A stretch of DNA of 39,067 bases, taken from contig JANYBV010000043.1 in the NCBI GenBank assembly GCA_025360605.1, positions 1-39,067 of the forward strand. The letters run 5' to 3'. The position numbers were made by a program, and so were the translations under genes. The notes under the pieces were generated by a model, which made no database searches, was not told the DNA's origin, and was given only the letters and a program-made list of their open reading frames with translations. This document shows positions 1 through 39,067 of the stretch, in pieces (position 1 is the stretch's first letter; every line of letters starts with the position of its first letter). The DNA is from Alphaproteobacteria bacterium (GTDB taxonomy: Bacteria; Pseudomonadota; Alphaproteobacteria; Rickettsiales; SXRF01).

Positions 1-194
1 TGGGGACTATTGGGACGCATGTATAGTTGCACTGCATTATCCATTAGTGCGTGGCGTACCGTTTCCATAAAAGCCCCCCTAAAGTACTAGCGTGAATTTT
101 GTGCTAGTTATGTGTTAGGAATCTATGGTCTAAAATTATCATTAATTATTTGATTTTACAATGAAAATTTTCAATCTAAAAGTTTCTTATTGGC

Positions 195-233
195 TTTACA
201 GTCTGTTGCCATTGACCACTCGGCCACTCCTCC
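195..233 (-). tRNA. 5' half of a tRNA-Tyr(GUA) gene; 3' half absent
   Basis: Read on the minus strand from 233, the sequence has an acceptor strand GGAGGAG, then TG, a D-arm of the long class II type (GCCGAGTGGTCAATGGC), the 5' anticodon strand ACAGA and the loop CTGTAAA with anticodon GTA (197-199 on the plus strand). The 3' anticodon strand should be TCTGT but GCCAA follows. No variable arm, T-arm or matching CTCCTCC acceptor strand is present in the remaining bases to the window edge. It is therefore either a remnant cut at the anticodon loop or a tRNA interrupted by an intron whose 3' exon lies outside the window. The good promoter just upstream favours a recently or still transcribed locus. 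Confidence 0.6.
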
Positions 234-245
234 ACAAGGAGCTCT

Positions 246-274
246 TTTATGCAAGGAGTGTGACAAGCGGTCAA
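246..274 (-). promoter_or_regulatory. Predicted sigma-70 promoter of the tRNA-Tyr half gene
   Basis: On the minus strand TTGACC (plus 269-274) and CATAAA (plus 246-251) are separated by exactly 17 bases, and the tRNA 5' end follows about 12 bases after the -10 box. The -35 matches consensus at five of six positions, the -10 at four of six. Confidence 0.5.
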
Positions 275-536
275 TCAGATAATGAATGAAATAGCGTGCG
301 TTGCACGCGACCCACCCGACCATCCTCTGCATTTCAAGGAGACCTGAGGTATAGGACTGCCGGCATAAAGTCAAGGTACAAGCGCAATCCGGCGGCTTCA
401 AAGTGGTATGTACCTATTTTGTCAGTCTTTTTTGAAATATTACCACGCGGCGGCAGTCACGTCATATTGAAGTTGCCTTGTGGAGCGTATCACGATAGTT
501 TTCAGGCATTACTCACACTGATTCCTATGGTTCTAC
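275..536. other. Intergenic, nothing recognised
   Basis: Together with 1-194 this forms the left-edge stretch without a convincing gene. An open frame starting at 296 on the plus strand overlaps the next gene in another frame and has no protein-like pattern. I see no repeat or terminator here. Confidence 0.4.
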
Positions 537-854
537 ATGTATTCCATATTTGCTTTTCTTTTTACCGCTGGAGAAATGGGAACCGTTATTGCCGGTTTTG
601 CCATGCAGAACGCCGTGGTCTTTTACAATATGCTGGTCTATGGCTCACCCTTTTACCTGCTTCAGCACGCCGTTGGCTCCGGCTCGATCATTAACGAAAA
701 AAACCCGCTCTATGTCGCGCTGCTGGTGTTTCACATAATTAAGTATTTTATTATATTTCAGGCACAAAGAGTAGAAGAGCCCAATATCATGCGCCGCTTT
801 GCGGTATTATTTGAAGCGATTTATATAGCCCTTAGCACCTACTACCTATTGTAA
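537..854 (+). CDS. Hypothetical small integral membrane protein
   Basis: This 105-residue protein is not a family I recognise. It has about three hydrophobic spans (roughly residues 1-20, 30-50 and 60-75) and a weakly hydrophobic C-terminus, so it is probably an inner-membrane protein. A stop codon in frame at 519-521 makes the ATG at 537 the first possible ATG; no Shine-Dalgarno sequence is visible before it. Its last bases overlap the 3' end of the convergent MFS transporter gene by 9 bases. Its residue composition looks like a true protein rather than a shadow frame, but there is no functional clue. Confidence 0.5.
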   Translation: MYSIFAFLFTAGEMGTVIAGFAMQNAVVFYNMLVYGSPFYLLQHAVGSGSIINEKNPLYVALLVFHIIKYFIIFQAQRVEEPNIMRRFAVLFEAIYIALSTYYLL

Positions 855-2105
855 TGGCTGCTCGTGGCGGTCCTTGTAGAAGAAAAACAGCGTCGTCGCT
901 GAGATAAACCCACATAACATGACATAGTAAGCGATCGAGTAGTTACTACCGGTCACACCAATCAGCCATTCACATACCATCGGAGCCGTGCCGCCAAAAC
1001 AGGCGGCGCAGATATTATACGACAGCGACATGCCCGTATAGCGCACACGGGTGGGGAAAATTTCCACCAGCAAGGCCGGAACAGGGCCAATGTAAAACCC
1101 GACAACGACAGCAAACCATGCCTGAGCAAGGGCAATGGAGCTGAATCCAGACTGCTGCATCAGATAAAAGATAGGATAGGTGCTGACCAGATAGGCCAGC
1201 GCCGTCAGCCCCAGCACCTTGCGCCGTCCTACACGGTCAGAAAGCCACGCCGAAAACGGCGCACAAAACAACAAAATCAGCATGTTCATACTGTTGAGCA
1301 GCAAGGCTTCTTCCTTGCTGCGCATGAGCGTATGCTCAGTAAAGGTGATAAAATAGGCCGACAGCAGGTAAAACGGCATGGTCACGCTCATGTAAATGCC
1401 AATCGCCTGCGCCACATGACGCATCTCGCCTTTGAACACATCCTTTACGGGTGATTTAGAGAGCGTGCCGTCTTTTTTAGCCGCTTCATAGGTCGGGCTT
1501 TCTTCGCAATGATTACGGATATAAAGACCGATAAAACCAATCGGAATCCCCATCAGGAATGGTATGCGCCAACCAAAGCTTTCATACTGCTCCTGATTGA
1601 GGATAGCCGTAAAAAACCACGCCACCACCGAACCAAGCAAAAACCCTATCACTAAGCTTGCCACCGATGCACTGCCGACAAAGCCGCGCTTATTGGGTGG
1701 TGCATGTTCCACCAGAAAAGTCATTGAACCGGAAAACGCGCCGCCCAGCGACAACCCCTGCATCACACGCATCAGGATCAGCAGCCACGGCGCTGCCATG
1801 CCGATCTGGGCATAGGTGGGTAGCAGGCCAATACAGCCGGTAGGCACTGCCATCATGAAAATAGAAAGTACCAGCGCGGCGCGGCGACCTAGCCTATCCC
1901 CCAGAATACCGAAGAAAATGCCGCCGAACGGGCGGGCAATAAAACCGACAGCGAAAATACCGAACGTCGCCAGCAGATGGGCACTCGAGTTACCGGCAGG
2001 TAAAAAAAACTGCTTACTAATCGTAAGGGCAGTGAAGGCGTACAGGGCGAAATCATACCATTCCAGACCATTACTGATCATTCCCGCGATAATAACTTTA
2101 CGCAT
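846..2105 (-). CDS. MFS transporter, metabolite:H+ symporter (ProP-like) family
   Basis: This 419-residue, roughly 12-span inner-membrane transporter belongs to the MHS branch of the major facilitator superfamily, the group that holds ProP (proline/betaine) and KgtP (2-oxoglutarate). The N-terminus SNGLEWYDFALYAF is the typical MHS start, with the charged residues E and D in the first helix. The loop between helices 2 and 3 carries the MFS signature GDRLGRRAAL near residues 88-97, and a second copy SDRVGRRKVLG lies near residue 290. Length is normal for the family. The substrate cannot be told from sequence; osmolyte or dicarboxylate uptake with protons is the usual role. Confidence 0.85.
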   Translation of the reverse strand: MRKVIIAGMISNGLEWYDFALYAFTALTISKQFFLPAGNSSAHLLATFGIFAVGFIARPFGGIFFGILGDRLGRRAALVLSIFMMAVPTGCIGLLPTYAQIGMAAPWLLILMRVMQGLSLGGAFSGSMTFLVEHAPPNKRGFVGSASVASLVIGFLLGSVVAWFFTAILNQEQYESFGWRIPFLMGIPIGFIGLYIRNHCEESPTYEAAKKDGTLSKSPVKDVFKGEMRHVAQAIGIYMSVTMPFYLLSAYFITFTEHTLMRSKEEALLLNSMNMLILLFCAPFSAWLSDRVGRRKVLGLTALAYLVSTYPIFYLMQQSGFSSIALAQAWFAVVVGFYIGPVPALLVEIFPTRVRYTGMSLSYNICAACFGGTAPMVCEWLIGVTGSNYSIAYYVMLCGFISATTLFFFYKDRHEQPLQ

Positions 2106-2205
2106 GCGCCCCCGATGATGCCCGATTATGACAGATATGCTCTACCTCTTAGCGGGTTCCGTGCCAAATGGCAATGGGAGGAAAAAATAGCCTGCAACAA
2201 ATGGC

Positions 2206-3303
2206 TCAGGCGTTAGTCGGGGGAGTATCACCAAGCCACACTTTACCCTTGCGCTCGGAGTCGGATTTGAGCTGGCCACAAGCCGCCATGATGTCTTCGC
2301 CGCGCGTGGCACGAACCGGTGAGGAATAACCGGCATCGTTGACGATTTTGGCAAACGCGTTAATGCGGTTGCGCGAGGAGGTTTCGTATTTCGCACCCGG
2401 CCATGGATTCCACGGAATGAGGTTCACCTTCGCATGGATATCTTTCAGCAGGCGCACCAGCTCATGCGCATCGGCATCGGTATCGTTCACCCCCTTGAGC
2501 ATCACATATTCAAACGTAATGCGGCGGGCATTATTGGCAGCAGGGTAATTTTTGCAGGCCTCAAGCAACTGCTTGATTGGGTATTTTTTATTAAGCGGCA
2601 CTAATTCATCACGCAGGTCGTCACGCACAGCATGCAGGGAAATGGCAAGATTAACGCCGAGATCACGCCCAACGCGTTCAATCTCCGGCACCACGCCCGA
2701 CGTGGATAAAGTAATACGGCGCTTGGAAATAGCGATGCCTTCACCGTCCATCACAATGTTAAGCGCCTTGGCGACATTATCGTAATTAAACAGCGGCTCG
2801 CCCATCCCCATCATCACAATATTAGTGAACAGGCAATCTTCGCGGCGCTTGTTCCATTCGCCTAATCCATCACGCGCAATCATCACCTGATGGACAATAT
2901 CCCCTGCACTTAAGTTACGCACCAGCGGCATAGTCCCCGTATGACAGAAGGTGCACGACAATGTGCAGCCCACCTGCGACGACACACACAGCGCACCACG
3001 GTCTTCTTCAGGGATGAAAACAGTTTCCACCTTGTTGGCATCGGGATATTGCACTAGCCATTTACGCGTACCATCAAATGAAGTCAGCGCTTTGGCGATG
3101 TCGGGGCGGGCAACCGAAAAATGCTCTGCCAGTAATGCCTGAGAGTCTTTCGAGATGGTCGACATCTGTGAAAAATCGGTGACACCCTTGCTGTACACCC
3201 AGTGCCATATCTGTTTGGCACGAAAGGATTCAAAGCCGAGTTCCTTGAGTTTTGCAACCAGTTCGTCTTTCGACAGGCCGACGATATGTGTTTTTGTTGT
3301 CAT
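2206..3303 (-). CDS. rlmN: 23S rRNA (adenine-2503-C2)/tRNA (A37) methyltransferase RlmN
   Basis: RlmN is a radical-SAM enzyme that methylates C2 of A2503 in 23S rRNA and of A37 in some tRNAs. The 365-residue product carries the radical-SAM cluster motif CTLSCTFC (CX3CX2C) after VSSQVG, the family stretch [13 protein letters not shown], and the C-terminal methyl-carrying cysteine in the context IMAACGQL. The N-terminal substrate domain contains [14 protein letters not shown]. Its start codon overlaps the stop of the upstream winged-helix gene by four bases (ATGA), so the two are probably translated in tandem. Nothing is unusual in length or motifs. Confidence 0.95.
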
Positions 3304-3872
3304 AGTTCCAGTTTGTAGCCGCCGTCTGTGGCCGCGATTATATCATCATCCGAGAGTTCACGAAATTTACCACGCAGCCGGTAAATATGCGTTTCCAGCG
3401 TGTGCGTATCTATCGTTTCGTCAAATCCCCATACCTCTTTGAGCAATTGCTCTTTCGCTGACACCTGCCCATTACTGCGGGCAAGGTTTTGCAGCAGAGC
3501 CACTTCCTTATCTGTCAGCAATACCGAATGTCCGGAAGCGAGATGTTTGAGCTGTTTATGCCGCAACTGAAGGCTGTAACGCCCGCCGAAGCTCACCTCT
3601 TCTGTGAGCTGATTGTGAAGGATATAGGCGATATCGTCCAGTAAATCTTGTAATTTCACCGGCGGCTGCGCCACAGTGATCACCGGACAGGTCATAGCAT
3701 CATCAGGTATTTCCGTAGTTATCACCGCAAAAACCGAGGGAAGATGTTGTTTTGCCTCTTTATTGCCAGATACTATGACACAGGCAATGGCCAGCTCTCT
3801 TTTAACATGGGCGGCCATGGCCAAAGAGAAATCCGCATCCGGACTGATAATCAGAAGGGGTAATTCGCTCAT
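3300..3872 (-). CDS. Winged-helix response-regulator-like protein with degenerate receiver
   Basis: The C-terminal half (about residues 95-190 from ATG 3872) is an OmpR/PhoB-type DNA-binding domain: [19 protein letters not shown], then [11 protein letters not shown], then a recognition helix [13 protein letters not shown] and the wing DGGYKLEL. The N-terminal part has the size of a receiver but lacks the acidic pocket and the phospho-accepting aspartate: the segment that should end strand 3 reads FAVITTEIP. The protein is therefore probably not controlled by phosphorylation. A longer start at 3917 (15 more residues) is possible, but the ATG at 3872 is coupled to a short upstream ORF. It is co-transcribed with rlmN. 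The regulated genes are unknown. Confidence 0.75.
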
Positions 3873-3892
3873 AAATCGACGCGTTCGTGCAT
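3869..3892 (-). CDS. Possible 7-codon leader ORF coupled to the winged-helix gene
   Basis: On the minus strand an AAGGA sits three bases before an ATG at 3892 that opens MHERVDL and stops in a TGA overlapping the ATG at 3872 (ATGA). This would allow translational coupling. The Shine-Dalgarno spacing is short, and the same bases lie within a possible 15-residue N-terminal extension of the downstream gene, so this is weak. Confidence 0.25.
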   Translation of the reverse strand: MHERVDL

Positions 3893-3959
3893 TTGTCCTT
3901 AATTTTTCAAGTAACATGTAGTAGAGTTTCCGCCATTTCGCAAGCTACATAGTGTATTA

Positions 3960-5024
3960 ATGCTTAAAAAACAAAATACTAATGACGATTTAGTGATGAT
4001 GGCAGAACGTGCCGCTGATGAGCTGAAGCGCCAGACGGGCATTCTTATCCGTGAAAACGCTAGTCATGCGGTCGCTAATTATCCGGCAGAATTCCTCGAT
4101 GATGCGATGCTTGAACGGCTGCGCAGCCCCTCGCTGTGCCTGCTGATTACGGCGGCACGCGCCAAAACACTCGGCCTTCCCGCTCATGACCTGAAGATTG
4201 AAGCCAGCAGCCTGTCGCTCGGCCAGATCCATGCACTGTGCGACCCGCTCGCAGGCAGCATTGCCACACCCGCACTGCCCCACCGTGAAGCAACCGCCGT
4301 AGATTCGATGGCACTCACATTAGTCAAACATGCCTCACTGCTGCCGGCACTTCTGGTAGCAGATATATCGGAGGCAACGCAGGACTGGTTTAGCTTACAC
4401 ACGAATCAGTTACACGATTACCTTGCCATGCCGCAATCAAACGTGCTGGAAACCGCCCGTGCCTCATTACCCATCGAAGGAGCAGAAAAGGCAACGCTGG
4501 TCAGCTTCCGTTCCCGCCACGGCACATCGGTGCATCTGGCGTTGCTGATCGGTGATATTGACCCGAAAAATCCACCATTAACACGCATCCATTCCTCCTG
4601 CGTCACCGGCGATATCCTCGGTTCGCTGCGCTGCGACTGTGGCGACCAGCTCAAACTGGCACTGTCGGAAATCTGCAAGGCAGGCAGCGGCATCCTTGTT
4701 TATCTGAATCAGGAAGGACGCGGCATCGGCATCACCAATAAAATACGCAGCTATAAATTACAGGAACAGGGTATCGATACGTTTACCGCTAACCTGATGC
4801 TGGGGTTTGATGAGGATGAGCGTGATTTTTCGGTGTCGGCAGCAATCTTGAAATCACTGGGTATCACCAGCATCCGCATGCTGACCAACAACCCGAATAA
4901 ATTAGCGGCACTGGAAAAAGCGGGTATCATCATCTCCCAGCGTGTGCCGCTGATCAGTCCGACCGGTGTGCACAACCACGCCTACATTGATGCCAAAGCT
5001 AAAAAAGCCGGACATCTTTTTTAA
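3960..5024 (+). CDS. ribA: GTP cyclohydrolase II with an N-terminal RibB-like remnant domain
   Basis: The C-terminal part (about residues 165-354) is a complete GTP cyclohydrolase II, which opens the GTP imidazole ring in the first step of riboflavin synthesis. It has the zinc-binding GDILGSLRCDCG with an upstream cysteine (HSSC), the active-site stretch LNQEGRGIGITNKI, the family segment DEDERDFSVSAAIL and MLTNNPNKL. The first 160 residues resemble a worn-down DHBP synthase (RibB) domain: SLCLLITAARAKTLGLP matches the RibB pattern, but the catalytic acidic DDEDRENEGD-type motif is missing. It is thus likely RibA only. No Shine-Dalgarno is seen before the ATG. It is convergent with the TAXI gene, with two bases between stops. 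Confidence 0.9.
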   Translation: MLKKQNTNDDLVMMAERAADELKRQTGILIRENASHAVANYPAEFLDDAMLERLRSPSLCLLITAARAKTLGLPAHDLKIEASSLSLGQIHALCDPLAGSIATPALPHREATAVDSMALTLVKHASLLPALLVADISEATQDWFSLHTNQLHDYLAMPQSNVLETARASLPIEGAEKATLVSFRSRHGTSVHLALLIGDIDPKNPPLTRIHSSCVTGDILGSLRCDCGDQLKLALSEICKAGSGILVYLNQEGRGIGITNKIRSYKLQEQGIDTFTANLMLGFDEDERDFSVSAAILKSLGITSIRMLTNNPNKLAALEKAGIIISQRVPLISPTGVHNHAYIDAKAKKAGHLF

Positions 5025-5026
5025 GA

Positions 5027-6037
5027 TTATTTCTTTTCGCCCTTGTCGAGAATTTTCATCAGGCTGCTTTTATCGCCTTCGGATTTAACGCTATCCGGCC
5101 ATGCACAGGTATCTTTTTTCCACACACCGGCATCAGCATCCAGATTAACTTCTTTCCATTTTGGATGACCTTTTTCTTTCAGGTCCGGCAGGTCCTTGCG
5201 TAGCAATTTAGTCAACGCCATCAGCTTTTCGCAACGCTTCTTGTTTCCTTGTGAAAAATCATAGCTCACCATCACCGCCTGTACGGCAATGGTGGGAACG
5301 TTTTCGGTAACAAAATTATAATCCGCCTTGGTCAGCTCCGCAGGCCTGTATTCTTCCAGCACCTTGGGGTTATCCAGCGGAATAAAATGCACCTGCTCGA
5401 GCATGGCGGCGTATTTCTGGTTTTCCGGCAGCGTCAGGTCTTCAAGGTTTTTAAACAGGCGTACCGGCTTGCCACCGACAAAAATAGCAGCATCCACTTC
5501 GCCCTTCAGCACAGCCACCACACCTTGGGCAGGCGGGATTTTCTTGGATTCACTGGGAGTGATATTCATGATGGAAAACAAATTGATGGCGGTCAGCATA
5601 TTACCGCTTCCGTCTTCACCGATGGCCACCTTGCGACCCTGCAAATCGGCAAAGGTTTTGATGTCCTTGCGTGCCAGCACGTGGATTTCTTCATTATAGA
5701 AAGGAAACACCATACGCAGGTTGCTCGCCATACGCATTGATTCAGGGCTTTTGGAACGGCTTAAGAAACCAAGCACGTCGGACTGTACGATACCAAGAGC
5801 CGCGTTTTCTGAGCTGTTGATGCGTTTGATGTTATCAATAGACCCTTCGGATTGCTTCACATCAATATCGATGCCCGCCTTACCGGCAGCCTGTGCAATG
5901 TCCTTACCGAACGCATAGTAGGTTCCGGTCTTGGGGCCAGTGACAATACCCAGCGTGTCATCCGCACGGGCCGAAAAAATGGTGGCAGGCAGTAAAGCCA
6001 ACACCGCTACAAATGCTACAAGCGATTTGCAGGACAT
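5027..6037 (-). CDS. TAXI-family TRAP transporter solute-binding protein
   Basis: The 336-residue product begins with a clear signal peptide (about residues 1-25, ending in SARA) and then the TAXI hallmark GPKTGTYYAFGKDIAQAA. TAXI proteins are periplasmic binding proteins of TRAP transporters that take up small organic acids such as glutamate or 2-oxoglutarate. A strong ribosome site TAGGAGG lies about five bases before the ATG. The C-terminus is lysine-rich (residues about 300-336) and longer than the core domain. No gene for the TRAP membrane subunit lies nearby, so the permease must be elsewhere or the protein has a sensory role. Confidence 0.88.
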   Translation of the reverse strand: MSCKSLVAFVAVLALLPATIFSARADDTLGIVTGPKTGTYYAFGKDIAQAAGKAGIDIDVKQSEGSIDNIKRINSSENAALGIVQSDVLGFLSRSKSPESMRMASNLRMVFPFYNEEIHVLARKDIKTFADLQGRKVAIGEDGSGNMLTAINLFSIMNITPSESKKIPPAQGVVAVLKGEVDAAIFVGGKPVRLFKNLEDLTLPENQKYAAMLEQVHFIPLDNPKVLEEYRPAELTKADYNFVTENVPTIAVQAVMVSYDFSQGNKKRCEKLMALTKLLRKDLPDLKEKGHPKWKEVNLDADAGVWKKDTCAWPDSVKSEGDKSSLMKILDKGEKK

Positions 6038-6068
6038 ACGTCCTCCTATATCTCACAGTCATACTCGC

Positions 6069-6176
6069 GGTATTTTTAAGAACTGGCTAAGCAAGCCGAG
6101 AGGGCCGCGCGGGATGTAGGTTATCTACAGGAACGCAGCGGATCCGATGGAGACGACGTTCAATTCTTAAAATACG
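6069..6176. repeat. Inverted-repeat-flanked GC-rich element between genes
   Basis: Two imperfect inverted copies, CGGTATTTTTAAGAACTG (6068-6085) and CAATTCTTAAAATACG (6161-6176), enclose about 75 bases that are much richer in GC than the flanks. Inside lies a small hairpin TGTAG-GTTAT-CTACA (6115-6129). The arrangement resembles a miniature palindromic or MITE-like element. It sits in the promoter side of the TAXI gene, so it could also be a structured leader or small RNA. No second copy is seen in the window. Confidence 0.45.
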
Positions 6177-6187
6177 AAGAGTATAGG

Positions 6188-6724
6188 TTAATATTTACCA
6201 ACGATGGAAAGTAATTCGCGGCCGCCTCGATTGTCAACATCGTTTATTGGCTTGACCTCGGTTATTTGCTCATTCTCGAGGGGGATTCTTGCCATTTGCC
6301 CAACAATTACGCTGGATTTATCCTTCAACATGATAATAGAACTATTTTTTTCCGGCTGCGTAAGGGCTAAAGACGGTGCCGGAGCTGCCTGAGCATCTGA
6401 AAAAGGTGTTGGAATGACGCTGGAAGTATCAGGTTCTACAACCGCTTTCGCCGAAACTGCCGGAGTCACTGCCGGTGGAATACGTTCAGACACAACCGCA
6501 ACCGCAGGCAGCATGGTAGCCGCTTTGATGACTATTCCGTTTTCCGAGGTTTTTTTCAGGGATAAAGACACCACAATCAGCGCTAAAAGTACCGCCGCCC
6601 AGAATAAAAGGAAGCCAGGGAGGATCGTTTTTGATGATTTTTTAGCACGGCCATGCACCGGCAGCCTATGGACTTTAGGTCTGGAAACACTCAGTGGCAT
6701 TGTGGCGGTGGTTATGCTGCTCAT
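6188..6724 (-). CDS. Hypothetical single-span membrane protein
   Basis: This 178-residue protein is not recognised. A basic N-terminus (residues 1-32, rich in R, K and H) is followed by one membrane span at about 34-56 and a proline/alanine/valine-rich, low-complexity stretch (about 60-125), then a short more ordered C-terminus. The charge pattern predicts an N-in orientation with the C-terminal part in the periplasm. The layout recalls periplasm-spanning adaptor or cell-wall proteins, but there is no domain that proves it. It is divergent from pmbA. Confidence 0.6.
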   Translation of the reverse strand: MSSITTATMPLSVSRPKVHRLPVHGRAKKSSKTILPGFLLFWAAVLLALIVVSLSLKKTSENGIVIKAATMLPAVAVVSERIPPAVTPAVSAKAVVEPDTSSVIPTPFSDAQAAPAPSLALTQPEKNSSIIMLKDKSSVIVGQMARIPLENEQITEVKPINDVDNRGGRELLSIVGKY

Positions 6725-6899
6725 ACGCTATACCTAGTAGTATACAGACTATTAATACTCAATCCAATGTAAAAATGCAACTATTTCTAAAAGCTGGAAA
6801 CATAAAGAACTTATCGCTGATTCATTGCGCAATCGCCGATAATGGTCTAAGAACCTGCCATACCATCATGATGAAACCCCCTAACTGGAATTGTGCCGC

Positions 6900-8246
6900 A
6901 TGTCCGATACCCTTGATACCCTCAGCTGGCTGCTCGATCAGGCATCACGCCTTGGTGCGGATGCGTCGGATGCGGTGCTGTTCGATACCACCCATGCCAG
7001 TACCAGCCTGCGCCTTGGCAAGCCCGAAGGGCTGGAACGCGCTGAAAGCAAGGCGGTGGGCTTGCGCGTATTCGTCGGGCAAAGTTCCGCCATCGTCTCG
7101 GCCAGCGACACCAATAAAAGTTCGCTCGAAGAACTGGCGCAACGCGCAGTGGACATGGCACGCATCACTCCACCGGATGCCGACAGCACCCTCGCCCCTG
7201 AATCCCTGTACAGCCGCAACCCTGCCGATCTTGACCTGTGCGACCATGATGAACCTGACATGCAATGGCTTTCAGGCCAATGCAAAGAAGCCGAGGAAGC
7301 CGCCCTTGAGGTCAAAGGTATTACCAATTCCGAAGGGGCCGATGCCAGCTACAGCCTGAGTTCGATCAATCTTGCCATCCATAACGGGAAATCGCTGGTG
7401 TTCTGCGAAGGCTATAACAGCAGCCATTTCTCCATTTCCGTTTCCGTCCTCGCCGGTGAAGGTACGGGCATGGAACGCGACTACGACTATACCAGCACGC
7501 GATTCCGCAACGATCTGGACGATGCCGAAATAGTAGGCCTGAATGCCGCCAACCGTACCCTCAAGCGCCTAAACCCGCGCAAAGTACCCACCTGTCAGGT
7601 GCCTGTCATCTTTGATCCGCGCGTCAGCCGCAGCCTGCTCAGCACTTTGGCGAGTGCGATCTCCGGCGGTTCGATTGCACGTGGTTCGAGCTTTTTAAAA
7701 GACAGCCTGCATCAGGAAATATTTGCCCCTTCCATCACCATCATTGACAACCCGCACATCAAACGCGGGCTGGGCTCACGCCCGTTTGACGGTGAAGGCG
7801 TTAAAAACAGCAAGCGCATCATTGTTGAAAATGGCGTGCTGACCACGTGGCTACTCGACATGCGCACCGCCAACAAACTGAAAATGACCACCACCGGACA
7901 TGCCGCACGCGGCATTGCTTCTCCACCGTCGCCGTCATCGTCGAACCTGTACATCGAAAAGGGCGCACTCACACCCGCCGAACTGATGGAAGATATCGAT
8001 AGCGGCCTCTACCTCACCGAAACCTTCGGCATGGGCATCAATACCACCACGGGTGATTACTCGCAGGGCGCAGCCGGATTCTGGATTGAAAACGGCGAGA
8101 TCACCTATCCGGTGTCGGAAATTACCATCGCAGGCAACCTGCGCGACATGTTCAAACAGATGACAGCAGCCAACGACCTTGTCTTCCGCTACGCCACTAA
8201 CGCACCGACGGTCCGCATCGACCGCATGACGGTAGCCGGCACATGA
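6900..8246 (+). CDS. pmbA: TldD/PmbA-family metalloprotease subunit
   Basis: This 448-residue protein is the PmbA/TldE partner of the TldD/TldE cytoplasmic protease, known to mature peptides such as microcin B17 and CcdA. The N-terminal half contains the family pattern ALEVKGITNSEGADASY, and the C-terminal half RGSSFLKDSL, KRGLGSRPFDGEGV and TGDYSQGAAGFWIENGEITYPV. It lacks an HExxH motif, as expected for the TldE side. I chose ATG 6900 over TTG 6891. The gene heads the lipid A cluster and shares an ATGA with the ABC transporter gene, a context typical of alphaproteobacteria. Confidence 0.93.
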   Translation: MSDTLDTLSWLLDQASRLGADASDAVLFDTTHASTSLRLGKPEGLERAESKAVGLRVFVGQSSAIVSASDTNKSSLEELAQRAVDMARITPPDADSTLAPESLYSRNPADLDLCDHDEPDMQWLSGQCKEAEEAALEVKGITNSEGADASYSLSSINLAIHNGKSLVFCEGYNSSHFSISVSVLAGEGTGMERDYDYTSTRFRNDLDDAEIVGLNAANRTLKRLNPRKVPTCQVPVIFDPRVSRSLLSTLASAISGGSIARGSSFLKDSLHQEIFAPSITIIDNPHIKRGLGSRPFDGEGVKNSKRIIVENGVLTTWLLDMRTANKLKMTTTGHAARGIASPPSPSSSNLYIEKGALTPAELMEDIDSGLYLTETFGMGINTTTGDYSQGAAGFWIENGEITYPVSEITIAGNLRDMFKQMTAANDLVFRYATNAPTVRIDRMTVAGT

Positions 8247-10030
8247 CGCTCATCCAGAATCATCAACATGCCAGCGGCGTCCTGATCCGCCGCCTGCTTC
8301 GCGAACATATCCGCCCCTATACTAAACAAGCCATATTGGCGATTGCCTGCATGTCGGTGATTGCCATGGCAACCGGTGCCAATGCGTGGATGATCCGACC
8401 CGCCCTTGATCAAATCTTCATTGAAAAAAACAAGGAGATGCTCACCTTCATCCCTATCTTTGTGCTGGTGATCGGGATCATTGGTGCCGCCGCCAATTAC
8501 GGTAATATGTTTTTTATGCGTTATATCGGACAGAACATGGTAGCCGATATGCAGCTGCGCCTGTTCAGACATCTTGTCTACAGCGATATAGGCCTGTTCC
8601 ATGAACAATCGTCAGGACGGCTGATCTCGCGCTTCACCAACGACATCAATTTGCTGCGCAACGCCTTTACCACCGTACTGACCGCACTGGCAAAAGGCAC
8701 ACTCACCACCGGATTTCTTATCGGCATCATGTTTTACCAAAACTGGAAGCTGGCGGTGATTTCCACTTTCGCGTTCGTGTTTGCCATCCATCCGCTCATC
8801 CGCCTCGGCAAACGCATGCGCAAGATTTCCGGAAAAACCCAGAGCCAGCTCGGCGATTTCACCATCACGCTGGATGAAATTTTCCACGGTGTTCGCACCG
8901 TCAAATCCTATAACCGCGAGGAATGGGAGGTCAGCCGTGCCGGAAAAATCATCCGTACCCTGTCGGAACTGTATCTGAAAGCGGCGCGTGTACAGGCCGC
9001 CGCCACCCCGCTGATGGAAGTGTTGTCGGGCGTTTCAATTGCACTCGTCATCTGGTACGGCGGCTTCGAGGTCCTCGAAGGCAAAACCACGCCAGGGGCG
9101 TTTATGTCGTTCATCGCCGCATTCCTCATGGCCTATAAACCTGTGCGCTCCATGAGCGGAATGAACGGCACATTGCAAGAAGGCCTCGCCGCTGCCAACC
9201 GCCTTTTCAACGTCCTCGACACCGCTCCGGCGATTACCGATAAACCCGATGTCAAACCATTGTTGGTCACCCAAGGTCACATCGAATTTGAACTGGTCAC
9301 CTTCCAATATGGCAAAGACACCGCCGGTGTACATGCGGTCAACCTGAACGTGCCGGCCGGAAAAACCGCCGCACTCGTCGGGCTATCCGGTGGCGGCAAA
9401 TCCACCCTGATGAATCTGCTTTTGCGTTTTTATGACGTGAATGCCGGTGTCATCCGCGTCGACGGACAGGACATACGCGATGTCACCATGAATAGCTTGC
9501 GTCAGGCGATGGCGTATGTCCCTCAGGAGTCCATGCTGTTTGACGACACCATCCGCGCCAACATCGCCTATGGCAGGGAAGGCGCAAGCGACGTGGATAT
9601 TATGGCCGCCGCCACCAACGCCGCCGCCGACGAATTTATCCAGCGCCTGCCGCAAGGCTACGACACCATGATCGGTGCGCACGGCGTGCGTCTGTCCGGT
9701 GGCCAGCGCCAACGCATTGCCATTGCGCGTGCCATGCTGAAGGACGCACCAATATTGCTGCTCGATGAAGCCACCTCCTCATTGGATAATGAATCCGAAC
9801 GCAGCGTGCAGCAAGCACTGAAAAAACTGATGCAGGGACGCACCACCCTCGTGATTGCCCACCGCTTAAGCACCATCGTCGGTGCGGACATCATCTATGT
9901 GGTCGAGCATGGCCGCATCATTGAAAGTGGCAGCCATCAGGCGCTGATCTCCAAACAAGGAAAGTACCACCAGCTCTACGCGCAGAATTTTGAGCCAAAT
10001 TCTTTCGAGATTAGCAATGTCGGCACATAA
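8243..10030 (+). CDS. msbA: MsbA-type lipid A/phospholipid ABC exporter (fused TMD-NBD)
   Basis: The 595-residue half transporter has a six-span membrane domain (about residues 20-330) and a C-terminal ATPase. The ATPase shows Walker A GLSGGGKST (380-388, K386), signature LSGGQRQR (from 484), Walker B ILLLDEATSSLD (D508, E509) and the H-loop histidine H540. Homodimers of this type flip core-lipid A across the inner membrane. The position directly before acyltransferase, waaA and lpxK genes supports lipid A as the cargo rather than a drug. Translation is coupled to pmbA by ATGA, and the end overlaps the next gene. Confidence 0.88.
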   Translation: MTLIQNHQHASGVLIRRLLREHIRPYTKQAILAIACMSVIAMATGANAWMIRPALDQIFIEKNKEMLTFIPIFVLVIGIIGAAANYGNMFFMRYIGQNMVADMQLRLFRHLVYSDIGLFHEQSSGRLISRFTNDINLLRNAFTTVLTALAKGTLTTGFLIGIMFYQNWKLAVISTFAFVFAIHPLIRLGKRMRKISGKTQSQLGDFTITLDEIFHGVRTVKSYNREEWEVSRAGKIIRTLSELYLKAARVQAAATPLMEVLSGVSIALVIWYGGFEVLEGKTTPGAFMSFIAAFLMAYKPVRSMSGMNGTLQEGLAAANRLFNVLDTAPAITDKPDVKPLLVTQGHIEFELVTFQYGKDTAGVHAVNLNVPAGKTAALVGLSGGGKSTLMNLLLRFYDVNAGVIRVDGQDIRDVTMNSLRQAMAYVPQESMLFDDTIRANIAYGREGASDVDIMAAATNAAADEFIQRLPQGYDTMIGAHGVRLSGGQRQRIAIARAMLKDAPILLLDEATSSLDNESERSVQQALKKLMQGRTTLVIAHRLSTIVGADIIYVVEHGRIIESGSHQALISKQGKYHQLYAQNFEPNSFEISNVGT

Positions 10031-10691
10031 ACGCCTGCTGAAAGCACCGGCGACCCAATCGGCCATCGCGTGGCTGCTGTCGCTGTTTATCCGCCTTGTC
10101 TATTGGACCAACCGCAGGAGCTACCATATCAATCCCGCCGCCGCCCATTTAATGCGCGGCGAGGATAATGCCATCTTCGCATTCTGGCATGGCCGCATGA
10201 TGATGTGCCCGACCATCGAACCGCCTAAACGCAAGATGCATGTGCTGATTTCGCGCCACCGCGATGGCATCCTCATTTCCAAAGTCATTAGCCATTTCGG
10301 TGAAGCCACGATTGCGGGTTCATCGAGCAAGGGCGGCAGCGCGGCAGTGAAGGAAATCATGCGCGCACTTAAAAAGGGTGACAATATTAGCATCACGCCC
10401 GACGGCCCGCGCGGTCCGGTGCAGGTAGCGCAGATGGGCATCGTGACGGTGGCCAAACTCACCGGACGCTGCGTATTGCCGGTCACGTTTTCCGCCTCGC
10501 GGCACAAACGCCTTACAAGCTGGGACCGTTTCATGATCGCATTACCCTTTGGCAAAATTGCCTTTTGCGTTGGCGCGCCTATTTTGGTATCAAGGGATGC
10601 GGATGACCACGCTCAGGAGCAAGCAAGACTTGAGATTGAGCAGGCCATGAACCGACTTGTTGAAACGGCTGATAGCTTGACACATGCGTAA
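10017..10691 (+). CDS. DUF374 lysophospholipid acyltransferase-family protein
   Basis: The product (224 residues from ATG 10017; a TTG at 9990 would add nine) is a DUF374 protein, a family found beside waaA in many alphaproteobacteria and related to LPLAT acyltransferases. Visible motifs are FAFWHGRMMM (the histidine motif), ISRHRDGILIS, GSSSKGGSAAV and ITPDGPRGP. It probably works at the inner leaflet on lipid A or its precursor, but the acyl acceptor is not established. It overlaps the msbA-like gene by 14 bases and waaA by 8. Confidence 0.88.
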   Translation: MSAHKRLLKAPATQSAIAWLLSLFIRLVYWTNRRSYHINPAAAHLMRGEDNAIFAFWHGRMMMCPTIEPPKRKMHVLISRHRDGILISKVISHFGEATIAGSSSKGGSAAVKEIMRALKKGDNISITPDGPRGPVQVAQMGIVTVAKLTGRCVLPVTFSASRHKRLTSWDRFMIALPFGKIAFCVGAPILVSRDADDHAQEQARLEIEQAMNRLVETADSLTHA

Positions 10692-11970
10692 TTACCGGCT
10701 GATTACCAGCTTTGTTGCACCGCTCATTCCCTTGTGGCTTCAGTGGCGTAAACTCTACGGTAAAGAAGATGCCCGCCGCTTGCGTGAACGTTATGGCTTC
10801 ACCTCGAAACCACGCCCGAAGGGAACACTCGTATGGCTGCATGCCGCCAGTGTTGGTGAATCCAATTCGGTGTTAATCCTCATCCAGAAAATCAAGGAAC
10901 GCTATCCGGAAATCCACCTGCTGCTAACCACCGGCACGGTCACCTCCGCCAACCTGATGCAAAAACGCCTGCCAAAAGACGTGATCCACCAGTATGTGCC
11001 GATTGATACGCCATCTGCCGTGCGCCGTTTCATCCGCCACTGGCGGCCTGATATCGCGCTGTGGGTGGAATCAGAGCTGTGGCCCAATCTGGTGATGGAA
11101 GCGAATGAAGCCGAAGTGTTTATGGGCATCATCAATGGCCGCATGTCGGAACGCTCGTTCGAAGGGTGGAAAAAAAGACCGGAGATGATCAAACCCATGC
11201 TCTCGAGTTTTAATATCGTCTTTGCGCAAACGCAGGCCGATGCCAAACGGCTGGGCGAGCTGGGAGCAAGGGATGTACTGTGCGTCGGCAACCTGAAATA
11301 CGATGCTGCGTTCCTCCCCTGTAACGAAGAAGAGCTGATCGACCTGCAAACCGACACCGGCAACCGCAAGCTCTGGCTGGCGGCCAGCACGCATCCGGCC
11401 GAAGAACAGCTGATCGCTAAAACGCACGCACTGCTGAGTGTGACCATCCCCAACCTGCTGACCATCATCGTACCGCGCCACCCGCAGCGCGGTGCCGAGA
11501 TTGCCAATAGCCTTTCCAACACGCTTAAGGTCAGCCTGCGTTCACAGACCCGCTCCATCAGCGCTGACACGCAAATCTATGTCGCCGATACGCTGGGTGA
11601 ACTCGGTCTGTTTTACCGCCTGTGCGAAATCGTGTTCATGGGCGGTTCGCTGGTAAAACACGGCGGGCAGAACCCTCTCGAACCCGGTCGGCTCTCCTGC
11701 GCCATTCTTACCGGCCCGTACACCCATAATTTCGCCGACATGTATAACGATATGGAAAAGACAGGGTGCTGCCTGCGCGTGAATGGTCCCGACCAGCTTG
11801 CCGTGCAGGTGAGTAAACTCATGGGCGACATCGCCGCGCGTGACCGGCTGCAAAGCACCGTCAAAAAATGGATGGAAGGCAAAGGCGGCACCGCCGAGCG
11901 TTTGCTGGACGAAATGGAACCGGTGTTCGATCCTGACTCAGTGTTGAAACCCGCTATGTTGTTACCATGA
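10684..11970 (+). CDS. waaA: 3-deoxy-D-manno-octulosonic acid transferase (Kdo transferase)
   Basis: WaaA (KdtA) transfers Kdo from CMP-Kdo to lipid IVA. The 428-residue, normal-length protein has an N-terminal membrane anchor (about 5-20), the family motif WLHAASVGES with the conserved glutamate, VESELWPNL, and the C-terminal sugar-nucleotide site LYRLCEIVFMGGSLVKHGGQNPLEP (written here in pieces: FMGGSLV, GGQNPLEP). Whether it adds one or two Kdo units cannot be read from sequence. It overlaps both neighbours, so the cluster is translated as one unit. Confidence 0.95.
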   Translation: MRNYRLITSFVAPLIPLWLQWRKLYGKEDARRLRERYGFTSKPRPKGTLVWLHAASVGESNSVLILIQKIKERYPEIHLLLTTGTVTSANLMQKRLPKDVIHQYVPIDTPSAVRRFIRHWRPDIALWVESELWPNLVMEANEAEVFMGIINGRMSERSFEGWKKRPEMIKPMLSSFNIVFAQTQADAKRLGELGARDVLCVGNLKYDAAFLPCNEEELIDLQTDTGNRKLWLAASTHPAEEQLIAKTHALLSVTIPNLLTIIVPRHPQRGAEIANSLSNTLKVSLRSQTRSISADTQIYVADTLGELGLFYRLCEIVFMGGSLVKHGGQNPLEPGRLSCAILTGPYTHNFADMYNDMEKTGCCLRVNGPDQLAVQVSKLMGDIAARDRLQSTVKKWMEGKGGTAERLLDEMEPVFDPDSVLKPAMLLP

Positions 11971-12941
11971 AAACACCAAAATTCTGGAGTTCACGGGGAA
12001 TTCTTTCGACATTGCTGGTGCCCGTTTCTATTTTTTACGACATGGTCAATACCTTCAAGCACGCTAAGGTGCGGCCAGTACGTTTTCCTGTACCGATAAT
12101 CTGTATTGGCAACTTAACTGCCGGAGGCGCGGGCAAAACCCCTACCGCCTTGTACATCGGCAAGCGGCTCAAGGCCAAGGGCGTGAACGCATTTTTCTTA
12201 AGCCGTGGCTATGGCGGCAAATTGGAAGGCCCCGTGCTGGTGAACCCAAAAAAACACCAAGCCATCCATGTCGGTGACGAGCCATTATTGCTGGCGGAAA
12301 TATTACCTACTATTGTTGCGAAAAACCGTGTCAGCGGTGCTAACTATGCCCTCAGTAAAGGCGCACAAGCTATTATTATGGATGACGGTTTCCAGAACCG
12401 TTCGATCATCAAAAACCTGTCCTTGCTGGTGGTCGATGGCCTGCGCGGATTCGGCAACGGCCGGCTTATTCCGGCAGGGCCTTTACGTGAGCGCCCGCAG
12501 GAAGGCTACAAGCGCGCCCATGCGGTCATCGTGATGAATAAAACCACCAGCGTACCCAAATTACCCACCGACCGGCCTGCGTTTTATGCCCGTACCTTTC
12601 CCAAAGACAGCGCCAATTTTAAAGGCAAAAAACTTTTCGCTTTTTGTGGCCTTGCCTATCCCCAGAAATTTTTTGAGATGCTCGGCACCACCGGCGCACG
12701 AGTAGTGAAGGAAGTTGCCTTTGCCGACCACTACCAGTATACGCCGCTGGACATGCGAAAACTGCTGCTGCAATCGTATGTGGAAAGCGCCGTTTTGGTA
12801 ACCACCGCCAAGGATTTCGTCCGCATCCCCGAACGATTCAGGGATTCGGTGGCAGTGTTTGACATGGAAGTGGAATTCGAAGAACCAGCAATCTTTGACA
12901 GCGTTCTGGATTATATTTGTGGCCTCAATGAAAATGCTTAA
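11967..12941 (+). CDS. lpxK: Tetraacyldisaccharide 4'-kinase
   Basis: LpxK phosphorylates the 4' position of the lipid A disaccharide to give lipid IVA. The 324-residue protein has the P-loop GNLTAGGAGKTP (about residues 48-59) behind an N-terminal membrane helix, FLSRGYGG, the aspartate pair in IIMDDGFQN, and the conserved AFCGLAYPQKFF region. Its start overlaps the stop of waaA by ATGA and its end overlaps the following acyltransferase gene by 14 bases. Confidence 0.95.
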   Translation: MKTPKFWSSRGILSTLLVPVSIFYDMVNTFKHAKVRPVRFPVPIICIGNLTAGGAGKTPTALYIGKRLKAKGVNAFFLSRGYGGKLEGPVLVNPKKHQAIHVGDEPLLLAEILPTIVAKNRVSGANYALSKGAQAIIMDDGFQNRSIIKNLSLLVVDGLRGFGNGRLIPAGPLRERPQEGYKRAHAVIVMNKTTSVPKLPTDRPAFYARTFPKDSANFKGKKLFAFCGLAYPQKFFEMLGTTGARVVKEVAFADHYQYTPLDMRKLLLQSYVESAVLVTTAKDFVRIPERFRDSVAVFDMEVEFEEPAIFDSVLDYICGLNENA

Positions 12942-13785
12942 ATATAAAATTGAGGCGGCGGCACTATCACTGTTGTTTGCTGCGTTCAGGGCGTTACCGC
13001 TGGAGGTTTCGTCTGCTATTGGCGGGTTTATGGCGCGCAGCATCGGGCCGTTCCTGCGAGCCAATAAAATCGCCAAAAGCAATCTCGGCATGATATATCC
13101 CAAAATGACCTTTGCCGAGCAACACCAGCTTATCATGGCGATGTGGGATAATCTCGGGCGTGTTGCCGCCGAATTGCCATGGCTTGGTACAGACAATCTT
13201 TTTAAACGGATTACCATAGAGGGGCGTGAACACCTGCCTACAGGCGGAAATCCGGTATTCTTCTTTTCCGGCCACATCGGCAACTGGGAATTAAACTCGG
13301 TCATCGCCCATCGTACCGATATCCCCACCTCGGTCATTTACCGAGAAGCCAATAATCCTTATGTCGATAAAATTATCAACGGCATACGCTCACATGTCAC
13401 CGCCGGCCTGCTGCCCAAAGGCGGGCGCGGCGCGGTTAAAATACTCCGCGCCATCAAAGACAGAAAATCACTCGCCCTGCTTATCGACCAGAAAATGAAC
13501 GAAGGTATTGCCGTTCCCTTTTTCGGGCGCGATGCCCTGACCGCGCCGGCGATTGCAGAACTGGTCCTGAAGTACGATATGCCGCTCATGCCATCCGTAG
13601 TATTCCGGACTAAAGGTTGTCATTTTGCTGCCAGAATTTATCCCCCCCTTGTCTATGAAAAAACCGGCGACAATGAAAAAGATGTCCTCGCCATCATGAC
13701 GCTGATCAACAAGCAGCTGGAATCATGGATACGCGAAAAACCTGACCAATGGTTCTGGGTGCATAAACGCTGGCCTAATGCTTGA
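12928..13785 (+). CDS. LpxL/HtrB-type lipid A late acyltransferase
   Basis: From ATG 12928 (12934 is an equal alternative) the protein has 285 residues and a hydrophobic N-terminus. It shows the lysophospholipid acyltransferase motif HX4E as H116-IGNW-E121, GGRGAVKILRAIKDRKSLALLIDQK, and VPFFGRDALTAPAIAEL. These enzymes add secondary acyl chains to Kdo-lipid A at the inner membrane. It is the last gene of the lipid A cluster and ends overlapping, tail to tail, with xseA by 11 bases. Which chain it adds is unknown. Confidence 0.9.
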   Translation: MKMLKYKIEAAALSLLFAAFRALPLEVSSAIGGFMARSIGPFLRANKIAKSNLGMIYPKMTFAEQHQLIMAMWDNLGRVAAELPWLGTDNLFKRITIEGREHLPTGGNPVFFFSGHIGNWELNSVIAHRTDIPTSVIYREANNPYVDKIINGIRSHVTAGLLPKGGRGAVKILRAIKDRKSLALLIDQKMNEGIAVPFFGRDALTAPAIAELVLKYDMPLMPSVVFRTKGCHFAARIYPPLVYEKTGDNEKDVLAIMTLINKQLESWIREKPDQWFWVHKRWPNA

Positions 13786-15166
13786 CCCCAAGTGTGCCGT
13801 CTTTGAAAGTAAGCGACAGTCCTTCGGACTGTTTCGCCTGCACCGCGGATGTCACCAGCTTACCAGAGCCATCTTTCACCAGCGCAAAACCCCGTTCCAG
13901 CACGCGCTGGTAATTCACGCTTTCCAGCATGGCCGAAAGAGCATCAAGTTTTTCTGAACGGTTCAGCAGGTAACGTTGCGCCGCCTGATTGAGGCGTTGT
14001 TGCAGGTCTTCGAGTTTCTGGCTCAGGGTGCGCATTTCATTCACCAGTGCCTGCGGACGCAACCGCGCCACCACCAGCATCAACTGTTGTTCCTTGCGTG
14101 CGATCAGCGTCGGCAGGCTGGCATGCAGCCGCTCGCTCCAGTCATCGAGACGCTGGGAGGCTACCTGCAACAGCTGTGCCGGTTTGGGCAAGCCACGCGA
14201 CAAGCCTTCGAGCATGTCCTGCCGTTGCGACAACAGACGCATCACCGCCGCATGCAGGCGCGTATCCAGCTGCTTGCACGCCAGCCACAAATCCTGACGC
14301 ACCGGCACCGCCATTTCTGCCGCTGCCGTAGGCGTAGGGGCGCGCATGTCAGAGACAAAATCGATCAGCGTCGTATCGGTTTCATGCCCGACCGCCGATA
14401 TCAGCGGAATACGCGACGCAGCCACCGCACGAAGCACAACTTCTTCATTAAACGCCCATAAATCCTCAATCGATCCCCCCCCACGCGCGACGATCAGTAC
14501 ATCGGGAATGGGGCATTGGGACGTGGGAATTACACTATTAAAGCCATTAATCGCTGCGGCAATTTGTTCGGCAGAACCTTCGCCCTGCACCGCTACCGGC
14601 CAGACTATTACATGCACGGGGAAACGGTCGCCGATGCGGTGGAGAATATCACGGACAACCGCCCCCGTAGGCGAGGTAACAACCCCCACCACACGTGGCA
14701 GAAAAGGCAGTGGCTTTTTGCGTTTCGGGTCGAATAAACCTTCTTCTTCCAGCATTTTACGGCGTTTTTCCAGCAGCGCCATCAACGCCCCGATACCAGC
14801 CGGTTCCATGCTGTCGACTACAATCTGGTAAGAAGATTTGCCCGGATAGGTGGTGATTTTACCGCTGCACACCACTTCCAGCCCGTCTTCCGGTTTAAAC
14901 GACAGCTTGCTGGCCGTGCCACGCCAGCACACCGAGTCGATGACAGCGTTATCGTCCTTCAGGCGGAAATAGACATGTCCCGAGGTGGCCTGCTTCCAGC
15001 CCGATATCTCGCCGCGTATGCGCACCACGCCAAAACGGTCTTCTACCGTGCGTTTAATCGAGGAGGACACCTCGCTGACCGTATACACCGGCTGGTTATG
15101 CCCAACTGCCTCACCCCACATAGGGGAGGGCTGGGGTGAAGGGGTACTCATATCATGAGTTCTCAT
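13775..15166 (-). CDS. xseA: Exodeoxyribonuclease VII large subunit
   Basis: XseA with XseB degrades single-stranded DNA. The 463-residue product has the N-terminal OB-fold (VRIRGEISGWKQATSGHVYFRLKD in the first 75 residues), the catalytic-domain motifs VVGVVTSPTGAVVRDI, DVLIVARGGGSIEDLWAFNEE and SAVGHETDTTLIDFVSD, and a C-terminal coiled-coil region. The first 25 residues (MSTPSPQPSPMWGEAV and flanks) are unlike XseA and come from a palindromic repeat. A start at the ATG inside that repeat (plus 15119-15121) or just after it is possible. It is divergent from purD. Confidence 0.95.
   Translation of the reverse strand: MRTHDMSTPSPQPSPMWGEAVGHNQPVYTVSEVSSSIKRTVEDRFGVVRIRGEISGWKQATSGHVYFRLKDDNAVIDSVCWRGTASKLSFKPEDGLEVVCSGKITTYPGKSSYQIVVDSMEPAGIGALMALLEKRRKMLEEEGLFDPKRKKPLPFLPRVVGVVTSPTGAVVRDILHRIGDRFPVHVIVWPVAVQGEGSAEQIAAAINGFNSVIPTSQCPIPDVLIVARGGGSIEDLWAFNEEVVLRAVAASRIPLISAVGHETDTTLIDFVSDMRAPTPTAAAEMAVPVRQDLWLACKQLDTRLHAAVMRLLSQRQDMLEGLSRGLPKPAQLLQVASQRLDDWSERLHASLPTLIARKEQQLMLVVARLRPQALVNEMRTLSQKLEDLQQRLNQAAQRYLLNRSEKLDALSAMLESVNYQRVLERGFALVKDGSGKLVTSAVQAKQSEGLSLTFKDGTLGVKH
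15109..15144. repeat. Palindromic repeat inserted in the 5' coding part of xseA
   Basis: TCACCCCA (15111-15118) and TGGGGTGA (15132-15139) form a perfect 8-base inverted repeat around a C-rich loop. The pattern matches the common proteobacterial intergenic palindromes whose translation reads SPQPSP..WGE. Here it stays in frame and encodes residues about 7-19 of the annotated XseA. Confidence 0.65.
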
Positions 15167-15238
15167 TGAAGTTCGTTAAAGTTTCTGGCATGAAGGCAAA
15201 CGTAGCAAGATAATCCAAAAGTGCAAAGGTCTTAAATC

Positions 15239-16519
15239 ATGAATCAAGTTCTGGTTATTGGCTCCGGCGGGCGCGAGCATGCGCTATGCTGGCGACTGGC
15301 CCAATCGCCTTCCGTATCCAAGGTATTTTGTTCCCCTGGTAATGGCGGCATCTCTGAGGTTGCCGAGTGCGTTCCGCTTCGCAACACTCAGGACATTATC
15401 CGTTTTTGCAAAGACAACGCGATAGCGCTTGTCGTCATCGGCCCTGAACAGCCGCTGGTAGAAGGGTTGGCCGATCAGTTGACCGCACAAGGCATTGCCG
15501 TATTCGGCCCCAGCCAGAAAGCCGCCCAGCTCGAAGGTTCCAAAGGCTTTATGAAGGCCATTTGCGCCAAGTATTTTATCCCTACCGCCGCCTATGGTTT
15601 TTTTACGGCCCTGTCCGAAGCCAAAGCCTTTTTGAAGGACAAAAATTATCCGCTGGTGGTTAAGGCGGACGGGCTGGCCGCCGGAAAAGGCGTGGTGATT
15701 GCCGCCAACCAGAAGGAAGCCGAAGACGCCCTCTCCGGCATGTTCGGCGGATTGTTCGGCGACAGCGGCAAGAGCGTGGTGATCGAAGAATTCCTGCAAG
15801 GCGAGGAAGTCAGCTATTTTGCACTGTGTGACGGCGAAAACGCCGTAGAATTTGGCTATGCACAGGATCATAAACGTGTCTTCGATGGCGATGAAGGCCC
15901 GAATACCGGTGGCATGGGCGCATACTCCCCTGCCCCAATCATGACCCCGCCCTTACGCGAAACGGTGATGCAGACCATTATCCTGCCGACGCTCAAGGCG
16001 ATGAAAAAAGAAGGCTGCCCATTCAAGGGGGTATTGTTTGCCGGACTGATGCTGACCGAGGACGGCCCGATGTTGCTGGAATATAATGTGCGCTTCGGCG
16101 ATCCGGAAACGCAACCCCTGATGGCACGTTACGATGCTGATCTGTATCTCGCCTTGCTCGCCTGCAGCAAGGGCGGACTCGATAAAGTCAAAATCAGTTT
16201 CCGCAAGGAAGCGGCTTTGTGCATCGTGATGGCGGCCAAAGGCTATCCGGCAAATTACGAAAAAGGCTCGGTCATCCGTGGTATAGATAAGGCCAATGCC
16301 GTGGACGGAGTGATGGTATTTCACGCCGGCACGGAACAGCGCAATAACCAGATTCTGGCCAATGGTGGCCGCGTGTTAGGCATTACCGCGATAGGCTCAA
16401 CTATCGCCGAGGCACAGGAGAAAGGCTATAAGGCGCTTGATCTGATTGACTGGCCGGAAGGGTTTTCCCGCCGCGACATCGGCTGGCGTGCTATCGCACA
16501 AGCCGCTGCCATTATCTGA
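15239..16519 (+). CDS. purD: Phosphoribosylamine-glycine ligase (GAR synthetase)
   Basis: PurD joins glycine to phosphoribosylamine in the second step of purine synthesis, using ATP. The 426-residue protein begins with the family signature VLVIGSGGREHALCWRL, and carries the ATP-grasp motifs VVKADGLAAGKGVVIA, EGPNTGGMGAYSPAP and LEYNVRFGDPETQ. Length is normal. Only a weak AAAGG lies before the ATG. It starts divergently from xseA, as in many alphaproteobacteria, and ends two bases from the stop of the next gene. Confidence 0.96.
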   Translation: MNQVLVIGSGGREHALCWRLAQSPSVSKVFCSPGNGGISEVAECVPLRNTQDIIRFCKDNAIALVVIGPEQPLVEGLADQLTAQGIAVFGPSQKAAQLEGSKGFMKAICAKYFIPTAAYGFFTALSEAKAFLKDKNYPLVVKADGLAAGKGVVIAANQKEAEDALSGMFGGLFGDSGKSVVIEEFLQGEEVSYFALCDGENAVEFGYAQDHKRVFDGDEGPNTGGMGAYSPAPIMTPPLRETVMQTIILPTLKAMKKEGCPFKGVLFAGLMLTEDGPMLLEYNVRFGDPETQPLMARYDADLYLALLACSKGGLDKVKISFRKEAALCIVMAAKGYPANYEKGSVIRGIDKANAVDGVMVFHAGTEQRNNQILANGGRVLGITAIGSTIAEAQEKGYKALDLIDWPEGFSRRDIGWRAIAQAAAII

Positions 16520-16521
16520 TA

Positions 16522-18081
16522 TTATTCCGGTTTCGGCATTTTCTGCACATACTGGTCGCGCAGGTAATCATACGCTCCTAAATTAAATTTCACGATTTCT
16601 GTAAGTCGTTCGAAAGAAAATAAATCACCGGACGTGATGAGGCTCAACTTCTTATAATAACTCGCCAGATCCGGATCCATTTCTCCCGTATCACCCGTGG
16701 CAACCGCATGCATGTAGCCCTTCGGCACATTGCGGCCAGTGATGCCCAGTGTGGAGATATGCGCTACGTTCATGGGCAAACGCGCCATGAGAGGATCAAC
16801 AATTGCAAATCCGTCTACTACCTTGATGTTCCGGTCAAGACGGTATCCCCACCGTCCCATCGACCATTCTAATATAACTTCCTGTGGCAAATGAAGTGAG
16901 CCCGCGTCAGGAAGATCGATTCTCCCCCTAAGGTAAGCCCACGGCGTATCCTTCGCCTCGTCGGTAATATCATCCACCCCCCTGACACAAGGCAGGCATT
17001 GCTCCACCACCCATGATTGCGGAGGAGAAAAAAGCGCGATGCCACCGAGCGCAACAGCGGTAATTACCATGTTTTTTTCGCGCATGACGTGACCAGCCAC
17101 TGCCACCAGCACCCATGCGGATGCAAAGACCGGCAATGAAAACAGGCGGCCGCTGAGATAGGTGCCCCCGACAGATATGACATACAGCACATACAGAGCA
17201 ATGCCCGCCGCAAGCGAGAGAAAAATCCCTGCCCTGTCATCGCCGCCGCGACGGGTGCGTGTCCATAAAAACGGAATAAGCGCAATGGCTCCCCCGATGA
17301 GAAATGCCGATACAAAATCCAGCGTCATCAGGTTCAGCACATAGCTGAAACCAAGCCCAAGATAGTCCGATAACGGAATACCGGTGTTCAGTTTGGCGTA
17401 CTTGGTGTTGGGATAGAAAAAACCATAGTAAAAAAGGCTGAACAGCTCCCAGAGGATGATCGGCGAAAAACCCGCCGCGACTTTTTTTATCTCTAACGAC
17501 GACCGGCGCGAGGCATATAAATAGATACTAACGGGAACATACAATAGCAACGTATCCAGCCGGTTCACCATGCTCAGTGCAATGCACAGGCTTCCGGTAA
17601 ACCAGAGCTTGTCCGGCTTTCCACGCAGCACACACCAGCCAAAGCAGACAAAGAGCAAATGCTCGAGTGAGTTTTCAAATCCTGACGTAGAATACACCGT
17701 AAATGCACGCGAAGATGCCAACGGCAGGATGAACAGGCACGAAAGTGCAAGTAGCGACCGGCGAAACGTAGCGATTGCAATAAACAAGGCGATTTCCGTA
17801 CACACCAGCGAGAGCATCAGCGTGTCCCAGAAAATATTGCGATACATCGCATAAAAAGGAATATGCAGGAACATCCACAACGGGTTGGTGTAGGCCTGTA
17901 CGCGCTCATGCAGGTTCCAGCGCAAGCCATAACCATTTACCACATTATCGACGACGCGAAAGGTGATATAGGCATCCTCCATCACCGACGTGCGAACGAG
18001 AATAACAATAAATAAACCCACACAGGAGAGAATCAACAGATTCAGGGGCGATAGGCATTTTGAACGAACAAACGCCTTCAT
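16522..18081 (-). CDS. GT-C-type membrane glycosyltransferase-like protein
   Basis: This 519-residue protein has about 10-12 membrane spans. The first periplasmic loop carries the acidic motif MEDAYITFRVVDNVVNGYG followed by RVQAYTNPLW, a pattern seen in lipid-linked-sugar glycosyltransferases of the GT-C fold (the same group as mycobacterial AftB-like arabinosyltransferases). The C-terminal 150 residues appear soluble and periplasmic. The likely role is transfer of a sugar from a polyprenyl carrier to an envelope glycan, but donor and acceptor are unknown. Its ATG overlaps the stop of yciB (ATGA). Confidence 0.7.
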   Translation of the reverse strand: MKAFVRSKCLSPLNLLILSCVGLFIVILVRTSVMEDAYITFRVVDNVVNGYGLRWNLHERVQAYTNPLWMFLHIPFYAMYRNIFWDTLMLSLVCTEIALFIAIATFRRSLLALSCLFILPLASSRAFTVYSTSGFENSLEHLLFVCFGWCVLRGKPDKLWFTGSLCIALSMVNRLDTLLLYVPVSIYLYASRRSSLEIKKVAAGFSPIILWELFSLFYYGFFYPNTKYAKLNTGIPLSDYLGLGFSYVLNLMTLDFVSAFLIGGAIALIPFLWTRTRRGGDDRAGIFLSLAAGIALYVLYVISVGGTYLSGRLFSLPVFASAWVLVAVAGHVMREKNMVITAVALGGIALFSPPQSWVVEQCLPCVRGVDDITDEAKDTPWAYLRGRIDLPDAGSLHLPQEVILEWSMGRWGYRLDRNIKVVDGFAIVDPLMARLPMNVAHISTLGITGRNVPKGYMHAVATGDTGEMDPDLASYYKKLSLITSGDLFSFERLTEIVKFNLGAYDYLRDQYVQKMPKPE

Positions 18082-18629
18082 TCCGCTTCTTTTTCGTCAA
18101 TCCAGTAACGCTTAATCAGCGGCACTTGTAACAACGTAAACAGCATGGTGAGGGTGAACATGCCGAACACCTTAAAATCCACCCAGAAATCGGTCGAGAA
18201 ATTGCGCCAGATATATTCATTAAGAACGGCAAGGAACAGAAAAAACACACCCCAGCGCATCGACAGCTGCCGCCAGCCTTCTTCCTTAAGCTGCATGGCA
18301 TGCCCCAGCACATACTTGAACATGGATTTTTGAAAAAACACCCCGCCCAGCAAAATCAGGGCAAATAACAGGTTCACAATGGTGGGCTTGATCTTGATAA
18401 AAGTCTCGTCATGCAGGTAGAGCGTCAGCCCCCCCATTATAGTGACGATCACCCCCGATACCAGCGGCATCATGGCAATCTTTTTTTCCATGATATAGGT
18501 CACAATGAGCGAAACGAGGGTGCAAAGAATTAATACCGCCGTCCCCGCCAGCAACCCACCCAAACGATATGCGAAGAAAAAACTAGCCAATGGACTGAAA
18601 TCTAAAAATAATTTTAGGTTACTATTCAT
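18078..18629 (-). CDS. yciB: Inner-membrane protein YciB / septation protein A family
   Basis: The 183-residue protein has about five membrane spans and family features: an N-terminal FLDFSPLASFFFAY, the segment KIKPTIVNLLFALILLGG, and the C-terminal NEYIWRNFSTDFWVDFKVFGM. YciB/IspZ proteins influence cell-envelope integrity and division by poorly known means. It is translationally coupled to the downstream glycosyltransferase gene. Upstream, 18630-18810 is a divergent promoter region shared with phoB. Confidence 0.92.
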   Translation of the reverse strand: MNSNLKLFLDFSPLASFFFAYRLGGLLAGTAVLILCTLVSLIVTYIMEKKIAMMPLVSGVIVTIMGGLTLYLHDETFIKIKPTIVNLLFALILLGGVFFQKSMFKYVLGHAMQLKEEGWRQLSMRWGVFFLFLAVLNEYIWRNFSTDFWVDFKVFGMFTLTMLFTLLQVPLIKRYWIDEKEAE

Positions 18630-18810
18630 AGGTTCAAACGCTACGGCCAGACATTTTACGGCTTAAATTAACGAACAAATAAGAATTATGCTTTATAAAC
18701 AACAAGGTGCTATTAACACAAGGCTTAAAAAAACATTGCGTGGTTGCTACAAACCATGATTATGTTTAGAGTGATAAACGGTTCTTGAAAAGTAAATAAG
18801 GAATACCCCA

Positions 18811-19536
18811 TTGGATACATCAGTTTTGATCGTTGAGGATGAAGCCGCGATTGTCACCTTGCTGCGCTATAATCTCGAACGCGAAGGATTTAAGGTCTAC
18901 TCCACCGGCGATGGCGAAGAAGCCGTGGGCATGGTGAAAGATTACAAGCCTGATATCATCGTACTGGACTGGATGTTGCCTTCCATGTCAGGTGTTGAGA
19001 TCTGCAAACAGCTGCGCTGGAATCCTGAAACCAAGGCCATTCCGATTATCATGCTATCCGCACGCGGTGAAGAAGGCGACCGTATCCGTGGTCTTGATGC
19101 CGGAGCCGATGACTATATCGTAAAACCCTTCTCGCCTGCTGAATTAGTGGCGCGTATCCGCGCAGTGTTTAGGCGCTTCCGTCCGGCGCTGTCGGAGAAA
19201 GTGCTGGCCTTTGCAGGTATTAAAATGGACGTCTCCGCCCACAAGGTAACGCGCGACAACACTGAAATTCATTTAAGCCCTACAGAGTTCAGCTTGCTAC
19301 GCTACCTGCTAGAGCATCCAGGCCGTGTGTTCTCGCGTGAGCAGTTGCTCGATGCGGTATGGGGACATGATATCTATGTGGAACTGCGCACCGTCGACGT
19401 GCATGTCCGCCGCCTGCGTAAGGGTCTCGATTACGATGGCAAGCAACCAGACATGATCCGCACCGTGCGTTCAGCCGGCTACGCGCTGGAAGAAAATCCA
19501 AACGGCGGGCCGTTCGTAGAAGAAGTGGAAAAATAG
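18811..19536 (+). CDS. phoB: PhoB-type phosphate-regulon response regulator
   Basis: The 241-residue protein has a complete receiver with acidic pair E9-D10, phospho-acceptor D53 (LDWMLP), and K in VKPFSP, followed by an OmpR/PhoB winged helix with LSPTEFSLLRYLLEHPGRVFSREQLLDAVWG (given as family pattern: LSPTEF, REQLLDAVWG) and recognition helix TVDVHVRRLRKGL. These match PhoB well. The start codon is TTG, fixed by an AAGGA (18798-18802) eight bases upstream. The usual partners phoR, phoU and pst genes are not in the window; the gene stands alone between yciB and the CCA gene. Confidence 0.88.
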   Translation: MDTSVLIVEDEAAIVTLLRYNLEREGFKVYSTGDGEEAVGMVKDYKPDIIVLDWMLPSMSGVEICKQLRWNPETKAIPIIMLSARGEEGDRIRGLDAGADDYIVKPFSPAELVARIRAVFRRFRPALSEKVLAFAGIKMDVSAHKVTRDNTEIHLSPTEFSLLRYLLEHPGRVFSREQLLDAVWGHDIYVELRTVDVHVRRLRKGLDYDGKQPDMIRTVRSAGYALEENPNGGPFVEEVEK

Positions 19537-19543
19537 GGTTTTA

Positions 19544-20773
19544 CTACGGCACGTAATCGAGTAACGCGTCCTTGCTTAGCGTGTAGTCACTGTCTTCCCA
19601 CTGCGCCTCCAGCGTTTCTAGCAACTCACCCAGCTCTTTGCCCTGTTTGATACCGCGTTCCATCAGATCGTTGCCGTTCACCGGAAAGGCTGGTGGCTGC
19701 CAGTGCTCAGCCAGATTGAGCATCTCGTGGTAGGGATGCGACACATTAATAGCCTCATGTCCACCCGCCCAGCTCATCAACAGCGCCCAAACAAAATCTT
19801 CCATGCCCAATTTCCGCAGGATCCGTTTTTGTTCCGCTAATGATGCTAAAGGCCTGATGGAAGTATAATGCATCATCACTAGATGGATAAGACGTTCGAT
19901 ATGGTTGGAAAGCCGCAGGCGGCTGACCAGCTTGGTGGTGGCGTCCTCATGGCTGAGAGCTGCTGCGAGCATAAAACAAGCAAGCTTGATAGCCGAAGGC
20001 ACGATCAGGCGCTCCTGCTCCACAATAGCATCGAGGCGCGCGAACACGCTGCAATCGGATACCGGAATCCCCAACGCATAGGATAATATTTGCTGACGCT
20101 GCATGTGCTCAAGCGTGGGAAACACTTCGTTTGCCTGCAATAACTTGAACATCTCATGCTGGATGCGTTCGCCGGAGAGCGTCGTAATATAGCTGGCGTG
20201 CGTAGCACAAGCAGCCAGCGCATCCTCGTCTGGTTGGCCTTGCCCATAATGGGCATAAAAACGGAAGAAGCGCAAAATACGCAGGAAATCCTCGCTGATG
20301 CGTTTATTGGCATCGCCGATAAAACGCACATGACCCTGCCGTGCATCGGCCACGCCGTCAAAATAATCGAACAGCTCGCCCGAAAGCGAAAGATACAGCG
20401 CGTTCATGGTGAAGTCGCGCCGCGAGGCATCCATCTTCCAGTCGTCGGTAAACGCGACCTCGGCATGGCGGCCATCCGTGACGAGATCCTTGCGCAGGGT
20501 GGTTATCTCAAAGGATTTTCCCTGAATCACTGCTGTCACCGTGCCGTGTGCCACACCGGTGGGAATGACGCGTATTGAGTGTTTTTCCAGTAAGTCCATC
20601 GTCTCATTCGGCAGCAGCACCGTAGCGGCATCCACATCCTGTACGTCACGGCCGAGCAATGCGTCGCGCACCGCACCGCCGACAAAGCGCAATCCCTCCG
20701 GATGTGCGGCAAAGGCTGCAATCAGCGATTGTGTTTGCGGCCATTGCAGCCATTCAGGAGTCAGGGAGTTCAT
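19544..20773 (-). CDS. cca: CCA tRNA nucleotidyltransferase / poly(A) polymerase family
   Basis: This enzyme adds or repairs the 3' CCA of tRNAs. From the ATG at 20773 it has 409 residues, with the nucleotidyltransferase core VGGAVRDALLG (31-41), the metal-binding DVD (46-48), and the arginine-rich SRRDFTMNALYL. The following DEDALRA-like helical body is typical of class II enzymes; no HD domain is seen. I chose 20773 over the upstream in-frame start at 20920 because it overlaps the DUF6111 stop as ATGA. It is the last gene of the long minus-strand chain. Confidence 0.93.
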   Translation of the reverse strand: MNSLTPEWLQWPQTQSLIAAFAAHPEGLRFVGGAVRDALLGRDVQDVDAATVLLPNETMDLLEKHSIRVIPTGVAHGTVTAVIQGKSFEITTLRKDLVTDGRHAEVAFTDDWKMDASRRDFTMNALYLSLSGELFDYFDGVADARQGHVRFIGDANKRISEDFLRILRFFRFYAHYGQGQPDEDALAACATHASYITTLSGERIQHEMFKLLQANEVFPTLEHMQRQQILSYALGIPVSDCSVFARLDAIVEQERLIVPSAIKLACFMLAAALSHEDATTKLVSRLRLSNHIERLIHLVMMHYTSIRPLASLAEQKRILRKLGMEDFVWALLMSWAGGHEAINVSHPYHEMLNLAEHWQPPAFPVNGNDLMERGIKQGKELGELLETLEAQWEDSDYTLSKDALLDYVP

Positions 20774-21051
20774 GGCTTTGGCTCCACATGACCGGACACC
20801 ATGGCACCATTTTCCATATGCGGCGGGATATAGGCGCCCTTGACCGACTCCGTCGTGGCTCCCCAAAACACAAAACATAAAACCCCGATGGCAAGACTCG
20901 ACAACACCAACCAATACCAATGGGCATCATGGAACGGCGGCACCGCTACGCCTGCCTTGGTGGCTTTGCGCACAACCGCTTTGCGCCAGAGCCAATAGAC
21001 AAGCAGTGGAATCAGTACGGGCCAGAATCGGAAAAGGAATAATCGGAGCAT
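20770..21051 (-). CDS. DUF6111-family small membrane protein
   Basis: From ATG 21051 the protein has 93 residues with two membrane spans (about 5-20 and 46-66), a basic loop between them, and a C-terminal tail VKGAYIPPHMENG that is a recognisable mark of the alphaproteobacterial DUF6111 family. Function is unknown. A longer frame from 21390 exists but overlaps the histidine kinase gene and is not protein-like in its first part. It starts seven bases after the kinase stop and is coupled to cca by ATGA, as in related genomes. Confidence 0.8.
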   Translation of the reverse strand: MLRLFLFRFWPVLIPLLVYWLWRKAVVRKATKAGVAVPPFHDAHWYWLVLSSLAIGVLCFVFWGATTESVKGAYIPPHMENGAMVSGHVEPKP

Positions 21052-21058
21052 GAGAATC

Positions 21059-22354
21059 TTATAAAGGCAGTCGGATGATAACACGTAACCCGTTTTTAGG
21101 TGAGCTTTCAAGTGATATCGTGCCTCCATGTGCAAGCGCAATATCGCGGGCAATCGTAAGTCCCAGCCCGACACCGCCGGTCTTGCTGTTGCGCGATGGG
21201 TCGAGGCGGTTGAACGGCTTGAATACTTCTTCATGTTTTTCAACCGGAATTCCGGGGCCTTCATCATCAATGACAACCTCGCAGTAGTTGGCGGCAACGC
21301 GCAGCGAAAGCTCGCAGCGGCGGCCATAGCGCATGGCGTTATCGACAAGGTTGTGCAGCATGCGCCTGAACCCGCTGACACGTATATCAACCATCACGTC
21401 ATTTTTCGTCAGCAACACCACATCGGCATTCAACCGCTGGTAATCACTGACAACATCTTCCAGCAGTTCATTAAGCGACACCCGCACAGCTTCTTCCCTG
21501 CCCTCGCCACGGGCAAAATCCAGATATTCGGCAATCATGCGCTCCATCTGCTGCACATCATCGCCCAGCTCGCGCACCGCTTCGCTGTCGCCCAGCATCG
21601 CCAGCTCGAGTTTCATGCGTGTCAGCGGCGTGCGCAGATCATGCGAAATACCGGCGAGCATTTCCGTGCGTGTACGCAGCTGGCGCTTGATGCGCTCGCG
21701 CATGACAATAAAAGCACGTGCCGCCTTGCGTACCTCACTCGCGCCTGAAGGTTTAAAATCCGGCAAATCCACACCGCGCCCGAGGCTGTCAGCCGCTTCT
21801 GCCAGTCGGCGGATCGGGCGGATTTGGTTGCGTAAAAATACAATCGCGATCATCAGGAATATCGCCGATGCTCCCAGCATCCACACCAGAAAAATAACCG
21901 TCGTGCGGCTTTCGAGGCGTTTATTGGTCGTTTGCAACCGCACTACCTTGTCGTCCAGCTTGATTGCAATTTCAATGATCGTACCGGTGGCATTTTTACG
22001 CACGGTAAACGGCTCGGTGATTTTGGCGTGCAACCGTTGCTGGAACTCGGGGAACTCGTCGGTGGTGCGCTCGGGCTGAAAGGATTCCGGCTTATCGAAC
22101 AACACATCAATGCCGGTAGTGGTCTGGAAATTAAGCGCCAGCTGGAAGTCTTCCTCAACCGGAATCGTTTTCAGCTGCCGGACGAAAAATGCCATTTCCC
22201 CTGCCAGCGTATTCGACATACGCCGCATGACGTTATCCCAGTGGCGGTCAAAAAATACATACGCCATCACCAGCTGGATAAGAACGGTCGGCAACACCAG
22301 AATCAGTAACGCGCGTCCAAACAGACTGCTGGGAAGGAGAGGTTTGCCGATCAT
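21059..22354 (-). CDS. EnvZ-type sensor histidine kinase
   Basis: The 431-residue inner-membrane kinase has spans at about 12-34 and 152-174 around a periplasmic sensor of roughly 115 residues, then HAMP (about 175-228), the H-box GISHDLRTPLTRMK with phospho-accepting H238, the N-box HNLVDNAMRYG (334-344), G1 DDEGPGIP (363-370) and G2 GGVGLGL (393-399). The H-box and overall layout fit EnvZ. Its partner is the response regulator gene directly upstream, which it overlaps by ATGA. The signal sensed is unknown; osmotic or envelope stress is the usual guess for the family. Confidence 0.9.
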   Translation of the reverse strand: MIGKPLLPSSLFGRALLILVLPTVLIQLVMAYVFFDRHWDNVMRRMSNTLAGEMAFFVRQLKTIPVEEDFQLALNFQTTTGIDVLFDKPESFQPERTTDEFPEFQQRLHAKITEPFTVRKNATGTIIEIAIKLDDKVVRLQTTNKRLESRTTVIFLVWMLGASAIFLMIAIVFLRNQIRPIRRLAEAADSLGRGVDLPDFKPSGASEVRKAARAFIVMRERIKRQLRTRTEMLAGISHDLRTPLTRMKLELAMLGDSEAVRELGDDVQQMERMIAEYLDFARGEGREEAVRVSLNELLEDVVSDYQRLNADVVLLTKNDVMVDIRVSGFRRMLHNLVDNAMRYGRRCELSLRVAANYCEVVIDDEGPGIPVEKHEEVFKPFNRLDPSRNSKTGGVGLGLTIARDIALAHGGTISLESSPKNGLRVIIRLPL

Positions 22355-23058
22355 GTCATGCCCTTTCCGGTGTACAACACATAGCCGGCACCGCGCACCG
22401 TTTGCAGGTAAAGCGGCTTGCCTTCCGAATCTTCAATTTTTTTACGCAGGCGCGTGATCTGCACATCTACCGTGCGCTCATTGCCCGTCGATACACCTGA
22501 CCCCGACATCACCGCCGAGAGCTCGTCGCGCGACACCGGTTTTCCGGCGTTCTCGGCCAACAGCTTCAGGATAATGACCTCGCTGGAAGTAAGATACACA
22601 TTCTCATCTCCGCGCTTAAGTTGTGATGTGGTGAGGTCAAAACGAAACTGGCCGAACGTGACGAGGCGCTCTTTTTCACGGCGTAACGACTGACGGCGCA
22701 TGATATTTTTTACACGCAGCACCAACTCTTTTGGCTCGAACGGCTTGACCAGATAATCCTCTGCCCCATGCTCAAGGCCTTTGATTCGGTCCTCGGCCTC
22801 TCCCATCGCCGACAGCATCAGCACTTTGCTTTTTTGCACATCGCCAAACGATTCCAGCAATTCAAAACCAGTTTCCCCCGGCATCATGACATCGAGTATA
22901 ATCGTATCGAACACAAACCATTCCAGCTTGCGTCGTGCCTCGGCAGCATCCTGTGCAACGGTTACAAGAAATCCCTGCTCATGCAGAAATTTTTGTAACA
23001 GCGCGCGCAGGCGGTCATCGTCATCCACAACCAGTATATGTGATTTCTGCTCAGCCAT
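22351..23058 (-). CDS. OmpR-type response regulator
   Basis: The 235-residue protein has a receiver with acidic residues VDDDD (11-15), phospho-acceptor D56 in ILDVMMPGETG, and lysine in YLVKPFEP, then a winged-helix domain with TSSEVIILKLLAENAGKPV, RDELSAVMSG and the recognition segment RTVDVQITRLRKKIED. It pairs with the EnvZ-type kinase downstream (ATGA overlap). It begins directly after the stop of the smr gene. Targets probably include envelope genes, by family analogy only. Confidence 0.9.
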   Translation of the reverse strand: MAEQKSHILVVDDDDRLRALLQKFLHEQGFLVTVAQDAAEARRKLEWFVFDTIILDVMMPGETGFELLESFGDVQKSKVLMLSAMGEAEDRIKGLEHGAEDYLVKPFEPKELVLRVKNIMRRQSLRREKERLVTFGQFRFDLTTSQLKRGDENVYLTSSEVIILKLLAENAGKPVSRDELSAVMSGSGVSTGNERTVDVQITRLRKKIEDSEGKPLYLQTVRGAGYVLYTGKGMT

Positions 23059-23625
23059 TCATCTTTTCCGACGCAACAAAATATAAAACGCTCCCGACCC
23101 GCCGTGCTGCTGGCTGGCCTGATCAAATGCCAGTATCAGCGGCTTGAGGGTAGGCTCATCCAGCCAATGCGGCAACAACTCACGCAGCACGCCTTTGGCA
23201 CTATACTCGCCCGCAGGCGGATGGTCAGCCAATTGTTTTTGCCCCTTCCCCGTGATGACCAACACACAGCGGCTGCCTTGCTCGTAGTGCGACCGGATGA
23301 ATCCCATTAGTGTCCGGTGCGCTTTTTCACGCGTCATGCCGTGCAAATCGAGAGTGGCATCAAGGACAAACTTCCCTTTGCGGAAACGATCTGCCGTATT
23401 GCGGTCGATACCGGCGTATTCCCCCTGCGCCAGCGCGGGTTTCTCCTGCGGTGACGACTGCGTCATGTACGGCAATTCAAACGGGATATAATGCTCCTGC
23501 CTGCTGATCCTTATTTTGGGCGGCGTGGTAACATCGGTGTAGGTTTTCGGACGGATAGGCGTATCGCCGCGCGTCACCTGCCCCCACAACATCTCTTCTT
23601 CGGGAGTGAGGTTGCGCCGTTTCAT
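23059..23625 (-). CDS. Smr-domain protein
   Basis: The 188-residue product has a disordered, basic N-terminus (1-90) and a C-terminal Smr domain with the motifs LDLHGMTREKAHRTL and VLVITGKGQKQ, the LDxH and TGxG signatures of Smr (MutS2 C-terminus-like) nucleases. Stand-alone Smr proteins may nick or bind RNA or DNA; the cellular role in alphaproteobacteria is unclear. The neighbourhood with mltA and the Tim44 gene is conserved in this class. It overlaps the racemase gene by ATGA. Confidence 0.9.
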   Translation of the reverse strand: MKRRNLTPEEEMLWGQVTRGDTPIRPKTYTDVTTPPKIRISRQEHYIPFELPYMTQSSPQEKPALAQGEYAGIDRNTADRFRKGKFVLDATLDLHGMTREKAHRTLMGFIRSHYEQGSRCVLVITGKGQKQLADHPPAGEYSAKGVLRELLPHWLDEPTLKPLILAFDQASQQHGGSGAFYILLRRKR

Positions 23626-24341
23626 ACGGGTTCCAGAACAGGACTATCCGTCAGGGCAAATGACGCAGCCTGTTGCGCGTGGATAAGCGTGGTGTTGAAC
23701 AATGGCAGCCCGTTATAGTCATTACCTTCCAGCAACAGACAGATTTCCGTACATCCCAGAATGATGGCTTCCGCTCCGCGTGCCTTCAGGGCGCTGATCA
23801 CCGAATGATAGGCTGCTTTCGAGGCAGGATTGATGATGCCTTTGCACAATTCTTCGTAAATAACGCGGTGTACTTCGGCACGTTCCAACTCGTCGGGGAT
23901 CAGTACATCAATGTTAAAACGCTCCTTGAGGCGTTGGCGGTAAAACGGTTTTTCCATAGTAAACTGCGTACCAAGCAACCCGACCGTGCGTATCCCGCGT
24001 TGACTAATGGCTTCACCCGTACCATCGGCAATATGCAGGACGGGAAGGCCGGTGGCGGCTTCCACCGCATCAGCAGCGATATGCATGGTGTTGGTGCAGA
24101 TGACCAGCGCCTGCGCTCCGGCTGCTTTCAGCGCACTGCCCGCTTCCGCCATCAGGGTCGCCGCACGGTTCCACTGCCCCGACCGCTGAAGTTCGGCAAT
24201 TACTTCGAAATCAAAACTGTATATCAGAAGTGGTGCCGAGTGTAGTTTACCCAGCGCAGCACCGACCTGCTGGTTGATGATGCGGTAATACAGCAACGTC
24301 GACTCCCAGCTCATGCCGCCTATCAGCCCTACTGTCCTCAT
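23622..24341 (-). CDS. Aspartate/glutamate racemase family protein
   Basis: The 239-residue protein belongs to the cofactor-independent Asp/Glu racemase superfamily (RacX/YgeA type). It starts with TVGLIGGMSWEST and has the two catalytic-cysteine motifs ALVICTNTMH and AIILGCTEICLLL. It would interconvert D- and L-amino acids, possibly feeding peptidoglycan or D-amino-acid pools, but the substrate is not certain. It sits between mltA and smr, which makes a cell-wall link attractive but unproven. Confidence 0.88.
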   Translation of the reverse strand: MRTVGLIGGMSWESTLLYYRIINQQVGAALGKLHSAPLLIYSFDFEVIAELQRSGQWNRAATLMAEAGSALKAAGAQALVICTNTMHIAADAVEAATGLPVLHIADGTGEAISQRGIRTVGLLGTQFTMEKPFYRQRLKERFNIDVLIPDELERAEVHRVIYEELCKGIINPASKAAYHSVISALKARGAEAIILGCTEICLLLEGNDYNGLPLFNTTLIHAQQAASFALTDSPVLEPV

Positions 24342-24367
24342 GCCGACATCCTTTTTCGTAAACTGCG

Positions 24368-25483
24368 TTACTGGCCGTGCGGCAACTGGTCGCTTATTTC
24401 CCTAGGCACCAGCAGGCTGTAAACCCCATGCCCTTTCATGTATCCGGCGAAATATTCGGCTTCGCTGCCTTCACCGAAGAAAATATCCCCGCGCACCGGA
24501 CCGCGGATAGCACCGCCGGTATCCTGTGCAATCAGCAGGCGGTGAAACGGTGTGGGTGATGCTTCCGGCAAAGCGGGCAACTCAGTTTCCATGAATAATG
24601 GCAAGCCATACGGGATGTAGTGGTTATCGACTGCCAGCGAACGCTGCTTCGTCAGCACCGCACCCGCCGCCCCCACCGCACCGGACGTATCGAGGCGCTT
24701 GAAAAAGACGTAGGAAGGATTGCGCTGCATCATTTCAAATGCGCGGTCGGGATGGTCATACAGCCACTGGCGGATGGTGTAGAAATTGATCTGGTCTTTG
24801 GGGATCAGCCCTTCATCACCCATGATTTTGCCAAGCGACGTATAGGCGTGGCCGTTCTGCCCCGCATACCCGACCAGCATTTCACCGCCATTGCCCAGAC
24901 GCACGCGGCCACTGCCCTGCACCTGCAGGAAAAATACCATCACCGGATCATCCACCCACAACAATTCCAGCCCGCGATGCTCCAGCGCACCATGGTCTAT
25001 GTCGGCATGGCTGTAATAGGGTTTATTCTTGGCCAGTTCCGGCGGCGGCTGATACAGCGGATAGGGATAATTGTTTTTGCGCTTAAGCGACCCGTACAGC
25101 GTTGGCACATAGTAGCCGGTGAATAAACCGGTTTCCTTACTATTATTGCTAATCCGGTAAGGCATAAACCGACGCTCGAAAAACGCTCTGGCATCGTTGT
25201 TGCTGCCACGCGTCACATGCACGGCATCGTCACACAGGGAACTCCACAACGATACGGGGACCCGCAAGCCGCTGCCGGTAGATTCACTCCGCTGCTTTTT
25301 AATCAGATAGGGGCATGTGGCGATAAAGGTTTCCAATGCCTGAGCGTGGTTTTCCGAAGCCCAGTCCGAAAGGGATTCAAACGCTATGGGGCGTGACTCG
25401 AAATGATCGGCTGGTTTAAAAAAAGCGCAGCCCGTCAGCGACAGGAAGAAGGTCAGAAGAAAAAACCGCAAGAGTGTCCGCAT
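24368..25483 (-). CDS. mltA: Membrane-bound lytic transglycosylase A (lipoprotein)
   Basis: MltA cleaves peptidoglycan glycan strands, leaving anhydro-MurNAc ends, from the inner face of the outer membrane. The 371-residue product has a lipoprotein signal with lipobox LTGC (lipidated C19), the family segments TGYYVPTLYGS and VQGSGRVRLGNG, and the C-terminal 3D-type catalytic region LLIAQDTGGAIRGPVRGDIFFG with the conserved aspartates (given in pieces: QDTGGAI, VRGDIFFG). It follows the Tim44-like gene by 18 bases. Confidence 0.95.
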   Translation of the reverse strand: MRTLLRFFLLTFFLSLTGCAFFKPADHFESRPIAFESLSDWASENHAQALETFIATCPYLIKKQRSESTGSGLRVPVSLWSSLCDDAVHVTRGSNNDARAFFERRFMPYRISNNSKETGLFTGYYVPTLYGSLKRKNNYPYPLYQPPPELAKNKPYYSHADIDHGALEHRGLELLWVDDPVMVFFLQVQGSGRVRLGNGGEMLVGYAGQNGHAYTSLGKIMGDEGLIPKDQINFYTIRQWLYDHPDRAFEMMQRNPSYVFFKRLDTSGAVGAAGAVLTKQRSLAVDNHYIPYGLPLFMETELPALPEASPTPFHRLLIAQDTGGAIRGPVRGDIFFGEGSEAEYFAGYMKGHGVYSLLVPREISDQLPHGQ

Positions 25484-25501
25484 GGGGGGTGCTTCAGGCG
25501 A

Positions 25502-26179
25502 TCAGGTTTCGATAATTTTCCAGTTAGGATTTTTCGAAGCCACGTCACGCTCGAATACCCAATGGTCTTCGGCATGGCGTATTTCCGAGGCATCCCCACC
25601 AACGATTTCACCATTTTTATTACGGATCACGCTGACCTGTTCACTGACAAACAACACCGTGATCTGCGCGACGTTGTTATTCAAAGAAGCACGCGTAATG
25701 TCTTTAGGCAATACCGACACCAGCGTAGTTTCCGGCATCGTATCCTGAGCTTCACGATCGGTGATCACATTGCTGAATTCCTGCAGCAACGAGTCGGACA
25801 TCAGCATTTTAAGTGTTTGCTTGTCACCCTTATTGAAAGCATCGAACACCATTTCGAAAGCCCCCTTGGCACCGGCCAGAAAACGGGTAGCGGTAAATTG
25901 CGCGTCTTTGGCCTTAATCGCGTTGATGCCTTCGACAATGTCGGAGTTGGTCTGGGTGGTCATGTAGGTGTCCGCATCATCGCGCATTTTGGCAACGAGG
26001 GTTTTATCGCTCAGCTGCACCACGGGTTCAGGCTTATCGGCCACAGGCGTTGGTTTACTGAAGTAACTCGGGCTGTCGTTGCCTATTTTGTCCCCCAGCA
26101 CGCTGCGCAGGCGCAGCAGGATAAAGCCTGCAATCAAAGCCAGCAATATGAGATCCGCATAGGAATTACCATCAGACAT
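25502..26179 (-). CDS. Tim44/TimA-domain protein
   Basis: From ATG 26179 the protein has 225 residues: an N-terminal membrane helix (about 7-24), a short linker, and a C-terminal Tim44-like domain (about 80-225) with FLAGAKGAFEMVFDAFNKGDKQTL as its typical opening (FLAGAKGAFEMV). Bacterial relatives are inner-membrane proteins thought to be ancestral to the mitochondrial import motor protein Tim44; their role in bacteria is poorly defined. The head-to-head placement with secB and the link to mltA are typical for alphaproteobacteria. It is the first gene of the eight-gene chain. Confidence 0.9.
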   Translation of the reverse strand: MSDGNSYADLILLALIAGFILLRLRSVLGDKIGNDSPSYFSKPTPVADKPEPVVQLSDKTLVAKMRDDADTYMTTQTNSDIVEGINAIKAKDAQFTATRFLAGAKGAFEMVFDAFNKGDKQTLKMLMSDSLLQEFSNVITDREAQDTMPETTLVSVLPKDITRASLNNNVAQITVLFVSEQVSVIRNKNGEIVGGDASEIRHAEDHWVFERDVASKNPNWKIIET

Positions 26180-26257
26180 ACACAACCTGTAAAAAACGTT
26201 TAAATAATTTAATGGCGACCGGAGTTTTTTTATTTATACTGCTTTTTTGTATATGTT

Positions 26258-26287
26258 TTGTCATACATAAAACAACATAAATATCAT
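26258..26287 (+). promoter_or_regulatory. Predicted sigma-70 promoter of secB
   Basis: TTGTCA (26258-26263) and TATCAT (26282-26287) are separated by 18 bases, each matching consensus at five of six positions. An AAGGA (26297-26301) lies eight bases before the secB ATG. Confidence 0.6.
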
Positions 26288-26309
26288 TTTATCGTGAAGG
26301 AACTAAATA

Positions 26310-26768
26310 ATGAGCAGCACCACACAGCCACCCACGCAGGCACAAAGCTTTATGGTCAAGGGGCAATACATCAAAGATCTGTCGTTTGAAAACCCACATG
26401 CCCCCGAGAGCCTGCTTGCCACCAGTGTTCGTCCGGGCATCGACGTGACTGTGGATCTTAAAGGACAAAAAATTCAGGATAACCTCTATGAAATGACCCT
26501 ACACATCACCGCGCGCGCCATGACCGACGGTAATACGATGTTTCTGGTCGATCTGGCGTATGCCGGTATATTCGAGGTAGTTAACATTCCGGCGGAACAT
26601 ATCGAACCACTCCTCATGATTGACTGCCCGTTTGTGCTATTTCCGTTTGCGCGCCGCGTGATTTCCGATATCACACGTGACGGTGGCTTCCCGCCACTGA
26701 TGCTTGATCCTATTGATTTTCATGCGCTTTATGTCCAAAATCAAGGACGTAAGGACGCAGTTGCCTAA
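26310..26768 (+). CDS. secB: Protein-export chaperone SecB
   Basis: SecB is a cytoplasmic tetrameric chaperone that keeps precursors unfolded and delivers them to SecA. The 152-residue product has family motifs GQYIKDLSFENPHAPESL near the N-terminus (shown in part: YIKDLSFENP), the central YAGIFEV and the C-terminal FPFARRVISDITRDGGFPPLMLDPIDF (in part: FPFARR, GGFPPL). Length is normal. It likely serves the many exported proteins encoded nearby, such as the OmpA-type and PagL-type proteins. Confidence 0.96.
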   Translation: MSSTTQPPTQAQSFMVKGQYIKDLSFENPHAPESLLATSVRPGIDVTVDLKGQKIQDNLYEMTLHITARAMTDGNTMFLVDLAYAGIFEVVNIPAEHIEPLLMIDCPFVLFPFARRVISDITRDGGFPPLMLDPIDFHALYVQNQGRKDAVA

Positions 26769-26891
26769 CCGGCGGGTCAAAAAAATCTTAATTTCAACCG
26801 ACTAGGTAACATTTGCCGCTGTGGCAATTGGGCATCACTTGCGCACTTTTATGTTGAAAATCGGAGAAATTGCGCCGCAGAAACCGGATAA

Positions 26892-26923
26892 TTAATTGAT
26901 TTTTAATATCATATCCATAGAAT
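26892..26923 (+). promoter_or_regulatory. CtrA-like box and possible promoter upstream of the OmpA-type gene
   Basis: TTAA-N7-TTAA (26892-26906) fits the CtrA recognition pattern. It overlaps a possible -35 TTGATT (26896-26901) that is followed after 16 bases by TAGAAT (26918-26923). The gap 26769-27042 otherwise shows only a small hairpin TTGCC-GCTGT-GGCAA near 26814-26828. Since the region is AT-rich, a chance match is possible. Confidence 0.35.
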
Positions 26924-27042
26924 CTTAGGGTCCATTGCATATGGAAATAGACATTGCGTTTGAAGGAGTTTTGAATTATTTTCCGAATTCAGCTAGTTAT
27001 ACCTAAGCCACCATATTCTAACCAATAAAAAGGATAATGCTC

Positions 27043-27621
27043 ATGAACAATATTAAAAAAGCATCGTTGCTGGCTACAGTGTGCGTGATGCTCGTTCCAG
27101 CCGTTTCTTTCGCTGCTGGCGCAAGCTTCCGTGACGTAGTTAAAGATGCTCGCGGTAACGTCGTAGTAAGCACCAACGGCAATTGCGTTGAAACCCAATG
27201 GGAAAGCTCAAGCAATCAGTGCGGCGCTAAAAAACATGGTGTCGCTTCACGCCTCAGCAAAGAAGAACGTACAGTGTATTTTGACTTCAACAAATCAACA
27301 CTGAACGCTAAAGAAAAAGCTAAACTGGATGAAGTCAGCAAAATCATTGTTGATTCCAAAGAAGTTGCCAGCGTTGATATCGTTGGTTACACCGACATGA
27401 TCGGCAAATCCAGCTACAACAAAAAACTCTCCGTAAAACGCGCTCACACCGTTAAGTCGTTTCTCGCTGCTCGCGGCCTGAAAACGAAAAACGTTCGCGT
27501 TGAAGGCCTCGGTGAATCCAACTCGGTCACCAAGTGCGATGCTAAGATGGATCGTAAAGACCTCATCGCTTGCCTCGCTGCTGACCGCCGCGTTGAAATC
27601 GAACTCAACGTGAAGCAATAA
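27043..27621 (+). CDS. OmpA-family outer-membrane/peptidoglycan-binding protein
   Basis: From ATG 27043 (AAAGGA at the right distance; 27037 is in frame but too close) the protein has 192 residues. A signal peptide (about 1-24) is followed by a short region with two cysteines (GNCVETQW and NQCGAKK), then an OmpA C-terminal domain (about 80-192): YFDFNKSTLN, DIVGYTDMIGKSSYN, LSVKRAHTVKSFL, and a second cysteine pair. This domain binds diaminopimelate in peptidoglycan. There is no room for a beta-barrel, so it is a soluble periplasmic or loosely anchored protein. Followed by a strong terminator. Confidence 0.9.
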   Translation: MNNIKKASLLATVCVMLVPAVSFAAGASFRDVVKDARGNVVVSTNGNCVETQWESSSNQCGAKKHGVASRLSKEERTVYFDFNKSTLNAKEKAKLDEVSKIIVDSKEVASVDIVGYTDMIGKSSYNKKLSVKRAHTVKSFLAARGLKTKNVRVEGLGESNSVTKCDAKMDRKDLIACLAADRRVEIELNVKQ

Positions 27622-27646
27622 TCGTTTCACGATACGACTAAAGAGA

Positions 27647-27674
27647 GGGCTCCGGTTTCTGGAGCCCTTTTTTT
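27647..27674 (+). terminator. Rho-independent terminator after the OmpA-type gene
   Basis: A perfect 7-base stem GGGCTCC / GGAGCCC with a 7-base loop is followed at once by seven T. Confidence 0.92.
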
Positions 27675-27750
27675 ATTCCGCACGTCAGCGCCCCCTCTAT
27701 TACACCCCACTATTGCTGGTACGAAATGCAATTCCCCCCACTAATTGATG

Positions 27751-27779
27751 TTTACGCAGACACGCAACTAAGGTATAAG
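27751..27779 (+). promoter_or_regulatory. Predicted promoter of the PagL-type gene
   Basis: TTTACG (27751-27756) and TATAAG (27774-27779) are 17 bases apart. The gene has its own upstream terminator and downstream terminator, so it is a single transcription unit. Confidence 0.5.
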
Positions 27780-27805
27780 AACAAGAAAATTGAAAGGGTC
27801 TAATC

Positions 27806-28330
27806 ATGAAACATCTCAAATACACACTCATCGCCACGCTATCCGCATTCGCTCTCACTGCGGCTGCAAGCAACGCGCTGGCTGGTGACTATCTCAGCTT
27901 CAATGCCGGTGAATTCAACGCACTGCGCTCAGGGCAGGAACATAACTTCCAGTATGGTGCGGAATACCGCTTCAGCGAAGTGATGTACGGCCTACGTCCG
28001 ATTGTCGGCGGCTTCGGAACGGATTCCGGTGCGGCATATGGTTATGCAGGTGTCAACTGGGATGTCGCGCTGATCCCAAACCAGCTGTATATCGTTCCTA
28101 ACTTCGCTGTCGGCGCCTTCAAAGAAGGCAGCGGCAAAAAATTGGGCGGCGCACTGGAATTCCGCTCCGGTATCGAACTGGATTACCAGCTCCCTAACCA
28201 GATGCAGTTGGGCGTTGCTTTGAACCATATTTCCAACGCTGGTATTTATAAAAACAACTCCGGTGAAGAAACCGTGATGGGCATCTATTCCATCCCTGTT
28301 AGCACCCTGCGCAGCTGGGCTGGGTTCTAA
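27806..28330 (+). CDS. pagL: PagL-like lipid A 3-O-deacylase (acyloxyacyl hydrolase family)
   Basis: The 174-residue product has a signal peptide (about 1-26, ending in ALA) and an eight-strand-barrel-sized mature part ending in phenylalanine, as outer-membrane barrels do. The motif LNHISNAGIY followed by NNSGEE places H141, S143 and E155 with the same spacing as the catalytic His, Ser and Glu of Pseudomonas PagL (126, 128, 140). Such enzymes remove the 3-O-acyl chain of lipid A in the outer membrane. Similarity outside the active site is low but the barrel pattern holds. It complements the lipid A gene cluster at 7-14 kb. Confidence 0.78.
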   Translation: MKHLKYTLIATLSAFALTAAASNALAGDYLSFNAGEFNALRSGQEHNFQYGAEYRFSEVMYGLRPIVGGFGTDSGAAYGYAGVNWDVALIPNQLYIVPNFAVGAFKEGSGKKLGGALEFRSGIELDYQLPNQMQLGVALNHISNAGIYKNNSGEETVMGIYSIPVSTLRSWAGF

Positions 28331-28354
28331 CCCACCGCTTTTATCGCATGCAAA

Positions 28355-28387
28355 AGCCACTCCTGTATGTCAGGGGTGGCTTTTTTT
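28355..28387 (+). terminator. Rho-independent terminator after the PagL-type gene
   Basis: An 11-base stem AGCCACTCCTG / CAGGGGTGGCT (one G-T pair) with a 5-base loop is followed by a run of seven T ending at 28387. Confidence 0.92.
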
Positions 28388-28415
28388 AGCCCCACCTCTG
28401 CCAAATCCTCTCTAA

Positions 28416-28604
28416 AAAAAGAAGATCAAAGGCCTGCTGTTTGAAAAACCCCTGCTGGATATGATGAATGAAGTAGCGGATTATCAGGTCACCATGCTGA
28501 AAAAAGATACCAGCGGAAATACACATAACCATGTTGCCTATCTGCAACAAGCGAGTTTCTTTACTGAGAACAGATATCGCCGTATTTGTTTAGACTCTTG
28601 TTAA
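28416..28604 (+). pseudogene. Probable gene remnant or tiny ORF
   Basis: After the terminator a plus-strand frame runs from 28416 to a TAA at 28602-28604. The translation (KGLLFEKPLLDMMNEV, later LKKDTSGNTHNHVAYL) looks like genuine protein. The frame has no start codon near its beginning; the first ATGs are at 28461 and 28464, without a ribosome site, which would give about 47 residues. I read it as the 3' end of a decayed gene whose front was lost, but a very small gene is not excluded. The family is not recognised. Confidence 0.4.
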
Positions 28605-28616
28605 TTATTTTTTAAC
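28593..28616 (+). promoter_or_regulatory. CtrA box (TTAA-N7-TTAAC) with adjacent GANTC site upstream of the chemoreceptor
   Basis: TTAATTATTTTTTAAC at 28601-28616 matches the full alphaproteobacterial CtrA consensus TTAA-N7-TTAAC. A GACTC (28593-28597), the CcrM methylation target type, lies four bases before it. CtrA controls motility and chemotaxis genes in many alphaproteobacteria, which fits the receptor gene that starts 76 bases later. Confidence 0.5.
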
Positions 28617-28691
28617 GATATGGGAGCTAAATGGGGCAGTTAATTATTGGTTGATAGAGTTCGGCTATTTATCTGCCATAAAGGAGTCGGC

Positions 28692-30395
28692 ATGTCATGG
28701 TTCAATAATCAAAGAATACTACTCAAATTAATGATGTTGGTGGCGCTTATGTCGGCCATTAGCATTTTCTTGGCGGGTGTGGGTATTCATAGCCTCGCAA
28801 CACTCGATTCCAAAGCCAATCACATGGAAGAGTCAGCGCAGGAAGCACTGGAAGCTGGTAATCTCAGGCTGAGTTTATCAAACATTGATGAACTAAAGTT
28901 TCACATTGTGGCTGATCCTAGCACTAAATCCCTCGAAGAATCATATAAGTCTATAGAAGAACAAAAGACCCTGTTCAACAACTCCATAGCAACGCTCGAA
29001 AAAACTGCTGATGATTCTCAACATGAGAAATTAGAAAAAATTAAGGCTAATTTAGCTGCCTATATCTTAGCTTTGGATGAAACCATCAAGACTGCATCTT
29101 CCATTAAAGATTTCAGCCTTTCCGAAGATCAAGCAAAGATCAAGGCAGCTGCTCATAGCAGCGATGATGAATCCGATGCCCTTGATAAAGTAGTGAGTGA
29201 ATTTTCAGATGATTCCAAGAAAAATGTATCCGCACTCTCAGATGAAATAACTACCTTATACGAGCAAATCTCAAAATTGATGATGGTTGTAGCGGCAGTG
29301 GGTACGTTGGCAGGGCTGGGAATAGGCTTTGCACTTGCGCGATTTGGTATTGCAAACCCCATTACCGCGATTGTTGCGCTTTTACAAAAGCTAGCTGAAG
29401 GTATATTAGATATAGATATATCTGGTACGGATCGTAAAGATGAAGTGGGAGATATTGCGAAAACAGCACGGATATTCAAAGATAATGCCCTTGAAAGACG
29501 GCGCATGGAAGCGCAGGAAAAAGTGGAAGTACAACGCAAACTGGATCGTCAGGAGCGCGTTGATAAGTTGGTAAGCGATTTTGATATTGCTTCTTCAGCT
29601 GCGGTAAATACTGTTGCATCGGCTGCCACAGAGTTATCACAAACAGCAGCAGATATGAGTCGGGTTGCTACCCAAACCAACCAACAAGCGGTCGAAGTAG
29701 CCGCGGCTTCTAATCAAACCTCTGGTACAGTACAAACGGTTGCTGCTGCCGCAGAGGAAATGTCTTCTTCCGTAAAGGAAATTTCCAGTCAAGTTTCTAA
29801 ATCCAACAGTAATATTCGCGAGGCCTTGGAAGAAACTAAAAGTGCTAACGCTATTTCTATGCAAATGTTGGAAGCGGCTCGCTCCATTACCTCAGTGACT
29901 GAGCTTATCGAAAACATTGCGGCTCAGATTAATCTCCTTGCGCTGAATGCAACGATTGAATCTGCCCGTGCAGGTGATGCAGGCAAAGGATTTGCTGTGG
30001 TGGCTAGTGAAGTAAAAAGTCTTGCTGGTCAAACGACCAAAGCAACAGTAGATATTCGTCAGCAACTTGATAATCTTGGACAGATGGCTGAAAATGTTGC
30101 GGCGGCGCTTGTGAAATTGAGCATCTCAGTGGAAAAAGTTAATGAAACATCTGGTAGTATTGCCGCTGCTGTAGAGGAACAGACGGCGGTTACACAAGAA
30201 ATCGCCACGAACATGAATACTACTGCCTCTGCAGTAGATCAGATAAATAATAATATTGGTGGCATTCAGAAATCTACCGAAACAACTTCTGCTGCAACTC
30301 AGCAAATATTATCAGCATCGGGTATGTTGTCACAACAGGCCGAAGACCTCAATATGCAGGTCAGAGCCTTCCTTGATTCAATCAAAGCGGCCTAG
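28692..30395 (+). CDS. Methyl-accepting chemotaxis protein
   Basis: From ATG 28692 (AAGGAG five bases upstream; an in-frame TTG at 28647 is rejected) the receptor has 567 residues. A first span (about 10-32) and a second (about 193-215) enclose a helical, acidic and lysine-rich sensor region of the four-helix-bundle kind. HAMP follows (about 216-268), then a long coiled coil with the signalling hairpin tip [30 protein letters not shown] (shown in part: [21 protein letters not shown]). No C-terminal CheR-tethering pentapeptide is seen. The protein binds CheA/CheW; the ligand is unknown. Base composition is richer in A and T than in the neighbouring genes, hinting at later acquisition. Confidence 0.93.
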
Positions 30396-30535
30396 AAGAG
30401 CGTGTATGTAAATGGCGAACATCTTTGAGCTGAAATGGAAGAACCACTCTTCCCAAAACCTATCGCCATTCATTTAACAGCCAGTGCAATACTTCACCAG
30501 CATTAAGCATCGGATTACAAATATTTAATACGCAC

Positions 30536-30569
30536 AAAAAAGCCGCTGCCAAATAAATGATAGCGGCTT
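30536..30569 (-). terminator. Terminator for malate synthase (minus strand)
   Basis: The stem AAGCCGCT / AGCGGCTT (30540-30569) has a 14-base loop. Read on the minus strand it is followed by a run of six T (plus-strand A run 30536-30541), so it should end transcripts of the aceB gene. The rest of 30396-30677 shows no gene. Confidence 0.7.
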
Positions 30570-30618
30570 CTTATGTCTTTAGTGACAGGTGTGGTCAGAA
30601 TATGGAACTCTGCCGCCT

Positions 30619-30663
30619 ATCACTTATACCCCCGCCGTCACCAACGGGGGGTTTTTAGTGATA
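30619..30663 (+). terminator. Extended inverted repeat / terminator facing right
   Basis: CCCCCG ... CGGGGG around a 10-base loop is followed by five T on the plus strand (30652-30656). Outer arms TATCACT (30619-30625) and AGTGATA (30657-30663) extend the symmetry. It can terminate the chemoreceptor transcript and may also act on the opposite strand. Confidence 0.6.
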
Positions 30664-30677
30664 CATAGTCGTTCTGA

Positions 30678-32261
30678 CTAGTGAATCAGGTGATAGCCAG
30701 GAAGCGTCAGGAACTCCGTGAATGCTTTCGGACTTACCAGCGAGGTCAGCAGCTCACCCGCACGCTCATACGGCAGACCACTTGCAGGAAGTTTTTTCAG
30801 TTCCTCACCCAGCAGTGTTGTATACAGTTCCAGCGTCACCTTGCGGCCATCGTCCAGCTTTCCACCGTCATGGTGAATCCACTGCCAGATCTGCGAACGG
30901 GCGATTTCGGCGGTGGCGGCATCTTCCATCAGGTTGAAGATCGGCACACAGCCAACACCGGTCAGCCATGAGGCAAGGTACTGAACAGACGCGCTGATAT
31001 TGTTACGCAATCCCGCTTCGGTAATCGTACCTGCCGGAATGGCCAGCAGGTCAGACGCGGTGGCGGTAAAATCGCCGAGTGGACGGGTAAGCTGGTTGGG
31101 GCCCTTCATCAGGCGGTCGAAGACTTCCATAGCCACGGGAACAAGCCCCGGATGCGCTACCCATGTACCGTCATGGCCGTCACCCGCTTCACGTTCCTTA
31201 TCGGCGCGCACCATGGTAAATGCCTTGGTGTTGGCCGCCTCATCCCCTTTAACGGGAATATAGGCCGACATGCCGCCCATAGCGAACGCACCGCGCTTGT
31301 GGCAGGTCCTGATGAGCAGCAGGGAATAGGAGCGCAGAAAGTGCGTGGTCATCGTCACCTGCGCGCGGTCCGGCAGCACGAAATCGGCACGCTGGCTGAA
31401 TTTTTTGATAAAGCTGAAAATATAGTCCCAGCGGCCGCAATTGAGGCCCACGCAATAGTCACGCAACGTATAGAGGATTTCTTCCATTTCAAAGGCAGCA
31501 ACAATGGTTTCGATCAGCACGGTGGCTTTAATCGTGCCCTTGCCAAGGCCAAGTGAATTTTCCGAAAAGGTAAAAATATCAGCCCAGAGTTGCGCCTCTT
31601 CGTGGCTTTCGAGCTTCGGTAAATAGAAATACGGCCCCAGACCACGTGCCAGTAATTTTTTGGCGTTGAGGTAAAAATAGATACCGAAATCTACCAATGC
31701 ACCCGCCACCTGCCTGCCGTCGATGAGCATGTGTTTTTCTTCCAGATGCCAGCCGCGCGGACGGACAATGAGGGTCGCGATGGTGCTGTTGAGCGTATAC
31801 GATTTGCCTTCGGGACTGGTGTAACTGATCGTGCCGTCTACATAGTCACGCAGGTTGATCTGGCCGTCCATCACCGACTGCCATGTCGGGGTAAGGGAAT
31901 CCTCAAAATCAGCCATGAACACCTTTGCACCGGAATTCAGTGCGTTAATAATCATCTTGCGTTCCACCGGACCGGTGATTTCCACTCGGCGGTCCTGCAA
32001 TGCGGCCGGAATCGGCGCGACTTTCCATTCCGCTTGGTGGATGGACGGATTCGGGGGAAGGAAATCCGGTAATTCACCGGCATCCAGGCGCTTCTGGCGT
32101 TCGGCGCGTTTGGCGAGCAGGGCGTTGCGCTGCGCGGTAAAGCGTCCGGCGAGGTCGGCAATAAACGCCTGCACCTCGGGGGTGAGTACGGCAGCGTATT
32201 CTTTGGTGATCGGAGCGGTGAAGGTGACGGGGCTGGTCATCACGCGTGCGGTATCAGGCAT
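30678..32261 (-). CDS. aceB: Malate synthase A
   Basis: Malate synthase condenses glyoxylate with acetyl-CoA in the glyoxylate shunt. The 527-residue protein is the A isoform in length (near 530). Motifs include [30 protein letters not shown] with the catalytic arginine, [36 protein letters not shown] and GGMSAYIP. A Shine-Dalgarno AAGGA lies eight bases before the ATG. Isocitrate lyase, the usual partner, is not in the window. A growth mode on acetate, fatty acids or similar two-carbon sources is implied. Confidence 0.96.
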
Positions 32262-32308
32262 AGTTCATTCCTTTACAGGGCTGTTAACGGATATCTATCC
32301 ATAACCGC

Positions 32309-34369
32309 TCAGGGGGCTTCTGTCATTGATTTTAACGCTGCCAGCTCGGCGTCCGTTACCGGATACACCCGCTCCACGCCCAACGAGGCCGCCTTACGCT
32401 GCATGTCCAGCCCTTCGGCCTCCCTACCCGACACATGCCGCAGCAGCCCGCCTAATACCCACAGCGCCCCACGATTATTGGGGGCGATAGACAGCAGCTC
32501 ATTCAGCAGATCGATCTGGCGCTGCGGTTGATCCGCCGTAAAGAGCGCCAAATCCATGAGGATGGGGGCAGTAAGATCATCTCTCTGAGGCGCCTTCATT
32601 GTCAGCCGAAGTAGAGCTAAATACATATCCGACATAATTGATGCCTTGAGCGGATTAAAGGCGGGTGCGGTTATCCCCATCACCGCCCTATAATATAGTT
32701 TCATCTCAAGCGTCAATGTATACCCCACCACCAACGGCGACTCACTAGCATGACGTGCCGCTTCGATAAACCGCGCATACCACCCACGATCATTATCATC
32801 CAATCGCTGATTTTTGTCTTTCAGCATAATCCATGAGGAAAAAAACTCAGCAGAGTTGCGCAAACGGTCACCCCCCAGCCGGATATCCTGCTCCACCCAT
32901 TCCTGTGTATAATCTTCATAGGGCAAAGCATGGGCAGCATCGCGAAGCTGCATCTCGTAGCGCATGAAGTGCCAGTACTGCACACCAGCCCATCCCGCAA
33001 TAAGGACAATACACATCACCCCCAACGACAATGCTTTCACCGGCACACGCCACGTCTTTCCATCAGAGCGAGGAACAGAAGCAATGGCGGCCATTGCCAA
33101 CACTTTAAACGGCAGACACTGCGCCAGCTCAAACCATACATTCGATACCCACACCAGTCCCACCAGCATAGGCACACACCACCAGAAACAACGCCGTGGA
33201 ATACTTCCGATTGCCACGATAGGAATCAGCAGCCATAGCATCATACCCACCAAACCCACCGACAACAGCACTTCAAGTGGTTCGTTGTGACTATGGTAAG
33301 CATACCCATTTATCAACTCACTATTGGGATTCATTACGCCATTGCTAAACAGATGCACTCCACTAATCAGTGCGTAAGCAAATGTGATGTCTGAAAACGC
33401 CCCCCATCCATTGCCAACCAACCACAGCCTTGGCTCATGACTGAGTGCCTCGACCGCCATCCGGTTCATCGAGACACGCGAACCAAGGCTACCATTCTTA
33501 TCGTATAAAAACGACAGCGAGGGTATGGCGCGAGCGTATGGTTCAATGTCCGGAAAAGCGATGCTGAATCCCACCCAGCCCAATGGCAATACGCAAGCCA
33601 CCATAGCCACCACCCGCCACGTGCGGGAAGGGTAGAAAAAACGCCTGAAGCAGCGTGTACGAATGCCCATGGCAATAGCACTAATTGTCATAGCCGCCCC
33701 CAGCAACAACATGGCCGAAGCATTATGCGATATTACCAGCGCGTTTATCATTCCCACTATCACAGCGATACTAACCATCCGCGTGCGGCGCTGTGGCATC
33801 AAGCCAAAAGCAATCCAGAGATAACCCGCCATGAAGGCCACATACGCCGCCCACGTCGATGGGCGCCAGCTGCCAACGATATAGCGCCCATCCGACCCGA
33901 GTGGGCACAGCGCAAAAAGCAGACAATGCACTGCAATCACGACCGCCGCCATGATGAGCATCCTTTGTCGGTAGCGTGAAACCTGCCACAAAGCAGTGGC
34001 CACCATTATCAAAAGCATGAATACAGAATAGAAAGCCACACCCTCGCCCAATTCTGGCGAGCCTAGCCATGAACGCCACGGATTAACGGCGGCAAGACTA
34101 GTGAGGGATTGCCACAACAACCACGCGCCCAGCACCACCCATAACGGCGAAGCAAACGCGACTTTTAATGCACCGATTTTGAGACCATAGAGGCACCACA
34201 ACGCGTTCAGTACCGCACCCACATATAACGCAAGCAGCACTGGTTCGGTCTGCGCCCATATTCCATACTGAAAAGGAGGCAGCGCACCTGCAAATATAAA
34301 AAATTGCAACAGAAACAAACCTAACCCTGTGCGTGCGTAAAGCGTATGTTCAGATATCAAACGAACCAT
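32309..34369 (-). CDS. O-antigen ligase / O-oligosaccharyltransferase-like membrane protein
   Basis: This 686-residue protein has about 11-12 spans in residues 10-470 and a soluble C-terminal part (about 480-686) with helical repeats that look TPR-like (LLNELLSIAPNNRGALWVLGGLL region). Residues 305-375 form the Wzy_C-type large loop: VGNGWGAFSD, then YHSHNEPLEVLLSVGLVG with the H-N pair H361-N362, a pattern shared by WaaL ligases, Wzy polymerases and PglL/TfpO oligosaccharyltransferases. Size and C-terminal tail favour PglL-like over WaaL. The adjoining pilin genes support pilin glycosylation as its job, by inference. Separated from the pilins by a terminator, so transcribed on its own. Confidence 0.75.
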   Translation of the reverse strand: MVRLISEHTLYARTGLGLFLLQFFIFAGALPPFQYGIWAQTEPVLLALYVGAVLNALWCLYGLKIGALKVAFASPLWVVLGAWLLWQSLTSLAAVNPWRSWLGSPELGEGVAFYSVFMLLIMVATALWQVSRYRQRMLIMAAVVIAVHCLLFALCPLGSDGRYIVGSWRPSTWAAYVAFMAGYLWIAFGLMPQRRTRMVSIAVIVGMINALVISHNASAMLLLGAAMTISAIAMGIRTRCFRRFFYPSRTWRVVAMVACVLPLGWVGFSIAFPDIEPYARAIPSLSFLYDKNGSLGSRVSMNRMAVEALSHEPRLWLVGNGWGAFSDITFAYALISGVHLFSNGVMNPNSELINGYAYHSHNEPLEVLLSVGLVGMMLWLLIPIVAIGSIPRRCFWWCVPMLVGLVWVSNVWFELAQCLPFKVLAMAAIASVPRSDGKTWRVPVKALSLGVMCIVLIAGWAGVQYWHFMRYEMQLRDAAHALPYEDYTQEWVEQDIRLGGDRLRNSAEFFSSWIMLKDKNQRLDDNDRGWYARFIEAARHASESPLVVGYTLTLEMKLYYRAVMGITAPAFNPLKASIMSDMYLALLRLTMKAPQRDDLTAPILMDLALFTADQPQRQIDLLNELLSIAPNNRGALWVLGGLLRHVSGREAEGLDMQRKAASLGVERVYPVTDAELAALKSMTEAP

Positions 34370-34423
34370 TAATGTGTCCTCAACTCAATAATCATCATCG
34401 TATATCTCTACGTATTCGATAGC

Positions 34424-34452
34424 AAAAAAGAGCCGCTCCGAGGGAGCGGCTC
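34424..34452 (-). terminator. Terminator after the pilin-like genes
   Basis: On the minus strand GAGCCGCTCC and GGAGCGGCTC form a 10-base stem with a 3-base loop (34430-34452), followed by six T (plus-strand A run 34424-34429). It closes the two-pilin unit and isolates the downstream ligase-like gene. Confidence 0.93.
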
Positions 34453-34483
34453 AAGTTCGTGACGTAGTTTTTTATAATACTTT

Positions 34484-35386
34484 TTAGTTAAAACGGAACC
34501 TCATGATACAACCTGGGGAGTTACCACCCGTTGTAACACCACGGTTATAAGTGTCAGTGGATGCACTACCGCTACCGCCGGTGGTCGTACAATCGCCCGC
34601 CGCCGCTGACGCTGGGGTCGCAGTGCTCCACGAAGCCGCGTCCGCTAATGGTGTTGAGCTAGCCGCACCAGTGGTACCATGCGCCTGCACGATACCGGTT
34701 TCTGGCATGCCGTCATCCAACTTGATGTCCATGTTGTAGGCTTCGATAGGGGTAAGGTTGGTACTCAGCGAATAAATACCGGTTGTAACCGCTATACCGC
34801 CAATACCGGCAATGGTCCAGTAGTTGATGCTGTTCAACGAACCCGCTGTTACATAGTTACCACGGCCCAGACGTGCCGCTGGCAACACTGCCGAAACGGC
34901 CGTTGCCGCCGCACCCGGAAGAGCCGCCACAAACGTATTGTTGGTGTTTGTGGTAAAGTTACCGTCCATAAGGTTGGCTGTCGACAGATCGTTCCACAAG
35001 CCACCGGCTTCCTGAGTGAACGTACCACTCATCACCGTACCGGCGTTTGCCCCCTGAATCAGGCCGTTACCATCGCCCAGACCTACCGTACCGGCACGAG
35101 CAGCAAACCCGAAGGCCGCAGCAGCGTCAGACGTTAAATCGCCTGGGATACCGTTATACTTACTACGGAAAGTGTTGACCGCCGAGTTGTACTTTTCAAT
35201 CTGACCTACGGTGGCACGAATTTCTGCCGCACGGATCAGATCCTGACCGACGAGAATACCACCCACGATAAGACCAATAATAACCAGTACAATCGACAAT
35301 TCGATCAGGGTAAAGCCCTTATCTCGTCTGGACTGGCTCAACACAGCCTTCCCTGAGGTTTCTTCATTTGTTTGTTGTAGTTCCAT
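34484..35386 (-). CDS. Type IV pilin-like protein (copy 1, promoter-distal)
   Basis: The 300-residue prepilin has a long charged leader of 24 residues ending KG, then the class III signal GFTLIELSIVLV: cleavage at G24/F25, with the conserved Glu at position 5 of the mature protein (E29). One N-terminal helix (about 25-80) is followed by a glycine-, threonine- and alanine-rich globular domain with a C-terminal cysteine pair (GDCTTT and GCIMRFRFN). Start fixed by AGGAG eight bases upstream. The assembly machinery (PilB, PilC, PilQ, PilD) is not in the window. Composition rich in T, S and N suits O-glycosylation. Confidence 0.88.
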   Translation of the reverse strand: MELQQTNEETSGKAVLSQSRRDKGFTLIELSIVLVIIGLIVGGILVGQDLIRAAEIRATVGQIEKYNSAVNTFRSKYNGIPGDLTSDAAAAFGFAARAGTVGLGDGNGLIQGANAGTVMSGTFTQEAGGLWNDLSTANLMDGNFTTNTNNTFVAALPGAAATAVSAVLPAARLGRGNYVTAGSLNSINYWTIAGIGGIAVTTGIYSLSTNLTPIEAYNMDIKLDDGMPETGIVQAHGTTGAASSTPLADAASWSTATPASAAAGDCTTTGGSGSASTDTYNRGVTTGGNSPGCIMRFRFN

Positions 35387-35416
35387 GGTTTTTACTCCTA
35401 GGTTTCTATATAAGGC

Positions 35417-36265
35417 TTAATTGAAACGGAACTGCAGCGCGCACGAACCATCGTTGCCGCCGGTGGCCGCTACACGGTTATACGTTGCAGTCGCAGCAAT
35501 GGTGCCGTTCGTACAGGTATTCGCAGCAGCACCAGCCGCAATACTGGCCGCTACGTTGACACCGGTATAAAGCCTCGCCTGAACGATACCCGTACCTGGA
35601 AGACCGTCATCCAGCTTGATATCCATGTTGTAAGCCTGAATAGGGGTCAACCCGACGTTGTTATAGGTATAGGCCGGAGCCGTGGTCAATGTTGCTACAG
35701 CTACTGTCTGATAGTAGTTGATACCGTTCACCGCATAGACAAGGAAGGAGTTGTTCGGTGTCGTTTTGGTTTGTGGAAACGATTTCGACGGTGTATTAAC
35801 CGTCGCCGTTACTACACCAGTGGCTGGAGCAATCAATGCGTCAGCACTGCTCACACCGAGCGATCCGTCAATTAAGTTGGCATCGGTTAAATGCCTCCAG
35901 AACATCAGGCACTCTCCGATTGGAGTGGTTACAGCACCCGATGCGCCACATTCGATCAGGCCGTTACCGTCCTGATGCCCTGCGGTACCCGCCAGCGTTG
36001 TTTCGGAATACAACCCGAAAGCACCCGCCTGCGTCGAGGTGATGTCACCTGGTAGTGCGTTATATTTAGTGCGGAAGGTGTTGACGGCTGAGTTGTATTT
36101 TTCGACCTGAGCCACGGTGGCGCGAATTTCCGCCGCCTTGATCAGATCTTGCCCAACCAGAATACCTCCAACGATTAGCCCAATGATGACCAGCACAATC
36201 GATAACTCGATGAGTGTGAAGCCACCCTCTTGGATCTTTTTATTATGTTTTTTAGGACTCTCCAT
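35417..36265 (-). CDS. Type IV pilin-like protein (copy 2, promoter-proximal)
   Basis: From ATG 36265 (AGGAG seven bases upstream; a frame from 36298 is rejected) the prepilin has 282 residues, leader of 15 and processing at G15/F16 with E20 as the mature Glu5. The first 65 mature residues are nearly identical to those of copy 1, then the globular part diverges; both end in QFRFN/RFRFN. Cysteines occur at ECG, GECL, NTCTN and GSCAL. The two genes lie 30 bases apart and form one unit. They are most likely tandem duplicates with diversified surface domains. Confidence 0.88.
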   Translation of the reverse strand: MESPKKHNKKIQEGGFTLIELSIVLVIIGLIVGGILVGQDLIKAAEIRATVAQVEKYNSAVNTFRTKYNALPGDITSTQAGAFGLYSETTLAGTAGHQDGNGLIECGASGAVTTPIGECLMFWRHLTDANLIDGSLGVSSADALIAPATGVVTATVNTPSKSFPQTKTTPNNSFLVYAVNGINYYQTVAVATLTTAPAYTYNNVGLTPIQAYNMDIKLDDGLPGTGIVQARLYTGVNVAASIAAGAAANTCTNGTIAATATYNRVAATGGNDGSCALQFRFN

Positions 36266-36751
36266 ACATATTCTCCTAAGGTGTTTCTTTCGTTTCATGA
36301 CTTTTGTTGTGTTCGCATTTGTCTCTATGCTTATCTAAAACAATTACTTTCGTATTAATTAGAAACAATTTTATTTAAATTCGCTTGAACTTTGATTTAA
36401 ATTACGTCTAACAGTTCCTATCCTGCCATTTAAAGAGGTGTTGCAGCCACTTATGTTTCGATGATTACAAAATGAGTACCGATTTTCAGGACGATAGGGA
36501 ATAATAGTTACCAATTGGTTACCAGAAACAGCTTTTGTTTTTGTTTTGAGCGAGGTGTTGGCAGGAATTCATATGCCAGCGACTTCTCATTTTAGTCGCG
36601 TAACAAAGTAATCACTTATTGATTTGTAATTATGTTATTTTAATACAACAAAATTCGTTGCTTTTTTGATGAAAAATATTTTTTAGCACGTGACATTTAT
36701 GCCACACGCATTAAAGCGGCAAACACCTAAAACGACTACTTATTTTGCTAA
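36266..36751. other. AT-rich intergenic region upstream of the pilins
   Basis: No gene is seen. It should hold the pilin promoter (minus strand) and the 3' end of the DUF1013 transcript. Visible features are the 10-base palindrome ACCAATTGGT (36510-36519) inside a GTTACC direct repeat, and a hairpin GCGACT / AGTCGC (36579-36599). Base composition is much lower in GC than the neighbouring genes. Confidence 0.5.
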
Positions 36752-37303
36752 CTACTGTGCAACTGCGTCTTTATTGTCGGGCAAACTCGACTTGATGGTG
36801 CCCACGGCAGCGTCCAGATGAGTCTGGGTGCAAAGGCCAAGCAATACCGGATCACGCGGCTTAATATTGCTGCTATTCCAATGGGTTTTACCGCGAACGG
36901 CCTGAATGGTGTTCTTGGTGGTACCAATCAATTTAGCAATCTGAATGTCCGTCATAAGCGGGAAATGCTTTACCAGCCATGCGATAGCATCCGGTTTATC
37001 CTGACGGCGCGCCACAGGAGTATAACGGCTACCCTTTGTTTTTTGAGCAATATATTGCTTTGCTGTGCCCAGAATCTCTAAACGCGCCGCGTCATCTTTC
37101 TCGCAACGCTTGACTTCTTCCATCGAAAGCTGGCCACCCGCCACCGGATCAAGCCCACGGATGCCGCCCGACACTTCACCGTCAGCAATACCCTGCACTT
37201 CAAGCGGGTGCATGCCACAAAAATCGGCAATCTGTTCAAAACTCAGCGCGGTGTTTTCAACGAGCCACACGGCGGTAGCTTTAGGCATTAACGGTAATGT
37301 CAT
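36752..37303 (-). CDS. DUF1013 (TrcR-type) cell-cycle transcriptional regulator
   Basis: The 183-residue protein is a full DUF1013 member, a family nearly limited to alphaproteobacteria and named TrcR after studies in Caulobacter-like species. It contains two similar helix-turn-helix-like repeats: VWLVENTALSFEQIADFCGM with EVQGI (about 12-40) and AWLVKHFPLMTDIQIAKLIG with TIQAVRG (about 107-138). The linker has EEVKRCEKDDAARL. It probably binds DNA or RNA polymerase. AAGGA lies seven bases before the ATG. It is divergent from the patatin gene. Confidence 0.9.
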   Translation of the reverse strand: MTLPLMPKATAVWLVENTALSFEQIADFCGMHPLEVQGIADGEVSGGIRGLDPVAGGQLSMEEVKRCEKDDAARLEILGTAKQYIAQKTKGSRYTPVARRQDKPDAIAWLVKHFPLMTDIQIAKLIGTTKNTIQAVRGKTHWNSSNIKPRDPVLLGLCTQTHLDAAVGTIKSSLPDNKDAVAQ

Positions 37304-37441
37304 GGAACATCCTTAACGATACATATTGGTTGGAAAGCACCTATTTAGTGGTTTTTCGCTAATATTCAAGTATTTTCATGGATATTGGCAAAAAAGCGAC
37401 TGCCCACTTTCATTATTTCATCCCATAGGTTATAGTAACAT

Positions 37442-38452
37442 ATGGCAAATACACAAAAATCCATTTCCCTTGGTTTACAAGGAGGCGGCGTACACGCGGC
37501 CTTCGGATGGGGCGTGATTGACCAGTTGCTGGCCGACGGACGTCTGCGAATTGACGCGCTCAGCGGCACCAGCAGCGGCGCAATGATGGCGGTGGTCATG
37601 GCGCAGGGCATGAAAGACGGTGGTGCCGAAGGCGCGCGCGAAGCCCTCAAATCCTTCTGGAAAAAAGTCAGCGTCGTATCGGCGATGCTGCCGCTGCGGA
37701 TGAAAGTGGTCGACAAGTTTCTCGGTCATGTCGGGCTGGATTTATCACCCACGACGATGGCGCTGGATGTGATTACGCGTATTTTTTCCCCCTACCAGTT
37801 CAATCTTTTCGACATCAATCCGCTGCGCGGCATTGTTGAAGAGCTGGTGGATTTTGACGCACTGAATAAAACATCTCCCCTCGGCCTTTATATTAATGCC
37901 ACCCATGCGCGCACCGGAAGGGGCAAAATTTTCGACGCGAAAGACGTATCGCTCGATGCCGTCATGGCATCCGCGTGCCTGCCGTATATGTTCAAGACGG
38001 TAGAAGTGGACGGCGAACCCTACTGGGAAGGCAGTTTTTCCGGATGCCCCGCGCTGGCACCACTCATCAATAACGGCCACTGCCCCGATATTCTGGTGGT
38101 GCAGATTCATCCGACGAATGTGGAAGAAGTGCCCACCCACGCCGCCGACATTCTCGACCGCGCCACCGAGATGAGTTTTAATTCCATGCTGCACATGGAG
38201 CTGAAATCCATCGCGCTGTACAATCAGATGATACGGCTTGCCAAGCTCGACCAGAAAGAAATTTTCATCCACCGCATCGAATCCGAAGACATGCTGGCAA
38301 GCCTTGGCCGTTCCAGCAAAATGAACGCGGACTGGGATTTTTTGGTGTATTTACATGACCTCGGCGTGCAAGCCGCCACCGACTGGCTGGAACAGAATTT
38401 TGACCTGATCGGCAAAAGCTCGTCCTACGACATGGACGCAATGGCCGCCTGA
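37442..38452 (+). CDS. Patatin-like phospholipase family protein
   Basis: The 336-residue protein has the patatin oxyanion motif LGLQGGGVHAAFGWG (10-24) and the nucleophile elbow GTSSG with S44. The second dyad motif normally reads DGG or DGA; here it is YWEGSFSGCPALAPL, so glutamate E196 stands in for the catalytic aspartate. These enzymes hydrolyse acyl esters of phospholipids or poly(3-hydroxybutyrate). The substitution leaves activity uncertain. No signal peptide, so cytoplasmic. No good ribosome site is visible. Divergent from the DUF1013 gene. Confidence 0.88.
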   Translation: MANTQKSISLGLQGGGVHAAFGWGVIDQLLADGRLRIDALSGTSSGAMMAVVMAQGMKDGGAEGAREALKSFWKKVSVVSAMLPLRMKVVDKFLGHVGLDLSPTTMALDVITRIFSPYQFNLFDINPLRGIVEELVDFDALNKTSPLGLYINATHARTGRGKIFDAKDVSLDAVMASACLPYMFKTVEVDGEPYWEGSFSGCPALAPLINNGHCPDILVVQIHPTNVEEVPTHAADILDRATEMSFNSMLHMELKSIALYNQMIRLAKLDQKEIFIHRIESEDMLASLGRSSKMNADWDFLVYLHDLGVQAATDWLEQNFDLIGKSSSYDMDAMAA

Positions 38453-38625
38453 CACGCCGGAATGCGGGTCGGTTTTTCTTTTGTATTTATACTTTACGCC
38501 TTATAAAATCATTGTATTTCAGATGTTTTTATTGATTCCTGTCACAAAAAATTAACAAATTACACACGCCTTTTATGGTAGAATCAAGGTGTTGCTAGGG
38601 TTTTTTGAGAAATCGAAAAACTATT

Positions 38626-38710
38626 GGGTAGACAACTAGGGAAAGCTATCGCTAACCCCTACCCACACGCAACTGGATGCTCGTACAATAGTGTACAGCC
38701 TCCTAAGGAA
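38626..38710 (+). promoter_or_regulatory. Structured 5' leader, candidate regulatory RNA
   Basis: Two strong foldings share one strand: GGGTAG (38626-38631) can pair with CTACCC (38659-38664), or TAGGG (38637-38641) can pair with CCCTA (38657-38661) above an AGC-TATC-GCT tip. Then comes a second hairpin (38675-38703) of 10 base pairs with one mismatch, one bulged C and a 6-base loop. AAGGAA follows directly, about ten bases before an ATG at 38720. A TAGAAT at 38579-38584 may be the -10 box. No known riboswitch class is recognised. Confidence 0.45.
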
Positions 38711-38719
38711 GCAAGTCTC

Positions 38720-38947
38720 ATGGCTCTGCATCTGTCACAAGTCGGCAACAGCGAAGTCAAGTCGGACTACGGCAACATCGAAGGCAAAAGCAGTCACTTT
38801 CGGGTGTTCGTCGAAGCCATCGTCGCGAAGACCGTCGAAGTCAACGATACGGAAGCCCCCAAGGTCGTCCGTACCGAGGCCATCAACGCCCTCGCCGACC
38901 GCGTCCGAGAAGCCTTCGTCAAGCAGATTGAAGTGGCTATAGTTTAG
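38720..38947 (+). CDS. Hypothetical small protein, possibly cut by an insertion sequence
   Basis: From ATG 38720 the ORF has 75 residues; a longer frame from 38624 would run through the structured leader and is not favoured. The protein is not recognised. It has a polar N-terminus (HLSQVGNSEVKSDYG) and a C-terminal amphipathic helix (EAINALADRVREAFVKQ). Codon use is rich in GTC, CGT and CGA-type choices compared with the AT-rich leader. The C-terminus lies where the IS3-type element seems to start, so the true gene may have been longer and its last residues may be supplied by the element. Confidence 0.5.
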   Translation: MALHLSQVGNSEVKSDYGNIEGKSSHFRVFVEAIVAKTVEVNDTEAPKVVRTEAINALADRVREAFVKQIEVAIV

Positions 38948-39067
38948 CGGACAGTGTGCTTGAGCGATACTGAAGGAGCTAAGAGCCAATGCCTGAGAAT
39001 ATAAATACCAAGAAGAAATTGACGTTTTATTCATCTGAGTTCAAGTCGTCTGCGATAAAGCTGGCGT
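38934..39067 (+). mobile_element. Left end of an IS3-family insertion sequence (runs off window)
   Basis: A TGG-type start near 38934 is followed by GCGGACAGTG, recalling the GGACAG found in terminal repeats of several IS3-family elements, then by a ribosome site and a transposase OrfA start. The exact boundary is a guess because the right end is outside the window. Confidence 0.45.
38989..39067 (+). CDS. IS3-type transposase OrfA, N-terminal fragment (continues past window)
   Basis: ATG 38989 opens MPENINTKKKLTFYSSEF followed by KSSAIKLA. The pattern K-(R/K)-x-(F/Y)-(S/T)-x-EFK-x-x-A-(V/I)-x-L is the start of the transposase_8 helix-turn-helix domain of IS3-family OrfA. AAGGAG (38973-38978) lies ten bases upstream. 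Only 26 codons are inside the window, so intactness of the element cannot be judged. Confidence 0.7.
   Translation, partial: MPENINTKKKLTFYSSEFKSSAIKLA

Follow-up and report, generated by a model that had tools for sequence, protein, structure and literature searches.

The DNA in front of the apparent small protein at the right end of the window (the whole contig C26, 39067 bases, from a genome of 2.68 Mb in 57 contigs) is best read as the structured 5′ leader of a probably foreign orphan gene, which lies behind a patatin gene and was broken by an IS3-type insertion sequence (IS); the probability of this reading is put at about 0.75. Downstream of the patatin gene lies this probably foreign gene, preceded by an untranslated 5′ leader of ~130 nt, and an IS3-type IS has landed in its 70th codon. 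Because the assembly breaks in this multicopy IS, the window goes no further, which gives the ORF the appearance of a complete protein of 75 residues. What had been taken for a small protein at a contig end is therefore corrected to the stump of a frame cut by a multicopy IS. The features concerned are as follows.

37442 to 38452, + strand: patatin-like phospholipase gene, complete (PF01734, E 2.1e-20)
38456 to 38473, + strand: weak terminator-like hairpin followed by a T tail (one hit; expectation from shuffles 0.8)
38552 to 38579, + strand: weak sigma-70-like site TTAACA-16-TATGGT, 9/12 (2 in the region, 0.7 expected in shuffles)
38586 to 38703, + strand: structured leader (z −3.98, 1 of 500 shuffles as good)
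38599 to 38622, + strand: hairpin 1, GGUUUUUUGA/UCGAAAAACU (pairing 0.92-1.0; z −4.36)
38625 to 38665, + strand: hairpin 2, GGGUAG 38626-38631 with CUACCC 38659-38664 and, nested, GGG 38639-38641 with CCC 38656-38658
38675 to 38703, + strand: hairpin 3 (pairing 0.97-1.0, innermost pair 0.76; z −3.30)
38705 to 38709, + strand: ribosome binding site AAGGA, from the sequence
38720 to 38928, + strand: native 5′ part of the interrupted gene, 69 codons and 2 bases (ORF reading and IS-end alignment)
38929 to 39067, + strand: left end of the IS3-type IS, running off the contig (common to 7 other contig ends)

The insertion sequence and the end of the reading frame

Comparison of the last 508 bases of the window with its own genome gave eight places, the window and seven others. 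The seven share only the last 139-146 bases, with 99-100% identity, and all of them are located at contig ends with different flanks. The eight contig ends align identically from TGAAGTGGCTATAG, the first common base being 38929. Since they are identical from this base onwards and different before it, the native piece extends from 38720 to 38928, and the ORF represents only the 5′ portion of a frame that the IS interrupts in codon 70. The first-pass annotation had described an unknown protein of 75 residues; only 69 of its codons are native, and its last residues and the stop codon TAG (38945-38947) come from the left end of the IS. The gene, we infer, once continued beyond the IS.

Members of the IS3 family are marked by TG...CA ends, imperfect terminal inverted repeats, a 3′ rve_2, target duplications of 3-4 bp and an orfA/orfB pair with a programmed frameshift. 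A related end, TGATGTGGCAACAG, is present at six other contig ends and encodes the end of a transposase, rve_2 (PF13333, E 7e-5, 23.3 bits with a cut-off of 22), which taken alone is no proof of the IS3 family. The terminal inverted repeats (left TGAAGTGGC..., right TGATGTGGC...) have the TG..CA form and are imperfect, with 21/27 positions matching by eye. In these respects the element resembles the IS3 family; four pairs of ends also carry putative 3-bp duplications. It differs in that its orfA-like piece, which by eye starts at 38989 and has 26 visible residues, matches no Pfam family, and the element is read from its ends alone. The left and right ends are taken as the two termini of one putative IS3-type element, at which the assembly broke off.

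The 8 × 6 comparisons of left with right ends yielded five exact triplet matches. Four of the pairs are uncontradicted (C25-C56, C24 start-C57, C42-C16 and C33-C18); the fifth, which joins the window to C17 through the triplet GAT, is contradicted. Two further pairs, C17-C23 and C12-C32, each differ at a single triplet position; in both of them the triplet base beside the right IS end is G and that of the left copy is T. PMC11708052 names two causes for the absence of target duplications: recombination of one IS copy with another, and deletions adjacent to the element.

Despite the GAT match, C17 was rejected as the right flank of the window's copy, because C17 and C23 each carry half of a single outer-membrane-like gene; of 11 homologues listed, 7 were usable, and all 7 match both halves. 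The IS copy between the starts of C17 and C23 splits this gene beside ATP-synthase-like ORFs (by eye). The other candidate, C12, had been suggested by gene order; it was also rejected, as its flank continues in frame into the csrA flank on C32, over 132 codons. A small ORF is thereby interrupted by the IS copy between the end of C12 and the start of C32, and it continues in frame into csrA (PF02599). The longest open frames over the 8 × 6 joins single out no partner for the window: its longest join, 354 codons with C57, is beaten by the join between the start of C24 and C57 (417 codons, with an exact GTT). Among the 57 contigs, the smallest of which has 2001 bases, no right flank turned up for the window's copy or for the one at the end of C24. 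That the right flank of the window's copy is missing counts against the interrupted-gene view, as does the variation in gene order 3′ of the patatin gene among relatives, which is described below.

Codon usage and relatives of the protein

In the native frame Val is encoded by GTC in 10/11 codons, compared with 27/197 in seven ORFs of the window, and GC3 is 0.77, compared with 0.37-0.67; both values are drawn from 69 codons only. They give the frame a foreign look, and the orphan gene is probably foreign. An imperfect direct repeat of 18 nt (89%) is located inside the ORF at 38743-38760 and 38770-38787, the copies lying 27 nt apart and encoding GNSEVKS and GNIEGKS.

The protein has no detectable relatives in the collections searched. 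Viral and genome contigs contained none, in a search that starts from exact 8-residue words and reaches no further than close relatives. Plasmids and phages gave nothing up to E 10, an additional phage search having used a 35-residue part of the ORF, and PDB sequences, Pfam and NCBIfam were likewise negative up to E 10. In whole genomes, matches were obtained in 7/90 at E ≤ 1 and, at E ≤ 0.01, in 2/385 genomes of the class and in 2/398 of the phylum, with the own genome included each time and the three sets overlapping. The match in G707 has 26% identity and two in-frame stops, and that in G030, from the search at E ≤ 1, is ParB-like by eye. The phage protein phrog_9419 was rejected as a relative (E 0.006 over 30/64 positions); it has matches in 3/289 genomes including the own, of which the other two are a frame with an internal stop and an ArsR-like regulator by eye. 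As no homologue was accepted in related genomes, phages, plasmids or viral and genome contigs, the case for a real gene is made by the ribosome binding site, the codon bias and the open frame. A single-sequence AlphaFold model of the ORF is poor (pLDDT 65).

One of the distant resemblances would make the ORF the start of a trigger-factor-like protein that has the C-terminal part only, the rest of it lying behind the IS. The best non-self matches of the search at E ≤ 1 and of that in the class fall at the same place in trigger factors (G043, E 0.0015; G201, 0.003; also G045, 0.04, and G015, 0.31), those in G043, G045 and G015 being confirmed by a Trigger_C check and that in G201 by eye. Residues 19-68 of the ORF align weakly to positions 234-283 of a profile of 30 trigger factors, the stretch between the PPIase and the C-terminal domain, with 13.8 bits (E 7.7e-7 if a single comparison is counted); none of 1000 shuffles exceeded 7.5 bits, and the reversed ORF reached 1.7 bits. 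However, the family was chosen after the fact among tens of thousands, and the best of the 1000 shuffles already has E 6.2e-5, which means that the E-values of the profile are optimistic. For these two reasons the resemblance is treated as a lead only. The ORF lacks the N-terminal part and most of the PPIase part of a trigger factor and matches neither Pfam nor NCBIfam up to E 10, the aligned stretch crosses a domain border, pairwise BLASTP aligns just 31 residues, and the poor structural model and the ParB-like match in G030 also speak against this assignment. A trigger-factor origin is accordingly considered quite improbable.

Fold of the leader

The patatin gene has matches in 17/19 genomes including the own, with paralogues among them. 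It is followed in the 3′ direction by the weak terminator-like hairpin, an A+T-rich stretch, the weak promoter-like site, the leader, AAGGA and the ATG. An alternative −10 element, TAGAAT at 38579-38584, can be read in the sequence, and the leader transcript would start near 38586.

The leader (38586-38703) folds at −40.3 kcal/mol, compared with −26.2 ± 3.6 kcal/mol for its shuffles (n=500, 1 as good), and for 38588-38722 z is −3.0 (1/200 shuffles). The comparison of folding energy with shuffled sequence, which had been proposed as a check, therefore comes out better than chance, with z from −3 to −4. The sequence elements on which the structure had been built, GGGTAG (38626-38631), TAGGG (38637-38641), CCCCTACCC (38656-38664) and the ATG at 38720, are all present. 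In hairpin 2 the pair probabilities are 0.95-1.0, apart from the outermost U-A pair with 0.78, and z is −3.19 for 38626-38665. In folds up to 38703, hairpins 1 and 2 are enclosed by a junction whose closing helix joins GUUGC (38591-38595) to GCAAC (38669-38673). A single base separates hairpin 3 from AAGGA at 38705, so that the long hairpin described as ending at the ribosome binding site is borne out. These results support a stable structured RNA ahead of the translation start.

The whole window provides a yardstick for this fold. In a scan of both strands with 30 shuffles per window of 137 nt, z ≤ −3 was obtained in 8/390 such windows, one of the eight overlapping the leader. It counts against the leader reading that two other sites fold more unusually (z −7.9 and −4.9). 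The strongest fold of the scan, at ~30531-30667 on the − strand (−59.4 kcal/mol, 30 shuffles), sits between a chemotaxis-receptor-like ORF ending at 30395 and an ORF on the opposite strand at 30678-32261, which is malate-synthase-like by eye; it is perhaps a terminator. The second strongest lies at ~27601-27737 on the + strand.

The yardstick also bears on a rival view, in which the ORF is no real gene and the leader is intergenic DNA that folds by chance. Such a view would agree with the frequency of z ≤ −3 in the scan, with the lack of homologues of both ORF and leader, and with the fact that the frame is open upstream of the ATG too, over 112 codons in all. It is nevertheless unlikely, given that AAGGA lies at the proper distance from the ATG, that GC3 is 0.77 with a strong codon bias over the 69 codons, and that z is below −3 for each of the three hairpins of the leader taken separately.

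Alternative pairings and access to the start site

The layout had first been described as two mutually exclusive helices sharing one strand. This does not hold: in the ensemble of 38586-38760, GGGUAG:CUACCC (0.99-1.0) and GGG:CCC (0.95) coexist, nested in one hairpin. When the overlapping register UAGGG:CCCUA is imposed, the fold loses 4.0 kcal/mol, and with the pairing to the upstream UAGGG it loses 9.9 kcal/mol (both in the fold to 38703). A switch of the partner of GUUGC is a more plausible alternative fold than these UAGGG registers. Three partners are available to it, GCAAC at 38669, AGCAA at 38710, between the ribosome binding site and the AUG, and GCAAC at 38745, in the coding region. 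In the fold to the AUG the first two are nearly equal (−41.5 and −41.8 kcal/mol). In the fold to 38760 they give −51.8 and −52.1 kcal/mol and pairing with 38745-38749 gives −56.5 kcal/mol; the last wins, and the closing helix with 38669-38673 is almost absent.

The energy needed to open the start region is 6.3 kcal/mol, within the range of 2.2-8.3 kcal/mol spanned by six further ORF starts in the window, which were compared in 100-base stretches and are predicted starts without a check by other evidence. The hairpin that holds the AUG is ordinary (z −1.45). The layout would thus allow translation control, which is possible, with a start site no more buried than others. The arrangement had been regarded as that of a translation-controlling RNA; of this, a stable leader before the start is supported, and a riboswitch is not.

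The likeliest role appears to be that of a plain mRNA leader, in which the hairpins would protect the 5′ end, with access to the ribosome binding site no different from that in other genes. Exchange of the GUUGC partner might, as a weaker possibility, modulate translation. In the own genome a transcript would enter the IS, and probably no useful protein is still under the control of the leader.

Searches for relatives of the leader

Rfam gives no match at the gathering score in the window, and up to E 10 it gives three matches for 38440-39067, all far under the gathering score; the leader was accordingly rejected as a known riboswitch, and the statement that it matches no known class holds in these terms. 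It was also rejected as a repeat, its matches in the own genome being short and at chance level, and as part of the IS end, since matches of the query to the seven other IS ends begin no earlier than position 364 (window 38923). The first-pass annotation had named a leader inside the end of a mobile element as an outcome that would speak against its proposal; this applies to the end of the ORF, where the IS begins at 38929, and not to the leader.

In three genomes of the genus the leader DNA has chance-level matches only, the best non-self one covering 21 bases (E 0.046), and in both congeners the DNA is absent. A single-sequence covariance model, run over 262 genomes of the order with E ≤ 0.1 and strict filters, found one non-self match (E 0.023), which is without both central hairpins. 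Core patterns occurred in 0 and 7 stretches of viral contigs, and the covariance model found nothing in the seven. Another core pattern occurred in 38 genome and 11 viral stretches, with a best model score of 12.8 bits, in a simple repeat; inspection of these 49 stretches revealed no supported leader relative. Thus no homologous leader was accepted in these searches, one of the outcomes that had been named as refuting the proposal.

A ligand- or protein-sensing cis-regulatory RNA of an undescribed class, which would move GUUGC between its partners, has to be weighed against this background. Several observations are in line with it: a closed junction is followed by a hairpin beside the ribosome binding site, the leader folds with z of about −4, the two closing pairings in the fold to the AUG are nearly equal in energy, and no Rfam match exceeds the gathering score. 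On the other hand, the RNA is represented by a single sequence, with one weak covariance-model match lacking the central hairpins, and the core-pattern stretches are backed neither by the model nor by inspection. The start site is no more closed than those of other genes, five-base alternative pairings are common by chance, and the broken gene gives no hint of a ligand. This explanation is therefore rather improbable. Still more would have to be true for the leader to be the first member of a new cis-regulatory RNA class, in which the junction would pass GUUGC from GCAAC at 38669 to the spacer or the coding start and would control an undescribed gene family, and this is judged very improbable.

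Like the orphan riboswitch candidates that comparative genomics has revealed (PMC2864571 and PMC8632094), the leader is a structured element in a potential 5′ UTR. Those candidates are judged there on several to many representatives, on conserved positions and, where possible, on covariation, whereas here one sequence is at hand. On the scale given in PMC8632094, fewer than five representatives and a poor model make a candidate low-ranking, and the leader would rank lowest. Should relatives turn up, the fold described here can serve as the model for a covariation test.

Gene order behind the patatin gene

The gene order 3′ of the patatin gene differs between the window and its relatives. In the congener G002 a convergent acyl-CoA dehydrogenase gene directly follows the patatin gene. 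A dehydrogenase on the other strand also lies behind it in G007 and G011, after a gap of ~0.6 kb, and in G001, after ~1.2 kb. In G004 and G009 no dehydrogenase is present within 1494 bases behind the patatin gene, and the comparison with G003 covers 560 bases only. In the own genome the acyl-CoA dehydrogenase, 89% identical to that of G002, is located on C12, beside an IS end. As the gene order differs from that of both congeners, the leader and the gene sit at a site of altered order.

A further reading makes the leader and the ORF the border of a more extensive foreign insertion (an island or prophage) that follows the patatin gene. The gene order, which differs from G002, G001, G007 and G011, the absence of the leader and ORF DNA from both congeners, and the foreign codon usage all point in this direction. 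However, there is no tRNA in the window, and near the border the only repeats are the 18-nt one of the ORF and an inverted pair, which is weak (75%) and lies partly within the IS. Moreover, only ~450 bases are visible, and an IS-mediated rearrangement would look alike. A larger segment is thus conceivable, if somewhat doubtful.

Two further observations concern other parts of this genome. First, the end of C24 carries a traJ-II RNA (Rfam RF01760, 40.6 bits with a gathering score of 40, L002 800-878). An ORF near this RNA is relaxase-like by eye and is interrupted by a further copy of the window's IS; together, the RNA and the ORF are a sign of a conjugative element in the own genome. Second, two neighbouring related ORFs on the − strand of the window, at 34484-35386 and 35417-36298, have prepilin-like N-termini (FTLIELSIVLVIIGLIVGGILVGQDLI).
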